From assembly GCA_000525675.1 (NCBI GenBank), contig CP002190.1:2852001-2916000 (forward strand): DNA of 64,000 nucleotides, written 5' to 3'. The notes under the pieces were generated by a model. The model saw nothing but the letters and a program-made list of their open reading frames with translations. It was not told the origin of the DNA and ran no database searches. The translations under genes and the position numbers were made by a program. The stretch is from Bdellovibrio bacteriovorus W. GTDB taxonomy: Bacteria > Bdellovibrionota > Bdellovibrionia > Bdellovibrionales > Bdellovibrionaceae. The first letter of the stretch is position 1. Each line of letters opens with the position of its first letter. Below, in pieces: positions 1 through 64,000 of this stretch.

Positions 1-1121
1 GTGTTGATGGCAAGGTCAGAGACGCACAGGCGCTTATACACGGCGCCTGGAGAGTTCAGACTGTCCGTGGAGCCTTTCTCTGCATGCGTACGTAAAAAGC
101 CCCCCGCTAACTCAGAACCAATCATATAAATCACAGGCTCAGCGCTAGCTTCCTCAGATTGAACAATGGAAGGAATGCCCTCTTGAATAATAACTTCTTC
201 CACATCACGGCCACCCTTAGCGGCTTTCATTTTCTTGCGAGACTTGTACGACCACTGACGAACTTCATCACCAGAGCCAACACGAATCACAGCAAGACCA
301 TAAGTGCCGGCATTGTTTTTAACAAAAACAAAGGGTTCTTGTTGAATACCGCGCTTTGCGTACTCATCACGCAGGTGCGCCAACATAGCTTCAACCCTCA
401 GCGCTAAAGCCTCACGGCTCGCCTCATCTGCGATATCAAAATTTTCAAACAGTTCTGTTTCCACTCTCAATAAGAAAGGATCGATCTCAGTGATTGCCGC
501 AAATTCGTCCACAAGGCGATTGTAGTGCTCAAAGTAAGTGCTTTTCTTACGCTGATACCAGCCAAGCTCCCTTGGAGGATTCATGGCAAAACCTTGAATG
601 CTAGCTCCCCACTCTTCGTATGATTCAGAAAAATCATTATTGCTAATAATAAGATCTGGAGTGAAATCTTCCCATTTATCTACAAGAGCAGAGTATACTG
701 TGATTTCGTTTCCTGCTGAACTTGTGACCTTCAAAGGCTCTGCAAGTTCTCGCGGAATCGCAACTCTCACTGTGCGATTACTACTCTCGATTAGGCGCTT
801 GATGGTGAATACATTTTCCCAGTAATAAGCATTATTAGTGTGTTCTTCTGTCACCAACAAGATATTGCGCACATCTTGGCCATAGTGCTTGCTGATATAG
901 CGATCCATCAAACCGATAGAAGTTTCTTTATCTGCGCTGCAAATATTATTAAATCCTGCCGGAAAAATATTCGCATCTACGTTTGAAACTTTGTATCCAG
1001 AATCGCGAATATCATAACTTGAATAAATCGGATAAGCGACCGCCGCGGTTTTCTGGTCAAACCAATTGCAAATCTTATCCATATTGGCGAGCGTACGCTC
1101 ATGAAGCTCTAGTTTCGCCAC
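1..1121 (-). CDS. gshA: Glutamate-cysteine ligase, GshA (ferrooxidans-type), partial
   Basis: I translated the open minus frame from a GTG at 1121 to the window edge (373 residues, C-terminus missing). It matches my memory of the GshA family first described in acidophilic proteobacteria (PF08886/TIGR02049), which makes gamma-glutamylcysteine, the first step of glutathione synthesis in the cytoplasm. Supporting segments are NIFPAGFNN at residues 51-59 and FVKNNAGTYGLAV at 265-277, followed by an ATP-grasp-like IIQEG at 311-315. The start is fixed by an AAGGGGG Shine-Dalgarno just upstream; the overlapping ATG at 1123 is in a frame that stops after four codons. The next minus-strand gene upstream ends 22 nt away, so it is probably the last gene of the arsA operon. 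The family call is from recognition only. Confidence 0.78.
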   Translation of the reverse strand, partial: MAKLELHERTLANMDKICNWFDQKTAAVAYPIYSSYDIRDSGYKVSNVDANIFPAGFNNICSADKETSIGLMDRYISKHYGQDVRNILLVTEEHTNNAYYWENVFTIKRLIESSNRTVRVAIPRELAEPLKVTSSAGNEITVYSALVDKWEDFTPDLIISNNDFSESYEEWGASIQGFAMNPPRELGWYQRKKSTYFEHYNRLVDEFAAITEIDPFLLRVETELFENFDIADEASREALALRVEAMLAHLRDEYAKRGIQQEPFVFVKNNAGTYGLAVIRVGSGDEVRQWSYKSRKKMKAAKGGRDVEEVIIQEGIPSIVQSEEASAEPVIYMIGSELAGGFLRTHAEKGSTDSLNSPGAVYKRLCVSDLAIN

Positions 1122-1143
1122 ATTTCCCCCTTACGTTGACTCC

Positions 1144-2238
1144 CTATAAATTGGGATCTTCACTCGGAATCACTTTGTAAGGAGTCGTTATAGAAGACTT
1201 CTCCCCCGCTGGCAAGGCTCTACCATTCTTCATAGGTCCTGCACGCTTTAAACTATTCAAAGATTCTGACTCAGGAGTTAAGAAATTGCGAGGCGTATTG
1301 CTATAAATAACCCTCTCTGTATCTTTTTCCAATATGGCTAAATATTGAAAAAACTCTGATTCAAATTTATTCGATATTTTTCGAGGACGATAAAGCTTGG
1401 ATTCTGCGATTAAATCATAGAAATCACCAGCAAGCTGAGATCTTCTATCGGCATCTTTTTCTAAAGAAATCTGCATCGAAAAAGCTCCGTAGTTTTCGCG
1501 CAACTTGAGCAAAGCCTGCTCCGACCAACGAGCATCATTAAGCTTTAGAGCCCTTAATAAATACTTTTGTACGGCCTTCTGGCTTGCGACAACGTTTTCA
1601 TAGTTATCCGATGATAATTGGTTCGTTGAAATCAGACCCATCTGCACATAGGTTTTTCCCAACCAAGGCATTTCTCGATCCAAGGAAGTTGCTCGCAATC
1701 TCTCAATTCCTTTTTCTGCCTCATCTAAGTATTGATTGACCTCATCCGTGCGGTATTGTCGGGCATATAAGCTTGCAAGCCTTGCTGGAATCTCTGCATA
1801 AGCAACAAAGGGAGGTAAGTCAGTAGCATATTTTTTAGCATCTAATAACGAAGAAACAGCTTTGGCTTCATCCCCCATAGCTTCATAGGCAAAGGATAGC
1901 TTGTACATAACCAATGCAGCGATGGCTGAATTATCAGTGATGTTTTTTACGATAATATCTCGCCCGATTTTGACGGCTTCGTCGTATTCTCCCAAACCGA
2001 TATAGCTATCCATTTCACCAATCTTAGAAGCAAAAAGATATTTCGTTTGCGGGTACTTAAATTGAAAGTCCTTAAAGAGAATTTTTGATTCGGCGTAACG
2101 ACCTAAATCCAACATCTTTTGAGCATTTTCTAAAGAAAAAATCTCGGCAGTGATATCAACTTCAGCTTTCGGTGAAGTCTGACAACCACTAACTACCAGA
2201 ACGGCTGATAACAAAAGAAATAATTTAGTGAGTAACAT
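1144..2238 (-). CDS. Outer-membrane lipoprotein with TPR-like repeats
   Basis: 364 residues. The N-terminus is a lipoprotein signal: a hydrophobic stretch ending in VVSGC, so Cys19 is the predicted lipid anchor. The mature part is helical and contains repeated motifs of the TPR or BamD type (for example LDLGRYAESKILFKDF near residue 45 and IGLGEYDEAVKIGRDI near 75). It ends in a Pro/Ser-rich tail. Such proteins usually scaffold complexes at the periplasmic face of the outer membrane; its partner is unknown. The ATG lies inside the 3' end of the preceding ArsA-like gene (14-nt overlap), with AGGGGAT as ribosome site, so the two are translationally coupled and may function together. I do not recognise a specific family. 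Confidence 0.75.
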   Translation of the reverse strand: MLLTKLFLLLSAVLVVSGCQTSPKAEVDITAEIFSLENAQKMLDLGRYAESKILFKDFQFKYPQTKYLFASKIGEMDSYIGLGEYDEAVKIGRDIIVKNITDNSAIAALVMYKLSFAYEAMGDEAKAVSSLLDAKKYATDLPPFVAYAEIPARLASLYARQYRTDEVNQYLDEAEKGIERLRATSLDREMPWLGKTYVQMGLISTNQLSSDNYENVVASQKAVQKYLLRALKLNDARWSEQALLKLRENYGAFSMQISLEKDADRRSQLAGDFYDLIAESKLYRPRKISNKFESEFFQYLAILEKDTERVIYSNTPRNFLTPESESLNSLKRAGPMKNGRALPAGEKSSITTPYKVIPSEDPNL

Positions 2239-3298
2239 CTTTATCCCCTAATTTTAAAAGCGCACTGATTTTTTCTAAACCCTTTAGATCTGAAATATCC
2301 TCTACCATATCTGGAATGCGATAAAGATCGACATCCTTTGGCAACGTCATTGCAAATTCTGAATAGAGTTGCTGTCGCTTTTGATAATACTGCTTCATTT
2401 CTAAAAAAAGACTGTGAAGTTTTCCACTGCCTTCCCCCGCCTCAGCTTCTAACTTGAGCCAGAATGGAAATGTTCGATTAATCACAACGCGACTCAAGTG
2501 ATAGCCCCCTTTACGAATCTCTTTTGAAAAATAGGAAGCTTCATTGAGTTTACTCTGATCAAAAGATGTCACCAAACAAAACTGCGTACTGGGAGCCACA
2601 AGCATTCGATGAACCTCTGTAGTTCTTTGGTTCAACTCTTTTTGCCATTGCTCGATGCTTGAGAAAAAATCAGCAAGCTCTTTAATGAATCCTGATCCCG
2701 TCAGAGTTTCTAAGGCTTTTAAAACTTGCTTAGTGCCCATCTGCAAAACTCCACTGAAGAACCCTTTTTGCGCTGGCTCTCTAAACCATTTTGCAACACC
2801 TTCATTAAATAAGGCCGCAAGCTTTTGCGGGGCATTTAAGAAGTCCATGGCATGCTTGGTTGGCGGAGTGTCTAAGATCACAAGATCATAGTCTTTAGAC
2901 TCAACACAGGAATAAAGTTTTTCTAAGGCGGTGAAGTCTTGAGATCCACTGAGACTTGTCGAAAGTTGTTGATAGAGACGATTTTGCAAAAGCTTTTCGG
3001 CCGATTCGGCTTTGCGAGCAGCTCTTAAGACAAACTCATCAAAGGTTTTTTTATGATCTATCACTGACGCAAAGAGTTCTCCTGAAAAATTCTGCAGAGG
3101 AACTCGTGTCACATCTCCAGTTCCCTCAATGCCCAGCGTTTGAGCCAGTCGCTTAGCAGGATCAATCGTCAAAACCAGAACGCGCAATCCCTCTTGAGCC
3201 GCTTGAACTGCCAACGAAGCGGCCACCGTGGTTTTTCCAACGCCGCCACTACCGATACAAACTAAAACTTTCGTGCCTTCAAAACGATTTTGCTTCAT
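2225..3298 (-). CDS. ArsA/Get3-family P-loop ATPase, second of a pair
   Basis: 357 residues from the ATG at 3298, which overlaps the stop of the preceding ATPase as ATGA and has GGGGGC upstream; an in-frame ATG at 3334 would reach further into that gene and is less likely. The Walker A is GSGGVGKT at residues 16-23, followed by an ArsA-like body (ILDTPPTKHAMDFL near 150-163, and LVTSFD). ArsA/Get3 proteins are dimeric SIMIBI ATPases that move anions or client proteins. The signature lysine of the deviant Walker A (GKGGVGKT) is a serine here, unlike its neighbour. No arsB or arsenic regulator is adjacent, so an arsenite role is unlikely. The operon suggests a heterodimer serving an envelope process with the downstream lipoprotein. 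Confidence 0.8.
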   Translation of the reverse strand: MKQNRFEGTKVLVCIGSGGVGKTTVAASLAVQAAQEGLRVLVLTIDPAKRLAQTLGIEGTGDVTRVPLQNFSGELFASVIDHKKTFDEFVLRAARKAESAEKLLQNRLYQQLSTSLSGSQDFTALEKLYSCVESKDYDLVILDTPPTKHAMDFLNAPQKLAALFNEGVAKWFREPAQKGFFSGVLQMGTKQVLKALETLTGSGFIKELADFFSSIEQWQKELNQRTTEVHRMLVAPSTQFCLVTSFDQSKLNEASYFSKEIRKGGYHLSRVVINRTFPFWLKLEAEAGEGSGKLHSLFLEMKQYYQKRQQLYSEFAMTLPKDVDLYRIPDMVEDISDLKGLEKISALLKLGDKDVTH

Positions 3299-4164
3299 GG
3301 CAACGCCCCCTGAAGCTCTTTTATAATTTCCCATGGGTCCATCGAGAAAACAAAAGGCAACTCCGTTACAACTTGATACTCATTCGATAAAGTTCTGTAA
3401 GCTTCTTCTTTTTTTGCCGTTTGGAACTTTAAGTATCCCGCAAACTGCGCTTCATCATCTAAGCCTTCAGAAATTTTTTGCAGTTCTTCTAGGGAAATAT
3501 CAGTCTTTAATACTTTATTTAATAAGACCGCAGGCTCGATACCCGTCTTTGCTATTAATCCCTGACGCAGTTCAAGACTTTCTTTGATCGGCAAATCCTC
3601 TGGCAAGGTCACGACATGATATCTGCAAATACCAGGGTCGTTTGTCACTGCTACAATGGATCGACTCTGCTCTGCCATAGGACCAAACTGTACCACTTGC
3701 CCCATTCCCGACGGCGCATCCAACAGCGCTAAAAAATGCCCCGTTGCATAGGCATCGACAACAACACAGTCATACGGAAGAGCTGGTCCGTGCTTTCTGG
3801 GACCTGAAGTGATTTTTCCTAAGATGGCCAGCTCTGAAAGCGCTGGAGCTATATTCAGAAATGTGCGCATAACTGGGTTTTCAAAAAAGAGATTTGCAAG
3901 CCTTTCGACCTTGAGCAGATGATGGGCATATTCTCTTAAGCACTCCGCCCCCGTCCACAGAGCCACATCAAGATTTCCTGCCAAGGAAACAGGTGCAAAA
4001 CCCACCCTTGGAAGACGAAAGTAGTCCTTGTAAAAGCTCTGATCACCTAGCTCTACAAGGAGAACTCTTTGGCCTTTTTGGCTCATTTTAAAAGCAAGTG
4101 CCGCTGCCACCACTGACTTGCCGACGCCGCCTTTTCCCGTTACGAAGTGTATTTCTTGGTCCAT
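3295..4164 (-). CDS. ArsA/Get3-family P-loop ATPase, first of a pair
   Basis: 289 residues. The deviant Walker A GKGGVGKS occupies residues 10-17 and retains the signature lysine. Further ArsA-like elements are VVVDAYATGHFLALLD (switch region, about 150-165) and VTLPEDLPIKESLEL, the TPE-like segment of this superfamily. It is first in a minus-strand operon with a second ArsA-like ATPase and a lipoprotein, and possibly gshA. No strong Shine-Dalgarno precedes the ATG. Paired short ArsA homologues are, as I recall, found in myxobacteria and Bdellovibrio; their role is not established. It is transcribed divergently from tig. Confidence 0.8.
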   Translation of the reverse strand: MDQEIHFVTGKGGVGKSVVAAALAFKMSQKGQRVLLVELGDQSFYKDYFRLPRVGFAPVSLAGNLDVALWTGAECLREYAHHLLKVERLANLFFENPVMRTFLNIAPALSELAILGKITSGPRKHGPALPYDCVVVDAYATGHFLALLDAPSGMGQVVQFGPMAEQSRSIVAVTNDPGICRYHVVTLPEDLPIKESLELRQGLIAKTGIEPAVLLNKVLKTDISLEELQKISEGLDDEAQFAGYLKFQTAKKEEAYRTLSNEYQVVTELPFVFSMDPWEIIKELQGALP

Positions 4165-4218
4165 AGACCAAAATTGTGTCTGACCTATGTTTTATAGGCA
4201 TTGCGCACTGCGATAGCG

Positions 4219-4247
4219 TTGCCTTAAAGCAGCGACTCCTCTAGTAT
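4219..4247 (+). promoter_or_regulatory. Candidate sigma-70 promoter for tig
   Basis: TTGCCT at 4219-4224, a 17-nt spacer and TAGTAT at 4242-4247, with the tig start 30 nt downstream. Each hexamer matches consensus at four of six positions. It lies in the only gap between the divergent arsA-like operon and tig. Confidence 0.4.
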
Positions 4248-4276
4248 TCACCAGTTTGTTATTAGGAGAAAATGAC

Positions 4277-5596
4277 ATGAAATCAAATCTAGAAAAAGTC
4301 TCTAATTTATCCAGAAAATTGAAGGTCGAAATTCCAGCTGCGACTGTACAAAGCGCATTCCAAAAAGTTTTCAACGGTATTCAGCGTGACGTGACAATTA
4401 AAGGTTTCCGTAAAGGAAAGGCTCCGATCAGCACAATCAAAAGCCTCTACGGTGACCGCGTAAAGCAAGACGTTGTTCAAGATCTTATTCAAAAGCATTA
4501 CCCAATCGCGCTTGATGAACACAAGATCGAACCAATTAGCTACCCAGAATTTGAATTTGCTGATCCTACAGAAGACAAAGATTTTTCGTTTGCGGCAAAC
4601 TTTGATGTTCGCCCTGAAATCAACTTGAAGAAGTATGAAGGCCTTGAAGTTGAAAAAGAAAAGTTTGAGTTCGATTCTAACAAAGTAAACGAAGTGCTAG
4701 AAAACATCCGCGCTTCTCGCGCAAGCCTTGAAACAGTAACTGATGCAAGAGCTGCGAAAATCGGCGACGTAGCTGTTATCGACTTCGAAGGTATGATGGG
4801 TGGAGCACCACTGGAAAACGGTTCTGGCACAAACCATAACTTAGATCTTGGCGCGAAACAATTCATCGAAGGCTTTGAAGATGGCATCATCGGAATGAAA
4901 GCTGGAGAGACAAAAACTCTATCTTTGAAATTCCCAGATCCATACCACTCTGCAGAGTTGGCTGGTAAACCAGTTGAGTTCAAAGTTACTTTGAAAGAAC
5001 TAAAAGCAAAAGTTCTTCCTGAGCTAAATGATGAGTTCATCAAAACTCTTGGTGGCCCTGCTGACCTAGATGCTTTAAAAAAAACCATCGAAGAAGACCT
5101 TCAAGCGAACGATAAAAAGCGCATTGAAGATGCCTTCAAAAACAGAATGCTTAAAGTTCTTGTAAAGGAAAATCCAGTTGAAGTTCCTCCTTCTCTTTTG
5201 AAAGAGCAGAAGAATTCTCTAGTAGAAGACTTCAAGAAAAGAATGTCTGATCAAGGCATGGGCCCTGAAGATTTCGCTTCTTATGTTGATAAATGGGATT
5301 CTGATTTTGAAAAAACAGCATCTGAGATGATCCAATCTTCTTTCCTAGTTGATGCTATTGCAAAGAAACACGATCTATTCTGCAAAAAAGAAGATCTTGA
5401 TGCAAAGTTCACTGAGTACGCTGCACAAACAGGTATCGATGAAGCTCGCATTAAAGAATTCTACGGCCGTCCAGAGCAAGCTAGCCGCATGACTTATATG
5501 ATTACTGAAGAGAAAGTGATCGACTTCCTCAACAAATCTGTAAAAGTCAAAGAAGTGCCAGCAAGCGCACTTAAAGACGAAGAACCTAAGGTTTAA
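4277..5596 (+). CDS. tig: Trigger factor, ribosome-associated chaperone
   Basis: 439 residues from the ATG at 4277, chosen because AGGAGA lies 6 nt upstream and the N-terminus then begins MKSNLEKVSN as in the family; an earlier in-frame start at 4256 has no such site. Trigger factor binds ribosomal protein L23 at the exit tunnel and protects nascent chains. The ribosome-binding signature GFRKGKAP is present near residues 44-51, followed by the FKBP-like PPIase domain (GDVAVIDFEG, about 163-172) and the helical C-terminal arms. Length is normal. In many bacteria clpP and clpX follow; here a terminator and a convergent gene follow instead. Confidence 0.95.
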   Translation: MKSNLEKVSNLSRKLKVEIPAATVQSAFQKVFNGIQRDVTIKGFRKGKAPISTIKSLYGDRVKQDVVQDLIQKHYPIALDEHKIEPISYPEFEFADPTEDKDFSFAANFDVRPEINLKKYEGLEVEKEKFEFDSNKVNEVLENIRASRASLETVTDARAAKIGDVAVIDFEGMMGGAPLENGSGTNHNLDLGAKQFIEGFEDGIIGMKAGETKTLSLKFPDPYHSAELAGKPVEFKVTLKELKAKVLPELNDEFIKTLGGPADLDALKKTIEEDLQANDKKRIEDAFKNRMLKVLVKENPVEVPPSLLKEQKNSLVEDFKKRMSDQGMGPEDFASYVDKWDSDFEKTASEMIQSSFLVDAIAKKHDLFCKKEDLDAKFTEYAAQTGIDEARIKEFYGRPEQASRMTYMITEEKVIDFLNKSVKVKEVPASALKDEEPKV

Positions 5597-5617
5597 GTCT
5601 TAGTAGATGATCTAAAT

Positions 5618-5648
5618 AAAAAAGCGACCTGAGAAGGTCGCTTTTTTT
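5618..5648. terminator. Bidirectional intrinsic terminator
   Basis: An 8-bp stem AGCGACCT/AGGTCGCT with a GAGA loop, flanked by A-run and T-run. It lies between convergent tig and the secreted-protein gene and can stop transcription from both sides. Confidence 0.85.
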
Positions 5649-6213
5649 ATTGGCAATTTTTGTTTTCTTGAAAGTATCTCTGACAAATCGAATATGGCGA
5701 ATTACAGTCATTCACATCTGAAGACTGATAGTGCCCTAGGCGGCACTGCCGAGCCTCTCCTTGATTCACTTGCACCTCAAAAGAGCCCGCATAATAAACA
5801 TCGGGATTCATCCCTCGTCCGGTCATTTTATAGCTAATAATATTTCTTCCATGCAATAGCAGCGGCTTTTGGAAGATCGTAGAAATCCAAAGATTTGCAG
5901 CCTCCATCGAACGGCCACGCTTACCGTCATAACCTAAAACTTTAACACGAGTTGAACTATCAGCACGCAGAGATGTCAGCTCTACCTTCTCAATACGCGA
6001 GTCTACGATTCCGCGCACATGACTGTAAGCACTTGGATCTAGAACGATATCTCTACAAACAAAAGATGCGGTCCCTTGACCGTTGAATCCCGAGCACGTC
6101 ACATGAACCTGCCCAGATATAGATGTGGCGTTAAAAGTATCGCCCTTTTCAAAATTAACATTAGCGTAAGCTGAACTTCCCGCTACCAAAACGCTCAAAA
6201 TCCACGAGAACAT
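5647..6213 (-). CDS. Secreted hypothetical protein
   Basis: 188 residues from the ATG at 6213, preceded by GAGGGGACC; the open frame extends to 6273 but without a better start. Residues 1-17 form a clear Sec signal ending in SAYA. The mature protein contains several cysteines, including a pair in VHVTCSGFNGQG and ASFVCRD and a C-terminal cluster (CRLGH, DCNSPYSICQ, NKNCQ), suggesting a small disulfide-bonded periplasmic or exported protein. I do not recognise the family. It is co-directional with ctp upstream (63-nt gap) and its end abuts the tig terminator. Confidence 0.7.
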   Translation of the reverse strand: MFSWILSVLVAGSSAYANVNFEKGDTFNATSISGQVHVTCSGFNGQGTASFVCRDIVLDPSAYSHVRGIVDSRIEKVELTSLRADSSTRVKVLGYDGKRGRSMEAANLWISTIFQKPLLLHGRNIISYKMTGRGMNPDVYYAGSFEVQVNQGEARQCRLGHYQSSDVNDCNSPYSICQRYFQENKNCQ

Positions 6214-6276
6214 TTCGAGGTCCCCTCCTCTAAATTCGCTAGAGAGTAGAACCTCGAAAAATCCCTTAATCAATAA

Positions 6277-7656
6277 CTATCGCGTCAAAACCTTCAAAGT
6301 ATCCCACGCCTTTAGGTAGCTAAATGCTTGGTAGGCCTGATAGTCAGATTTGAATAACTTCTCGCGAGGACTTAGCTTTTCCTGATTCTTAGAGCCCACG
6401 TCTTTCCACCAAGCCAAAGCGCCCTCTTCGGTACCTTGTTTAATATCAAGCTTTTCAGCAGCCTTTTCTTTGTCACCCTTCAAGTGTCCTGCGATATCAC
6501 CCTCACGAGTTGTCTGTGTTTTTACAACAGCCTTTGCAAATGCCTCTGGATCCACATCATCAATTTCGATGTCAGGATGGATTCCCTCAGCTTGGATAGA
6601 AACTCCACTCGGAGTGTAGTAACGGGCAACCGTTAACTTCAATCCACTGCCATCTCCCAATTTAATAACAGACTGTACGGAACCTTTACCAAATGTTCTC
6701 TGCCCCACGATCAAAGCACGCTTATTATCCTGAAGAGCCCCGGAAACAATTTCACTCGCACTTGCTGAGTACTCATTTACAAGAATCACAAGTGGGAACC
6801 CAGTGTACTCACCTTTACGAGTCGCTGAAGCCACTTCTTTATCATTTTTATTTCTACCAATGGTGCTCACGATAACTCCTTCTTTAAGGAACATATCGCT
6901 CACTCTCACTGCTTGATCTAAAAGCCCCCCTGGATTTCTTCTAAGATCTATTAAAAGACCCGAGATTTTTCCTTTATTGTCTTTCTGATGCTTCTCTAGG
7001 GCTTTCTTTAAATCCTTGGAAGTGTTTTCGATAAAACTTGTGATTTTCACATACGCAAAGCCATCACCCAAATCTGTATACTTCACCGACTTGATCTTCA
7101 CACTGCCACGTACAACTGTGATGTTGCGTGGGCTTTCTTCTCCATCACGCACAACTCGCAAGACAACCTTGCTGCCTTTTTTCCCGCGCATTAATTGAGA
7201 GGCTTCAACAAGGCTCATACCCTTCGTACTTGTTCCGTCTACCGCAATGACTTTATCGCCGGCTTTAATTCCCGCTTCCCAAGCTGGAGCATCCTCAATC
7301 GGAGAGATAATCGTTAGAATAGAGTTTTGGATCGCAATTTCAATCCCCAAGCCACCGAACTCGCCAGACGTTTCAGTTTCAAAATCTTTAAATAGCTCTG
7401 GCGGCATAAAGTTTGTGTGCGGATCTAACTCACGCAGCATTCCCTTAATGGCTCCGTAGATAAGCTTTTTCGTGTCAGTGCTTTCAACGTAGTACTGCTG
7501 AATCAGGTTCAAAACTTTGCTGAAGTTTTGCAACTCAGCATAGCGCTCTTGCGCAAAAGCTCTTACCTGAAAGCCCGACGCAGCCATAAGAAATAGAGAC
7601 GCCAGCAAGGCTGTGCTCAGCAAATATGTTTTCCAGTATTTTTTAATCGAGCGCAT
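6277..7656 (-). CDS. ctpA: C-terminal processing peptidase (S41, CtpA/Prc type)
   Basis: 459 residues from the ATG at 7656, two bases after the upstream stop codon, with AAAGGA upstream. Order: an N-terminal membrane anchor (about 10-30), a helical linker, a PDZ domain (EFGGLGIEI about 99-107 through the GDKVIAVDG segment) and the S41 protease core. The catalytic serine is in SASASEI (Ser299 by spacing) and the general-base lysine in FGKGSVQ (Lys324), 25 residues apart as in Prc. These periplasmic proteases trim or degrade envelope proteins and peptidoglycan hydrolases. It is the last gene of ftsE-ftsX-envC-ctp, an arrangement that points to control of septal wall cleavage. Confidence 0.92.
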   Translation of the reverse strand: MRSIKKYWKTYLLSTALLASLFLMAASGFQVRAFAQERYAELQNFSKVLNLIQQYYVESTDTKKLIYGAIKGMLRELDPHTNFMPPELFKDFETETSGEFGGLGIEIAIQNSILTIISPIEDAPAWEAGIKAGDKVIAVDGTSTKGMSLVEASQLMRGKKGSKVVLRVVRDGEESPRNITVVRGSVKIKSVKYTDLGDGFAYVKITSFIENTSKDLKKALEKHQKDNKGKISGLLIDLRRNPGGLLDQAVRVSDMFLKEGVIVSTIGRNKNDKEVASATRKGEYTGFPLVILVNEYSASASEIVSGALQDNKRALIVGQRTFGKGSVQSVIKLGDGSGLKLTVARYYTPSGVSIQAEGIHPDIEIDDVDPEAFAKAVVKTQTTREGDIAGHLKGDKEKAAEKLDIKQGTEEGALAWWKDVGSKNQEKLSPREKLFKSDYQAYQAFSYLKAWDTLKVLTR

Positions 7657-7658
7657 GG

Positions 7659-8309
7659 TTAGAGTCCTTTCATCCATTGCTGCGGGTCGTAGGGTTCAGA
7701 GAAATGGCGAATCTCAAAGTACAATCCAGCATTTCTTTCAATAGCCGCCGGACCTGCTTTTGCGATGACTTGAGATTGAGTAACTTCATCTCCTAACTTT
7801 ACCTCCACTGCTTCAGTATTTCCATAAACACTGTAGTAGTGGTCGCCGTGATCAATAATCAAAGTCTGCCCATATCCAGGAAGTTGCCCCACGTAGGAAA
7901 CTTTTCCCCCAAAGATAGACTTCACTTCGTTGCCTCGATTGGAAGCTATGAAGATTCCTTTGTGAGCAACAGTATAGGGATAAACTTGTCCCTTCATAAG
8001 TCCAAATTTCTGAATTATCTCGCCTGAGAGCGGCCGAGGAAGTTCGCCTTTTTGATCTGCAAACGAAGGCTTAAACAAAAGATCAAAAAGACCTGCGTCT
8101 TCTAGGTTATAATTCAAAGACTTCTCACGAAGAGAATTGATCTTATTAAGGGCAAAGCGTTTGTTGCGACGAATTCCTTCAAGAAGCTTTCTTCTTAAGG
8201 CCTCTTCTTTTCGTAAACTTGCCTCTTGATGGGTGATCGAAGTCTCGACCGACTTAAGTCGAGAAAGCTGTGAAGAGAGTTTCGTCTTCTTTTCTAATAC
8301 GACCTTCAT
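7659..8309 (-). CDS. envC: EnvC-like murein hydrolase activator, C-terminal part (frameshifted)
   Basis: This frame supplies the end of the EnvC coiled coil and a LytM (M23-type) domain. The LytM metal ligands are degenerate: HKGIFI stands where HxxxD is expected and FEIRH where HxH is expected, as in EnvC-type activators that switch on amidases rather than cut peptidoglycan. The ATG at 8309 is unlikely to be a true start: the coiled coil continues upstream in a different frame, and one base fewer in an A6 run would join both parts into a single protein of about 369 residues. It stops 2 nt before ctp. Whether the product is made depends on the frameshift being real. Confidence 0.7.
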   Translation of the reverse strand: MKVVLEKKTKLSSQLSRLKSVETSITHQEASLRKEEALRRKLLEGIRRNKRFALNKINSLREKSLNYNLEDAGLFDLLFKPSFADQKGELPRPLSGEIIQKFGLMKGQVYPYTVAHKGIFIASNRGNEVKSIFGGKVSYVGQLPGYGQTLIIDHGDHYYSVYGNTEAVEVKLGDEVTQSQVIAKAGPAAIERNAGLYFEIRHFSEPYDPQQWMKGL

Positions 8310-8766
8310 GTCTTTCTGATAATTTTTTATTCAGCTCCAGATCACGACTAGCCACAACGCCCATGATTTTTAGATTTCTATTTAGCGACTCAGAACTTTG
8401 CGCAGAAAAAATAAATCTCGCAATAGGGGCTCCACCTAATTTATAAATCGCACGCAATCGCTCCGCGAGCATCACTCTTTGTTTTGCTGTGGAAACCGTG
8501 AGCTCCTGGATTCCCTTTTCAAGCTTTGCAATATTTAACTCAAGCAAAGCCCTTTGTTGCGAAAGCTCTCCTCGCTGAGTCACACTTTTTTTGATGCGCG
8601 AGTTGAGTTGATAAAGTGCAGACAGAACCTGTCTTTGCTTAACTTCTGCCTCTTCGACTTCCTGTCGAGTTTTAGCGAAGTCCTCTGCCAATACATCCAC
8701 ACCATTTCCGTAAGCAAACGAAAATGATATAAATACACATGCAAGCAAAGGTATCATCTTCTTCAT
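8254..8766 (-). CDS. envC: EnvC-like murein hydrolase activator, N-terminal part (frameshifted)
   Basis: 170 residues as read. It has a Sec signal (MKKMIPLLACVFISFSFAYG), then a long coiled coil typical of EnvC, which binds the periplasmic loop of FtsX. The ATG overlaps the ftsX stop as ATGA. The coiled coil is lost after LELNKK near residue 147 at an A6 run (8323-8328 on the plus strand); the remaining residues ending TAFST look like out-of-frame sequence. Translation in the next frame gives NYQKDMKVVLEKKTKL, an EnvC-like continuation. It is either a real pseudogene, transcript slippage, or a sequencing error. Confidence 0.7.
   Translation of the reverse strand: MKKMIPLLACVFISFSFAYGNGVDVLAEDFAKTRQEVEEAEVKQRQVLSALYQLNSRIKKSVTQRGELSQQRALLELNIAKLEKGIQELTVSTAKQRVMLAERLRAIYKLGGAPIARFIFSAQSSESLNRNLKIMGVVASRDLELNKKLSERHEGRIRKEDETLFTAFST
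8323..8328 (-). other. Probable frameshift point in envC
   Basis: A run of six A (minus strand). Removing one A joins the N-terminal reading ELNK directly to NYQKDMKV in the C-terminal frame, restoring one continuous EnvC-like protein. Confidence 0.65.
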
Positions 8767-9656
8767 CGTCTCGACCCTGCATATCCATCATTAATCGAAC
8801 GCACACACATGAAGGACGCCAAGGCCCCTATCCCAGCCCCAACGGCGACAAAACCTACGGTTCCCATGACTGATAGAAAGCGGATTGTTTCATTCAATTT
8901 TAAAAAGCTTAAAGCGCCCGAAGCCTGTGACTTAAAAAGATAAACTCCAAGGGCTGAAAGAGCTATGGCGAGAATCGCAGAAAAAAGTCCCGTCAATGCC
9001 CCTTCAATTAGATAAGGACGACGAATGCTTGTGAACGTAGCTCCGATCATTTCTAAAACAACGATTTCGTCGCGGCGATTGGCGATGGACGCTCTGAGAG
9101 AATTTGACGCCACAAATAGACTCGCAATAACGATAATGAAGATCAGTGCGTAGAAAACGATATCCACGACTCGCAACAGAGCTGAATACTTTTCGATCCA
9201 GTCCTGACCATAGCTCACCTCATCCACTCCTTCCTGCTTAACCATCGCAAGCTCTACACTCTTAAGAGCCTGCGTCTGCTCAGTAATAGGAATATCGCGA
9301 TGGAGGCTGATTTGATAACTCGCTGGGATCAATGTCAGCAGGTCTTCATCCTTAGTGACATCAGGTGCGTAGCTAGCAATCTGCTCGCGAAAATCATCTA
9401 ACGCCTTTGTCTGAGAAATAAATTCAAAGTTCTCGACCGCTGCCTGCGCCTTTAGATCTTTTTCAATGGCCTGTTTCTGAATCTCAGTGATTTCAGGAGA
9501 AAGATAGACGGTCATTTGCACGTCCTCTCCCCATTGCGACAGCAAGCTCTTCAAATTTAAACCAAAAACAAGACTTGCTGCTATAACTAGATAACACGAT
9601 GTAATTACGAAGAAAGTTGCAAACTTAAGGGCCGTCGTTTGTTGTGTATAGCTCAT
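8763..9656 (-). CDS. ftsX: Cell division protein FtsX
   Basis: 297 residues. FtsX is the membrane subunit of the FtsEX complex that relays ATP hydrolysis to periplasmic cell-wall hydrolases. Visible here are an N-terminal membrane segment (about 10-33), a periplasmic domain (VQMTVYLSPEIT onward, 47-165) and three C-terminal membrane segments in the MacB-like fold (VVDIVFYALIFIIVIASLFV and after), with the cytoplasmic coupling segment RRDEIVVLEMIGAT. Its ATG overlaps the ftsE stop, and its stop overlaps the envC start, so all three are coupled. Confidence 0.93.
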   Translation of the reverse strand: MSYTQQTTALKFATFFVITSCYLVIAASLVFGLNLKSLLSQWGEDVQMTVYLSPEITEIQKQAIEKDLKAQAAVENFEFISQTKALDDFREQIASYAPDVTKDEDLLTLIPASYQISLHRDIPITEQTQALKSVELAMVKQEGVDEVSYGQDWIEKYSALLRVVDIVFYALIFIIVIASLFVASNSLRASIANRRDEIVVLEMIGATFTSIRRPYLIEGALTGLFSAILAIALSALGVYLFKSQASGALSFLKLNETIRFLSVMGTVGFVAVGAGIGALASFMCVRSINDGYAGSRR

Positions 9657-10315
9657 GCTCGATCCTCGACAATCATTCCATCCTTCAGATGAAGCGTGCG
9701 TTTTTTGCGAGCCCGAACCATATCAAGAGCGTGGGTCGCAACAAAGACTGTCGTTCCCTGCGCACAAACTCTCTCTAATAGATCCATAATCTCTTCGCTT
9801 AGGCGTGGATCTAAGTTTCCCGTCGGCTCATCGGCAATTAAAACCCCCGGCTGATGAACTATAGCCCTCGCGATGGCTGTTCTCTGCTGCTCTCCGCCGG
9901 AAATAAACTCAGGATATTGATCGTGCTTATGTGCAAGCCCCACTTGTTCAAGAACTTCCCCGACGCGTTTTTGAATAAAGGATTTCTTCTCTCCGCGAAT
10001 CTCAAGGGGAAGCGCTACATTTTCAAAAACGGTTTTACCTTTTAGGAGCTTGAAATCTTGAAAGACCACACCAATTTTACGGCGAAAAAAAGGAATCTCT
10101 TGGGAGCGAATATTGATCAAATCAAATCCCGCGACTTGCACTTCACCGGAAGTAGCAATGTCATAACCCGAGATCATCTTAAAAAGCGTGGTTTTTCCAG
10201 CCCCACTCGGTCCCGTTAAAAATACAAATTCGCCTTTGTCGATGCGCAAATCTACGTTTTTCAACGCATGCACGGGACCTGGATATGTCTTGTAAACATG
10301 TCGAAACTCTATCAT
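9653..10315 (-). CDS. ftsE: Cell division ATP-binding protein FtsE
   Basis: 220 residues, the usual length. It is an ABC ATPase with Walker A GPSGAGKTT (about 35-43), Q-loop, signature SGGEQQR (about 139-145), Walker B VLIADEPTGNLD (about 158-169) and the H-loop ATHA. With FtsX it forms the divisome transporter-like complex regulating wall hydrolysis. It is the first gene of ftsE-ftsX-envC-ctp. No convincing Shine-Dalgarno precedes the ATG at 10315, which is unusual among its neighbours. Confidence 0.95.
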   Translation of the reverse strand: MIEFRHVYKTYPGPVHALKNVDLRIDKGEFVFLTGPSGAGKTTLFKMISGYDIATSGEVQVAGFDLINIRSQEIPFFRRKIGVVFQDFKLLKGKTVFENVALPLEIRGEKKSFIQKRVGEVLEQVGLAHKHDQYPEFISGGEQQRTAIARAIVHQPGVLIADEPTGNLDPRLSEEIMDLLERVCAQGTTVFVATHALDMVRARKKRTLHLKDGMIVEDRA

Positions 10316-10397
10316 GTAGATATGATATGCAGTTTAGATAACACTGAGTATCAGGCAAAAGTCGAGGATTTAGAATCCCCATGCAAAATCAAAGTTT

Positions 10398-10652
10398 TTA
10401 AATGAAGCCACCACTCATCAGAGTATCGATAATGGTGGAATGCTGCCGGTGCAAAGCTTGTTTGATGGCCTCATCCACTCTGGCGGAGCCTGCAGAAAGA
10501 ACGTCGTTGTAAGGAGTCTTGATTGTCTTTACTACCGCACCATTGCGGAAGATTCGACTCACTAGAAAAGGATTTGCAAGACCCCAATCCTCTGTTTGGA
10601 CATGATAGCTATTTCCGCGAACTTGAATGTCTGAATTAAACCCTTTTTGCAC
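10398..10652 (-). CDS. Small conserved hypothetical protein
   Basis: 84 residues beginning at a GTG (GTG CAA AAA), with GAGGAAG 13 nt upstream. The segments YHVQTEDWG (16-24), NPFLVSRIFRNG and VVKTIKTPY resemble a small family I remember from deltaproteobacterial genomes, of unknown function. No signal or membrane segment is seen, so it is probably cytoplasmic. It lies 82 nt upstream of ftsE on the same strand and may be co-transcribed with it. Confidence 0.65.
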   Translation of the reverse strand: MQKGFNSDIQVRGNSYHVQTEDWGLANPFLVSRIFRNGAVVKTIKTPYNDVLSAGSARVDEAIKQALHRQHSTIIDTLMSGGFI

Positions 10653-10799
10653 AGCTACGAACTTCCTCTTATCACTCTCACTTGCTAGATAAAAAATTTA
10701 TCAGACTTTTTGCATTATCTCATCCTTTTTTCTAGACTAAAGCACTATAAAATCTATGCTTATGTTTGACCATATGATCGCAGAAAAAGGAGTTCTACT

Positions 10800-11507
10800 A
10801 TGCGCGGATCAATTGCAGCTGTTTTTATTCTTTGTTTCACATTAGGCAATGCAGCCTTCGCCCAATTTAAAGGCGAAGCAGAAGCTGGTGCTATCGTTGT
10901 CAGTGGAAACAACGATTCTGAAAGTTATAATTCAAAAGCAAAAGCTACCTACACTTACGATCAAAACGTGTACTCACTTTTTGGGCGTTATCTAAAAACG
11001 GATTCCAACGGAATTGAAAGTGCTTTGAACTGGGAAGCCGGAGTTCGTTACGAGAGAACCTTGAGTGAACATTTCAGTGTGTACGTTGGGCACAAAGCAG
11101 AGAGCGATAAGTTCAACGGTTACATCCAAAGAGATTCTTCGGATGCCGGTTTGAAATACTACTTTGTAAAAAGTGACGAACTAACTTGGTCTGCTGAGGC
11201 CGGTTATCGTTACCAAAAATATCTAGGAACTGATGGTTCATTAAAGAATGACAATCTTGGTCGCCTTTATTCTGAGGTCACAAAAGCTTTAGATAAGACA
11301 TTATCTTTCAAATACTGGGCGGAATATCTTCCAAACTTTACTGAAAAAGATGCCTACTTAGCGAATACAGAAGCATCTTTAAACATTATGCTTAATTCAA
11401 TCTTTTCTTTGAAAGTGGCTTACTTACTTCAATACCAAAATCTGCCACCTGCAAACACAAAGTACACAACAACAACCACTACAATGAACTTAGTTGCTAA
11501 GTTCTAG
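10800..11507 (+). CDS. DUF481 (YdiY-like) outer-membrane beta-barrel protein
   Basis: 235 residues with AGGAGTT upstream of the ATG. A Sec signal ends at about residue 21 (NAAFAQF). The mature protein consists of alternating amphipathic strands rich in aromatic residues and ends in LVAKF, a C-terminal phenylalanine typical of barrels inserted by the Bam machinery. The layout (GEAEAGAIVVSGNNDSESYN, then KATYTYDQNVYSLFGRYL) matches the salt-induced DUF481 family. It precedes mscL by only 9 nt, so both may respond to osmotic conditions; that link is inference. Confidence 0.8.
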   Translation: MRGSIAAVFILCFTLGNAAFAQFKGEAEAGAIVVSGNNDSESYNSKAKATYTYDQNVYSLFGRYLKTDSNGIESALNWEAGVRYERTLSEHFSVYVGHKAESDKFNGYIQRDSSDAGLKYYFVKSDELTWSAEAGYRYQKYLGTDGSLKNDNLGRLYSEVTKALDKTLSFKYWAEYLPNFTEKDAYLANTEASLNIMLNSIFSLKVAYLLQYQNLPPANTKYTTTTTTMNLVAKF

Positions 11508-11516
11508 GAGATATTT

Positions 11517-11957
11517 ATGTTTAAAGAATTCAGAGCATTTATTATGCGAGGTAATGTACTAGACCTCGCAGTTGGTATCATCGTTGGAGCAGCTTTCAGT
11601 AAGATTGTCTCTTCATTTGTGTCTGATGTACTTACGCCTTTTATCGGCTTGGCTCTTGGCAAAGTTGACTTCTCAAACTTATTTATCGCCTTCAACGGTG
11701 ATCATTATAATACTTTGGAAGAGGCCAAAAAAGCCGGGGTAGCTACTCTGAATTATGGAATGTTTTTAAATGCGATTATCGATTTTTTAATTATTTCTTT
11801 TGCGATCTTCATGATTGTAAAAGCCGCTAATAAATTGAAAAAGCAAGAAGAGGCAGCTCCAGTTATTCCTACGACAAAAGAATGCACTGAGTGCGCGTCA
11901 ACGATTCCAATAAAGGCAAAACGTTGTCCGCAATGCACTTCTAATTTAGCATTGTAA
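11517..11957 (+). CDS. mscL: Large-conductance mechanosensitive channel with C-terminal zinc ribbon
   Basis: 146 residues. The first 20 residues ([20 protein letters not shown]) and the following [17 protein letters not shown] are the conserved amphipathic helix and pore-lining TM1 of MscL; TM2 lies at about 82-101. MscL opens under membrane tension to release solutes after hypo-osmotic shock. The C-terminus carries CTEC and CPQC (about 122-139), a zinc-ribbon pair, in place of a plain cytoplasmic helix. AGGAGAT precedes the start. Confidence 0.93.
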
Positions 11958-11986
11958 TACCACTTCATTTAGAAATATCTCATTCT

Positions 11987-12022
11987 GAAACGGGCGGCTC
12001 TATAAAGCTGCCCGTTTCATTT
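11987..12022 (+). terminator. Intrinsic terminator after mscL
   Basis: A stem of about 13 bp (GAAACGGGC arm with one G-U) and an ATTTT tail. Confidence 0.75.
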
Positions 12023-12029
12023 TGAAGCG

Positions 12030-12056
12030 TAAACTTTCCCGACAAAGTGCCGATAA
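12030..12056 (+). promoter_or_regulatory. Sigma-28 (FliA) promoter
   Basis: TAAA at 12030-12033, exactly 15 nt, then GCCGATAA at 12049-12056: a perfect match to the enterobacterial FliA consensus. Transcription would start near 12063, about 40 nt before the ATG at 12103. A TATAAT at 12075-12080 has no matching -35. Confidence 0.7.
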
Positions 12057-12102
12057 ACGGTACTGCATTTGCAGTATAATTTTTCATCTGGAGGGAAACA
12101 AA

Positions 12103-13542
12103 ATGAATAAGGTTTTAGACTCTAAGAATAGAACACTCGTCAAAATAGTGATCACTAGCTGCACATTCCTTTCATTATCAGCGCACGCACAAAATCCACC
12201 GGCAGCACCTGCTAACACAGCACCTCCTCAAACCAATACTGCGCCCCCAGTCAACCAAGGGTATGGTGGCGGAGTGGACTCTGGAACTCTTAAGGAAATT
12301 GATGAAAGAAATAGAAGAGAGCGTTTTTGCGAAGACGTCAAAAACCGCAGAGAGCGAGCCCAATCAAAGCTATCAGAACTTTGTCGCAAGAGTGGACTTG
12401 GCGGCGCAAACTGTGAAAGTAAGTCGCTTCGCTGCGCAGAAGTCACAAGTGGTGAAAGCTTCGATACACTTGATGCCATAGGACAAGCTTTAGGCTTACC
12501 TGCTGGAAGTACTCAGACAGCTGCGAACTCTTGCCCACAATTGAGCGGTAAAGACTATTTCAGTGAGAAAGACAGAATCCAAAAGGAAATCAAAGATATC
12601 GAGAGAGATCTTGCCGACCTCAATGACGATAAAGCAGAAGTTCAAGATAAATATAATCAAGACATGCTGAAGATGCAGGAAGACCTTTCTAAAGCACAGG
12701 AAGACTATAAAAAACTTGAATCACAGCTTGATGAAGAAGAACGAGAGAGAATTGCAGCATTCAATGAAGCGCAGAACAGTGCTAAAGAAAGAATGCGCCA
12801 GATTGGATCTGAGATCTTAGAACTACAAGGGCAATTAGTTCAAGCTCAACGCCAAAGAGCTATCGAACTCAATGCACTTTCAGATTCTGCTGGTAAAAGA
12901 AAATGTATGACCGAAGTCAATAAGATGAAGGCTGACTATGAGAAAACATATGCTAAAAACTCTTTCTCTAGCTCCAATCATATTGCTCAAGCAAAAAAGA
13001 AGCGTGAAGAACTGATCGATTTTTATAACACTTGCATGAATGACTTTAACCAACAAAGAATTGCACTTAATGAGAAGAATCGCTCAGCCCAAGAAAAATT
13101 GGAAAAGAGTATCCGCGACAAGCAGTCATCACTAGATGAAGTTGAGAACAGCTTAAACTTAGCTTCAACACAGCTTGAAGAAATGAAGCAATCTACGATG
13201 AAGAAGAAATCAAATGCTCTTCAGGCAGTTGTAGATATGGGAACTCGCATGCAACAACAAATGCAGGCTGCCTATACGAAGCTTCAGGAAAACTTGAAAA
13301 CAATTTCATCCAAAACTGCCAGTTTAACTTCGGCCCTCAATCGCGCCAATGCTTCTTTAATGACCCTTGGGCCTGCACCGACTTCGCGTGGTAGTGAGTA
13401 TGCCCCCGCAGAAGTTTCTTCAGAAATTGGTGATCAAGCCGGAATCATCGCAGATACTGAGGATGACTACGCATCTTGTGGTTATAAAAAATTGCGCTCA
13501 AGTGGTGGCAGCGGCCGAGATAGGAGAGGCGCAGGAAAATAG
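12103..13542 (+). CDS. Secreted coiled-coil protein under FliA control
   Basis: 479 residues from the ATG at 12103, with GGAGGG upstream; a longer open frame back to 12022 would cover the promoter. A Sec signal ends in SAHAQ (about 29). Then comes a Pro/Ala/Asn-rich linker, a cysteine-containing segment (about 80-140) and a long coiled coil (about 150-430) with heptads such as IQKEIKDIERDLADLNDD. The tail is Gly/Ser/Arg-rich. I do not recognise it. The sigma-28 promoter suggests expression with motility or attack-phase genes. The product is probably periplasmic or surface-exposed. Confidence 0.75.
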   Translation: MNKVLDSKNRTLVKIVITSCTFLSLSAHAQNPPAAPANTAPPQTNTAPPVNQGYGGGVDSGTLKEIDERNRRERFCEDVKNRRERAQSKLSELCRKSGLGGANCESKSLRCAEVTSGESFDTLDAIGQALGLPAGSTQTAANSCPQLSGKDYFSEKDRIQKEIKDIERDLADLNDDKAEVQDKYNQDMLKMQEDLSKAQEDYKKLESQLDEEERERIAAFNEAQNSAKERMRQIGSEILELQGQLVQAQRQRAIELNALSDSAGKRKCMTEVNKMKADYEKTYAKNSFSSSNHIAQAKKKREELIDFYNTCMNDFNQQRIALNEKNRSAQEKLEKSIRDKQSSLDEVENSLNLASTQLEEMKQSTMKKKSNALQAVVDMGTRMQQQMQAAYTKLQENLKTISSKTASLTSALNRANASLMTLGPAPTSRGSEYAPAEVSSEIGDQAGIIADTEDDYASCGYKKLRSSGGSGRDRRGAGK

Positions 13543-13603
13543 TCGATCAGGCAAGCCTTTCGACTAGAAACCCTAGACCTCAAAACATCACACTGCTAAG
13601 ATC

Positions 13604-13629
13604 AGGGCTCTATAAAAGGAGCCCTTTTT
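13604..13629 (+). terminator. Intrinsic terminator overlapping the PBP1A ribosome site
   Basis: 7-bp stem AGGGCTC/GAGCCCT with loop TATAAAAG and a T5 tail. Its right arm contains GGAG, the Shine-Dalgarno of the GTG at 13631. Confidence 0.7.
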
Positions 13630-13630
13630 C

Positions 13631-16303
13631 GTGATAAAAAAAATCCTCATCGCTCTTGGCATTTTGATGCTTGTCGGAATCGTTTCTGTCATTGCTATTG
13701 TTAAATCTGTTTCCTCCTCACTTCCACAACTTATTACTGTGGAAGACTATAAGCCTCTCTTGGTCAGCGAAGTTTACGATCGCAACGGGAAGCGCATTGG
13801 AGAGTTTTTAAGAGAAAGAAGAACCCTTCTTCCTTTTGATAAAATCCCAACTCAACTTATCAATGCGTTCATGGCGGCGGAAGACGATCAGTTTTATCAA
13901 CATAAAGGGATCAATCCACAAGCTATCTTCAGAGCTGCACTTGCGAACTTGAGAGCGGGCAGAACCGTGCAAGGCGGATCTACCATCACTCAACAAGTTG
14001 CCAAGACTCTCCTGCTTTCTTCTGAAAAAACATTCACACGTAAGCTCAGTGATATCTTACTAGCTTTAGAAATGGAAAAAAATCTTAGCAAGAACGACAT
14101 TATGTATCTTTACCTGAATCAGATTTATTTTGGTCAAGGTGCTTATGGAGTCGAGCAAGCGGCTCAAGTTTACTATCGCAAAACTGTCGCTGAACTTACT
14201 CTACCAGAAATGGCAATCCTAGCAGGTCTACCTCAGGCTCCAAGCCGCTACAGCCCTGTTAGGAATCCGCTGCGCGCGAAAGAGCGTCAGATTTATGTTT
14301 TACGTCGCATGGCTGATGTAGGATTTGTATCGAAGGAAGAAGCAGAAACTGCAATTCAAGAAAACGTCAAAGTGTATGTTCGCGAAACATATGAAGAGCA
14401 TGCTCCGTTCTTTATGGAAACGGTCCGGCAGCTTCTAGTAGCGCAACTTGGCGAATCCACGGTTCTTGATAAAGGTATCAAGATCTACACAAGTCTTGAT
14501 CTTGATAAACAGCAGGCGGCTCAAAAGTTCGTTCTCGCTGGATTAAAAGATCTGGATAAACGCCAAGGCTATCGTGGACCATTACGCAATCTTGAGAGCG
14601 ATGAAAAAATTCAAGAGTTTCTAACGGAAACTCAAAAGAAGCTTATCTTAGATTCCACTCCTGTAAGAATTATTCTGCCAGAGGGAAAGTTTGCCGAGAT
14701 CGCTCCTCCGAACGAAGACAAATCCCACTTACCTTCGTACATTAAAATCAACGAAAGCATTCAAGGTGTTGTGACGAAGGTCGAAGACTCTTCAGGCCTT
14801 GTTTATGTAGATCTTCCAGGAGATATCAAAGGACTTATTGATTTTGAAACGATGTCTTGGGCACGTGAACCTGATCCAGAGGTTCGTTGGGATCTTGGCG
14901 CCATCAAAAAACCTTCTGAGGCCCTCAAAAAAGGCGACGTGATTCTTGTAAAAATCACATCTGAACAGTTTGCAGCTGATAAGTTTTTACAGTCGGCTAA
15001 AAATAAAAATATCAAACAGATTCTTCCAGACTTTTCAAAATTTGTAACACTCCATCTTGACCAAGAACCGCTTGTTGAGGGTGCTTTGATCTCTTTTGAT
15101 CAGCAAACGCAAGACATTCTTGCGATGGTAGGCGGTTCGAACTTTATAAAAAGTGAATTCAATAGAGCTATTCAAGCTCCCCGCCAAACAGGCTCTGCAT
15201 TTAAGGCATTGGTATACGCCGCCGCGCTTGATAAAGGTTACACAGCAGCGACTCCAATTATGGATGCGCCGATCGTTTATGAAGAAGCGGGAGCTACAAC
15301 TTCTGACGAAGAAGGCCAAGTAGACCCCAAGGTTTGGAAGCCCTCAAACTTTTCGAAAAGCTTCAGTGGGGATATCCTGTTTAGAAATGCACTTATTAAG
15401 TCTCTAAATATTCCTACAGTAAAAATTATTGAAGATATCGGTGTACCATGGGCTGTAGAGTACGCCAAACGCCTGGGCATCTTCTCACCACTCAATCCCG
15501 ACTTCACTCTTGCTTTAGGCTCAAGCAGTGTGACGCTGTATGAAATGACAAAAGCGTTCTCCGAATTTGGTCGCCTAGGGAAAAGAATGTCTCCTTTGCT
15601 TATCCGCAAGGTGACTGATGCTCATGGTAAAAATATCATGGAAGCCACTTCTTTAGATAATCGCTTTGAAAGAGAAATTAAAGCGATCAATGAACCGCTT
15701 GAAGAAAAGCGCCAAGCCTATCTTGAGGCTACTGGAAATCCAGAGAAGCTTGAGGAACTGCGAGCAAAAAATCCAAAACAATTTGAGCTAGAAGAAAAAC
15801 TCTTCTTCCGCGATGCTAACCAACTTATCCGCCCGACCACGGCTTATGTCATGACAACCCTCTTAAGGGGCGTAGTTGAAGATGTCGGTGGAACCGCTGG
15901 AAGAGCACGTGCCGTAGGAAGAGAAGTCGCAGGAAAAACTGGCTCTACGAATAACTATTACGATGCTTGGTTCATTGGTTACAGCCCACAAATTGCCACA
16001 GGTGTTTGGGTGGGATTTGACAAAGAAAAGAGTCTTGGCAAAGGAGAAGTCGGGGGTCGTTCAGCACTACCTATTTGGATTGACTACATGAAAGAAGCCC
16101 ATGATGGCCTTCCACAAATGACTTTCCCTGTACCAGATGGAATTGTTTTTGTTAATATAGACAGCGAAACTGGTAAACTTGCAACGGCTGCAAGTACTAA
16201 AATTGTACGCCAAGCATTTGCTGAAGGCACAGAGCCTACCAGCGCTTCTCGTGATAAAGCAGAAGAAGCAACAGACTTTTACAAACAGGACTTCGCTGAA
16301 TGA
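13631..16303 (+). CDS. mrcA: Penicillin-binding protein 1A, bifunctional glycosyltransferase/transpeptidase
   Basis: 890 residues from a GTG with GGAG upstream. Order: N-terminal membrane anchor (1-27); GT51 glycosyltransferase with the catalytic Glu84 in EDDQFYQ and GGSTITQQVAK; an OB-like inserted domain (about 370-480); transpeptidase with Ser522 in SAFK and Lys769 in KTGS. It polymerises and cross-links peptidoglycan on the periplasmic side. The length is slightly above E. coli PBP1A. Its stop overlaps the uvrA ATG (ATGA). Confidence 0.95.
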   Translation: MIKKILIALGILMLVGIVSVIAIVKSVSSSLPQLITVEDYKPLLVSEVYDRNGKRIGEFLRERRTLLPFDKIPTQLINAFMAAEDDQFYQHKGINPQAIFRAALANLRAGRTVQGGSTITQQVAKTLLLSSEKTFTRKLSDILLALEMEKNLSKNDIMYLYLNQIYFGQGAYGVEQAAQVYYRKTVAELTLPEMAILAGLPQAPSRYSPVRNPLRAKERQIYVLRRMADVGFVSKEEAETAIQENVKVYVRETYEEHAPFFMETVRQLLVAQLGESTVLDKGIKIYTSLDLDKQQAAQKFVLAGLKDLDKRQGYRGPLRNLESDEKIQEFLTETQKKLILDSTPVRIILPEGKFAEIAPPNEDKSHLPSYIKINESIQGVVTKVEDSSGLVYVDLPGDIKGLIDFETMSWAREPDPEVRWDLGAIKKPSEALKKGDVILVKITSEQFAADKFLQSAKNKNIKQILPDFSKFVTLHLDQEPLVEGALISFDQQTQDILAMVGGSNFIKSEFNRAIQAPRQTGSAFKALVYAAALDKGYTAATPIMDAPIVYEEAGATTSDEEGQVDPKVWKPSNFSKSFSGDILFRNALIKSLNIPTVKIIEDIGVPWAVEYAKRLGIFSPLNPDFTLALGSSSVTLYEMTKAFSEFGRLGKRMSPLLIRKVTDAHGKNIMEATSLDNRFEREIKAINEPLEEKRQAYLEATGNPEKLEELRAKNPKQFELEEKLFFRDANQLIRPTTAYVMTTLLRGVVEDVGGTAGRARAVGREVAGKTGSTNNYYDAWFIGYSPQIATGVWVGFDKEKSLGKGEVGGRSALPIWIDYMKEAHDGLPQMTFPVPDGIVFVNIDSETGKLATAASTKIVRQAFAEGTEPTSASRDKAEEATDFYKQDFAE

Positions 16304-19245
16304 AAGAGATTCACCTTTGGGGGGTGAAGCAAAACAATCTAAAGAATATCGAAGTAAAGATCCCAGTGGGATCTTTAACGGTAATCTGTGGACCTAGCGG
16401 CTCTGGCAAATCCTCCCTTGCCTTTGAGACATTGTTTGCCGAGGGACAGCGGCGCTTTATTGAAAGCATGTCAAACTATGCGCGACAGTTTTTAAACAAG
16501 GCGCCGAAGCCCGATATTGAAGGCATCTCAAATATTCCTCCAGCAATCTCTATCGAACAAAAGAACTCTGTAAAGAGCTCCCGCTCAACCGTCGGCACAA
16601 CGACAGAGGTGATTGATTACCTTCGTCTTCTCTACGAAAAAATTGGCAAGTCCTATTGCCCCATTCATCAATGCCCTACAGAGAAAGAATCGGTTACCGA
16701 GGCCACTCAAAAGACCTTGAATAACTTTGCGGGAAAACGCGGATATATATTAGTTGAAATTACCTCTGAAGGAAGAGTTGCTGAAGGAAAAAAACTTCAC
16801 TCTCTGCTTCTGCAAGATGGTTATCTAAGAATTTATCGTCCAGCCATTGAACCTTCAAAAGGCTCTGAAAAAGTCACAAAATCTAAAGCGAAGACGAAAA
16901 AGAAAACTTCCAAGAAGACCTCCACACCCATAGTTCAGGAATACATTGCCCAGCCGACAAGTTCTCCTATCACAAAACAAACCATGGGAACGGTTGAAGA
17001 AATCAGTGATGCGGCTGCGATCAAAAAAGGACTGCCGAAAGACACCTTCTATTTAGTCATCGATCGCATGAGCTTTAACGCAGATGAAGAGGGGCGCATT
17101 GCTGACTCTTTAACTCAAGCTTATGAAGCTAGTATTAAATACAACGTTAATCTCACGACCCGAAAAGCAACTATTCTAACAACTGAGGGTGATCAACTCC
17201 AAGTTAGTGAAGAAAACTCTTGCCCGATCTGTGCCTACACTCCACCACCTACGACTTCGAGACTCTTTAGTTTCAATTCACCTATTGGGGCGTGCCCAAC
17301 CTGCAAAGGCTTTGGAAATATCCTCGATATATCAGAGGAAAAAGTAATTCCTAATCCAAACATGTCGATTGCTCAAGGTGCCTTAAGCCCTTTCTGGATG
17401 CCGAGCGCGGCTCAGGACAAAAAAGAGCTCTTGGCCTTCTGTAAAAAACAGAAGATCGATATTCACTCTCCTTGGGCAGACCTTCCTCAAGAACATCGAG
17501 AAGTTATTTGGAATGGAAATAAGGATTTTTTTGGTGTTGTCGGACTGTTTAACTACCTTGATCAGATCAAATACAAAATGCATGTGCGTGTCTTTATCGC
17601 ACGATTCCGCAGCGCCTTCACTTGCCCAACTTGCAAAGGGAGCCGCCTGCGCACAGAAGCCAATCATGTTTTAGTAGCGAATTCTAATATCAGTCAGCTC
17701 TCGGAGATGACGATTGAAGAACTTTTAGCATTCTTCACAAAGCTCTCTCTCCCTGAGCATCAAGTCGAAGTCGCCGGAGAAATTCTTAAACAGATTCATG
17801 CTCGCTTAGAGTTCTTAGTGCGCGTCGGTGTTCACTACTTGAATCTTGGGCGTGAAACAAAAACACTTTCTGGTGGAGAATTTCAACGTTTAATTCTCGC
17901 CAATCAACTGGGCATGGGGCTTTCTCAAGCTCTTTATGTATTAGATGAGCCCACTGTGGGTCTTCACCCCCGAGATAATGATCGACTTATTTCAATTCTC
18001 AAAGACCTTAAAGAGTTAGGTAACACCCTTGTCGTTGTTGAACACGATCACGATGTTATTAACTCCAGCGAGAATATTATCGAAATGGGCCCTGGATCTG
18101 GATACCTCGGCGGAGAAGTTGTTTACTCTGGACCAACTAAAGATTTCTACAACTATGAAAAGTCGAACACAGCTTCCTATCTCAAAGAGAATATGAAGAA
18201 ACCACTGCTTCGTGAAATTAAGCCGGTCGACATCACCAAGTATAAAGTAAAAATCGAACTCAAGGGCGCTAAAGGACATAATCTAAAAAATCTAGATGTC
18301 ATCTTCCCTTTAAATCGCCTCGTTTCTGTTACTGGCGTGAGTGGATCAGGAAAATCAACACTTGTTTCCAAAACCCTTTACCCAGCTGTCGCACGAGCTC
18401 TGGATATTGATTATATTCCCGCTCAGGAATATGCAGCCCTTGAGGGAATTGAAAATATTAAAAACGTTCTTCTCATTGATCAATCCCCTATTGGGAAGTC
18501 AGCAAGAAGTTCTCCAGTTACATATTTAAAAGCATTCGATGCGATTCGCACGGTGATGTCACAAACTCCTGAGGCTCAAGCCAGAGGATATACACCTGGA
18601 ACGTTCAGTTTAAACGTCGACGGCGGAAGATGCCCCGTTTGTAAAGGCGTTGGCCATGAAGAGATCGACATGATGTTTATGGATAACGTCATCATTCCTT
18701 GCGACGCCTGCGACGGGAAGAAATACCGCGAAGAAATTCTTGAAGTTCTTTATAAGAATAAGAATATTCACGATATCCTTGCCATGACGGTCTCTGAAGC
18801 TATGGACTTCTTTGTGGCTCACCCTAATATCCGCAAACCTCTAAGTCTTCTGAAAGAAGTAGGGTTGGATTACCTACAATTAGGACAACCCGCAAACTCA
18901 CTGAGCGGCGGAGAGTCTCAGCGCCTTAAAATCGCCAAAGAGCTCTCTCAAGTTACGCAAAAAGCAACGCTCTATATTCTCGATGAACCTACAACAGGAC
19001 TGCATTTCCGCGAAATCGAGCTTCTCATGCGCGTTTTGAGCAAACTGATTGATGCAGGTGGCAGCGTTATCGTGGTGGAGCATAATTTAGACGTCATCAG
19101 AGGATCTGATTATGTGATTGACCTCGGCCCTGAAGCAGGTAAAAAAGGCGGAAACCTTGTGGCATCAGGTTCGCCTGAAGAGATTATGAACAATAAAAAA
19201 AGCCTGACCGGAAAATACCTCAAAAGGTACCTCGGAAAAAGTTAG
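16300..19245 (+). CDS. uvrA: Excinuclease ABC subunit A
   Basis: 981 residues. UvrA dimers find bulky DNA lesions and load UvrB. Two ABC modules are seen: Walker A GPSGSGKSS (about 31-39) and GVSGSGKST (about 681-689), with signatures LSGGEFQR and LSGGESQR. Two zinc modules are present (CPIC...CPTC and CPVC...CDAC). An insertion at about 185-225 is lysine-rich (KAKTKKKTSKKTS). The protein is some 40 residues longer than E. coli UvrA. A UvrA2 paralogue is possible, since other copies outside the window are not visible. Confidence 0.9.
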   Translation: MKEIHLWGVKQNNLKNIEVKIPVGSLTVICGPSGSGKSSLAFETLFAEGQRRFIESMSNYARQFLNKAPKPDIEGISNIPPAISIEQKNSVKSSRSTVGTTTEVIDYLRLLYEKIGKSYCPIHQCPTEKESVTEATQKTLNNFAGKRGYILVEITSEGRVAEGKKLHSLLLQDGYLRIYRPAIEPSKGSEKVTKSKAKTKKKTSKKTSTPIVQEYIAQPTSSPITKQTMGTVEEISDAAAIKKGLPKDTFYLVIDRMSFNADEEGRIADSLTQAYEASIKYNVNLTTRKATILTTEGDQLQVSEENSCPICAYTPPPTTSRLFSFNSPIGACPTCKGFGNILDISEEKVIPNPNMSIAQGALSPFWMPSAAQDKKELLAFCKKQKIDIHSPWADLPQEHREVIWNGNKDFFGVVGLFNYLDQIKYKMHVRVFIARFRSAFTCPTCKGSRLRTEANHVLVANSNISQLSEMTIEELLAFFTKLSLPEHQVEVAGEILKQIHARLEFLVRVGVHYLNLGRETKTLSGGEFQRLILANQLGMGLSQALYVLDEPTVGLHPRDNDRLISILKDLKELGNTLVVVEHDHDVINSSENIIEMGPGSGYLGGEVVYSGPTKDFYNYEKSNTASYLKENMKKPLLREIKPVDITKYKVKIELKGAKGHNLKNLDVIFPLNRLVSVTGVSGSGKSTLVSKTLYPAVARALDIDYIPAQEYAALEGIENIKNVLLIDQSPIGKSARSSPVTYLKAFDAIRTVMSQTPEAQARGYTPGTFSLNVDGGRCPVCKGVGHEEIDMMFMDNVIIPCDACDGKKYREEILEVLYKNKNIHDILAMTVSEAMDFFVAHPNIRKPLSLLKEVGLDYLQLGQPANSLSGGESQRLKIAKELSQVTQKATLYILDEPTTGLHFREIELLMRVLSKLIDAGGSVIVVEHNLDVIRGSDYVIDLGPEAGKKGGNLVASGSPEEIMNNKKSLTGKYLKRYLGKS

Positions 19246-19263
19246 CGATTTGGAACGACAATA

Positions 19264-20982
19264 ATGTTAGTAAATATTAAAAAACTTGCAGCCGAACTAA
19301 AGCCTTTTAAGAAAACAATCATTATTGTCGCGATCACGGGAATAGCTTATGCCTTGGCCTCTGCGCGAATTGCTCTTTTAACCAAGACACTTTTTGATGC
19401 CCTATCTGCATCGGATCATGAAAAAATTCTTCGTTTAGTTCCAGTCGGGATTGGTTTGGCCTTAGTGACAGCCGTCGGCCGCTACTATCATATTTATCTA
19501 ATGAACTATGTCGCCGAATGCGTTGTGCAAAATATTCGCCAAAAACTGCAACAGAAATTCATGCGACTTAATTTGAATTTCCACAATAACTATCATGCAG
19601 GATCTGGCGGACTTATCAGCCGCATCTTGAATGATATCAAAACTATTCAAGATGGATTGCGCGTAGTTGCAGATATTTTCCTTCATCCCTTACTCTTTCT
19701 CTTTCTCTTAGGAAATCTTCTGTACATTGATTGGAAACTCACCCTAGCAACTCTTTTAATGGTTCCTATTGTTGGCAGCATTTTGAAATCCGTTGCTCGC
19801 TCTATGCGTAAGTATATTCCGCGTGAGCGCGATGCTATGGAGTATATGACTTCAACCATCAAAGAGAGCTTAGATGGTGTACGTATCATTCAGTCCTTCA
19901 ATCTTGAACAAGATATGGCAAAACGCCTAATAGATGATTCTGATAAATACTTGGAGATTCGGAAAACTGTGTATAAGCGCCAAGAAGCTGCAGGGCCAGC
20001 GACCGAGTTCATTGCAACTTGCATAGTTCTAGGAGTTCTTGTTTATACTTCTTATGAAGTAGCAGCTGGAAGGGCCACTCCAGGAACTTTTATTGGTTTC
20101 ATCACTTCTCTGTTGATGATCAACCAGCCCATTAAAAAGTTTCAAGAAGCCTATGTCAGGATTCAGGAAGTTTCTATTTCAGTTCAGCGCGTGTTTTCTA
20201 TTATCGAAGACCCCTCTGAAGTTCCAGAGAACCCAGCAAAACTTCCATTCCCACAAGATTGGAATAAAATAGTCTATAAAGACGTGAGTTTTTCCTATGG
20301 TGATACCCCAATTCTTAAAGGCATCAACCTCGAAATTAAACGCGGCGAAGTTGTTGCACTGGTCGGCGCAAGCGGTAGCGGAAAATCTACGATCGTGAAT
20401 CTTTTAGAGCGTTTCTACGACCCTACCCAGGGCGATATTCGCATTGATGATACGAGTATCCTAGATATGAGCCTTAAAGAACTACGCAAGAATGTGGCGT
20501 TAGTTACCCAAGACGTTTTCTTATTCAGTGATTCAATCAAAAAGAATATTTGGGCTGGCGACTATGACCGCGATCCAAAAGATGTGGAGTCTATGGCAAA
20601 GCTTGCAAATGCTCATGATTTTATCATGCGCACTCCAGAGGGTTATGACACAAGGGTTGGAGATCGTGGGAATCTTCTATCTGGCGGCGAAAAACAACGC
20701 ATCAGTATTGCGCGCGCCATGTTTAAGAACTCTCCTATTTTAATTCTGGATGAAGCTACTAGTGCCTTAGACACAGCCAGTGAAATTGAAGTGCAAAAAG
20801 GTATCGATCATCTCATGGAAGGACGCACGGCCATCATCATCGCTCACCGCCTAAGCACTATCCAAAAGGCTGATAAGATTGTGGTGTTAAGAAATGGACA
20901 GATTGTAGAAGTCGGCACTCACAGTGAGCTTCTAGCGCGTGGAGGTGATTATTTTAACTTTCACGCTCTTCAAGTGACTTAA
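19264..20982 (+). CDS. msbA: MsbA-like ABC exporter (TMD-NBD fusion)
   Basis: 572 residues. The N-terminal half has six predicted membrane segments (from about 17 to 300), and the C-terminal half is an ABC ATPase with Walker A GASGSGKST (about 370), signature LSGGEKQR, Walker B ILILDEATSALD and the H-loop in IIAHRLSTI. Such half-transporters dimerise and flip lipids such as lipid A core, or export drugs. It follows uvrA by 18 nt. The symbol is by similarity; lpx or kdt neighbours that would confirm MsbA are absent. Confidence 0.82.
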   Translation: MLVNIKKLAAELKPFKKTIIIVAITGIAYALASARIALLTKTLFDALSASDHEKILRLVPVGIGLALVTAVGRYYHIYLMNYVAECVVQNIRQKLQQKFMRLNLNFHNNYHAGSGGLISRILNDIKTIQDGLRVVADIFLHPLLFLFLLGNLLYIDWKLTLATLLMVPIVGSILKSVARSMRKYIPRERDAMEYMTSTIKESLDGVRIIQSFNLEQDMAKRLIDDSDKYLEIRKTVYKRQEAAGPATEFIATCIVLGVLVYTSYEVAAGRATPGTFIGFITSLLMINQPIKKFQEAYVRIQEVSISVQRVFSIIEDPSEVPENPAKLPFPQDWNKIVYKDVSFSYGDTPILKGINLEIKRGEVVALVGASGSGKSTIVNLLERFYDPTQGDIRIDDTSILDMSLKELRKNVALVTQDVFLFSDSIKKNIWAGDYDRDPKDVESMAKLANAHDFIMRTPEGYDTRVGDRGNLLSGGEKQRISIARAMFKNSPILILDEATSALDTASEIEVQKGIDHLMEGRTAIIIAHRLSTIQKADKIVVLRNGQIVEVGTHSELLARGGDYFNFHALQVT

Positions 20983-21107
20983 TTTGAGACCGCGTCCACG
21001 ACCTTAAGCCAGCTTTGCACTCTTTTTAGACAGATCACTAAAGCTTGACTACTTTCTTGACGATAAAAGATTTGACACTTTTTTACGTTCACTGAAAGGA
21101 ACTGGCT

Positions 21108-22664
21108 ATGATCAATTGGGATGAGTTTGAACATATTCATGTCATTAACAAGCTCAAACAAATTCTAAATACGTGGTGGAACATCGACCTTGTCTTTACA
21201 GACGAAAGAGGCACACTGCGTGGCTTTGATTCTGACAAGATGACTCTTCACAATCCTGCAATCAACGCCCTTATCAAAAAGGAAGCGGCACAAGCTAGCA
21301 TTGCAGAGCTTGTTTCTAAGTCTTTAGATGATTTACGCACTTCAGAAAATCGCTTCAGCATTCGCAAGTGGGACATGGTGGGTTTTGATGTAGGTGTCTT
21401 CCCTATCATGATCGATAATGACTGCGTAGGAACTGTTTTAGCTCTTGGATTTTTCCGCGAGGCTAACTTCACTGCCCGCATGAGCGAGATTCGCGAAAGA
21501 CTAGCCGCCTTTGGAATGTCTGGCGAGATTATTGAAAAATGCCTCAGCAAATTAAAGTTTCTTGATGATCACGAACGCAATCATTTTACAGAGCTTTGTG
21601 AACTTGTTGCACAAGAGGTTGTAACTCTTCATCTTGAAATTTCTTCTAGAGAAGATCGTATCAAAGAATTGAATAAGGAATTAGGCAATCGCTTTAAATA
21701 CGACAACATGATTGGTAAGTCTAAGCCAATGCAGTCTCTCTATGCGCTCCTAGACAAAATCAAAGGAGCTGATTCCACGGTGCTTGTACAGGGTGAGAAC
21801 GGAACTGGTAAAGAACTTATCGCCAAGTCGATTCACTACAATTCGCATCGCAAAGATAAACCATTCATTATCCAAAACTGTTCTGCATTTAATGACAACT
21901 TGCTTGAGTCGGAACTCTTTGGTCACGTTAAAGGTTCTTTCACTGGCGCTGTTAAAGACAAAAAAGGTCTTTTCGAAATGGCCGACAAAGGAACGTTCTT
22001 CCTGGATGAGATCGGTGATACTTCTCCACAGATGCAAGTAAAGCTTCTCCGCGTGCTGCAAGAAGGAACTTTCATGCCAGTGGGCGCGACAGAATCACGT
22101 AAAGTTGACGTGAGAATCGTAGCGGCAACAAATAAAAACCTAAAGGAAATGGTCGAACAAGGAACATTCCGTGAGGACTTGTACTACCGCCTTAACGTAA
22201 TCAACATCCGCGTTCCAGCTCTGCGCGAAAGAAAAGAAGATATTCCATTCTTAGTGGATTTCTTCCTTAACAAAATTCAAGATCAACAAGGTGGACCTAA
22301 GCGCCAGATCACAAAGCGCGCTTTAGAAAAGCTTTATGATTATGCATGGCCAGGTAACGTGCGCGAATTGCAAAATGAAATTGAAAGACTTTGTGTTCTT
22401 TCTGGTGACGAATCAAAACTGATGGCTGAGTTATTATCACCAAAGGTTTTAGAAGCCGGAGAAAAAAGCAAAGTGCAGGGCTCCCGTCTTCAAGGAAAAC
22501 TCAAGGATGCACTTGAGGACCTCGAAAGAGAGATGATCCGTGAAGGTTTACGCCGCACAGGATGGAATAAGTCAAAGCTTGCTAAAGAGCTCGGTATTAG
22601 CCGCGCAGGCTTGATTATGAAGGTAGAAAAATACGGCCTAGATAAGCGAAAGCTTGCTCGCTAA
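21108..22664 (+). CDS. Sigma-54-dependent transcriptional activator (NtrC family) with PocR/GAF-like sensor
   Basis: 518 residues, AAAGGAACT upstream. Residues 1-190 form a sensory domain resembling PocR or GAF folds (FPIMIDNDCVGTVLALG about 98-114) and end in a short coiled coil. The central AAA+ domain has Walker A GENGTGKE (229-236), the sigma-54 contact loop GSFTGA (276-281), Walker B TFFLDEIGD and the R-finger region. The C-terminus is a Fis-type helix-turn-helix (NKSKLAKELGISRAGLI). It remodels sigma-54 RNA polymerase. It lacks a receiver domain, so it senses a ligand or partner. A degenerate relative follows. Confidence 0.92.
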   Translation: MINWDEFEHIHVINKLKQILNTWWNIDLVFTDERGTLRGFDSDKMTLHNPAINALIKKEAAQASIAELVSKSLDDLRTSENRFSIRKWDMVGFDVGVFPIMIDNDCVGTVLALGFFREANFTARMSEIRERLAAFGMSGEIIEKCLSKLKFLDDHERNHFTELCELVAQEVVTLHLEISSREDRIKELNKELGNRFKYDNMIGKSKPMQSLYALLDKIKGADSTVLVQGENGTGKELIAKSIHYNSHRKDKPFIIQNCSAFNDNLLESELFGHVKGSFTGAVKDKKGLFEMADKGTFFLDEIGDTSPQMQVKLLRVLQEGTFMPVGATESRKVDVRIVAATNKNLKEMVEQGTFREDLYYRLNVINIRVPALRERKEDIPFLVDFFLNKIQDQQGGPKRQITKRALEKLYDYAWPGNVRELQNEIERLCVLSGDESKLMAELLSPKVLEAGEKSKVQGSRLQGKLKDALEDLEREMIREGLRRTGWNKSKLAKELGISRAGLIMKVEKYGLDKRKLAR

Positions 22665-22672
22665 CCCCCAGG

Positions 22673-22700
22673 AAGCCGACCTCTAGGTCGGCTTTTTTTT
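22673..22700 (+). terminator. Intrinsic terminator
   Basis: 9-bp stem AAGCCGACC/GGTCGGCTT with a TCTA loop and a T8 tail, just after the sigma-54 activator gene. Confidence 0.9.
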
Positions 22701-22847
22701 ATCGCCGCTCTTGGTCCCCCACCCTAAATTTTTTACCTGTTTGATCTTATTTTGGTAAGTTTGGCGCCCTATCTATCAGCCTCCAATTCTTACACACACA
22801 AAGACTAAGTATCTGATTTCTTGATGCTTTAAGAAACTGTCTCAAAT

Positions 22848-22863
22848 TGGCACTCTCCTTGTA
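22848..22863 (+). promoter_or_regulatory. Candidate sigma-54 promoter
   Basis: TGGCAC, 5 nt, TTGTA: it matches the -24/-12 consensus except that the -12 GC is GT. It lies 32 nt before the next gene and just downstream of a sigma-54 activator gene. Confidence 0.4.
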
Positions 22864-22894
22864 ATAGAAGTTCAGCATAAGGGGTGCGTGGTAT

Positions 22895-23749
22895 ATGCAG
22901 AACTCAACATTTGATAACTCATTTGTAAATCGTCTTAGAGATATGGTGGCCAATAGATACGGCAAGAGCCTGATCGTTCGTCGTTTGATGGACATGGGGG
23001 ATTGTCATCAAACTGATTGCTTCACTAAAGGTAACGACCTTCATATTCCTATTAATGTAAATGGCTCGCTACTTGGAACGGCAATTGTGTCCTCAGCTCG
23101 AGAACTTGATCTTGAAAGTCGCGACAATATGACTCAGTTGATCCGCATGGTTCTAGAGCCCGCCATGTACAATTGGTACCTTGAACAAAAAGAATCCAAT
23201 CTTGCCGAAATTACTCGTTCAAACTTTGCGCCAGAGAATGTGCGTATCTTTGGTGACTCAGCTCCTGACGACGAAGAAGACATCTACGATACTGAAATTG
23301 ACGAAGACAATATTCTGATTTCCCATTTGATTCACCTTCAGGGGCCATCGGAGAATAAGAATAAAAAGATTGCCCTGCTTTTGCATGAAATCACACGTCG
23401 CTGGGCATTTGTTCCGTTCAATGACATCAAAGGACAAATTCATTCTACACAAGACATTTCGAGAATGGGTTCTATGACCATCTTCATTGAAAATGTAGAG
23501 AAGCTAAACCCAGCTGAGCAAGAATTGATTGAAGAATATTTGTCCGAAGAACGCTTTCAAGATGAGCCTCTGCTCATTACAACTTCAATGCTCAACCTCG
23601 AAGGCTTGGGGCAAACGACCCTTCGCACAAATATCATCGACGAACTATCTATCAATCTATTTGAGGTTGAAAAGGCTCCCCTTGATCCGCAGAACCTTAA
23701 AGAAGTGCTAGAGCTTTTCTATCTGAAAGATTCCGCTCTAGACTCTTAG
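22895..23749 (+). CDS. Degenerate relative of sigma-54 activators (inactive AAA+-like)
   Basis: 284 residues. The N-terminal part has a GAF/PocR-like core (DLHIPINVNGSLLGTAIV about 48-65), like the preceding regulator. The C-terminal half aligns by eye with the sigma-54 AAA+ core: HLIHLQGPSENKNKKIALLLHE stands where Walker A is expected but without GxxGxGK, and MTIFIENVEKLNPAEQELIEEYL stands where TLFLDEIGEL...Q..LL is expected. No GAFTGA and no Fis helix are present. It therefore cannot be a standard activator; an anti-activator or allosteric partner is possible. AAGGGG lies about 11 nt upstream. The relationship is my inference from short similarities. Confidence 0.6.
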   Translation: MQNSTFDNSFVNRLRDMVANRYGKSLIVRRLMDMGDCHQTDCFTKGNDLHIPINVNGSLLGTAIVSSARELDLESRDNMTQLIRMVLEPAMYNWYLEQKESNLAEITRSNFAPENVRIFGDSAPDDEEDIYDTEIDEDNILISHLIHLQGPSENKNKKIALLLHEITRRWAFVPFNDIKGQIHSTQDISRMGSMTIFIENVEKLNPAEQELIEEYLSEERFQDEPLLITTSMLNLEGLGQTTLRTNIIDELSINLFEVEKAPLDPQNLKEVLELFYLKDSALDS

Positions 23750-23793
23750 CTAATATCTTGAATATTCCATTGGTGTCTGTGAGAATTTTCCTC

Positions 23794-24813
23794 ATGGTCA
23801 CCAATGATGAATTTCTAAATCCCTTTTTAAGTCGCTCTTTAAACTCTGACTTTTATAAAGTCTTTTCCCTTGCTGGAGACGCTTCCAATCGTCGCTATTA
23901 CCGAGTGGTCCTTGATCAAAATTCTTGGGTACTCATGCGCTGGGATGCATTTGATCCCAATAATTATCCTTTCCTAAGCGTTCTCAACCACTTTAAAAAA
24001 TCTGGGGTTCATGTACCTAAAGTTGTAGCAATGTCTCCAGAAGAAGGACTATTACTCCTTGAAGACCTCGGCGACCTGACCCTAGAAAGAAAATTCTGGG
24101 AGAATCAGAATCAAAATGCCGCTATAGACTTTTACTATATGGCTGTAGATGAGATCGTCAAAATTCATCACGTAGCCACTGCTAAAGAAGGCCCTTGCAC
24201 GGCTTTTGATATTAAATTTGATACCGAGAAGTTTCTATGGGAAATGAACTACGGAGCTGACAATCTTGTCAGTGGTATTTTAAATTTCAAAATGTCAGAT
24301 TCTCACAAAGCAGAACTGCAAAGAATTTTTATCGACATATCCTCTCGCCTTGATAAAGAGCCTAAGAAGATTGCTCATCGCGATTATCATTCTAGAAACT
24401 TAATGATCAAACTCGATCAAATGAATGTCATCGACTTTCAAGATGCTCGCCTAGGGCCGATCCAATACGATCTTGTCAGTTTGATGCGCGATTCCTATGT
24501 GGACATGACAGATGACATGGCAAACTCTCTTCTTGATTACTATCTTGTGCAATCGAAGGAATATTTGCCAAAAGACTTTTCCAAAGAAAACTTCATGCAT
24601 ATCTATGAACTTCAATCTATTCAAAGATGCTTTAAAGCTTGTGGCAGCTTTGCTAGCTTCTTTCATCAAAGGCAAGACCGTCGCTACCTGAAGTATCTTC
24701 CAGGAACTTTGCGCAGAGTGATGAAGGCTATCAATGAATTCCCAGAGTATAAAACTTTTGCGGATATCCTGATTGATTCAGGAGCCTTAGAGAGAAAGTA
24801 CGAATCACTATGA
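23794..24813 (+). CDS. amgK: AmgK-like N-acetylmuramate/GlcNAc anomeric kinase
   Basis: 339 residues from the ATG at 23794; a TTG at 23758 would add 12 residues and lacks a ribosome site. It is an aminoglycoside-phosphotransferase-fold kinase: AGDASNRRYYRV (about 26-37), VLMRWDAFDPNNYPF, the catalytic loop IAHRDYHSRNLM (about 205-216) and the metal-binding VIDFQDARLGP (about 222-232). AmgK phosphorylates MurNAc at C1 in cell-wall recycling. The partner murU follows with an ATGA overlap, which is the diagnostic arrangement. Confidence 0.85.
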   Translation: MVTNDEFLNPFLSRSLNSDFYKVFSLAGDASNRRYYRVVLDQNSWVLMRWDAFDPNNYPFLSVLNHFKKSGVHVPKVVAMSPEEGLLLLEDLGDLTLERKFWENQNQNAAIDFYYMAVDEIVKIHHVATAKEGPCTAFDIKFDTEKFLWEMNYGADNLVSGILNFKMSDSHKAELQRIFIDISSRLDKEPKKIAHRDYHSRNLMIKLDQMNVIDFQDARLGPIQYDLVSLMRDSYVDMTDDMANSLLDYYLVQSKEYLPKDFSKENFMHIYELQSIQRCFKACGSFASFFHQRQDRRYLKYLPGTLRRVMKAINEFPEYKTFADILIDSGALERKYESL

Positions 24814-25787
24814 ATCTGATGTTACTTGCAGCAGGAGAAGGCACAAGACTGCGCCCCTACACTCAAACATGCCCTAAGCCTGCGATGCCATTTTTGAACA
24901 TCCCTCTGGCAGCTCATGTTCTAGGGTTTGTATCTCCACTGCATGTAACAAGATTTGTTGTAAATACATTTTATCTTCCCCAAAAGATTCACAATCTCTT
25001 TGAATCACTTCCGACTCCAGTTCCTCCAAAGTTTAACGACGAATCTGTACTCTTGGGCAGTGGCGGCGGATTAAAGTCTGCACAAAAATATTTCGATCTT
25101 TCAGAACCGATCGTTTTAATGAATGCCGATGAAGTTATACTCCCCGCAGATTTAGAAATTATCTCCAAAGCCCTTGATCATCACCGAAAGACCAATGCCC
25201 TTTCGACTCTCATAGTGATGAAGCACCCCGAGGCTGGAAAAAAATTTGGTGGTGTTTGGACAAAAGGAAATCGCATTCTTGGTTTCGGTAAAGACAGTAT
25301 TGAAAATACAGATTCCGTTTGGCACTTTATTGGAGTGCAAATTCTTTCTCCAAGAATTTTCAATTATCTACCTGAAGGAGAATCAAACATTCTCTACGAT
25401 GCCGTTGTCGCTGGTATTAACAATAATGAGTTAGCAGAAGTATACCCTATTGACTGCGAATGGTTTGAAACTGGAAATCCTCAAGACTATATGGAAGCTC
25501 AAGAAACTTGTCTGCGCTTCTTAGCCAATGAAGAGATTAGTTACCAGAAAAAATCACTCCAAAGATCCCTTGATTTATTTGCAGCCGAGAAACAATTGAT
25601 CTCGACATCTTCAGATCTGGTTTTAATGAAATCAGCATCTGCCACTATTGAGGGGCACCTATCAGGGTTTGCCGTTATCGGCGCACAGAGTGTTGTGCCG
25701 AAAAACTTTTCTGGAAAAAATATCGTGGTCGCCGCTAAAACAAAAATCGCCGAGGAAGACTCGGCGACTGATAAAGTGTATTTATAA
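24810..25787 (+). CDS. murU: MurU-like MurNAc-1-phosphate uridylyltransferase
   Basis: 325 residues. A nucleotidyltransferase signature LLAAGEGTRLRPYT lies at 5-18, with CPKPAMPF after it and the metal-binding NADEV near 111. MurU makes UDP-MurNAc from MurNAc-1-phosphate, bypassing de novo synthesis. It is about 100 residues longer than the Pseudomonas enzyme; the extra C-terminus (SATIEGHLSGFAVIGAQSVVP) looks like a short hexapeptide-type beta helix. The gene end contains an 8-bp hairpin (25747-25767). It converges on the next gene with an 11-nt gap. Confidence 0.83.
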   Translation: MNLMLLAAGEGTRLRPYTQTCPKPAMPFLNIPLAAHVLGFVSPLHVTRFVVNTFYLPQKIHNLFESLPTPVPPKFNDESVLLGSGGGLKSAQKYFDLSEPIVLMNADEVILPADLEIISKALDHHRKTNALSTLIVMKHPEAGKKFGGVWTKGNRILGFGKDSIENTDSVWHFIGVQILSPRIFNYLPEGESNILYDAVVAGINNNELAEVYPIDCEWFETGNPQDYMEAQETCLRFLANEEISYQKKSLQRSLDLFAAEKQLISTSSDLVLMKSASATIEGHLSGFAVIGAQSVVPKNFSGKNIVVAAKTKIAEEDSATDKVYL

Positions 25788-25798
25788 ATAATTTAATT

Positions 25799-26770
25799 TT
25801 ATCTTCGCAGAGCTAACTCAGACTCCGTAAAGAACGACTCTTGGCTGTCCTTAACTTTATAGCGTCGATTCATCATTAAAAAGATACTATCTGCAGCGAC
25901 ACCAATAGGATCACCGTTATAATTCTTTTGCATTCCCGCGACAGCCGCTGCTGGATCTCGATCCCCGGCAGAGCCAAAACCACTGCCAGCGCCTGCACCG
26001 GAGTAAGCATACTCCTCCGGTCCACCCGAGGTGTCCCAAGCACCACTACCTCCACCACCGCCACCTTCTTCGTATCCTGAAGAAGCTGTCAGAGCGCCAA
26101 TTTTCATTTTTTCAACTTTAGCTAGGGCTTTCTTTGAAGCCGCATCGTACATTCCAATAGCGCCTGAAACCATGTCTCCTGGAAGGCCGGCATCTAACAT
26201 CGCCTTTTCAGATGCAAACGATTTTGCATCGTAGGATTCGCCCTTCGGCATATTGATCTTCTGAGTTTTTGGATCATAAAAACCATTTTTTTTGAGCGTA
26301 TCTATATTTTGCTTCATTCCAACAATCTGAGGGTCTTTCGTGAGCGCATTGTCCCCGTCAAGCAAACTCCCACCGCCACCAAGGCCATAGGGATCATTTC
26401 CAAAACCATCCGAGTTCCAACTTGTCGCCCCTGCTGCGGAAGCCACGCTTCCGTGCTCTTTTCCTTGGGCCATCGACATAACACCCATGCCCGTATAAAT
26501 AGCAGCTAGCACACACGCACTATAATTTTGCCCCGAACACTCTCCATACTTTTGCGCTGCCATTGTGAACATTAAGGCTCCCGATAAGTACTGCTGAGCT
26601 TCGGCTTTACGATTCTGACTGGCAGCTTTATCTGCGCCGTCCTTGATAGACGGCCCCGAGTCGCGAGTTTCAACGCCCTTATCGCCTTTGTCTTTATCAT
26701 TATTCTGCGCCACTACAATTGTCGGTAAACAGAGAGAACCTGCTAGAATCATTTTAATAAATGCTTTCAC
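25799..26770 (-). CDS. Secreted glycine-rich protein in TadG-like locus
   Basis: 323 residues from a GTG at 26770, preceded by AAGGGGGAAGA; the open frame back to 26854 overlaps the upstream gene. The N-terminal signal ends at TIVVAQ (about 22). The mature protein has a cysteine-containing helical part (GECSGQNYSACVLAAIYTGMG) and Gly-rich patches (GLGGGGS, EEGGGGGGSG). It follows its upstream relative by 10 nt. I do not know the family. The two Gly-rich secreted proteins and the TadG-like protein probably work at one envelope structure. Confidence 0.7.
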   Translation of the reverse strand: MKAFIKMILAGSLCLPTIVVAQNNDKDKGDKGVETRDSGPSIKDGADKAASQNRKAEAQQYLSGALMFTMAAQKYGECSGQNYSACVLAAIYTGMGVMSMAQGKEHGSVASAAGATSWNSDGFGNDPYGLGGGGSLLDGDNALTKDPQIVGMKQNIDTLKKNGFYDPKTQKINMPKGESYDAKSFASEKAMLDAGLPGDMVSGAIGMYDAASKKALAKVEKMKIGALTASSGYEEGGGGGGSGAWDTSGGPEEYAYSGAGAGSGFGSAGDRDPAAAVAGMQKNYNGDPIGVAADSIFLMMNRRYKVKDSQESFFTESELALRR

Positions 26771-26780
26771 TCTTCCCCCT

Positions 26781-28229
26781 TTAGTTAGCCAACAAAGTAT
26801 TTCTATTGTCGCGATAGCGATCTTTGATTTTATCCCAATTCGATTTTCCACCATGACCTGTCACTTCTTTATTCCAAGCTGCTTCTTGGCCAGCAACACC
26901 ACGGTTAGGATCCTTATCTCCACCTGGAAGATAAGCGCGGTACTTATCACTACCGCTGCCACTACTATAACCTGATCCCCAGCCGCCGCCACCACCGCCG
27001 CCTGCGCCACCAAGAATGTTCGTGTTCAATTTGGATTTTCCTTCGCCGGCTTCACCGCCAGGCCCTGAGCCTGATCCGCCGCCACCGCCGCCCAATCCTG
27101 CTGATCCGCCGCCACCGCCGCCAACACCAGCACTTGCAGGGTCGCGCGCTTCAACTCCAGGCATACTTTCACCAATTCCGCCGCCACCAAAATCAGGTCC
27201 ACTGCCGCTACCACTAGAAGCGGCAATATCTCCGAGGCCACCCATCGCGGCAATATTTCCATTACTACTGTTTGTATCTCGAATCGTCGGTCCGTTTTCA
27301 CATCCCGGCGTATTTGGTTTTTTTAGACAGATACACTCTGGCAATTGTTCATTCGCGGGGTCCGCACATTTTACTGCTGTTGCATCTGCAGCAGCCACCT
27401 GCCCGCGAGAATCTTCTTCACATTGCTTTGCTGTTGCCATTGATTTAAGAACAGAAGCCAACCCAGCAAGGCCTGAAGTCAAAAGCTGGGAATACTTTTC
27501 CTTACAAAGTTTTTCTTTCCCGACCATTGAGAGCGGATTACTCTCAGATAAATCTTTGCTATATTCAGCTGCTAAAGCATTTAAGTCTGCTTTAAATCTT
27601 GGCAAGATAGCACCAGTACATATTGTATCTGTTGGATCCTTACACGAAACATCGCTATTTGCTTTATTCGAAAATTCTTTGATTTGCTCCAATGTTTTTC
27701 TAGCCGCGACACAAGAAGTGCCACAGCCAACCTTCATGGTTCCGCAAACAATGGTATAGCTGGTCATTGCAGCTTGCGCGACGTCCATGGCCCTTTGCAT
27801 AGTGTTACAAGCATCATTGACACCCGAAACATTTAGAAGAGTCATAATAGAGTTTACTTTGGCTGTACCATCAATCATGTGTTCACTTAGAAATTCTAAG
27901 CATGAATTTTCTGCCCACTTATGGCGATCCGTGCAAGTTTCTCGTTCTTTTTCAAATTTTGCGTGCAGCTTCTGCAGGTTCACATAGGAAGAGGAAATCA
28001 GTCCACCGCTATTAAAAGTAGAATCTGCCTCCTTAAAGGCGTCTTTGAATTTACTGTCGGTGTTCTGCCCACCAGTAACAGGCTCTTTAGGGGCGCCAGC
28101 CGCAGCATCAGCTGCAGGTGCTACGGCAGGTGCTGACTCACCCGTATCTTGTGCAAAAGTGTTTGATTGCATAGATAGTAAGGCAATAAATACTGTGAAA
28201 AATATTTTTCGGCTTCTGAATTTATACAT
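26781..28229 (-). CDS. Secreted cysteine- and glycine-rich protein in TadG-like locus
   Basis: 482 residues, AGGGGAAA upstream of the ATG. The signal ends in NTFAQ (about 27). An Ala/Pro-rich linker follows, then a helical domain with many cysteines (about 100-300: CTDRHKWAENSC, CGTMKVGCGTSC, CLKKPNTPGC), which suggests a disulfide-stabilised exported domain. The C-terminal third is very glycine-rich, in the style of SGSGSGPDFGGGGIGE, and contains a tandem DNA repeat. There is no recognised family. It lies between the TadG-like gene (92-nt gap) and another Gly-rich gene. Confidence 0.72.
   Translation of the reverse strand: MYKFRSRKIFFTVFIALLSMQSNTFAQDTGESAPAVAPAADAAAGAPKEPVTGGQNTDSKFKDAFKEADSTFNSGGLISSSYVNLQKLHAKFEKERETCTDRHKWAENSCLEFLSEHMIDGTAKVNSIMTLLNVSGVNDACNTMQRAMDVAQAAMTSYTIVCGTMKVGCGTSCVAARKTLEQIKEFSNKANSDVSCKDPTDTICTGAILPRFKADLNALAAEYSKDLSESNPLSMVGKEKLCKEKYSQLLTSGLAGLASVLKSMATAKQCEEDSRGQVAAADATAVKCADPANEQLPECICLKKPNTPGCENGPTIRDTNSSNGNIAAMGGLGDIAASSGSGSGPDFGGGGIGESMPGVEARDPASAGVGGGGGGSAGLGGGGGGSGSGPGGEAGEGKSKLNTNILGGAGGGGGGGWGSGYSSGSGSDKYRAYLPGGDKDPNRGVAGQEAAWNKEVTGHGGKSNWDKIKDRYRDNRNTLLAN
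27071..27122. repeat. 22-bp direct repeat in Gly-rich coding region
   Basis: Two identical 22-bp copies at 27071-27092 and 27101-27122, 30 bp apart, encoding poly-Gly. Likely to vary in length by slippage. Confidence 0.8.
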
Positions 28230-28320
28230 AGTATTTCCCCTGTCTTAAACTTTTCGGACAAAGGTCTGAAATACTTAATCTTTCGTTAAATTTCTTATTA
28301 TGAGACAGATAGATTGCTGA

Positions 28321-30546
28321 TTAAAAATCATCCGGTGGTGGATTCAGGATTCTCCCCGAGACTCCTTCGCCTCCAAGATTAGGAATTTCACCCTTTAAGA
28401 AGTCTGAAGAAACCATTTTCACGAAGTACCCCGTACTTCCACCTGAAATACAATTTCCGGATGTTGGCACGGATGTGTGTTTATAAGAATCCGATTCTGA
28501 TACACCTAGTGGGTATGTTTGGCATTTTGCAAATCTATCAGTAGCTAAAGAAAAGTCCGTCAGACTTAAGGGTGCCCAACCCGTCAGAACATCTTCCCAT
28601 TTTCGTGAGACAAATGAGAGTCGATTCTCAAAATCCAAAAAGTCTTTAATAAACTGACTCTCCTTAACAACTTTATATTGATCAATAACGCTAAACTCAC
28701 TGTAATTCACACTGCCAGATTTAAAACCTTTATGAGTTCCAATATCACCGAGATAGTCCCTGCCTAATGCGTAATAACTACTACCTCTTTTGGCTAAAAA
28801 TCCTTCCGTAATCCGCTTATAATACTTGTGATAGAAATTAGGCTCTATTGAGTAATAGGCCATATCAAAAGCATCTGGAAGAATTCCTGCAAGCTCCAGC
28901 TCACGCATACGCGAAGGCTCATTCTTTTTCCAATCCCAGGCTAAGATATCTTGGGTATTCCCTTTTTGATGAAAATCAAAAGGCAAGTGCCTCCAATGAT
29001 CAAAATTCGGAGCGCCGTCTCCATAATATTCTGGTTGAATTGCATTTGCCGTATCTTGACTCTCGATCACGGGCTGCCATGCGGGATCAAGTCCATAAAC
29101 CGCTCGACCATACTCATATAACATATTTCGGCTCTTTAGGCCGTATTGATCCCCTACAAATCGACTATAATTTGCAGCACGAGTGGGATCACTTTCATCT
29201 CCTAGGTTTCCAAGATCCACCACTCTCGGCGGCACCATCGCATCCACTTTTTTTCCTGGTCCTGAACCAATTCCCGTCGGCGTTGTCCAACGATCATGAT
29301 ACCATGGACCAATTCTACCGCCGAAGGGCTTAAAGAAAGCTCGCGCTTTTAGCTGAATACTTCCTAATGGAGAAAAAGGAATCTTTGGCTGTGTCACTGC
29401 CGAAGCTCCGACGTATGCCATACAATAGGGGTTCTTCTCTACGCCTAAAGAAAAATTAAAAGGATGATTTAGTGGCGGCTCTGCAACACGAATCCAAGGA
29501 AGTAGCTGCTGAATTTCATTATAAAATGGCTGACCCGGCCCCCGCGAGTGATGAGGAAGATTATCTCCCGCTCTACCTAGAAATTTACCGATGGAGACAA
29601 TTTTATCTCCACTGCCACACTCTGTGTCCACATAGACAAACCCTGGCGCAACCTTAATCGGCTTTAACCACTTCGCGGGCTCTCCCTCGGAAATACCCGA
29701 AGCGTTGCACTGACTATCTCCAAGAGAGTTATAGGTTTTAAAAGTTTGAACTGAGTTTCGGTTGGCTTCTGTTAGATTATTATCCAGAGTAAGCCGCATT
29801 CCTTCTTTTACAGAATCCCCATCAATGTCATAAAAATCCGCAGAAGGCTCAGAAGGACTCATTGAGTTTGCTAAGGTGTTAATAAAAACATTTCGTCCAC
29901 CCTGATCAATATTGTAAGAAACAATAAAGCTTCCCAAGATCAAATAATTATAGGCTCCGAAGTCTTGGCATCTCTTAAAAGCAGAGGCTCGTAACGCCTC
30001 CGAGAGAGCGCGGGTAGCATTACTGATACCTGGCAAATCGATACTTACCGAAGGAGCTCTAAACACAGGGATACTACTTGTCGTCTTTAAGTCGCGACAG
30101 GTGTTCTCTGCCCTAGGCATCGGCTTAAAAGGAATATACGTAATACAGAAGGATGGCTGATCATAAAACTTAGGATGAGCAGGATCTATCCCATCCGTTT
30201 CAGTACCCTGGTACCGTCTATTATATTTACTAAATGGATGCGTGAAAAAATCCCCCGCACTACCCAACATGCGGTAACGCCAGGTCAGTAATTTCCAACT
30301 CTGCCGAATCTGATAGTTTGTATGTGCAATCACGTTCATATTTTCAGCCTGCTTCATAGCGCCGTAGTATGCGGCGAAATCCACAGAGTTTTGCAGATTG
30401 ATTTTATGATGTACCAGAAGGCCAACGTTGATCACCATTGCAAAAAACAAGAACAACACTTGAAAAATAAGTGCCAAAAACAAGGCTACTTGTCCATGAC
30501 GATTTTTTAAATTCTGCTGGAATGTGCTCGAGTGGTTTAGTCTCAT
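28321..30546 (-). CDS. TadG-like pilus-assembly protein
   Basis: 741 residues from the ATG at 30546. An open frame to 30678 would overlap the divergent gene at 30660 and lacks the TadG-like start. Residues 16-60 (NRHGQVALFLALIFQVLFLF, then FAMVINVGLLVHHKINLQNS and VDFAAYYGA) are the N-terminal segment and membrane helix typical of TadG/TadE proteins, which act in Flp-type pilus assembly. The large periplasmic part contains scattered cysteines and no recognisable von Willebrand A domain. No other tad genes are in the window. Confidence 0.7.
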   Translation of the reverse strand: MRLNHSSTFQQNLKNRHGQVALFLALIFQVLFLFFAMVINVGLLVHHKINLQNSVDFAAYYGAMKQAENMNVIAHTNYQIRQSWKLLTWRYRMLGSAGDFFTHPFSKYNRRYQGTETDGIDPAHPKFYDQPSFCITYIPFKPMPRAENTCRDLKTTSSIPVFRAPSVSIDLPGISNATRALSEALRASAFKRCQDFGAYNYLILGSFIVSYNIDQGGRNVFINTLANSMSPSEPSADFYDIDGDSVKEGMRLTLDNNLTEANRNSVQTFKTYNSLGDSQCNASGISEGEPAKWLKPIKVAPGFVYVDTECGSGDKIVSIGKFLGRAGDNLPHHSRGPGQPFYNEIQQLLPWIRVAEPPLNHPFNFSLGVEKNPYCMAYVGASAVTQPKIPFSPLGSIQLKARAFFKPFGGRIGPWYHDRWTTPTGIGSGPGKKVDAMVPPRVVDLGNLGDESDPTRAANYSRFVGDQYGLKSRNMLYEYGRAVYGLDPAWQPVIESQDTANAIQPEYYGDGAPNFDHWRHLPFDFHQKGNTQDILAWDWKKNEPSRMRELELAGILPDAFDMAYYSIEPNFYHKYYKRITEGFLAKRGSSYYALGRDYLGDIGTHKGFKSGSVNYSEFSVIDQYKVVKESQFIKDFLDFENRLSFVSRKWEDVLTGWAPLSLTDFSLATDRFAKCQTYPLGVSESDSYKHTSVPTSGNCISGGSTGYFVKMVSSDFLKGEIPNLGGEGVSGRILNPPPDDF

Positions 30547-30659
30547 GTCTATATAGTGTGTCTCACTCTCTACGATGAAGCAATAACTCGACCTTGAAAA
30601 ATTTGACTGTCTAGTTTTGAGATGCGAACATTTTAGGTGATAAAAAAGAGGTCTCGACG

Positions 30660-31499
30660 ATGGTCCGTCTGATAGCATTTCTAATTTCTACTTTCTTAAT
30701 TTCCCTAGCGGGAAACAATGCTTACGCAGACATTCTGTTTGAAGGTTACTCCAAGGTAACTTCAGAGCAAAAACATATCGGATTCACTATTTCTAGATAC
30801 GAATTTGATGCAAAGAAGAATCACTTTATCTCTACCTACTTTACAAAAATCGCCGTCGGAAGAAATGAAGTCACCGAAAGCCTTAAGGCCGTCGCTGATT
30901 CTGAACTCAATCCTATCAGCTATGAGTACACCCAAGTAGCCGGATCAAATACGAAAACTATCGATGCTAAGTTTAATGGTTTGAAATTTAGCGGTATCAT
31001 TACCGAGAATGGCAGCACAAAAAAAATTAACAAGAATATCGAAAAGGGAACCTTCCTTTCTACATTCTTGGTCTACCTGATGTTAAAAAGTAAAACGGGA
31101 TTACAATCAGACACAACTTACGAATACAAAGCGATTGCTGAAGAAGATGGTGAGATTGTCAGTGGCAAAGCCGTCGTGGGAAAGCTAGAAACATTCAATG
31201 GAACGTCCACATACAAAATTCTTAACACATTCAAGGACGCCTCCTTTGTAAGTTTTGTCAGCGAACGTGGAGAGGTTTTAGGAACCCAAGCTGACTCCCA
31301 TGGTATTCACACTCAACTTGTGGCTAAACCAAGTGAAGCCACTCAAGGCTTTAAGATCAGCGAAAGTGTTATGAAAAGTCTTTTTGGTGATTCTCCTAAA
31401 GGTCTCACTAACGTTCTTTCCAAACGTTCATCAGAATCCTTGAAGTCTTCAGAACCCATGATTATAAAAAAATCCGACAATCAAAAAATTGGGAAATAG
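30660..31499 (+). CDS. Secreted hypothetical protein
   Basis: 279 residues. A Sec signal ends in NAYAD (about 24). The body is strand-rich (YEYTQVAGSNTKTIDAKFNG, then KINKNIEKGTFLSTFLVYLML), compatible with a periplasmic lipid- or ligand-binding fold of the kind seen in DUF3108-like proteins, but I cannot assign it. The last 30 residues are Lys/Ser-rich. It abuts nagZ with a 1-nt gap, so the two are co-expressed. Confidence 0.68.
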   Translation: MVRLIAFLISTFLISLAGNNAYADILFEGYSKVTSEQKHIGFTISRYEFDAKKNHFISTYFTKIAVGRNEVTESLKAVADSELNPISYEYTQVAGSNTKTIDAKFNGLKFSGIITENGSTKKINKNIEKGTFLSTFLVYLMLKSKTGLQSDTTYEYKAIAEEDGEIVSGKAVVGKLETFNGTSTYKILNTFKDASFVSFVSERGEVLGTQADSHGIHTQLVAKPSEATQGFKISESVMKSLFGDSPKGLTNVLSKRSSESLKSSEPMIIKKSDNQKIGK

Positions 31500-31500
31500 C

Positions 31501-32613
31501 ATGAGCATTAAAGATATTATCGGACAGCATATTTTCATTGGCCTTTCGGGCCATGCTTTAACAAATGATGAAAAGAAATTTATCATCAAAAATAATATCG
31601 GTGGTATCTGTCTCTTTGGCAGAAACGTTGATAGCCCAGAACAAGTTCGCGAACTCTGTGCTGAAATTCAAGATCTTCGCCATCAACAAGCAGATAAAGC
31701 TCCTCTTTTTATCGGTATCGACATGGAGGGTGGCAGAGTTCATCGCTTAAAAGCCCCATTCACTAAATGGCCAGCACTCAAATATTTGGGCGACCTCGAT
31801 GCACCGACTGTTTCCTACAACTTTGCCAATGCCATGGGAAAAGAGCTTCGCGCGGTCGGCATTAATTTAGACTTCGCACCTTGCGTAGACATCTTTACCA
31901 ACCCCAGCAATACCGTCATTGGCGATCGCTCTTTGAGTAGTGACCCTGAGTTGGTTGCTAAGCACGCTTCCGCCCTTGTACGTGGGTACATCAAAGCCGA
32001 TATCATTACCTGCGCCAAGCACTTCCCTGGCCATGGAAATACTTTGGTGGACAGCCATGAAGATTTGCCTATTGAAAATTTAGACCTTCAAACTTTAGAC
32101 AATCGCGAGCTTATTCCATTTAAAAGGGCCTTCAAATCTCGCGTAGATATGGTGATGACCTCGCACATTAAGTTTCCAAAAATTGATCCAGATTGGCCAG
32201 TCACGCTCTCTGAGAAATTCGTAACAGATATTTTACGCAATGAACTTCGCTATCGCGGTCTCATTATCAGTGACGACCTTGGAATGAAAGCGATGACAGC
32301 TCACTATGGTCTTGAAGAAGTTCCTGTGCGCGCACTCAAGGCTGGCGTAGATCTTCTCCTCTATTGCAACGATCCCGATGTTCCGCCTCAAGCCCTAGAA
32401 GCTATTCTCTCGGCGACAGCCCAAGGAAGCTTAAGCTCTGATACTCTCTCGGCCTCTCGTCAGCGCATTCTTGAGTTCAAGAGTCAGAAAATAAAGAATC
32501 CAGACCCTCTTGCGCTTGATGAAGTTAAAGCCATCGTCGGAAGTGAGGAACACCTTGCTCTTGCTGATGCTATTTCGAAGGGAATCACACCTGAGGGCCT
32601 CATTGAGGCTTAG
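31501..32613 (+). CDS. nagZ: Beta-N-acetylhexosaminidase NagZ (GH3)
   Basis: 370 residues from the ATG at 31501, one base after the upstream stop; a start at 31489 would overlap. GH3 signatures are FIGIDMEGGRVHRL (about 75-88), KHFPGHG at 173-179 and DSHEDLP just after. The catalytic aspartate is in SDDLGMKAM (about 258-266). NagZ removes GlcNAc from anhydromuropeptides in the cytoplasm. With amgK and murU about 7 kb away, it supplies the salvage route to UDP-MurNAc. Confidence 0.92.
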   Translation: MSIKDIIGQHIFIGLSGHALTNDEKKFIIKNNIGGICLFGRNVDSPEQVRELCAEIQDLRHQQADKAPLFIGIDMEGGRVHRLKAPFTKWPALKYLGDLDAPTVSYNFANAMGKELRAVGINLDFAPCVDIFTNPSNTVIGDRSLSSDPELVAKHASALVRGYIKADIITCAKHFPGHGNTLVDSHEDLPIENLDLQTLDNRELIPFKRAFKSRVDMVMTSHIKFPKIDPDWPVTLSEKFVTDILRNELRYRGLIISDDLGMKAMTAHYGLEEVPVRALKAGVDLLLYCNDPDVPPQALEAILSATAQGSLSSDTLSASRQRILEFKSQKIKNPDPLALDEVKAIVGSEEHLALADAISKGITPEGLIEA

Positions 32614-32713
32614 ACTCATGCCGAAGTTCAGCGCGACCCTGTAAAAAAGACATTCCTCAAGTCCTCAGAGTAAACACAGACCAGGCAGCCTTGGTCTGAC
32701 TCTTGTAGATAAG

Positions 32714-32729
32714 TTCACCGCGAGGTGAA
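32714..32729 (+). promoter_or_regulatory. GNRA-capped hairpin covering the tonB-like ribosome site
   Basis: 6-bp stem TTCACC/GGTGAA with a GCGA tetraloop; the right arm is the only Shine-Dalgarno (GAGGTG) and ends 1 nt before the ATG. A second 7-bp hairpin (CAGACCA/TGGTCTG) lies at 32677-32698. Confidence 0.5.
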
Positions 32730-32730
32730 T

Positions 32731-33924
32731 ATGTCTTTGCTCGATTTAGATAAAAGCAAACAACTCAGTCTCTTTGATGCGAACTTAAATTCGGCATCTA
32801 AGGGCGACGATGTGCAATTGCCACCAATTAAGAAAACTAAAAGCAATGCCCCAAGCTTCCTCACTCTATCGGCAACGGTTCATGCTCTTTGCTTTTTAAT
32901 GATTTCTGCTCTTTCTATTCCTCTCATCACAAAAGAGGCGCCTGAACTTATACAGTTCGAATTAGAAGAGCCTCTTCAGAGTGCGTTTCCATCCTTAGGA
33001 GAGAATGTCCCTGCCACCCAAGGTAGCGCTTCGGCAGCGACAAGCGAATCTCCATCTCAACCTGCTCCGGAGGAGTCATTGCCAGAAAAATCTTTGCCTC
33101 CAAAGGTCGCAGCAACTCCTAAAGCAGCTCTGCCTATAACTCAGTCTCCTCCCTTTGCCGCTATGCCTGAAACCGCACAAGCAGTACAACAAGTTGCTAC
33201 TCAAGAACCCCTCAAACTTCCCGAACTTGAAACGCCCGAACTCGATGGATTGAAAGAGGCGCAAACACTGACAGCCACTCCGGTTGCTTCACGTATTTCT
33301 CACGAAAATATTGAAAATGGACTTGAACAAGATTTAATGAATCAAGCACCACCTCAAGAAATGCCGGCGGCTTTTGCTTTAGAACAAGAAAATTCAGAGC
33401 TCGAAAGCATGCAAGCCATTCAAGATCTACAAGCTCGTGAAAATGCCGAGATTGCGAACTTAAAAGCGAGTGCACAACAGTCTGCTGAAAGCGCTGCACT
33501 AGCACAGAAAGTAGCATCTACCGCAAATAGCTCAGGCGCAATCGCTGGAGAAGGACAGGGGAATAATGGGGAAAATAAGCCTTCTAAGGTATTAGCGGGA
33601 ACACCCACTGGAGTGCGCAGCCTCGATCAACTTCGACAAATGCCAAACAATCCTAAGCCCTACTATGACCGTGAAGAACGTCGCCGAGGGGACCAAGGAA
33701 CTGTGAAATTTGTGGCTTTCATCAATAAACTGGGGAAACCAGAAAATTTTAAGCTCATTCAATCATCAGGATATGCAAATTTAGATCAAAAAACCCTGGC
33801 TGCTCTGAAGAACTGGCGCTTTCATCCGGGACAAGAAGGCTGGGTAGAATTACCGTTTAAGTGGGATCTCCAAGGTGGAGTTCAAGAAGACGGCGGTTTT
33901 TTACGTCGCGTTGGCTCTCGCTAA
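32731..33924 (+). CDS. TonB-family energy transducer
   Basis: 397 residues from the ATG at 32731 (a GTG at 32725 is possible). A single membrane segment at about 46-66 is followed by a Pro/Ala/Glu/Gln-rich periplasmic spacer (about 75-290) and a C-terminal TonB fold (GDQGTVKFVAFINKLGKPEN..., KTLAALKNWRFHPG, about 320-370). TonB-type proteins transmit proton-motive force to outer-membrane receptors or, in deltaproteobacteria, to gliding and other envelope machines. ExbB and ExbD are not adjacent. Confidence 0.82.
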   Translation: MSLLDLDKSKQLSLFDANLNSASKGDDVQLPPIKKTKSNAPSFLTLSATVHALCFLMISALSIPLITKEAPELIQFELEEPLQSAFPSLGENVPATQGSASAATSESPSQPAPEESLPEKSLPPKVAATPKAALPITQSPPFAAMPETAQAVQQVATQEPLKLPELETPELDGLKEAQTLTATPVASRISHENIENGLEQDLMNQAPPQEMPAAFALEQENSELESMQAIQDLQARENAEIANLKASAQQSAESAALAQKVASTANSSGAIAGEGQGNNGENKPSKVLAGTPTGVRSLDQLRQMPNNPKPYYDREERRRGDQGTVKFVAFINKLGKPENFKLIQSSGYANLDQKTLAALKNWRFHPGQEGWVELPFKWDLQGGVQEDGGFLRRVGSR

Positions 33925-33954
33925 CAAAAGACCCAACTTCCATTGAAGACAAAA

Positions 33955-33984
33955 AAAAGCCCTTGGCAGAAACCAAGGGCTTTT
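33955..33984. terminator. Bidirectional intrinsic terminator
   Basis: 12-bp A-to-T stem AAAAGCCCTTGG/CCAAGGGCTTTT with a CAGAAA loop, between the convergent tonB-like gene and a 42-aa gene. Confidence 0.9.
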
Positions 33985-34010
33985 AAGTATCCGAATTTAA
34001 AAGCATTTTA

Positions 34011-34139
34011 TTAATCTTTAAAAAGCTCTTTTGCAGATTTTGTAGAGCCTTTAGTGCGGTCAGCTGCTTTACGCTTCTTACCAGCAGCAGTTTTTTTGCG
34101 TTCGCGGATAAACTCTAGTTTTTTTGTTTTAGAAGCCAT
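34011..34139 (-). CDS. Small basic protein, 42 aa
   Basis: I translated this short frame by hand: ATG at 34139, stop TAA at 34011, with a good AGGAGAG site upstream. The product begins MASKTKKLEF and ends AKELFKD, with a Lys/Arg-rich centre (RERKKTAAGKKRKAADR). I recall similar 40-50-residue basic proteins in deltaproteobacteria (ending KGTTKSKAELFKD-like), possibly ribosome- or nucleic-acid-associated. The bidirectional terminator follows, supporting a real transcript. The function is unknown. Confidence 0.75.
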   Translation of the reverse strand: MASKTKKLEFIRERKKTAAGKKRKAADRTKGSTKSAKELFKD

Positions 34140-34174
34140 GATCTCTCCTGATTTTTAACGGAATGAGTTAATTA

Positions 34175-34999
34175 TCAAAACGGAATCTCCAAGTCAACCG
34201 AATGCCTATAATCTCCGCTTTTTTCCAGACTTCCCTGATATGCGTAGTTTACGGCAAAGCGAGGGCCCTTAAAGCCGGCTCCAGCTGTTAATATTTCACG
34301 TTTGAGTTCTGTATTATTGCCGTATCCGAACCGCGTTATAATAAATCTGTTTAAATAGGTCTCCAAACCCGCCATATACTCGGATTTTGTTGTTAAATCG
34401 GCACGAAATCGAACCATGGAGTGGTAAATATAGTTAAATCCCAAGCCAAAATGAGTTTCTGGGCGCAGAGTTTCCGGAATATCCTTATCCTCCCCCATGA
34501 CATTATAAACAACGGCCGCCCAGCCAATATGGGCCACGGGTGTGTAAAGTAGCCCCAAATCTGCGTTGATGTTGCGGTAGGAGCTCGTAGGGCCCTGAAA
34601 TTCTAAATAGTGCGCCGTCAAACCCATAGCCCACTTATCTTTTGCAAACTCCGCTAAAGAAAGACTGATATCACTCTCTTTCCACTCTTGTGTCCCTACT
34701 CTCAATTTTGTTTTTTGCTTATAGGCAAGAGCAGAAGGAAGAAAACTCTCTGCCGATGAATCTCCTAAAACGACAGCAAAATCATTCTCTGCAAAGTTCC
34801 CGTAGAGAAAATGTCCTCTCAAGTGCACAAGTGCTGCTGGATTTAAAAATGCAGCATCTGCTGCTTCAACAGCTGCCCGTCCAGTTCCTGCAGTCGCAGC
34901 AGAGATAGATGAATTATACTCTTGGGCATTTGCTAAGTTGGCGATAAGATAAATAATTAAGAAAACAGGATGTTTAACTAAGCTCAAAGGATAGGGCAT
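34175..34999 (-). CDS. Outer-membrane beta-barrel protein (PorV/FadL-like)
   Basis: 274 residues. A signal peptide ends in LANAQ (about 25). The opening AATAGTGRAAVEAADAAFLNPAAL is typical of FadL/PorV-type barrels (A.G.a.A...A.a.NPA). The rest alternates strands and turns and ends in DLEIPF, with a terminal phenylalanine. GAGGTG lies 7 nt upstream of the ATG at 34999. Its start codon overlaps the start codon of the divergent M23 gene. The transported substrate is unknown. Confidence 0.75.
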   Translation of the reverse strand: MPYPLSLVKHPVFLIIYLIANLANAQEYNSSISAATAGTGRAAVEAADAAFLNPAALVHLRGHFLYGNFAENDFAVVLGDSSAESFLPSALAYKQKTKLRVGTQEWKESDISLSLAEFAKDKWAMGLTAHYLEFQGPTSSYRNINADLGLLYTPVAHIGWAAVVYNVMGEDKDIPETLRPETHFGLGFNYIYHSMVRFRADLTTKSEYMAGLETYLNRFIITRFGYGNNTELKREILTAGAGFKGPRFAVNYAYQGSLEKSGDYRHSVDLEIPF

Positions 35000-36101
35000 G
35001 AATTTTCACCTCGCAGTTATTGTGAGTGCGTTTTTAGCATTCACATCCTACCAACCCACCTTCGCAAGTGCCAATAATTTTACAGCGAAAGAGATTCGCA
35101 GCGGCGATAACCTCATTAAAATTTTACGCGAACATGGCTTTACCACACCTGAAAGAGAAGTCGTCATCTCTAGTCACAAGGGACTGCGCAACATCTTTCT
35201 CACATTGGACATGAAATATCTTGTAAGAAAAAATGGCAGTAACATCGAGCTGCGAATTCATGATTCCCAAACAAATGAGTCTTTTAAAATTACAAAATCT
35301 AATGGCCGCGTGCTCGCCGGAACTTACAAACCACAATTCAGCACGCGCCTTCATAAAGTGGAAGGGAAGGTCTACGGTTCTCTACTAGGAAGTATTTTAG
35401 GAAAAATTAAAAGTAATTGGGTAGCTTCACGTTTTATGGACGCCTATGTCTTTGACATGAAAAACTCAAGAGATGTCAGCCGGGGCGCGAAGTTTTGGCT
35501 CGTCGTTGAAAAGCACTATGAAGCAGGACAATTTATTAGATACGGAGAAGTGACAAAAACCTCCCTTGAAATTCGTGGTAATCCCGTAGAAAAGAAGTTT
35601 GTTCGCTATAAAAAAGGCGGCGTCTTCTTTAGCTCAAGAGATCTTCTAGAGGATCGCCCCCTCTATGCTCCAGTTGAGTATCTTAAAATTGCCAGTCGCT
35701 TTAAGCCAAACCGAATGCATCCAATTACTGGAAAAAGACAGGCACACTTAGGAGTTGATTTCGAACTTCCAACTGGCGATCCCGTTTTTGCTTCCCATTC
35801 CGGAAAAGTCCTGCGTCACGGTTACAATCGTGCAGCTGGTAACTATGTCGTCATTCGCCATCGTAACGGAATGGAAAGTTACTATAATCATCTTCACCGG
35901 ATTGATTCAAAAGTTAAGCGGGGAATGAATATTCGCGCTGGTCAAGTCTTAGGTCAAATTGGCTGCACTGGCTATTGCACCCGTCCCCATCTCCATTTTG
36001 CAATCAAAAGAAAAGGACAAATGGTAGATCCACTGAAGTATATCAAATCGTTCCCTCCACAAATGGAGAGAACTCTAGAATCTAAAATTGCGCGTAATTA
36101 G
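34998..36101 (+). CDS. M23-family peptidoglycan endopeptidase
   Basis: 367 residues. A Sec signal ends in TFAS (about 25). An N-terminal domain related to the OapA/LysM-like part of MepM follows (IRSGDNLIKILREHGF). The C-terminal LytM domain keeps its zinc ligands: HLGVD (about 252-256) and HLHF (about 332-335). Such enzymes cut the peptide cross-links of peptidoglycan. AAGGAT lies upstream. Its last bases overlap those of the convergent gene by 4 nt. Confidence 0.88.
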   Translation: MNFHLAVIVSAFLAFTSYQPTFASANNFTAKEIRSGDNLIKILREHGFTTPEREVVISSHKGLRNIFLTLDMKYLVRKNGSNIELRIHDSQTNESFKITKSNGRVLAGTYKPQFSTRLHKVEGKVYGSLLGSILGKIKSNWVASRFMDAYVFDMKNSRDVSRGAKFWLVVEKHYEAGQFIRYGEVTKTSLEIRGNPVEKKFVRYKKGGVFFSSRDLLEDRPLYAPVEYLKIASRFKPNRMHPITGKRQAHLGVDFELPTGDPVFASHSGKVLRHGYNRAAGNYVVIRHRNGMESYYNHLHRIDSKVKRGMNIRAGQVLGQIGCTGYCTRPHLHFAIKRKGQMVDPLKYIKSFPPQMERTLESKIARN

Positions 36102-37357
36102 TTTGGCTTAGTGCAGACAGATACATAGTGGGCACATTTACTTTTGATAGGTGTGCCAATCTGACTGGTATTTGTCGGAGAATGACATTCTTGAGATGGG
36201 TCATAATAGACTTCAGGAATGTTATAAGACTGTAGGTTTTCTTCTTTATAACAAGATGTATGCTTTGGAACCACACAACCCGCAGCTGGATTCACATCCC
36301 AGTGATCGGCGCGCAGATGACGACGGAGCTTTGCTAACTCTGCCTTATGGTTGATCATTTGAGCCTGAGTCATTGCTGGGCAATAAGTTGCGGCATCAGC
36401 TCTCCGCACAATTGTATAGTACCGGCAATGAAGATCACCGATCTTGTGGCCATTTTCCAAATTGATGACTTCAATACTATCCACAATTCTAGTGGGAACT
36501 GATTCATGGACAACAACACCGGAGCCAATAGGTTTTGCGAATAGCAATGAATAAGCTTTACCGTAAGCTCTCGTGGCTGGATATCCAGAGTCAGGGCGAA
36601 TGCGATAAATTTCTTTAGAGTTATCTAATAAGTAGGTCAAAGCTAAAACCGCGTCGCTTGAGAGAAGCGATCTAAAAGTATCCGCCTGAAACTCATCGGT
36701 ATTAAAAGTTAACTTTGCTTCAAAGTTTCTTCTCTCTGGCGCAAACGGGAAATAACCTACAGATGTTCCATAATTCGTAAATAGAGTATCAAGCAAAAGT
36801 GAGTGAGTCAGATTTGCCGACATAGGAACTACATCCCTATCGATAAGCAAACTGCCATCAGCATAGATATCAGTTAAACTATTTTTCACACGAACGGCCG
36901 CAGTCGGAAGCGCTCCTGCATTGGCAGGAGAGTCTGCGAGAATACTTTTATACTGATTTTCTGAAATGGTCGAGTTTCCGTAAATTGGGCTGAAATTACT
37001 ATTTACGTAATCAAAAAATTCCTGATTAATCCTAACACCGCCCGTATCGTAAGCTCCCAGCATTATTGAGAAGAACCCTCTTGTTCCATAGTTCTTCAAG
37101 CTCGGGTCAGCACAAGAATTATAAGTGATTGTATCGACATCAACATCGAATCCAAAAGGAGCCGATTGAACTTTTGACGCAGCTGATGCTCCATACTTTG
37201 CTGTTAAAGCAGCATCTGACATGCCGAAGCTTCCAGAACTCTCTAGGTCTGCATCAAATCCAGCCTTGCCACAGTTCTGAAAAAACAACATGAGAACTGC
37301 AGAGGATAGCACCCCCAGAGTCACTCTGATATGTTTCTTCGAAATGCTTAAGTTCAT
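36098..37357 (-). CDS. Exported lipoprotein-like protein with FQNCGK N-terminus
   Basis: 419 residues, AGGGGAG upstream. A hydrophobic segment (VLSSAVLMLFF, about 15-25) leads into QNCGK (Cys29). This is not a classic lipobox, but I recall FQNCG as a very common N-terminal motif in Bdellovibrio exported proteins. The mature part contains several cysteines (CADPSL, CRYYTI, CPAMTQ, CVVPKHTSC, CHSPTN, CAHYVSVC), and no known domain is recognised. It is transcribed divergently from galU. Confidence 0.7.
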   Translation of the reverse strand: MNLSISKKHIRVTLGVLSSAVLMLFFQNCGKAGFDADLESSGSFGMSDAALTAKYGASAASKVQSAPFGFDVDVDTITYNSCADPSLKNYGTRGFFSIMLGAYDTGGVRINQEFFDYVNSNFSPIYGNSTISENQYKSILADSPANAGALPTAAVRVKNSLTDIYADGSLLIDRDVVPMSANLTHSLLLDTLFTNYGTSVGYFPFAPERRNFEAKLTFNTDEFQADTFRSLLSSDAVLALTYLLDNSKEIYRIRPDSGYPATRAYGKAYSLLFAKPIGSGVVVHESVPTRIVDSIEVINLENGHKIGDLHCRYYTIVRRADAATYCPAMTQAQMINHKAELAKLRRHLRADHWDVNPAAGCVVPKHTSCYKEENLQSYNIPEVYYDPSQECHSPTNTSQIGTPIKSKCAHYVSVCTKPN

Positions 37358-37506
37358 TCTCTACTCCCCTATTCAGGCTACCATAGACACTTGTCGGCAT
37401 ATTTTCAAAAAAACAAAAGATCTCACATTGAGAATCTGTAATTTGGCGAGCAGCGATAATGCCCTTAAAAGTTGTATAAATTTGAAACATTTGAGAGTTT
37501 GAATGA

Positions 37507-38391
37507 ATGAAAAAAGTTAAAAAGGCCATTATTCCAGCCGCTGGATTGGGAACGCGCTTTCTACCAGCCACTAAGACTGTCCCTAAAGAGATGCTCACGA
37601 TTGTGGACGCTCCTATTATTCTTTATGTTGTCGAAGAAGCTGTTGAAGCTGGAATCGAAGATATCGTTCTTATTGCGGGTCGCGGTAAGCATGCCATTGA
37701 AGATTTTTTTGATACTTCTTATGAATTAGAAGACAAGCTTGCAAAAGATGGTAAAGAAGATCTCCTCGAGCGAGTTACACGAGTCAGGAATAAAGCCAAC
37801 ATCATCAGTATTCGCCAAAAGCAAGCCCTAGGTCTGGGGCACGCTGTTCTAAGTGGCCTCCCAGTGATCGGAAAAGAGCCTTTTGCTGTTCTTCTTGGGG
37901 ATGAGATTACCATCGGCTTTGATGGTGAGCCCAATGTCACACATCAATTAACTCGTGCCTTTGAAGAAAGTGGAGTTTCCACCGTTTCTGTCATGAAAGT
38001 TGATGAAAAGGATGTCTCGAAATACGGAATCGCTGAAGTTGAAGAAAATAGCTCAGGCTCATTTAAAGTCACATCGCTGATTGAGAAACCGAAACCTTCA
38101 CAGACGAAAAGTCGCTGGGCGCTGCCAGGTCGGTACGTCTTTGATAATAGCATCATGGATATTCTCTCCACAGCTTCTCCGACTCTAAATGGAGAAATTC
38201 AACTCACGGATAGCATGAAAGTGTTGTGCCAAGATAAAGGTCTAAATGCGATGACCTTTTCTGCCCATCGCTTTGATGCTGGTGATAAGCTAGGCTATCT
38301 GCAAGCGAATATTGAGCTCGCCCTTCGCTCTCCGTCGTTAAATGCAGAGCTAAAGGACTATATTTTAAATTTAGCAGCTCGTTTGAAATAG
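37507..38391 (+). CDS. galU: UTP-glucose-1-phosphate uridylyltransferase
   Basis: 294 residues, the usual length. The nucleotidyltransferase signature AIIPAAGLGTRFLPATKTVPKEML lies at residues 8-31, and LIEKPKPSQTKS and GEIQLTDSM follow as in GalU. It makes UDP-glucose for lipopolysaccharide and other polysaccharides. The ATG has no strong Shine-Dalgarno. It precedes a secreted-protein gene and priA on the same strand. Confidence 0.94.
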   Translation: MKKVKKAIIPAAGLGTRFLPATKTVPKEMLTIVDAPIILYVVEEAVEAGIEDIVLIAGRGKHAIEDFFDTSYELEDKLAKDGKEDLLERVTRVRNKANIISIRQKQALGLGHAVLSGLPVIGKEPFAVLLGDEITIGFDGEPNVTHQLTRAFEESGVSTVSVMKVDEKDVSKYGIAEVEENSSGSFKVTSLIEKPKPSQTKSRWALPGRYVFDNSIMDILSTASPTLNGEIQLTDSMKVLCQDKGLNAMTFSAHRFDAGDKLGYLQANIELALRSPSLNAELKDYILNLAARLK

Positions 38392-38399
38392 GATTGAAA

Positions 38400-39248
38400 A
38401 TGAAAATTGCAACGATTGCATCAGTACTTCTATTATTTGGCCCACTTGCTTCAGCCTATATTTTGCCGACGCGTACAATATTGCAAAAAACAGTAGAGCA
38501 TTCTGGAGCTGGAATTTACGCCATTGAGCAAGAAGTGCAATTTTCAAACGGCGACGATAATCTACTTCTTAAGGAGACATGGCTTATTGATGGTGAAAAA
38601 ATGCGCCTCACCGTTACTGGCGGAAAAGAGTTGCAGAATTCTTTCAAAATTCAATTTGTATACTCTGCAGGGCAGCGCCACAGCCTTGTTGGTAACCAAA
38701 AGAAAGCTGAAAAAATTTCTGAAGACTTTATCGAAAAATATCTGAACTTTAGAAATTCTGACTCCTTAGCAAATAACCTTGTTCACCAAAAAATTCTACC
38801 CACGGCTGCTCTGGTAAAAAAAGCGCCAGCAAAAACAGCTGCTGAATTTAAATACGAACCTGAGCCTTGGGTGCGCCTCTCAAGAACAGGTGGAGTTGTG
38901 AATTACGCGTTTGGTGTTGCAACACCTGTGGACCAAGAACTCAATTACCCCGGTTTATGGATTGAGCAGGATGAGTTTGTAATTCGCAAAATTCGCTTTC
39001 CCAATCAGGCTGAAATGAGCGCGCAAAATTACTCACAGTTTGCACGCGGCCTACAGTATCCTCGCCAGAGAACTGTTCGCTGGGGAAATAATACTGTGAA
39101 TATTCGCCTCATAAGCGCTTCCGCACGCCCAGCAACCAGCGCGAACCTTCTAGCACCCGCTTCACTTGATACAAATACAGTTGTCGATGGAATTCAATCC
39201 GCTCCTGCGCGTAATACAGTGATGGAGTTCTACTCGAGGTTCCGATGA
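38400..39248 (+). CDS. Secreted hypothetical protein
   Basis: 282 residues from the ATG at 38400 (a TTG at 38394 is possible). A signal ends in ASAY (about 18). The mature protein seems built from antiparallel strands like a LolA/LolB-type or outer-membrane lipoprotein-sorting fold (EQEVQFSNGDDNLLLKETWL, then WLIDGEKMRLTVTG), but the similarity is weak and I do not name it. Its stop overlaps the priA ATG (ATGA), so it is coupled to priA, an odd functional pairing. Confidence 0.68.
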   Translation: MKIATIASVLLLFGPLASAYILPTRTILQKTVEHSGAGIYAIEQEVQFSNGDDNLLLKETWLIDGEKMRLTVTGGKELQNSFKIQFVYSAGQRHSLVGNQKKAEKISEDFIEKYLNFRNSDSLANNLVHQKILPTAALVKKAPAKTAAEFKYEPEPWVRLSRTGGVVNYAFGVATPVDQELNYPGLWIEQDEFVIRKIRFPNQAEMSAQNYSQFARGLQYPRQRTVRWGNNTVNIRLISASARPATSANLLAPASLDTNTVVDGIQSAPARNTVMEFYSRFR

Positions 39249-41284
39249 GTTCTCACTCTCTTTGGAGAGTCGCTGTTGAAGCTCCGTTATTCGATTCCCT
39301 AACTTATAGCTCTGATCTTCCACTACAAAGAGGACAAGCTGTTGTTGTACCTCTTGGTAAACGCAAAGCTAATGGAGTTGTATTAGACGCAACCACAGAG
39401 GTGCCCAATTTTGAAGTGCGCTCTGTTGATTCTATCATTGAAGATTATGCTCCACTGCCAGAAACATACGTCCGCTGGATTGAGTGGCTCGCTCAATATT
39501 ATATGCACCCCGTAGGACAAGTTGCACAGTCTTCATTTCCGCCGCTAAAAAAAGCGACGAAAGAGCGAAAATCCTCTCGTCCTCCAGTCATCCCAGAGTT
39601 GAGCGCCGACACGGCTTTACATATGACTGAAGAGCAAGATGCTTGCTTCCAAGCCATTTCAAAACATCAAGAATTTTCAACTCACCTTGTTTTTGGAGTG
39701 ACCGGATCTGGAAAGACTGAAATCTACTTACGCCTTCTTGAAGAAACACTGAAGTCAGGCAAGCGAGGACTTGTCCTTGTACCTGAGATTTCATTAACAC
39801 CTCAGCTCATCCAACGGTTCGCTCGTCGCTTCGGAGACAAGATTGCAGCCCTGCACTCTCAACTCACAGATCGCGAAAGAACCAATCAATGGTGGGATAT
39901 TGTCGATAATAAAAAGTCTATTCTTATCGGCGCACGCTCTGCACTCTTCTGTCCGATTAAAGATTTGGGCCTAATCATTGTCGACGAAGAGCACGAAACT
40001 AGCTTCAAACAAGACGAAAAACTAAAATATAACGGACGTGATGCCGCTGTGATGCTGGCCAAGATGATGAACTGCCCAATTGTTTTGGGTTCGGCCACGC
40101 CCAGTTTAGAAACATGGAAGAATGCTGTTGAAGGAAAGTATTTTCTTCACACCTTAAAAAAACGTGTCGCCAATCGCTCTCTACCCACAGTTGAAGTTGT
40201 CGATTTAAGACAAAACAAAGATGATGACGAGGAAAAAAAGAGAATTAACTCTAGTCATTCATTCCTCCCATTTTGGTTGAGCACTGAACTCTATGAGAAT
40301 ATGAAGCGCACTCTAGAAAAAGGAGATCAGGCAGCCCTTTTTCTCAATCGCAGAGGCGTTGCACAGATGGTTCTCTGCCCTGGATGTGGCTACACATGCG
40401 AGTGCCCTAACTGCGATATCTCATTAACTCTGCATGGGCGTACTCATCTTGTATGTCACTACTGTGATTACCATGAAAATCTAAAGGAGCAATGTCCTGA
40501 GTGTAAAGAGGGGGAACTTAAGCCTATTGGCCTCGGCACGGAACTCTTAGAACAAGATCTTTCAAAACTTTTTCCAGATAAAAGAGTCGCAAGAGCCGAT
40601 CGAGACGAAATCCAATCACGTGAAGATCTAGAGGATTTAATCTCTGACATGGAGACCGGTGAGATTGATATTCTCGTTGGCACTCAGATGATTGCTAAAG
40701 GGTTGGACTTTCCAAAGCTTAAACTTGTGGGCCTAGTCCTTGCGGATGTTGGCTTTAACCTTCCCGACTTTCGCGCCACAGAAAGAAGCTTTCAGCTAAT
40801 GACTCAAATGAGTGGGCGAAGTGGCCGCCACGTCCAAGAAGGTGAAGACCCAGGAAAGGTTTTCATCCAAACTTTTAATATTCATCATGAGAGCGTTATC
40901 TATGCTCAGACCCACGACTTTGAAGGATTTGCAAAAAATGAACTCGTCACAAGAGAGCAACTGGCTTACCCACCTTATGGGAAGATGATCAGCCTGCGCA
41001 TTCAAGGTATCCACCTCAATAAAGTCGAGGAAGCAACTCGACTCTTGTCGCGACGAGCTCATGCCTTAAAGGGGCAGTTTGCTCAATATGAGGGAATCGA
41101 TATTTTAGGTCCTGCTGAGGCTCCGATCGCTAAGCTCCGCAACCAGTACCGCTTTCACTTACTAATAAAGTCGAGACAGCCTCAACTGGCCAATCCTTTT
41201 ACCCGTCAGCTTCTTGGAAACCAAGACTGGATTCCTTCGGGCGTAAAAATTTTGGTCGACGTTGATCCAATGAGTTTGCTTTAA
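39245..41284 (+). CDS. priA: Primosomal helicase PriA
   Basis: 679 residues. An N-terminal 3'-DNA-end-binding domain (about 1-105) is followed by a superfamily 2 helicase core: Walker A VTGSGKTE (about 152-159), Walker B DEEHE (about 246-250). The zinc-binding region contains CPGC, CECPNC, CHYC and CPEC (about 378-420). PriA restarts stalled forks by loading the replisome. The length is normal. Confidence 0.95.
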   Translation: MSSHSLWRVAVEAPLFDSLTYSSDLPLQRGQAVVVPLGKRKANGVVLDATTEVPNFEVRSVDSIIEDYAPLPETYVRWIEWLAQYYMHPVGQVAQSSFPPLKKATKERKSSRPPVIPELSADTALHMTEEQDACFQAISKHQEFSTHLVFGVTGSGKTEIYLRLLEETLKSGKRGLVLVPEISLTPQLIQRFARRFGDKIAALHSQLTDRERTNQWWDIVDNKKSILIGARSALFCPIKDLGLIIVDEEHETSFKQDEKLKYNGRDAAVMLAKMMNCPIVLGSATPSLETWKNAVEGKYFLHTLKKRVANRSLPTVEVVDLRQNKDDDEEKKRINSSHSFLPFWLSTELYENMKRTLEKGDQAALFLNRRGVAQMVLCPGCGYTCECPNCDISLTLHGRTHLVCHYCDYHENLKEQCPECKEGELKPIGLGTELLEQDLSKLFPDKRVARADRDEIQSREDLEDLISDMETGEIDILVGTQMIAKGLDFPKLKLVGLVLADVGFNLPDFRATERSFQLMTQMSGRSGRHVQEGEDPGKVFIQTFNIHHESVIYAQTHDFEGFAKNELVTREQLAYPPYGKMISLRIQGIHLNKVEEATRLLSRRAHALKGQFAQYEGIDILGPAEAPIAKLRNQYRFHLLIKSRQPQLANPFTRQLLGNQDWIPSGVKILVDVDPMSLL

Positions 41285-41321
41285 GCGCCTGCATTTCCTA
41301 AAATCATCCTAAGGAAATAAA

Positions 41322-42158
41322 ATGATTCAATGCCCGCGCTGTAACATTCAGGTCACGGAACTACACCCGGTACCACCTGATCTTTATGAAAGAATTAAAG
41401 CCTCTGGTGAAGAAGGTCTTCCGCCAGAAGTTTGCGCTGGTTGTATTTCTGATCTTAAAAGAAATGCTGCCTCATCGAGCGGTGGTATTTTACTTCAACA
41501 AGAACGCGCCAAAGAACAGCATCGTCTTCAACTCTGGAAGAGTCGCGTAATGCTTATCAAAAAAGCACGCATCTCAATGGGTCAAAAGCAGTACGCCGAT
41601 GCGGCTGTCGCCTACGAAAAGTATTTAAAAATTCTTGATATCGTTTTTGAAGTAAAAAAAGGCGAACGCCTTCGCCCCGAAGCCTTCAAAGACAGTGCCC
41701 GTACTACTGAGTTAACTGTCGTTGCATCTACCTATTGGGATCTGATGCGCATTTATGACTCTCACGAAAAGTATGCCGAGCGCATGATGAATGCAGCAAA
41801 ACAGCTCGCAATCTTTATTCGTTTTACGCCAATCTATCCTGATATTATTAGAAAAGCAGAGTCTTTCCAGAAAACCGCTAAAAATCCACAAGTTGTTAAA
41901 CAATTCTTAAAACTAGCTAATAAAGAAAAACCTCGTTGCTTCATTGCCACATCAGCGTTTAACGATGGCTATTGCTGGGAAGTCACTGAGTTGAGAAGTT
42001 TCAGAGACTTGCGCTTAAAAAGCTCACGCTTAGGAAGAGCCTCTGTTGCGATTTACTATAAGCTCTCTCCCTCTTTTGCTCGTTTCTTGGACAGACATGA
42101 CCGGCTTAAACCCGCTATGAGAGCTATTCTCCGCTTGTTGATTAAATGCGTTAGTTGA
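41322..42158 (+). CDS. Zinc-ribbon protein with C-terminal CFI box
   Basis: 278 residues, AAGGAAA upstream. The N-terminus has CPRC (4-7) and CAGC (about 38-41), a treble-clef or ribbon pair. The middle is helical and TPR-like. The C-terminal 70 residues begin CFIATSAFNDGYCWEVTELRS and continue FRDLRLKSSRLGRASV..YYKLSPSFA, matching the CFI-box C-terminal domain that I know from many bacterial and archaeal proteins of unknown role. No signal peptide is present. It lies between priA and a flavoprotein-like gene. Confidence 0.72.
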   Translation: MIQCPRCNIQVTELHPVPPDLYERIKASGEEGLPPEVCAGCISDLKRNAASSSGGILLQQERAKEQHRLQLWKSRVMLIKKARISMGQKQYADAAVAYEKYLKILDIVFEVKKGERLRPEAFKDSARTTELTVVASTYWDLMRIYDSHEKYAERMMNAAKQLAIFIRFTPIYPDIIRKAESFQKTAKNPQVVKQFLKLANKEKPRCFIATSAFNDGYCWEVTELRSFRDLRLKSSRLGRASVAIYYKLSPSFARFLDRHDRLKPAMRAILRLLIKCVS

Positions 42159-42210
42159 TTTTCTGACTTGGAACTTGCAAAGATCCGACCTTTCGAGCGA
42201 AGGTTATGCC

Positions 42211-43338
42211 ATGGCTCATATATACGATTACGCAATTATTGGAAGTGGTTTAACTGGATTAAGTATCGCTGCGACTTTAAGTCGCCATACGGATAACATC
42301 GCCTTGATCGAAGCTGCGGATGCTCCATTTGGCTCTAACAAAGTGGTGAACTTTCCAAATGGCCCGATCAACAACGGCCTGCGCTTTATGCCCTCTTCAA
42401 TTTCTTCTGAGAAATCAATCCGCTTCATTGAGAGCCTGATTGGAAAATCCATCATCAAAGACAGTCGCGAAGACGCACCTGTTACCTACGAGGGCGGCGA
42501 CTTTAAGACGTTTTTAGGCTTTGGTGATAATCCTCCAGCGTTCTACGAAGAGCTTGCTTATTTCACTCATACAAATCAACTTGAATTATCCGTTCAACCG
42601 CACGAATGGACAAAGCTTTTATTTGAACAGTTCAAAGGCGACTTCTTGCCTCGCTCTTACGTGACTAAGTTTAACTCTGAAAACGATCAAGTTACTCACA
42701 TCACATTGAATGGTTCGAAAAGCCTTCATGCTAAAAACTTCATCTTTACTGGAACCGTGAAAGACTTAGCTATTCTTTTACCAGAAGAAGCTCTTTCGAT
42801 TCGCAACCGCACGAAACTTTCTAAGAACGCATACTGGACAGGTCTCTGCCTTGATATTTGCCACACTGGTGAAGTTACAGAAAGAACGGCTATGCACGTT
42901 CTTAATGGAACAACTCAAGACGAAATCGGCCCTTGCGTTGGAATGTTCCATCCTTCACAAAATATTGATGGTGAAGTTTCACAGAACTCTCAATGGATGA
43001 CTTTCATTGAAAGCGAACTGACGGAAGATAGCGAAGTGGTCGGCGCGGCTCTTAAGAAAATCAAAAGACAAATCAAACGCGCTTACCCGGAGGCACTTGA
43101 TAATCTTAAACTCGAAAGAATTTTTGTGACGCCAATTATTTCTGGTCACGGCGATTTAAAGCTCAATGCTAATCTATCGATTCCAAGTCTTGAGAATCTT
43201 TGGGTGGGCTCAGCAACTATGCACGAACAAAAAAATCTTGTTGGAGCTATATTGCAAGCCGAAATGATTGTTGCAGCTCTAGGCTTTCAAGATGTCAGCC
43301 TAACGACTGACTCAGAGCAACTTGAGACGCAGATTTAG
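42211..43338 (+). CDS. FAD/NAD(P)-binding oxidoreductase-like protein
   Basis: 375 residues from the ATG at 42211, with GCGAAGG upstream; 42175 is a weaker start. A Rossmann GSGLTGLS lies at residues 10-17, with the acidic ribose-binding EAAD near 34, as in amine oxidases and phytoene desaturase-like flavoproteins. The substrate domain is divergent, and no catalytic residues can be named. It has no signal peptide. The stop overlaps that of the convergent histidine kinase gene by 4 nt. Confidence 0.72.
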   Translation: MAHIYDYAIIGSGLTGLSIAATLSRHTDNIALIEAADAPFGSNKVVNFPNGPINNGLRFMPSSISSEKSIRFIESLIGKSIIKDSREDAPVTYEGGDFKTFLGFGDNPPAFYEELAYFTHTNQLELSVQPHEWTKLLFEQFKGDFLPRSYVTKFNSENDQVTHITLNGSKSLHAKNFIFTGTVKDLAILLPEEALSIRNRTKLSKNAYWTGLCLDICHTGEVTERTAMHVLNGTTQDEIGPCVGMFHPSQNIDGEVSQNSQWMTFIESELTEDSEVVGAALKKIKRQIKRAYPEALDNLKLERIFVTPIISGHGDLKLNANLSIPSLENLWVGSATMHEQKNLVGAILQAEMIVAALGFQDVSLTTDSEQLETQI

Positions 43339-44678
43339 ACGTAATCAATGGGAAGGGAAAAGTTAAAAGACGTCCCTTCCCCAAAAGTACTCTCCACAGT
43401 GATACTCCCCCCCATCAGCTCTATAAGACTCTTTGAGATCATCAATCCAAGGCCTGAGCCACCGTACTTTCTAGAGATCGAAGCGTCCTCCTGATAAAAA
43501 GATGTAAATAAGTTCTCCAGACTATCTTCTTTAATCCCCTTGCCCGTATCTCTCACTGACCAAAGAGTATGATTCGTTTTCTCACATCGACGGACTTCGA
43601 TACGAATAGATCCTGCATCCGTAAACTTGACGGCATTCGAGACTAGATTCATAAGCACCTGCCGGATGCGATGGGAATCACCAAAACTTTCTCTATGAAG
43701 AGAAGGATCAACCTCTAAAATGAGCTCCAGCCCTTTTTCTGTACATCGAACGACAAACATTTTATAAATATCATCGTGCAGATCAAGGAAGCTAAATTGA
43801 TGTCGATCAATTTCAAAAACTCCGTTTTCGATTTTCGAAATATCTAGAATGCCATTTATGAGTTGCATGAGAGAATCTGAACATCGCGTGATTGTATCCA
43901 CGTACACTTCCTGATCCTGATTCAACTTGGTCTCTTTAAGAACTTCCGCGAAACCCAAGATACTATTTAGAGGTGTGCGGATCTCGTGACTCATATTGCT
44001 GAGATAGGTAGTCTTCATTGTAGAGCTCTTCACGGCTTGACGGCGAGCTTCTTCGAGATCGTATCTAGCTTCTGATACCAACATATCTTGTTGACGAATA
44101 TGACCAATTCCAAACGAAAGAATCACACTTTCAAAAAACACCCACGCAGCGTGCTCTAGCCATCGCCACTGAACTCCGCTCGCTTCACCATATATAGTCA
44201 TGGGAACATAAAGCCCTCTGATAATGTGATCTAAAACAACTAGAACAGCTGACGCCCACAGAATGTTCTTATCTCGATAGAAGGAAAGCGATGCAAGGCT
44301 CACAAAAATATGAAAGTGGGTCTCAATTCTTCCGCCCGTCAAATAAATAAGAAGGATTGAGAAACAGACTTGAGCAAAAGCCACCGCATAGCGTGTGACC
44401 TTTTCACCAGGGGCTACCTTTATGAAAACCATGGGAGGGACAGCAAAAAGCGCTCCAAAGAAGAATCCTATAATGCCCGATTCAACCGAGATCCTTGCGC
44501 CCTCTCTCCACGAGCCGGAGGCCGCCAAAAAGCCCAACGCCGTAGCACCCACCCACTCAAGGATAAGAACAATAAAAAATACCCAATCAACTCGAACACT
44601 TACCTGCCGCATGTGCTCGTTAAAAATTCGACTTACTTCGCGCCCTTGGTTCTTTTCTAATGGTTCCACAAGCCCCAC
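43335..44678 (-). CDS. Orphan membrane histidine kinase
   Basis: 447 residues from a GTG; an ATG at 44612 is an alternative. The N-terminal half has about six membrane segments, with GGRIETHFHIFVSLASL in one loop, a motif I know from a family of sensory membrane domains. A coiled coil leads to HisKA with the phospho-acceptor in MSHEIRTPLNS (about 230-240), then HATPase_c with NLVSNAVKF, DTGKGI and GGSGLGLMIS. No response regulator lies nearby, so its partner is elsewhere. Confidence 0.88.
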   Translation of the reverse strand: MGLVEPLEKNQGREVSRIFNEHMRQVSVRVDWVFFIVLILEWVGATALGFLAASGSWREGARISVESGIIGFFFGALFAVPPMVFIKVAPGEKVTRYAVAFAQVCFSILLIYLTGGRIETHFHIFVSLASLSFYRDKNILWASAVLVVLDHIIRGLYVPMTIYGEASGVQWRWLEHAAWVFFESVILSFGIGHIRQQDMLVSEARYDLEEARRQAVKSSTMKTTYLSNMSHEIRTPLNSILGFAEVLKETKLNQDQEVYVDTITRCSDSLMQLINGILDISKIENGVFEIDRHQFSFLDLHDDIYKMFVVRCTEKGLELILEVDPSLHRESFGDSHRIRQVLMNLVSNAVKFTDAGSIRIEVRRCEKTNHTLWSVRDTGKGIKEDSLENLFTSFYQEDASISRKYGGSGLGLMISKSLIELMGGSITVESTFGEGTSFNFSLPIDYV

Positions 44679-44721
44679 TCGCTAGTCATATGAGATTACA
44701 ACTCAACAACCCTTTCGGATG

Positions 44722-44751
44722 TTGACACTGCGTACATAAACAAAATTTAAT
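44722..44751 (+). promoter_or_regulatory. Candidate sigma-70 promoter for rpsB
   Basis: A perfect TTGACA at 44722-44727, an 18-nt spacer and TTTAAT at 44746-44751. It would give a leader of about 205 nt. Confidence 0.5.
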
Positions 44752-44757
44752 ATTCAA

Positions 44758-44962
44758 ATCATATGTAACGAACTCGACTCATTGGAAGACTTTTTTTAAA
44801 GAATTCTTGCTCCGCGTCCCGACCTATGTTATCCCAAAGCCTCACAATAACACACCCTTAGGCATCAACTGGTCCTCCAAGTACTGAAAAAGGAGGTCTT
44901 CCGGCGAGAAAAAGAAGCTGGCTCTGCATAAGGGGAGGTTTAACCAGAAAGGAAGTACTACC
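44758..44962 (+). other. Long untranslated leader of rpsB
   Basis: A leader without an open frame. It holds CCTCC (44874-44878) that can pair with GGAGG (44892-44896) inside a perfect AAGGAGGT lacking any start codon, a second GGGGAGG at about 44932, and the working AAAGGA before the ATG. This resembles an r-protein autoregulatory leader, but I cannot confirm the S2 motif. Confidence 0.35.
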
Positions 44963-45886
44963 ATGGCACAAGTTACCATGAAAGAAATGCTAGACGCTGG
45001 CGTCCACTTCGGACATCAAACACAGCGTTGGAACCCAAAAATGAAACCTTACGTTTACACTGCTCGCGGCGGGATTCATATTATCGATCTTCAAAAAACA
45101 GTTGTTCGCGCTAATAAAGCTGCTGAATTCGTAAAAGAAATCGCTGCTAACGGCGGACGTTTGATTTTCGTGGGTACTAAAAAGCAAGCTATCGAACCAA
45201 TCCAAGAAGCTGCTCAAAAATGTGGTCAATACTACGTAACTAAGCGTTGGTTGGGTGGTATGATGACGAACTTCGAAACAATCAAATCTTCTATTGATCG
45301 TCTTCGTCGCATCGACACTATGAAAGAAAAAGGTGAGTTCAATTACCTTACTAAAAAAGAGCGTGCGAAACTTGAAAAAGAATATCTTCGCCTTACTGAG
45401 TTCCTAGCGGGTATCCGTGACATGAAGGAAATGCCTTCTGCAATGTTCGTTGTAGATCTTCCTAAAGAACACATCGCGGTTGCAGAAGCTAAACGCCTTG
45501 GCATCCCAGTAGTTGCTATTGCTGACACTAACTCTGATCCAGAGTCTGTTGAGTTTGCAATTCCAGGTAACGACGATGCTATTCGTTCAATCAAACTTTT
45601 TGCTAACTTGGTAGCTGATGCTTACCTTGAAGGTTCAAAAACTTGGGAACAAAAACTTCGCACAATGACAGACAAACAGTCTGACGTTGAGGCAGAAGCA
45701 AAAGCAGACGGCGGCGAGACTAAACGTCGCGCACCTCGCGCTGCTGGTAAAGAAGCACCTAAAAAATCAGCAGGACCTTCTGTTGTTAAAGCTTCTAAAG
45801 GCCGTAAACTAGTTGCTGCTGGAACTGCTGAAGAAGTAGAAATCCAAGCTGAATTAGAAAACAACAACGAAGACTCTGCTGAGTAA
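44963..45886 (+). CDS. rpsB: 30S ribosomal protein S2
   Basis: 307 residues, about 65 longer than usual. The N-terminal core is canonical: MKEMLDAGVHFGHQT (about 6-20), RWNPKMKPYVY, VTKRWLGGMMTNF. The extra C-terminus (about 245-307) is rich in Lys, Ala and Glu (GETKRRAPRAAGKEAPKKSA) and probably disordered. S2 joins the small subunit late and helps recruit S1. It heads rpsB-tsf-pyrH-frr. Confidence 0.97.
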   Translation: MAQVTMKEMLDAGVHFGHQTQRWNPKMKPYVYTARGGIHIIDLQKTVVRANKAAEFVKEIAANGGRLIFVGTKKQAIEPIQEAAQKCGQYYVTKRWLGGMMTNFETIKSSIDRLRRIDTMKEKGEFNYLTKKERAKLEKEYLRLTEFLAGIRDMKEMPSAMFVVDLPKEHIAVAEAKRLGIPVVAIADTNSDPESVEFAIPGNDDAIRSIKLFANLVADAYLEGSKTWEQKLRTMTDKQSDVEAEAKADGGETKRRAPRAAGKEAPKKSAGPSVVKASKGRKLVAAGTAEEVEIQAELENNNEDSAE

Positions 45887-45899
45887 TCGCTGAACGAAT

Positions 45900-45927
45900 G
45901 AAGGGTGGTTTAGCCACCCTTCTCTTT
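45900..45927 (+). terminator. Attenuator-like hairpin between rpsB and tsf
   Basis: 9-bp stem GAAGGGTGG/CCACCCTTC with a short T-rich tail. The tail is weak, so partial read-through to tsf is expected. Confidence 0.55.
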
Positions 45928-45982
45928 GTGTGCCTATCACATCTTTGTATTTAATTATCTATTCATAGAAGGAGACTTCCGA

Positions 45983-47625
<1,643 letters not shown>

Positions 47626-47634
47626 GAGGCAAAC

Positions 47635-48195
47635 ATGGCTATTGCAGATATTAACAAAAATGCCCAAGCGCAAATGGAAAAATCAATTGCATCACTTGGT
47701 GAAGAGCTAAAAAAAATTAGAACAGGTCGTGCACAAGTTTCTATGCTCGACAACGTTCGCGTGAACTATTACGGAACTCCAACTCCTTTATCTCAAGTTG
47801 CATCTATTTCTACACCCGATGCAAAATCTTTCCTCATCGCACCTTGGGAAGCTTCAATCCTTCGCGACATCGAACAAGCAATTGTTAAGTCAGAGTTGGG
47901 AATGGCTCCGATGAACGACGGTAAAGTTATTCGATTGAAAGTTCCTGATCTTACTGAAGATCGCCGCAAAGAACTTGCTAAACAAGTTAAGAAAATTGCT
48001 GAAGAAGCACGCGTAGCAGTTCGTATGGCACGTAGAGACGCCAATGATGAGGTTAAAAAACTTCAGAAAGATAAAGCTATCAGCGAAGACGAGGCTAAAA
48101 AAGCTGAAGGCGATATCCAAAAAGTGACTGATGATTTCATTAAAAAAGTAGATCAGATCTCTGACGAAAAAGAGAAATCTATCCTTACTATTTAA
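47635..48195 (+). CDS. frr: Ribosome recycling factor
   Basis: 186 residues with TAGGAGG upstream. A canonical RRF: IRTGRAQVSMLDNVRVNYYG (about 30-49), TPLSQVASIS, and the C-terminal helices with LTEDRRKELAKQVKK. It works with EF-G to release 70S ribosomes after termination. Confidence 0.97.
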   Translation: MAIADINKNAQAQMEKSIASLGEELKKIRTGRAQVSMLDNVRVNYYGTPTPLSQVASISTPDAKSFLIAPWEASILRDIEQAIVKSELGMAPMNDGKVIRLKVPDLTEDRRKELAKQVKKIAEEARVAVRMARRDANDEVKKLQKDKAISEDEAKKAEGDIQKVTDDFIKKVDQISDEKEKSILTI

Positions 48196-48211
48196 GAGAT
48201 TATTTAGATTA

Positions 48212-48943
48212 ATGGCTTTACCTAAACATGTCGCAATCATTATGGACGGAAACGGTCGTTGGGCTCAGCTCAGGCACCGTCCGCGCACGTTTGGGCATAT
48301 CAAAGGCACTCGCGTAGCAAAAAAAATTATTACCGAGTGCTCTCGCCGCGGAATCGGCACCTTAACTCTATATGCTTTTAGTACAGAGAATTGGCTTCGC
48401 CCGGAAGATGAAGTTAGTCTCTTAATGACGATCCTTAAAAGATATCTTGCTAAGGAAACTAATAATCTTATTAAAGAAAATATACGTTTCTCAATTATTG
48501 GCGATGCCACTCGTCTCCCGACAGATGTAAAGAACTCTATTGTGAAATCCATGAAGGCGACAGAGAACTGTACGGGCTTGCACCTAGTATTTGCACTGAG
48601 CTATGGCTCACGCCAAGAGATCACAAATTCCGTTAAAAAAATTGCGCAAATGGTTGTTGAAGGCAAAATTGACATCAATTCAATTGATGAGGCCACTGTC
48701 AATTCTACCTTGAGCACCTATCCAAGCCCAGATCCTGACTTGATCATCAGAACAAGTGGTGAGCAGAGGCTATCCAATTTCTTACTTTGGCAGTCGGCGT
48801 ACTCTGAATTTTATTTCACTGATGTTCTATGGCCAAACTTCACCGAATCTCACCTAGATGAAGCTTTTAAAAACTATGCTTCTCGCCAACGCAGATTCGG
48901 AAAGGTTCAAGCGGATGTTCCTGTCGAAAAGCTTTCTAATTAG
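48212..48943 (+). CDS. uppS: Undecaprenyl diphosphate synthase
   Basis: 243 residues. HVAIIMDGNGRWA at 6-18 holds the catalytic Asp12, with the IPP-binding RTSGEQRLSNFLLWQSAYSE at about 188-207. UppS makes the C55 lipid carrier for peptidoglycan and other wall polymers. The 3' end overlaps the start of cdsA by 29 nt. Confidence 0.96.
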   Translation: MALPKHVAIIMDGNGRWAQLRHRPRTFGHIKGTRVAKKIITECSRRGIGTLTLYAFSTENWLRPEDEVSLLMTILKRYLAKETNNLIKENIRFSIIGDATRLPTDVKNSIVKSMKATENCTGLHLVFALSYGSRQEITNSVKKIAQMVVEGKIDINSIDEATVNSTLSTYPSPDPDLIIRTSGEQRLSNFLLWQSAYSEFYFTDVLWPNFTESHLDEAFKNYASRQRRFGKVQADVPVEKLSN

Positions 48944-49745
48944 AGTTGTTTCAGCAATTATTGCCTTAGTTCTTATTATTACAGTATTCCAACTATGGAA
49001 CGTGCTGGGACTAAAATACATCATCTCTTTTGCAGTTCTTGTGGGTATCTACGAACTCATCAAAATTTTATTTCACCAAGAAAAATCATATTTTTTAAAA
49101 ACGAGCTTCGGCGCCTTAGCTCTTGTAACTTACGCTTCCTCGATCGCTTCACTGAGCTTAGGATCTTTAGTCTATTCTATTGCCCTGATCCTGATGACGA
49201 TCTTCACACTTTTAAAAGTACATAAATCTGGAGACCTCGTGCGAATGACGGGGCTTATTGCCACTTCATCTTTGGGTTTATTTTACGTGGGCCTACTCCC
49301 ATCTTTTGCGTTTCGCATTTTAGATCAAGCATATGGCTTAGAGTGGTTCGTATTTTTACTCGCAGTCGTGTTTTCTGGAGATACCATGGCTTACCTCTTT
49401 GGCGTTGCTATTGGTAAGCACAAAGTCATGCCGACTATTTCGCCTAAAAAAACGTGGCAGGGCTCTATCGGCGGGCTCTTTGGCTCAGCACTCGCAAGCA
49501 TTCTCTGCAGTCTCTATGTTCTACCGAACGTTAGTATGCAAGTTTTAGTTCCACTAGCCTTAGCTGCTGGCTTCGTAGGCCAGTTTGGTGATTTCTTCGA
49601 GTCACTATTAAAGAGAGTCGCAAATGTGAAGGATTCTGGAAAAATTATGCCTGGACATGGAGGTGTTTTGGATCGTATTGATGCGGTTCTATTCGCTAGT
49701 CCAGTGGTTCTACTTGGGATTATTTTACTGTCCTATTTGGGATAG
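48915..49745 (+). CDS. cdsA: Phosphatidate cytidylyltransferase
   Basis: 276 residues from the ATG at 48915, inside the end of uppS, with AAAGG upstream; an ATG at 48858 would give a longer overlap. Multiple membrane segments are followed by the signature SPKKTWQGSIGG (about 176-187) and the CDS motif ending in GHGGVLDRIDA (about 247-257). It makes CDP-diacylglycerol in the inner membrane. Confidence 0.93.
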   Translation: MFLSKSFLIRVVSAIIALVLIITVFQLWNVLGLKYIISFAVLVGIYELIKILFHQEKSYFLKTSFGALALVTYASSIASLSLGSLVYSIALILMTIFTLLKVHKSGDLVRMTGLIATSSLGLFYVGLLPSFAFRILDQAYGLEWFVFLLAVVFSGDTMAYLFGVAIGKHKVMPTISPKKTWQGSIGGLFGSALASILCSLYVLPNVSMQVLVPLALAAGFVGQFGDFFESLLKRVANVKDSGKIMPGHGGVLDRIDAVLFASPVVLLGIILLSYLG

Positions 49746-49832
49746 TTTCTACCTTACGCTTAAAGTCCTGCTAAACTCCAAGTGGGTTTTTATTTACTAG
49801 CCCACCCCTTCTGCTCCATTTAAACTCTAGGA

Positions 49833-51506
49833 ATGAATATTTTTTCTTTTCTTCAGTCGGGATTGTCGGCCGTTGTGCCGTTTATTGTACTTTTAGGTAT
49901 TCTTATCTTCGTCCATGAATTTGGCCATTTTATCGTTGCACGCTGGTGCGGAGTTCGGGTTGAAGTATTTAGCCTAGGCTTTGGCAAAAAACTTTTAACA
50001 TTCAAACGCGGCGACACGACCTATGCCATCTCTCTTATTCCACTAGGTGGATATGTAAAGATGTTCGGTGAACAACCGGGTGCTGAAATATCTGAAGAAG
50101 ATAAGAAGGTTTCATTCCTCCATAAAAATGTATGGCAAAGAATTGCTGTGGTTTTAGCTGGACCCTTAATGAACTTCCTCTTTGCTATCCTTGTATTCTT
50201 CGTAGTCGCACTCATGGGAGAAGATCTACGTTCACCGGTTGTGGGCGACATTGCTGAAAACACTCCAGCTTATGCCGCAGGTCTGCGCTCTGGGGATACA
50301 GTTTTAGCGATCAATGATAACGCTATTCAGAGCTGGGAAGATATCGGTAAAGCTCTCTCTTTAAAGGAAAAAAAAGAAACACAGGTTTCCTTTAAAGTTC
50401 GCCGCGAAGGCAGTGATGAGGTGGACACATTCTCCATCAATGCTCAGGCAAAGCCCAACCCGAATGTCCTCAGTCGAGCAGATTATATTGCGAACGTTGA
50501 GGGCATGACGCCCCTTTCATCTGGCACTACAGTGGGTTTGGAGCCACAGTCTCCACTTCTTGCTGCTGGCATGAAGACTGGCGACACCATCACTGCCATC
50601 AATGGCCAAAGCGTAAAGCATTGGAGAGACCTGCAAAATACTCTGATGCAAATTCCCGCTTCGGAAGCCTTGAAGTTTGAAGTCACTCAACTGGATGATA
50701 ATTTTAAACCTACAGAGATTCGCAAAATTGATTTCACGGGTGACTCAAAAATTCGGAATTATTCTCTCGCGAGCCTTGGCATTGTCAGCTCAGAGTTGTT
50801 TTTGCAAACTGTGGTAAAAGACTCTCCTGCTGAAGCGGCTGGTTTAAAACCACTGGATCGCATGATCAGCATCAACAATATAGTTCTTCGCAAATGGGAA
50901 GACGTCATCAATAACATTAAAGATTTTAGTGGCGAAAAACCTGTGGATATCACAGTGGAAAGAGGCACTGAAACTATCACTCTAAAAATCACTCCGAAGA
51001 TGTCTAAACAAATGACTCCTGCAGGTGTGGAAGAAAAGCGCTATGTAATTGGTATTTCACCTGTCGTAAACACTGCTTTTCCGGACACCATTCACATCAA
51101 GGCGGAGGGCTTAGGCTCTGCGGTTGTCAGAGGCGTTGAAAAAACTTGGGATGTCACTGTGATGACAGTGATGAGCTTTGTTAAAATATTCCAAGCTAAA
51201 ATTTCTCCGAAGAATATTGGCGGAGTTATTTCTATCGGACAAGCAGCCAGTGAGACCTTCAAAATTGGGATGTCTCAGTTCTTGCAAATGATGGCGATTA
51301 TCTCTGTTAATTTATTTGTCCTAAATCTTTTACCGGTTCCTGTATTAGATGGTGGCCACCTCGTGTTTTATATTATTGAGGTCTTCAAGGGTGCTCCTTT
51401 AAGCATGCGCAAAATGGAAGTCGCGCAACAAGTGGGTCTTGCGATTCTTATGAGTCTTATGATATTCGCTCTGTTCAACGACTTCACACGTATATTGGGA
51501 TTATGA
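49833..51506 (+). CDS. rseP: Site-2 protease RseP with three PDZ domains
   Basis: 557 residues, longer than E. coli RseP (450). The zinc site HEFGH is at 28-32 and the third ligand in PVLDGGHL near 505. Three PDZ-like segments are visible: GDIAENTPAYAAGLRSGD (about 130), PQSPLLAAGMKTGD (about 235) and VVKDSPAEAAGLKPLD (about 330). Site-2 proteases release membrane-bound anti-sigma factors and clear signal peptides. In many bacteria dxr lies between cdsA and rseP; here it is absent. Its stop overlaps tsaB. Confidence 0.93.
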   Translation: MNIFSFLQSGLSAVVPFIVLLGILIFVHEFGHFIVARWCGVRVEVFSLGFGKKLLTFKRGDTTYAISLIPLGGYVKMFGEQPGAEISEEDKKVSFLHKNVWQRIAVVLAGPLMNFLFAILVFFVVALMGEDLRSPVVGDIAENTPAYAAGLRSGDTVLAINDNAIQSWEDIGKALSLKEKKETQVSFKVRREGSDEVDTFSINAQAKPNPNVLSRADYIANVEGMTPLSSGTTVGLEPQSPLLAAGMKTGDTITAINGQSVKHWRDLQNTLMQIPASEALKFEVTQLDDNFKPTEIRKIDFTGDSKIRNYSLASLGIVSSELFLQTVVKDSPAEAAGLKPLDRMISINNIVLRKWEDVINNIKDFSGEKPVDITVERGTETITLKITPKMSKQMTPAGVEEKRYVIGISPVVNTAFPDTIHIKAEGLGSAVVRGVEKTWDVTVMTVMSFVKIFQAKISPKNIGGVISIGQAASETFKIGMSQFLQMMAIISVNLFVLNLLPVPVLDGGHLVFYIIEVFKGAPLSMRKMEVAQQVGLAILMSLMIFALFNDFTRILGL

Positions 51507-52207
51507 AGATATTAGCACTTGAAACCAGCACACTCCTTGGCGGAGTGGCGGTCATTGAAAATGGAAAAATTCTGGCGCAAGAACAATGTATGCGCCAGAA
51601 ATCTCACAGCGAAAAAATTAATAACTTCGTTGAAAACTGTCTGTGCGAATCCAATCTATCTCTCACTGACATTGATTACTTTGCCACGGGACAAGGCCCT
51701 GGTAGCTTCACAGGTATCCGTGTGGCTGCCAATGCTGCGAAGACCTATGCCTATTCTTTTAATAAGCCGTTAGTTAGTGCTGACTCCTTAGAAAACTTAG
51801 CCGCGCAAGTATCAGATACCCGTCGCCCGGTTCTAGCGATCATTAATGCTTTCAAGAATATGGTTTACACAGGTCTCTTTGATATTTCAGGCGGCCTGCC
51901 GACTTACCTTTTGGGTCCCACTGCGATTCCCGTTAGAGAACTCTCTCAGCATATCACTCAAGAGTGTTGGGTTGTTGGTGATGGCTACGAAGCCTATTAC
52001 AAGTTCTTCCCTGAGGAGCTTTCAGCTAAACTCTTAAGGCCTGAGGAGCCCTTTGATTACCCTTCGGCGTCTACTTTGGGCCTGCTCGCAGAAAAGAAAA
52101 TAAAACTTAATAAGACCATGGACTGGAAATCGTTCTTACCCCTTTATATTCGCGCGTCGGAAGCCGAAGAGACAAAAAAAGGAATTTTAATCTCACCGCT
52201 TAAATAG
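51503..52207 (+). CDS. tsaB: tRNA t6A synthesis protein TsaB
   Basis: 234 residues. The ASKHA-like N-terminus MKILALETSTLLGGVAVIE and GQGPGSFTGIRVAANAAK (about 61-78) are diagnostic. TsaB pairs with TsaD and TsaE to make threonylcarbamoyl-adenosine at tRNA position 37. It is coupled to rseP by ATGA. Confidence 0.92.
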   Translation: MKILALETSTLLGGVAVIENGKILAQEQCMRQKSHSEKINNFVENCLCESNLSLTDIDYFATGQGPGSFTGIRVAANAAKTYAYSFNKPLVSADSLENLAAQVSDTRRPVLAIINAFKNMVYTGLFDISGGLPTYLLGPTAIPVRELSQHITQECWVVGDGYEAYYKFFPEELSAKLLRPEEPFDYPSASTLGLLAEKKIKLNKTMDWKSFLPLYIRASEAEETKKGILISPLK

Positions 52208-52217
52208 AGGACACATC

Positions 52218-53192
52218 ATGGAACGAGATCTTCACAAAGCTTACTTGAAGTCTTTAGAAGAAAAAGAAAACTCTCAGAAACATTCTGGCGAATGCAATAT
52301 GTGGGTTGTTGCTTCTGGTAAAGGTGGAGTAGGAAAGACTTTCGTTGCCTCTAGCCTTGGGATTACACTTTCTAAACTGGGTCACTCGGTTGTTGTACTA
52401 GATCTTGATCTGAGTGGCGCTAACATTCATACAGCCCTTGGCCTTCCTCCTTCTCATATGAACATTCGTCATTATTTTGAAGGAACAAAGACTCTTCAGG
52501 AACTCGTTATCCCAACTCCCCTGCCTCGCCTTTCATACATTCAAGGTTTTTGGGATTCTTGGACTCCGACAAGTTTTTCAGTGGGTCAAATCAAAGATAT
52601 TATTCCGCATATTAAATCTTTAAGAGCAGATTACGTGATCGTAGATTTAGGAGCTGGGGCTCTTGAGTGTCACCTCGATCTATTCAAGGCCGCGGATGAA
52701 AAGTTCCTAATTACTTCTCCAGAGCCAACAAGCATTGAAAAAACTTATCGCTTTATCGAAGCCTTTGTCTGCCATTCTCTTAAAGAAGATGCCACACCAG
52801 AAGCCTACACAAGCATGATTTCAACCCTGAGAAATCACCGCCAAAGAACTTTGCAAAAGCCATTCTCTTTTAGATCTTACCTAAAAGAACAAACGGGCAT
52901 TCAATATAATTTTTTTGAATCTCTTTCTTCCACTCCTGTTCGCCTCATCGTGAACGGAACTCGAAGTCAGGCTAATTGCAATTTAGGTCTTTCAATGAAA
53001 AGTGTCTGCGTGAAGTACTACGACCTTAGTATAGATTCTCTAGGGGCCCTGGAGTATGACAACGCAGTATGGCAATCCATAAGATCCAGACAGCACGTGC
53101 TTGAGGCGCAACCGTTCACTCCGCTTGCTGGCCAGTTCTTAACGACGTGCAAACAACTTATTGATCCTGAGGAGCTTCGCGCCGTAGTATAA
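52218..53192 (+). CDS. MinD/FlhG-like ATPase
   Basis: 324 residues, AGAGGA upstream. A short N-terminal helix is followed by the deviant Walker A SGKGGVGKT (33-41) and DLDLSGANIHTALG (about 61-74), then YVIVDLGAG (about 140-148). These ATPases position machinery at membranes or poles. It lacks minC/minE and flagellar neighbours; the next gene is a J-domain/HTH protein 7 nt away, and such pairs are, as I recall, found in myxobacteria and Bdellovibrio. The role is unknown. Confidence 0.85.
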   Translation: MERDLHKAYLKSLEEKENSQKHSGECNMWVVASGKGGVGKTFVASSLGITLSKLGHSVVVLDLDLSGANIHTALGLPPSHMNIRHYFEGTKTLQELVIPTPLPRLSYIQGFWDSWTPTSFSVGQIKDIIPHIKSLRADYVIVDLGAGALECHLDLFKAADEKFLITSPEPTSIEKTYRFIEAFVCHSLKEDATPEAYTSMISTLRNHRQRTLQKPFSFRSYLKEQTGIQYNFFESLSSTPVRLIVNGTRSQANCNLGLSMKSVCVKYYDLSIDSLGALEYDNAVWQSIRSRQHVLEAQPFTPLAGQFLTTCKQLIDPEELRAVV

Positions 53193-53199
53193 TACTACG

Positions 53200-53823
53200 A
53201 TGCAAGCTTCATCTCGTTATAATTATTATGAAATCTTAGAAGTCCCTTCAAATGCTCCACAGCACGAAGTGACTGCGGCCTATGAAAGAGCGCGATTGAC
53301 CTACTCTGGAGACAATCCCGCTATTTATACTATTTTTTCTGAACATGAAGCCCGAGAACTTTTGCACCTGATTGAAGAAGCTTATCAAGTCTTGGGCAAT
53401 AAAATCCTGCGCAATATTTATGACCAAAGATTGATGAGCGGGCAAAGTCCTCAGAGTGATCTGAGCTATCAATCTATTTTAGAAGCTAGCAAGTTGGTTT
53501 ATCCAGAACCGAAGGCAGAAAAAATTCCTGTTGTTTTTAAAAAAGACGACCAATTTGAAAAAGAAATTTCTCAGCAGAAGAACTGGGATGGAAAATTTCT
53601 TAAGAAGGTTCGTGAATATAAAAATCTATCCGTAAAACAAATCAGCGAGACAACAAAGATCAATTCGTTCTATGTCACCGCTATTGAAGAGATGGAGCCT
53701 AGTAATCTTCCTGCACAAGTATTCGTTCGTGGATACGTCGTTCAGATGGCAAAGTCATTGGGTCTTGATGACAAGACAGTAGCTGATTCTTATATGAAGA
53801 ACTTTAGGAACCTTGAAAACTAA
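53200..53823 (+). CDS. J-domain-like protein with RodZ-type HTH
   Basis: 207 residues. Residues 6-75 resemble a DnaJ J domain (YNYYEILEVPSNAPQHEVTAAY ... EEAYQVLGNKILRNIYDQRL), but the HPD tripeptide needed to stimulate DnaK is missing. Residues 130-200 form a RodZ/HTH_25 helix-turn-helix (LKKVREYKNLSVKQISETTKIN, then LPAQVFVRGYVVQMAKSLGL). No membrane segment is seen. It probably acts as an adaptor for the preceding ATPase. It overlaps the start of rluD. Confidence 0.8.
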   Translation: MQASSRYNYYEILEVPSNAPQHEVTAAYERARLTYSGDNPAIYTIFSEHEARELLHLIEEAYQVLGNKILRNIYDQRLMSGQSPQSDLSYQSILEASKLVYPEPKAEKIPVVFKKDDQFEKEISQQKNWDGKFLKKVREYKNLSVKQISETTKINSFYVTAIEEMEPSNLPAQVFVRGYVVQMAKSLGLDDKTVADSYMKNFRNLEN

Positions 53824-54829
53824 TACTGCTCTATTAAATATTTCTGCCTCTCCAGAGATGATTGGTCAGAGGTTGGATAAAGCTCTTTCTCTCATTCCAG
53901 AAATTGGATCACGATCACGCGCATCGATCTTAATCGAAGAAAATAGAATTCTCGTCAATGGTAAACTGGTAAAGTCCTCCTATAGTGTTCAAGCTAATGA
54001 TATTGTTCAAATCACCATGCCTGAGCCCGAACCTTCCGATCTTCAACCCTATGACTTCCCTCTCGATATTCTTTTTGAGGACGACGATATCATCGTAGTA
54101 AATAAACCGGCCGGTCTTGTTGTTCACCCCGCTGCTGGGCACGCGCAAGATACTCTTGTAAACGCCCTCCTTCATCACACGAAAAATCTTTCGATGAAAT
54201 TTGGTGATAACAGACCAGGGATTGTTCATCGCCTGGATAAAGAAACGAGTGGTGTTCTTGTTGTTGCAAAAAATGACAAGGCCCACGAAAACCTTTCCCA
54301 ACAGTTTCAAGAAAGAAGCATTCGCCGCATTTACTACGCCGTCGCTATCGGAAATCCCAAAAACACTGAGGGCGTAATTACTAGCTTTTTAAATCGTCAT
54401 CCTGTTGATCGCAAACGACAATCCTCTGTGCTAGATGAAAACAAGAAGATCATCTCAGATATAGAGCGAACCGACGTTGATGGACGTTTTGCAATTACGA
54501 AGTACAAAGTTCTTAGCAGCAAGAGTGGATTGAGTTACATGCAGATGAAACTTGAAACAGGTCGCACTCATCAGATTCGCGTGCATCTTTCAGAAAATGG
54601 TTTACCTATTGCTGGCGATTCAACTTATGGAGCTGATAAAAAAGTTAAAAACTTAGCGGCTAAATCTACGCAAGTAGATATTAAAGGCCTCACACGCTTC
54701 ATGCTTCACGCTGGCGAGCTAGACTTCAACCATCCAAAAACAAACAAGAGACTTGAGTTCAAAGCCGATTGGCCTTCATCAGAAAAAGATTTAATTATCA
54801 AGTGGGGACTCATCAATGAAGATCAATGA
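53813..54829 (+). CDS. rluD: Pseudouridine synthase, RluD family
   Basis: 338 residues from a TTG overlapping the upstream gene, with AGGAACC before it; the S4-like domain (IGQRLDKALSLIPEIGSRSRAS) begins soon after, so the start must be near. The catalytic motif GIVHRLDKETSGVLVVAKN (about 138-156) contains Asp at about 144. Later GRTHQIRVHL is typical. It modifies 23S rRNA uridines. Confidence 0.92.
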   Translation: MKTNTALLNISASPEMIGQRLDKALSLIPEIGSRSRASILIEENRILVNGKLVKSSYSVQANDIVQITMPEPEPSDLQPYDFPLDILFEDDDIIVVNKPAGLVVHPAAGHAQDTLVNALLHHTKNLSMKFGDNRPGIVHRLDKETSGVLVVAKNDKAHENLSQQFQERSIRRIYYAVAIGNPKNTEGVITSFLNRHPVDRKRQSSVLDENKKIISDIERTDVDGRFAITKYKVLSSKSGLSYMQMKLETGRTHQIRVHLSENGLPIAGDSTYGADKKVKNLAAKSTQVDIKGLTRFMLHAGELDFNHPKTNKRLEFKADWPSSEKDLIIKWGLINEDQ

Positions 54830-55514
54830 GACAAATCTTGGTTTTGAAATTACGGTTGAAAACTTTTTTCTATTTTTTGGAAAAAAAGAATCTAGTCTCG
54901 CGAACCTTACACAGACTTATCCACAGTTTACTTTCAAGCGTCTTAAACAAATTCATAGTGATGCCGTTTGCAAAACCACAACCGCTTCTCCTGACTATGA
55001 AACTTTAGGAGATGCGCACTTTAGCAAAGACTTGAATCTTGCACTTTGTTCTATCACTGCAGACTGTATTCCAGTTTTAATCTTTGATTCAAAAAATAAA
55101 ATTTGCTCTGCCATCCATGCGGGCTGGCGAGGAGTCGCTTCTAGAATTATTATTAAAACAATTCAAGAGCTGCTAAAGACAGGATGCCAAGCAGAGGATT
55201 TGAAAATTTATATTGGTCCACACATTCGACAGAATTCTTTTGAAATTGGCACGGATGTAAAGGATATGATTCTTGCAAGTCTTCCGGCTCTTACGGGTAA
55301 TGAAAAATTAAAATACTTCAAACCACAGTCTGCTGACAAAGTTTTACTCGATTTAAACCTCGTAGCTCGCGAGCAGGTTTCTAGCCAGGGCATTCCATCG
55401 GAAAATATTTGGGATATTCAAAAAGATACAGTTAGCTCAGATGACTTTCACTCCTATCGTCGTGATAAAAATGAATCTGGAAGACAGATTTCTTTTATCG
55501 CCAGAGTTCTTTAA
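54816..55514 (+). CDS. pgeF: PgeF/YfiH-type laccase-domain protein
   Basis: 232 residues, overlapping the rluD end. Signatures include FKRLKQIHSDAV (about 37), ITADCIPVLIFDS (about 80), AIHAGWRGVASRI (about 99-111) and YIGPHIRQNSFEIG. In E. coli the protein edits mis-incorporated serine in muropeptides (PgeF); other members act on purine nucleosides. The zinc ligands Cys84 and His101 are retained. The rluD-yfiH pairing is widely conserved. Confidence 0.9.
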   Translation: MKINETNLGFEITVENFFLFFGKKESSLANLTQTYPQFTFKRLKQIHSDAVCKTTTASPDYETLGDAHFSKDLNLALCSITADCIPVLIFDSKNKICSAIHAGWRGVASRIIIKTIQELLKTGCQAEDLKIYIGPHIRQNSFEIGTDVKDMILASLPALTGNEKLKYFKPQSADKVLLDLNLVAREQVSSQGIPSENIWDIQKDTVSSDDFHSYRRDKNESGRQISFIARVL

Positions 55515-55830
55515 TCCTCAGTTCCCCCGCCCGAGAAGTCCTGGAATCATACGGAATCCATTATTATATACGGCTTTAAATTTAATGAAACCAAACTTCA
55601 CCAGTCGTCCATATAACAATTCTGAGACATGTGAATAAGGTTAGGATGGGCTCTACGTTGAATTTTTATTCTCGAGAATATTAATGACATATGTATATAA
55701 ATTTTTGTATACTTAAGCTAAGCTACTAACTAGGCTACATGTGTAGATATAAACATAATTTGGCTAATGCACACCCATTTCGAATGTACGAAACATTACG
55801 GATATTCGGAATTTAATACCCTGAAAAGGT
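55515..55830. other. AT-rich intergenic region, start of accessory DNA
   Basis: 316 bases with no gene I can support. Base composition drops sharply toward AT from about 55650. Its right end carries two operator-like palindromes. Confidence 0.6.
55778..55816. promoter_or_regulatory. Tandem operator-like palindromes upstream of XRE gene
   Basis: TTTCG-N6-CGAAA (55778-55793) and ATTACG-N6-CGGAATTTAA (55795-55816), centres 18 bp apart. Both share CG-N6-CG with the sites at 57545-57626. Confidence 0.45.
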
Positions 55831-56196
55831 ATGCACGTTAAAGTTAAGACTATGAAGAAATCCGAGAAAATATCAAAAAAACAGATCGCTTTCGGGAGAG
55901 TTCTTAGTTCCATAATGAAAGAGAAGAAACTGAGCCTTAAGCAAATCGCCAATATGGCGGGCGTAAGTATTTCCGTGGTCTCTGATTGGACTGCGGGCAA
56001 TGTTCCCAGAGATTTAGAAGCTGTCTTCAAATTATCTTCTGCTCTTGATGTCGAATTTTCAATGTTATTACTCGGTCGCATTGAGGAGAAAAAACAATCT
56101 GCTGTCTTAAAGCATCTCCTTACAGAAGAAGACTTATTTGATGGATTCCTCCGCGTTAACATCAAGAAAGTTTCTATAAATGTTGAAAGTAAATAG
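55831..56196 (+). CDS. XRE-family transcriptional regulator
   Basis: 121 residues from the ATG at 55831; the ATG at 55852 is equally possible because the AAGG before 55831 is too close. An HTH_3 domain (about 25-80) contains LSLKQIANMAGVSISVVSDWTAG, the two helices typical of Cro/C1 regulators. The C-terminus (about 85-121) is short and charged, with no obvious ligand domain. The palindromes just upstream suggest autoregulation. The gene is in the AT-rich part of the window. Confidence 0.78.
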   Translation: MHVKVKTMKKSEKISKKQIAFGRVLSSIMKEKKLSLKQIANMAGVSISVVSDWTAGNVPRDLEAVFKLSSALDVEFSMLLLGRIEEKKQSAVLKHLLTEEDLFDGFLRVNIKKVSINVESK

Positions 56197-56293
56197 AAAT
56201 CTTTTGGAATACTTGAAATAGCCATATCCAATATTTTGGAAGAGTTTTCTGAAAAACCACCTTAGATCTATCGGAAGGATTTGTTGAAATAAG

Positions 56294-56845
56294 ATGAAAC
56301 GACGCCTTCCGTCTAAAGCATTGAATTTGAAACGTACTTACAATGGTATTGTTTTGATCCTTTTTCTTACCCTAGTATTCTCGCTCTGGAGTGAAACAAC
56401 TTTTGCGGCACCTGCGATAAACCAAAGACCAAAGGCATTCAGTATTCGCGGCGCTTATATGCAAGCTCATCAAAATAATTCAGGTAGAATAGATACGGCA
56501 CTTTTTGAAGTTGGGTATCGCCATTGGTTCAACTCAAAAGTCTACTCGTCCTTATATGCAGGAGCTTTCTCTTTTTCATCAACAACTGTCGACGACGATT
56601 TAGGACTGAACACTTCTCTGCTTATAGGATTTAATCTGGATAACCTTTTAAGGCTTGAATATGGACTTTCTTATTTTGACTGGGGCCTTTCAATGGACCC
56701 TACTTTAATGGGCATCAATAGAGCATCTTTTCCTATTGATACTTTTCAGATTAACGAGGTTTTCATAGCTGTCGGTTTTCCTGGAAACTCTACAGGAGCA
56801 ACTCCTTCGTATATTTTACATATAGGAATAGGCAAGTTTCTTTAA
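56294..56845 (+). CDS. Exported small beta-barrel-like protein
   Basis: 183 residues. A long Sec signal (positive start, hydrophobic 18-33) ends in TTFAA (about 38). The mature part looks like an eight-strand barrel (FSIRGAYMQAHQNNSGRIDTALFEVGYRHWF) and ends in IGIGKFL. I do not recognise a family. The start codon is poorly supported: GAAGGAT lies about 15 nt upstream. It follows the XRE gene by 97 nt. Confidence 0.6.
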   Translation: MKRRLPSKALNLKRTYNGIVLILFLTLVFSLWSETTFAAPAINQRPKAFSIRGAYMQAHQNNSGRIDTALFEVGYRHWFNSKVYSSLYAGAFSFSSTTVDDDLGLNTSLLIGFNLDNLLRLEYGLSYFDWGLSMDPTLMGINRASFPIDTFQINEVFIAVGFPGNSTGATPSYILHIGIGKFL

Positions 56846-56937
56846 GTGGACTTTTCAAAGATTTTCTAAAAAAACTTAATACTTTTAAGAATATACTTTA
56901 TGAAAATAAAGATAGTAATTGTGGAAGATTAAGAATT

Positions 56938-57486
56938 CTAGCGAATATATAACTCTGTAGATTCAAAATTTATCCCCTTAGGAGGAATCCATTTTTTTAA
57001 AATATGTACATTACCCGTCCAAATCTCTTGTTCACAAACTTCAGAACCTCTGTATTTAGACGACTGTAGTGTAACCCCCACAACACCCTCCCCCTGATAA
57101 AGATAATAATCATCCGATCCCAACATTAAAGTATTGAAGCGGACGAACCTATTATCAATTTCATGAATGTAACATTGCCCCGTACAATCTGAAGAGGCAA
57201 AATAGCAAGCACCATTTGGATTGTTGATATCAAAATTTATAAGCCTATATTTTCCTGTATTCGCGATAGTAGTGAATTTTACCATAGGGCCATTGTTTAC
57301 TTTAGCTATCAGCATAAAGTCTTCTATTTGAACAAATTTTCCAACATACGCACCGCCCGAAGTGTAAACTCCAAGTGCCCGATCTGCATCTTCCATTAAC
57401 GACGACTCTTCCCCATTTCTTAAGCGACCACAAGAAATCATTAGAATGCAAATTGCTAAACTTAGTACGAACCTAGACTTATTCAT
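56938..57486 (-). CDS. Small lipoprotein
   Basis: 182 residues from the ATG at 57486, with GAGGT 7 nt upstream; an ATG at 57504 is weaker. The lipobox is LMISC (Cys at about 18). The mature protein is strand-rich with cysteine pairs (CYFASSDCTGQC). The function is unknown. It is divergent from the large secreted-protein gene, and operator-like palindromes lie between them. Confidence 0.68.
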   Translation of the reverse strand: MNKSRFVLSLAICILMISCGRLRNGEESSLMEDADRALGVYTSGGAYVGKFVQIEDFMLIAKVNNGPMVKFTTIANTGKYRLINFDINNPNGACYFASSDCTGQCYIHEIDNRFVRFNTLMLGSDDYYLYQGEGVVGVTLQSSKYRGSEVCEQEIWTGNVHILKKWIPPKGINFESTELYIR

Positions 57487-57544
57487 CGCAATACCTCGTA
57501 TCATCGTGTTTAGTTATCGTCCGCAAAATAAAAATAGTAACAAC

Positions 57545-57626
57545 AATCCGGACCTACGGAATTAACTTCGCCTAGATTTGGATAAATATAAATTTACCTG
57601 ATTTAATTCCGGTAATTCGGAATTAA
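57545..57626. promoter_or_regulatory. Two operator-like palindromes in divergent intergenic region
   Basis: Site 1 at 57545-57565 (AATCCG-N6-CGGAATTAA) and site 2 at 57603-57626, a perfect 9-bp inverted repeat TTAATTCCG-N6-CGGAATTAA. They match the arrangement upstream of the XRE gene. Confidence 0.5.
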
Positions 57627-57740
57627 CTAAATTATATTTACATAAATTACGAATACCATTCACAGATCTTGATAAGGACATACTTTCACGATTCCAAAGC
57701 ATGATTCTGAAGTCCTTCATCTTCCTCAAGGAGCTACAGA

Positions 57741-59468
57741 TTGTTTTCTATTTACACCACTGTTTTCAAAAATTTTCTTACTAAAAAAGTGTATAGTACG
57801 AATCTTAACCCTAAACTTTGTGCACTGTATGTTTCTATGTTCCTCGTACTATCTCCCCACCAAAGCTACTCCTTCTTTGATGTTAAATGCACGGATTTCG
57901 AAAGAAATTATCTATCTGAAAAAGGCGAGATAAAAATTATAAAAGAAGAAGGTGGATTTGGAGGCCAAAGACTCACAAAACTCTCGGTGGATGTCATTAC
58001 ACTTCCTCCGGAAGAGATCATACCAATTATCGAGAAAGTAGAGTGGTATCTTGAAAGCTGCAAGGGCCTTTCATATAGCTCTGTGCCAATAGAAGCTCAT
58101 CCAAGAATCGCCGAAGCTAATAATCGACTTAAAATGAATGATAAAGTAAAATCCCTATTAGATTCTATAGCAGCAGAGAAAGCAGCAGCAATAAAAGAAG
58201 AAGGTGAAAAGATGCAGGTCTTGGCCAATCTAAAGGCCAAAGCGGGGGATTGTAAGAGAAATGGCTATAATACCTGCTACAATGGTATCAAATGGGGAAC
58301 ACCTGCTGAGTTTCACCATAATGGAAATAAGCTTAATGAATTTTTTTGTTCTAGTCCTAAAACCAATCAAACCACTCCTCATGTTAAAAACATTGTTCGA
58401 CTTTGTGGTCCCAGTTTAGGCGATTCGAAAATTACAGATGCGCTCAATATCCTTGGAGAAGATAATTGCGACTATATTCTCGTAGACAATAAAATAGTCG
58501 GATTTAAAGAGACACTATATAATCCTGATGAAAATGCATTCACCCTGAAAAAGGCAGAGTTAAGAAATAAATATGGCGCTCCTCAAGAGTCCTCACTCTG
58601 CAATCTGGACTTTAAAGGTAATTCAGCAGAAACCTTAAAATATACTTCAAAGACGGGACTAGAGGTGGTTTTAACAAGATCTCAAAACTCGAATAATGGC
58701 TTTCGTTCCGGAAAACCTATTGTGGTGGTGAGATACCTATTCATGCCTTCCCTAAAAGAATCCAGTCATAAATATTTATTAGCCCAAGAGTCTCATGCCC
58801 AAAATCTCGCAGAACTTTCTCCTAAGCAAGAATCAGAAAAAGGCCCTTCTGATAGCTCCCTAATTGCTGAGGAATTTTTAGTTGATAAAAATTATTCAAA
58901 GGCTATCGCAGTTTGTGAAGAGGCCACCAAAGCAAGAACAGATAATGAATGTGCAGAAATTTTGACAAAAACACGTCCAATTCTTGCTAAAATAAATCGA
59001 GAAGCAGCAAAAAAGAAAGCCCAGGAGAACGAAAATAGAAGATTAATTCTCGAGCAAAAAAGGCGTGAGATAGCCGAAAAAAAAGCCAAAGAACTTGAAC
59101 TGCAAAGACAAAGAGAAGATGCAAAGGATAGAAAAAGAGCCTCCAAAGAATGTGTCCGCGCAACCTTGGTTGAAAAATATTGTTCCGATGTTCTAAATAT
59201 TGGTATCCAGCAAAACCTTATTGATAGGGAAAACAGAGTTGGGAAAGATACTGGGGTCGTCGATAATCAAACTTTGTATAAAGCAGGAATAGCAAAGTCT
59301 TATTTAGAAGATCGAGCTGCCAGCATAGCAAGGGATCTAGCCCGCAAGGTTGATTATAATATCTCTTCATCAGAATGCGTGCTCTCACTGAATCATTTTG
59401 GATTTCCAACAAATGTTACGCATAAACTTACTATAAATATTCGGGCAGTATGTGAGTTAGCCCCTTAA
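57741..59468 (+). CDS. Large secreted hypothetical protein with coiled coil
   Basis: 575 residues from a TTG with a strong AAGGAG 7 nt upstream; an ATG at 57837 would shorten the signal. The N-terminal hydrophobic segment ends near SYSFF (about 45). The middle has cysteine-bearing segments (CKRNGYNTCYNGIKWG, about 171-186). A Lys/Glu/Arg coiled coil runs about 415-470. No family is recognised. The gene has AT-rich codon use unlike the ribosomal genes to its left. Confidence 0.62.
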   Translation: MFSIYTTVFKNFLTKKVYSTNLNPKLCALYVSMFLVLSPHQSYSFFDVKCTDFERNYLSEKGEIKIIKEEGGFGGQRLTKLSVDVITLPPEEIIPIIEKVEWYLESCKGLSYSSVPIEAHPRIAEANNRLKMNDKVKSLLDSIAAEKAAAIKEEGEKMQVLANLKAKAGDCKRNGYNTCYNGIKWGTPAEFHHNGNKLNEFFCSSPKTNQTTPHVKNIVRLCGPSLGDSKITDALNILGEDNCDYILVDNKIVGFKETLYNPDENAFTLKKAELRNKYGAPQESSLCNLDFKGNSAETLKYTSKTGLEVVLTRSQNSNNGFRSGKPIVVVRYLFMPSLKESSHKYLLAQESHAQNLAELSPKQESEKGPSDSSLIAEEFLVDKNYSKAIAVCEEATKARTDNECAEILTKTRPILAKINREAAKKKAQENENRRLILEQKRREIAEKKAKELELQRQREDAKDRKRASKECVRATLVEKYCSDVLNIGIQQNLIDRENRVGKDTGVVDNQTLYKAGIAKSYLEDRAASIARDLARKVDYNISSSECVLSLNHFGFPTNVTHKLTINIRAVCELAP

Positions 59469-59568
59469 AAAAGTACGTAGGCTCACTTTGAATGATAGAA
59501 TGAAAGCGGCATAAGCTGCTTAGCAAAAGACAAAAAATATTGCTCTTAAATCAATTTCAGACATAAAA

Positions 59569-59590
59569 AAACCCGCCAGAAAGCGGGTTT
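59569..59590 (-). terminator. Intrinsic terminator of a minus-strand transcript
   Basis: 8-bp stem AAACCCGC/GCGGGTTT with loop CAGAAA. The T7 tail is on the minus strand, so it ends minus-strand transcription, as expected downstream of a tRNA gene. Confidence 0.75.
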
Positions 59591-59605
59591 AAAAGAAAAA
59601 ATAAA

Positions 59606-59626
59606 TGGTGGCTTGAGACGGAATTG
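59606..59626 (-). other. Probable tRNA 3'-end remnant (attachment site)
   Basis: Read on the minus strand, CAATTCCGTC (end of T-loop plus T-stem), TCAAGCC (acceptor strand), A and CCA match the last 21 nt of a tRNA in spacing. The T-loop then breaks off and no D or anticodon arm follows. A terminator for the same strand lies 15 nt on. This is typical of the end left by integration into a tRNA gene. Confidence 0.45.
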
Positions 59627-59641
59627 GTTCGCCTGTACAAA

Positions 59642-59669
59642 AATAACTACATGGTTTCATGTAGTTATT
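59642..59669. other. Perfect 12-bp hairpin
   Basis: AATAACTACATG-GTTT-CATGTAGTTATT, without a clear T-tract. It lies just inside the probable element edge. It could end the minus-strand element operon or be an integrase arm site. Confidence 0.55.
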
Positions 59670-59690
59670 CAGTGTTATTTTAAATATTGT

Positions 59691-59900
59691 TTATTTTTCG
59701 CTGTTCGGGTCAGGATGAAAAGATCTACTCAAAATCCAACTGGCAAACATCATAAATATCTCCCGCTGCTCTTCTCTCAAATTCTCAATCGGAATATTTG
59801 GATACTTTCGAACTCGATCGGGTATCGGCATCAAAAATGCTTCTACTTCTACGCCCTGCAGGGTGGAAATATACTCACGGACTAAATGATCGATAACCAT
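59691..59900 (-). CDS. Possible small element protein
   Basis: 69 residues (VREYISTLQGVEVEAFLMPI). The residue pattern looks protein-like, with an amphipathic C-terminal helix (EEQREIFMMFASWILS), but the ATG has no ribosome site. It follows the Rep-like gene by 107 nt and may be the last gene of the element operon. No family is recognised; a directionality factor is a guess without support. Confidence 0.4.
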   Translation of the reverse strand: MVIDHLVREYISTLQGVEVEAFLMPIPDRVRKYPNIPIENLREEQREIFMMFASWILSRSFHPDPNSEK

Positions 59901-60007
59901 ATTAAAAAAATAGTGCTGTCATTTTTCATAAGAACCTCAGGTAAATTTGGAACTAAATAGGGCTTCTACAAAATCGGCTTCAACTATTCTTTAAGTATTC
60001 GATGGTA

Positions 60008-60808
60008 CTATTTGCTTAGAACTTTTTCGGAATTCCGCATAGGGTGAGACTTTTCAATCATACTCAACACAGTTCGGCAAAAATTTTCCTCATCCTGAAT
60101 AGCAAGAATTACTTCGTTCACAGCCTCAAGCTTTACCTTAGATAAGATACGCCATTCAATTCGATATACCTCTCCGTCTACCTCACGGAATTTATTTTGA
60201 AAGTGAAGTATCGAATTTTCCATTCGCACTCTCCTTTCGTCCTTTATGCGGCTCTTTTTAAGCTTTTGAAGGTATTCCGCGATTTGATGCGATTTGGAGT
60301 AACAAGAAATCACCAGAGTTGTAGATTTGAAGTAGCTTCCCAAAGATCGTTTCACATCCCGAACATAGAGTTCTGGCTGGTAAAATGAATTTCCTGTTTT
60401 AAGCAGCCAAAAGCCATTCTTAAGATCGTTTAGCGGATCACTGCACTTTTTTGCTAGAAAGTGGCGGCAAATATCTAGCCTAGTTAGGTAAAAGAAAAAT
60501 CCACCTTTATGAATATAATTTAGCAGAGTTCTTATCTGAATCCATGCTGTGCCTTTTAAGAAAAACTCTCCCTTGGCTAGGATCTTAAGCATACTATGGG
60601 TAACCTCGATATTTATCCCACCTCGGACACAGATCGATCTATAACCACCAACTCGATCATTTCCAGATATCTTGAAAACTTCAAATACCTGCTCTAGAAG
60701 AATTTCATTTTTATTTTTCTTTTCCCAATAATAGGAGGCTACGGGCCGATCGATTAGAATCCGAATTTCAACAGTATCCATTTGCGGTGAATCAATGAGA
60801 GTAATCAT
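60008..60808 (-). CDS. Rep_trans/NicK-like replication initiator or relaxase
   Basis: 266 residues. Segments fit the replication-initiation-factor family (PF02486), which includes rolling-circle plasmid Reps and MOB-T relaxases such as NicK: FYLTRLDICRHF (about 103-114), a tyrosine in LVISCYSKSHQ (about 167-177) and a final YRIEWRI (about 220-226). The probable catalytic tyrosine cannot be proved by eye. The ATG overlaps the stop of the preceding ATPase frame (ATGA). In Gram-positive elements a coupling ATPase likewise precedes this relaxase, which supports the call. Confidence 0.5.
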   Translation of the reverse strand: MITLIDSPQMDTVEIRILIDRPVASYYWEKKNKNEILLEQVFEVFKISGNDRVGGYRSICVRGGINIEVTHSMLKILAKGEFFLKGTAWIQIRTLLNYIHKGGFFFYLTRLDICRHFLAKKCSDPLNDLKNGFWLLKTGNSFYQPELYVRDVKRSLGSYFKSTTLVISCYSKSHQIAEYLQKLKKSRIKDERRVRMENSILHFQNKFREVDGEVYRIEWRILSKVKLEAVNEVILAIQDEENFCRTVLSMIEKSHPMRNSEKVLSK

Positions 60809-61203
60809 ACCGATCCACCTAACCTATTTTTCAGTTCTTCTTTGGAGATAAATCTCGCTTTTATAAAGACCGAGCCTCGAGATTTGCTCGAATAGTAAAA
60901 CACACCAGGTCTTTTCAGAATTGGAAGATTTAGCGGCAATCCTTGTAACGACGTCGCATCATCATTCACATAACCATAGACCCCCGCATGAAATAAGTTT
61001 GCATGAATTTGCAGTTGGCTTATCAGCTGCCCTTGCGTGGCTACAACTGCATACTGCTCGAATTTGCGGGATGAGGTGACAATATTTTCCAAATGCTTAA
61101 TTATTTGTTGATTGAGAGGATATGATTCTTCTTTAGAGGAACTATTGGAAAATGATTCCAACATCTCATCGACCACTATTAACCAAGGAATTTTGTCTAA
61201 CAA
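60805..61203 (-). CDS. FtsK/TraG-like ATPase, C-terminal part (frameshifted)
   Basis: 132 residues from a TTG at 61203, but the open frame continues upstream to 61323 and reads EFFAGKQGLAQALKNIKDYQ before it, so the TTG is not a natural start. The Walker B is WLIVVDEM (about 7-14), followed by YAVVATQGQ (sensor-like). The Walker A is in the preceding frame. Together they would form one ATPase of about 373 residues. The 3' end overlaps the Rep-like gene. Confidence 0.6.
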   Translation of the reverse strand: MLDKIPWLIVVDEMLESFSNSSSKEESYPLNQQIIKHLENIVTSSRKFEQYAVVATQGQLISQLQIHANLFHAGVYGYVNDDATSLQGLPLNLPILKRPGVFYYSSKSRGSVFIKARFISKEELKNRLGGSV

Positions 61204-61280
61204 GACCCCTTTTTCCCAAGCTTCGGCGAGAGTTTCAAAGTCACCAAGATCTATCGTCTTTTGATAGTCCTTAATATTCT

Positions 61281-61925
61281 TTAAAGCCTGGGCAAGACCC
61301 TGTTTTCCTGCAAAGAACTCGAATCAAATTCAAGCACTCGATTGCTACCCCGAAGAGATGTGAATGAACCATGAGGATCACTGATCACTACACACCCGGT
61401 GGGATACTTTTCAATGAAAGAAAGGATGCGTGCTCTGAGCAAAGAGGTTTTTCCACCTCCTGATTTGATCCTAACAATTGTCGTGTGATCTTCTGGCTCA
61501 AAGGCATTGCCATCTTGATCCAAAAATACTGCTTCAGTTTTTAGATTCCTTTTAAATAAAGACTTCTTGGTATGAAAATTTGCCCGCTCAAAATAGATTC
61601 TTTCTTTTTCTGCTCTGGAGCTGATTATGGATTCATCCTTGAAAAGCTCTGCAAAAAAGCCAATATGTTGATTGAATGTCGAGCTCGGCTTATTTGGCTT
61701 ACTAATGTAGACATGGCCGAATATCGGATGCTTTATTCTGGTGTGGTCATTTGCAAATCCATTTTTAACCAATGTATCCAGTTTATAGTTTTTCTTACTC
61801 TGAAATGAACTTTTTAAAAAAGTAATGGCTGCGATTAATATGGTAAACAGAATTGAACATACGACCGCAGCGCGGGACGGATCTTGCCGTCCCCACACTA
61901 CCGCTATTTCCAAAAGATATTTCAT
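61281..61925 (-). CDS. FtsK/TraG-like ATPase, N-terminal part (frameshifted)
   Basis: 214 residues. One membrane segment lies at about 21-38. The Walker A is KSGGGKTS (about 154-161), then VVISDPHGS (about 175-183) as in coupling ATPases. After LEFDS (about 200) the frame turns into apparently nonsense sequence; the continuation lies in the -1 frame. It would bring DNA to a membrane channel or pump it, like FtsK or T4CP proteins. The ATG overlaps the stop of the upstream OB-like gene. Confidence 0.6.
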   Translation of the reverse strand: MKYLLEIAVVWGRQDPSRAAVVCSILFTILIAAITFLKSSFQSKKNYKLDTLVKNGFANDHTRIKHPIFGHVYISKPNKPSSTFNQHIGFFAELFKDESIISSRAEKERIYFERANFHTKKSLFKRNLKTEAVFLDQDGNAFEPEDHTTIVRIKSGGGKTSLLRARILSFIEKYPTGCVVISDPHGSFTSLRGSNRVLEFDSSSLQENRVLPRL

Positions 61926-62197
61926 GCTAACCTCAAAACTTTTCCTTGGCTAACACCACGCCTGCCCTCGAAGTCATAGGCTCGTCCTTCTACTACGACC
62001 TTATCGCCTATTTTTAAAGGACCTAGGTCTTTCAGCTTCACTGAGTACAGAAGAGTTTCCGTAAATTCTTTTTCACCGATCTTCAGCGAAACTTTTCTTT
62101 CGACAATAAGTTTAGCTTTAAGGCCAAGCTCAATATCTTTTTCAGAAGGATTTGTAATCGCACCTATATCTACAATGGTTCCAACTATGGCATCCAT
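61922..62197 (-). CDS. OB-fold-like small protein (possible ssDNA-binding)
   Basis: 91 residues, GAGGT upstream. Predicted strands and the ending PLKIGDKVVVEGRAYDFEGR, then RGVSQGKVLRLA, resemble single-strand DNA-binding OB folds, where a GD/VEG turn before a GR turn is common. That would suit a rolling-circle replication module, but the assignment is inference. It is the first gene of the minus-strand operon and is divergent from the ABC-3C-like operon. Confidence 0.5.
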   Translation of the reverse strand: MDAIVGTIVDIGAITNPSEKDIELGLKAKLIVERKVSLKIGEKEFTETLLYSVKLKDLGPLKIGDKVVVEGRAYDFEGRRGVSQGKVLRLA

Positions 62198-62314
62198 TTT
62201 TACCTCGTAAGCTGCACATTAATCGCTGATGGAGCAGCTACCTATTCAGCTACAAAGGTAAATAGGGGTTCGCGTTTTCAAATTTTGATTATTTTTTTGG
62301 GACTATTTTGTAAG

Positions 62315-62344
62315 TTGGCCGCCGTATTACTATACGGCGGCCAA
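62315..62344. other. Perfect 12-bp GC-rich hairpin, candidate origin or oriT
   Basis: TTGGCCGCCGTA-TTACTA-TACGGCGGCCAA in an AT-rich gap. No T-tract follows on either strand. The loop context TATTAC recalls nick sites of rolling-circle initiators. Confidence 0.5.
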
Positions 62345-62452
62345 ACAACAATTTTGGACTAGACTAAACAACTATTGTATTGAAATAAATAGACCTGTAT
62401 TTATAGACTAAATTTAGAGTTTTATTACTGACGAAAAACCAAAGGTTAATTC

Positions 62453-62623
62453 ATGCATTTAGCAACAATTGCAAATATTTGCACAATTCTTTCTCTAATT
62501 TGTTCACTATTTATTGGCTATTCAGTTTTAAAATTAAGACAGTCTGTTTCTCAAAGCGGTGATGGAAATACAAATGGAATGCAAACCGCAAAGGGAAACA
62601 ACAACCGCCAATCAATCAATTAA
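62453..62623 (+). CDS. 56-aa membrane protein of the ABC-3C-like operon
   Basis: I translated this by hand: ATG at 62453, stop at 62621-62623, AAAGG 7 nt upstream. A single membrane helix (IANICTILSLICSLFIGYSV, about 6-25) is followed by a positive KLRQ and an Asn/Gly-rich tail with SGDGNTNG and GNNN. It ends 6 nt before the 184-aa component, so they are co-translated. The tail motif resembles GDNNTQ at the N-terminus of that protein. It may be a membrane effector; that is a hypothesis. Confidence 0.6.
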   Translation: MHLATIANICTILSLICSLFIGYSVLKLRQSVSQSGDGNTNGMQTAKGNNNRQSIN

Positions 62624-62629
62624 GCTCAC

Positions 62630-63184
62630 ATGGCGGAAAAAACACAAAACATAGACGGCGATAATAATACGCAAGTATACATTGAGAAGATGTTGGCTGG
62701 ACTGGGAAATGTTTCATCTACACTTGCCACGCTTATGCCTAAAATTGCAGCTCTTAGTGATAATTCCGATATCACCGACGACGATACCGTACCTTACGAC
62801 ATCGAAAAAAAAATCACTCATAATGATTTAAAGGGATGTGGTCCGCTCATCGTTGAATACCATTCTTATGGTACCCAAATTGATACTATTTACTCGGAGT
62901 ACAATGAAGGAAAGCCGGGCTCAACAAAAAAACTCTTTAAATACTTCAAGGATAAGTATTTAAATCGACGAGCCGCTATAATTTCGAAGAATAAGGGACG
63001 CGACGAGATGGAAGTCATCAGAGAGAATTCTGACGATATTCTTCTTGGCATTATTGGGGAACTGGTGGCAGATTTAAGATCCTCCAATAATTTGAGCATT
63101 TCGGTTGAAGAAATTGGACCTTGCGCAAGCGCGGTGGTTTGCCACGCATTTATTCAGTGTAAGATTTTAGAGAAGCCAAAATGA
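62630..63184 (+). CDS. ABC-3C system component (C-terminal-domain-like)
   Basis: 184 residues. The N-terminus carries IDGDNNTQV (8-16), a short motif also seen in other conflict-system proteins. The remainder is helical, with CGPLIVEYHSYGTQIDTIYSEYN (about 69-91) and SDDILLGIIGELVADLRSS (about 134-152), resembling the C-terminal domain of ABC-3C first components. No nuclease, protease or other N-terminal effector domain precedes it. Its stop overlaps the next ATG (ATGA). Confidence 0.6.
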   Translation: MAEKTQNIDGDNNTQVYIEKMLAGLGNVSSTLATLMPKIAALSDNSDITDDDTVPYDIEKKITHNDLKGCGPLIVEYHSYGTQIDTIYSEYNEGKPGSTKKLFKYFKDKYLNRRAAIISKNKGRDEMEVIRENSDDILLGIIGELVADLRSSNNLSISVEEIGPCASAVVCHAFIQCKILEKPK

Positions 63185-63423
63185 TAGTAGATAGCGATTT
63201 ACATCCGGAGAAAAATATCTTTTTCATCTCTGCGATGATTTTGGATCAACTATCAAAAATGAAAACCCGAAATATTGAAATTTTTGAACTGTTCAATCTG
63301 TACAACAAAAATAATATCTCTAAAATTTCTTTTGATTACTTACTACTATCTCTAGACTGGCTTTTTTTGCTCGGCTTAATCAATTTAGACGCAAAGGGAA
63401 ACATAGTTTATGTATCTCCATAA
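63181..63423 (+). CDS. ABC-3C middle component (MC6-like)
   Basis: 80 residues. The pattern HPEKNIFFISAMILDQL (8-24), a central helical section and ISFDYLLLSLDWLFLLGLI (about 49-67) followed by DAKGNIVY is the MC6 arrangement I know: a small winged-helix protein linking the ATPase and the first component. It overlaps both neighbours, which is typical of such operons. Confidence 0.75.
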   Translation: MIVDSDLHPEKNIFFISAMILDQLSKMKTRNIEIFELFNLYNKNNISKISFDYLLLSLDWLFLLGLINLDAKGNIVYVSP

Positions 63424-64000
63424 GTTAGTAATAAATACCAATAAGGGCGTCTTGCGTGAAGTTCCATTTAAAAAGGGTCTTAACTTAATTGTAGATCGCA
63501 CAACTTCTACAAAAAGAAACGAATCTGGAAATAATGTCGGCAAAACTACTTTTTTGAGAATTATCGACTTCTGCCTCGGTGGAGATAAAGATCCAATTTA
63601 CACGGATCGGGAATTCAAAAAGAAGAATCAATCAATATATGATTTTCTTTTCAATAATGAAGTAAATTTTGACCTCTTCGTGGAAACAAAAAAAGGTACG
63701 ATCCATAGAATCAATAGACCTATAGACGGTAAAGCATCCATTGATGGTGTCCCAATGACGTCAGAGAAGAAATTTACTGAACAACTAATGCTTTTGATGT
63801 TCGGATGCAACGTCGGTAAACCAAGTTTCGGCCAATTGATGAATAAATTCATTAGAATCGAAAACGATCAGATTGAGAATGCTTTGTATTTTCTTTTTTC
63901 GATGTCTGATCGAAGTGACTATGAAGCACTATTCATGTTTTTATTTGGATTCAGAGACACAGGCTTGTTGGCGAAAAAACGTGTCCAGATCGATAAAATA
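63410..64000 (+). CDS. ABC-3C ATPase (DUF2326-type), partial
   Basis: 197 residues to the window end, translated by hand from the ATG at 63410 (14-nt overlap with the preceding gene, AAAGGGAAA upstream). The Walker A is GNNVGKTT (about 42-49), followed by FLRIIDFCLGGDK, diagnostic of the DUF2326 SMC/RecN-like ATPases. The coiled coil and Walker B would lie beyond the window. In ABC-3C systems this subunit senses invading nucleic acid and controls an effector. Confidence 0.78.
   Translation, partial: MYLHKLVINTNKGVLREVPFKKGLNLIVDRTTSTKRNESGNNVGKTTFLRIIDFCLGGDKDPIYTDREFKKKNQSIYDFLFNNEVNFDLFVETKKGTIHRINRPIDGKASIDGVPMTSEKKFTEQLMLLMFGCNVGKPSFGQLMNKFIRIENDQIENALYFLFSMSDRSDYEALFMFLFGFRDTGLLAKKRVQIDKI

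Follow-up and report, generated by a model that had tools for sequence, protein, structure and literature searches.

Streptococcal integrative mobilizable elements (IMEs) are known in which a relaxase of the Rep_trans/MobT type is paired with a TcpA coupling protein (PMC5704250, PMC7563843). The Rep_trans enzymes share the motifs N', RxD, YxKxxE and RxE (PMC5714925), and mutational analysis of the MOBT relaxase RelSt3 showed that the motif residues are needed or important (PMC6499999). A GC-rich hairpin with CT'AA in its loop is common to the nic site of Tn916/ICEBs1 and the dso of Rep_trans origins (PMC9371924). Most MOBT relaxases have an N-terminal HTH, and the class is recognised by this HTH together with PF02486. 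The actinomycete AICEs are small integrated elements with an integrase, a Rep protein and one FtsK-like translocase, as are the elements described below; their TraB protein moves double-stranded DNA, and their Rep families differ from the one found here.

The locus analysed here lies in a 64-kb stretch of the genome of Bdellovibrio bacteriovorus W (the window, on whose scale coordinates are given unless another locus is named). With a probability of roughly 0.6, the gene cluster is the replication and mobilisation core of an integrative element of about 7 kb in a tRNA-Phe gene, belonging to a Bdellovibrionota family that is undescribed as far as limited literature searches reach. The window element is best read as a decayed member of a family of small elements, integrative or plasmid, whose plan follows that of the mobilizable elements of Firmicutes that combine a Rep_trans relaxase with TcpA. 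It resembles the streptococcal IMEs in being small and integrative, in its Rep_trans-type protein without HTH, in the FtsK-like ATPase gene nearby and in the lack of a mating pore, and some of those IMEs also reside at tRNA genes. Unlike them, the Bdellovibrio-type elements occur in Gram-negative predators, encode very divergent proteins and have extra genes for an OB-like protein and a small fourth protein, and their mobilisation is presumed.

An earlier note, written from the DNA sequence, had compared the cluster to the ConQ-NicK core of ICEBs1/Tn916-type elements. The resemblance holds for the Rep_trans/NicK affinity, for the FtsK-like, coupling-type ATPase and for the gene order of ICEBs1, Tn916 and ICESt3 (a small ORF, the ATPase, then the Rep_trans protein), and the hairpin loop is CT'AA-like. 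It does not extend to a strict ICE core: the window element has no T4SS, no Rep HTH and no DUF961/HelP match, is far smaller, and looks decayed. The Rep_trans plasmids pT181 and pC221 share with it the catalytic motifs N', I, III and IV and a nick-site-type hairpin, and one relative is on a plasmid; the window element differs from them in being integrated, in having a recombinase and a membrane ATPase, and in its single clear long hairpin.

The core operon

The core genes lie on the minus strand:

61922-62197, minus: small beta-rich OB-like protein, 91 aa (73% for the homologue in G152, at a contig edge)
61281-61925, minus: N-terminal part of the ATPase, 214 aa, with a TM segment and Walker A SGGGKT, ending past a frameshift near 61310
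60805-61311, minus: FtsK/HerA-like ATPase, C-terminal part in a second frame, with Walker B VVDE (the listed TTG ORF starts at 61203)
60008-60808, minus: Rep_trans-like initiator/relaxase, 266 aa, with D11, R110/D112, Y170/K172 and E218/R220 (motif residues from PMC6499999, PMC5714925)
59691-59900, minus: small helical-looking protein, 69 aa, the fourth core gene (homologue in G152, 52% identity)

The three core genes are real, and translationally coupled through 4-nt ATGA overlaps at 61922-61925 (OB/ATPase) and 60805-60808 (ATPase/Rep). The coupled operon proposed earlier thus stands for the OB and Rep ORFs and their overlaps, except that the ATPase is spread over two ORFs rather than one. 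The same order of OB, ATPase, Rep and fourth gene is found in G152, a genome of the same genus, where the contig starts within the OB gene and the Rep protein is 58% identical. The reading frames of the window and G152 are strongly constrained (pN 0.16-0.42 and pS 0.78-0.88, with synonymous sites saturated). Judged by eye, a small ORF similar to the 69-aa gene follows Rep on its 3' side in other elements, and is fused to another ORF in plasmid pBdHAGR3.

In the window, Walker A and the TM segment of the ATPase lie in the first ORF and Walker B in the second, which is in a different frame (listed as 60805-61203). The G152 ATPase is intact, with 376-385 aa in a single frame, and relative to it the window copy has one base missing near 61310. 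The missing base reflects either mutation or an assembly error; given the strong constraint, the frameshift is therefore recent, if it is not such an error. A single frame encodes the ATPase in G152, as in the other relatives, which makes programmed frameshifting unlikely.

The two ATPase fragments have no direct family match in the searched libraries. Among the relatives, the best family is phrog_1358 FtsK/SpoIIIE of PHROG (L054 1e-16, L016 1e-8, L050 6e-8), and Pfam gives weak P-loop matches only. Of the traits of TcpA-type proteins, the TM segment and the Walker motifs are thus present, in a copy that is frameshifted, and the FtsK-like score comes from the relatives.

The OB-like protein likewise has no direct family match in the searched libraries, and PF06125 (DUF961/HelP) matches none of the OB-like proteins. 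Its tentative assignment comes from the pattern of predicted strands; an AlphaFold model is all-beta, but at pLDDT 48 is too poor for a fold search.

The Rep-like protein

The window Rep protein matches no Pfam, PHROG or NCBIfam model. Searches of PDB sequences gave chance matches only, and tblastn against phages and plasmids found nothing. An AlphaFold2 model built from only 3 sequences (pLDDT 33) is too low in confidence for a fold search, or for placing the catalytic Tyr on a beta-strand as in the Rep_trans fold. The earlier note had staked the assignment on a match to PF02486, and the window protein alone has none (nor was one found in G000), but this outcome is reversed by the evidence of its relatives, of profile-profile comparison and of the catalytic motifs. 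A profile of the window Rep and its nearest relatives finds divergent homologues across other Bdellovibrionota, many of them adjoining an ATPase gene. One of these, L048 (= L020), exceeds the PF02486 cut-off (33.8 vs 29.6 bits), and a second, L050 (= L022), comes near it (26.8 bits). In hhalign, the window Rep group aligns to this PF02486-positive pair at 95.8% (E 6.6e-9) and to a second group of relatives at 96.7%, against 0.3% for an unrelated protein used as negative control. The first match of the Rep profile, L003/L025, was an unrelated FHA protein and was discarded.

D11, Y170 and K172 are invariant in an alignment of 11 divergent Rep sequences, and R110, D112, E218 and R220 are nearly so. 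In the window protein these residues form motif N' (D11), motif I (R110-L-D112), motif III (Y170-S-K172-S-H-Q175, with Gln in place of the final Glu) and motif IV (R216-I-E218), which is the Rep_trans pattern. As judged from sequence, the catalytic residues typical of Rep_trans/MOBT enzymes are retained. The N-terminal HTH is absent, and there is no space for one because the Asp of motif N' is residue 11; the MOBT combination of HTH and PF02486 is accordingly not found in the window Rep.

A candidate nick site

A strong hairpin precedes the operon in the intergenic region, 118 bp before the OB gene begins:

62315-62344, unstranded: perfect 13-bp-stem hairpin, reading TTGGCCGCCGTATAGTAATACGGCGGCCAA on the operon strand, candidate nick site (dso/oriT)

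Shuffling the 432-nt intergenic region 3000 times, or the element 300 times, yielded no equal hairpin, and only two hairpins of equal strength occur elsewhere in the window. Most of the other elements scanned also have hairpins beside the module (G011 has none by the same criterion), and these differ in their stems but have related loops: CTAATA in G242, G190 and G237; GTAATA in the window, G130 and pBdHAGR3; and CTATTA in G132, G173, G192 and G213. The window loop resembles the CT'AA loop but reads GTAATA rather than CTAATA, a point against the preferred reading. The strand and exact position of a nick within the hairpin are presumptive.

In elements of the tmRNA type (L043:12112-12182, L045:12447-12517, L012:1700-1770), two adjacent hairpins lie upstream of the operon, and recall the ICRII/ICRIII pair of pT181-type origins.

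Boundaries, cargo and apparent decay of the element

The small integrative element that the earlier note had suspected is borne out by an att repeat in the tRNA-Phe gene, empty sites and related elements across the phylum. The distal boundary and the cargo genes within the window are as follows:

59603-59626, unstranded: distal att copy AAATGGTGGCTTGAGACGGAATTG, a 24-bp exact direct repeat identical to the tRNA-Phe 3' end
62630-63184, plus: cargo, ABC-3C CTD10 component (PF20275, 3.5e-13)
63181-63423, plus: cargo, ABC-3C middle component MC6 (PF20293, 1e-16)
63410-64000, plus: cargo, ABC-3C ATPase (DUF2326), continuing to window-scale 65098 (PF10088, 4e-14; PADLOC PDC-M68B, 2e-33)

The second att copy, at the tRNA-Phe 3' end, is at window-scale 66660-66683, 2.7 kb past the window end; the copies are 7057 bp apart, giving an element of 7.06 kb. 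The tRNA-Phe-metB locus is syntenic within the genus, and in a comparison of eleven related genomes the att sequence is single and uninterrupted at the tRNA-Phe 3' end, with the element absent. These repeats and empty sites are what is expected of an integrative and mobilizable element.

Adjoining the tRNA-Phe gene is an integrase remnant, in which two fragments align to the L054 tyrosine integrase (E 1e-7 and 1e-3). The fragments are in different frames, and about 135 residues are missing relative to L054, so that the recombinase is not intact; relatives of the window element have intact ones. Between the remnant and the core module sits the ABC-3C operon (window 62630-64000; L004:13410-15095), which matches the PADLOC candidate PDC-M68 and, more weakly, Lamassu LmuB. 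Coat, Zot and T4SS/MPF genes were not found in the 7-kb element.

With its frameshifted ATPase and broken integrase, the window element looks decayed or partly broken. Because the integrase is deleted and frameshifted and the ATPase is frameshifted, this copy has probably lost its mobility, and the defence operon on board may be the reason for its persistence.

Some other features of the region were seen. Just 5' of the CTD10 gene, an unlisted ORF (62454-62624, plus strand) encodes 56 aa, with a single TM segment and a tail rich in Asn. Four lone genes (an HTH gene, two exported-looking genes and one for a 575-aa protein) occupy 55600-59600, between pgeF and the att site; pgeF is within about 1 kb of tRNA-Phe in the relative G149, and this stretch may therefore be another insertion. 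A tRNA-like 5' fragment, GTGTGGTAGCTCAGTTGGTA, adjoins the integrase remnant (L004:15750-15780) and is a possible relic of an earlier integration.

Related elements in other Bdellovibrionota

The distribution of the module was probed across the Bdellovibrionota, and beyond the phylum by narrow scans only; the rarity among Gram-negative bacteria that the earlier note had asserted was assessed within this phylum. The related clusters that the earlier note had called for in this phylum were found: the module occurs in about 13 (at least a dozen) further genomes and on plasmid pBdHAGR3. A broader Rep profile has matches in 20 of the 369 genomes of the phylum, some of them without the ATPase. A Rep profile search of genome contigs returned none in a first run, and in a second only the G132 and G192 contigs.

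At the tmRNA gene of G132 and G173, which represent two genera, lie elements about 6.3 kb long that are 97-98.6% identical; the sequences diverge sharply beyond the right end, where the flanking DNA is unrelated. Both contain a repressor, a tyrosine integrase, cargo, the OB, ATPase and Rep genes and a small ORF. The presence of a near-identical element in two genera implies recent horizontal transfer. Elsewhere, the OB-ATPase-Rep set is accompanied by a serine recombinase next to tRNA-Leu (G130, G011), or by tyrosine integrases next to tRNA-Asn (G190, G242) or tRNA-Cys (G237). Exact long att repeats were not found in the relatives, only in the window element, and the others were placed by tRNA and recombinase. 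ATPase-Rep pairs are also present in G203, in G053 and, at a second locus, in G132; G198 and G210 contain ATPase genes that belong to the same group.

Plasmid pBdHAGR3 is a natural 15.4-kb circular plasmid of Bdellovibrio, in which the module is annotated as hypothetical proteins and which MOB-suite classes as non-mobilizable.

Two further proteins recur in these elements. Many have, 3' of Rep, an unannotated protein of about 170-250 aa (L049:8563-9159, L051, L054, L055, L086:11058-11816, L101) with a conserved GC(A/G/P/S)xxxLxN-like start; it looks like a cysteine peptidase, and the one copy checked has no Pfam match. The other, of 60-100 aa, is found in elements and the plasmid and has a K-x-x-K-x-G-like stretch and, after it, short hydrophobic strands (L045:11926-12108, L048:2509-2799, L049:4882-5187, L086:11972-12160, L101:3118-3303); it is usually opposite to the core operon.

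A working model and its alternatives

Excision of an intact member, in circular form, would be the work of a recombinase of the tyrosine or serine type. The Rep_trans-like protein would nick one strand in the loop of the upstream hairpin via Y170, and the nick would start rolling-circle replication, with the OB-like protein covering or assisting the single strand. The membrane FtsK-like ATPase would serve as coupling protein and deliver the complex of Rep and ssDNA to the conjugation pore of a helper. By analogy with known elements (PMC5704250, PMC7563843), nicking, rolling-circle replication and hand-over by the ATPase to a helper pore make the simplest model. It is improbable that intact members move between predators with no T4SS at all, the FtsK-like ATPase, Rep and OB-like protein sufficing for an AICE-like minimal conjugation in Gram-negative cells.

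One might instead view the element as an integrating plasmid-like one, in which Rep, hairpin and OB-like protein serve rolling-circle maintenance only and the ATPase acts in segregation or DNA pumping at division, not in conjugation. The same module on circular pBdHAGR3 fits such a purely replicative role equally well, the Rep protein without N-terminal HTH resembles plasmid Rep_trans proteins, the ATPase is nearest to FtsK/SpoIIIE, and the Rep genes of L048, L052 and L056 have no neighbouring ATPase gene. VirB4 was found in 5 of the 13 hosts searched, but not in the other 8; none was found in the window's own genome, which therefore has no resident helper. However, a membrane ATPase beside a Rep_trans gene is the TcpA/MobT arrangement of Firmicute IMEs (PMC5704250), and the transfer between two genera also counts against this explanation, which is rather doubtful. 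A relative or satellite of a filamentous phage, with the OB-like protein as ssDNA-binding protein, the ATPase as pI-like assembly protein and Rep as phage initiator, is suggested by the element size, by the set of Rep, SSB and FtsK/HerA ATPase, and by weak matches that some Reps have to Phage_CRI (E 0.01-0.07); pI-like ATPases with an N-terminal TM segment occur in 30% of inovirus-like species (PMC6813254). It is very improbable, however, since no coat-like gene set was recognised in the elements, the ATPase is not closest to Zot (a criterion in PMC6813254), Zot matches are absent from all 13 hosts, and no relative was found among phage records or in IMG/VR scans, where the sole match (L042) was a chance false positive. 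Coat, Zot or T4SS genes were not found in any of the related elements, and membership of the Inoviridae is rejected because Zot-type pI and short TM coat genes are missing. There is scarcely any likelihood that the OB, ATPase and Rep genes are just part of an anti-phage system with the ABC-3C operon. That PDC-M68-like operon does adjoin them, and the ATPase has weak matches to Mads-type P-loop proteins, but the idea was already disfavoured: in the relatives examined the module lacks ABC-3C and has as neighbours recombinases, tRNAs and cargo of other kinds (restriction-modification, transporters).

Significance

On the preferred reading, as the core of a mobilizable integrative element, the cluster indicates that Gram-negative predators, too, have a design for DNA mobilisation that is known best from Gram-positive bacteria. 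Mobile elements of the Rep_trans-plus-FtsK type have been described mainly from Firmicutes, and the cluster extends their range to a phylum of such predators. Most members are recognised by no family model, and standard relaxase searches would miss them, as the MOB-suite call on pBdHAGR3 illustrates. The hairpin and the four motif residues offer a directly testable candidate nick site. The elements transport defence genes and other cargo and have recently passed from one genus to another, which makes them candidate vehicles of gene flow among bacterial predators.
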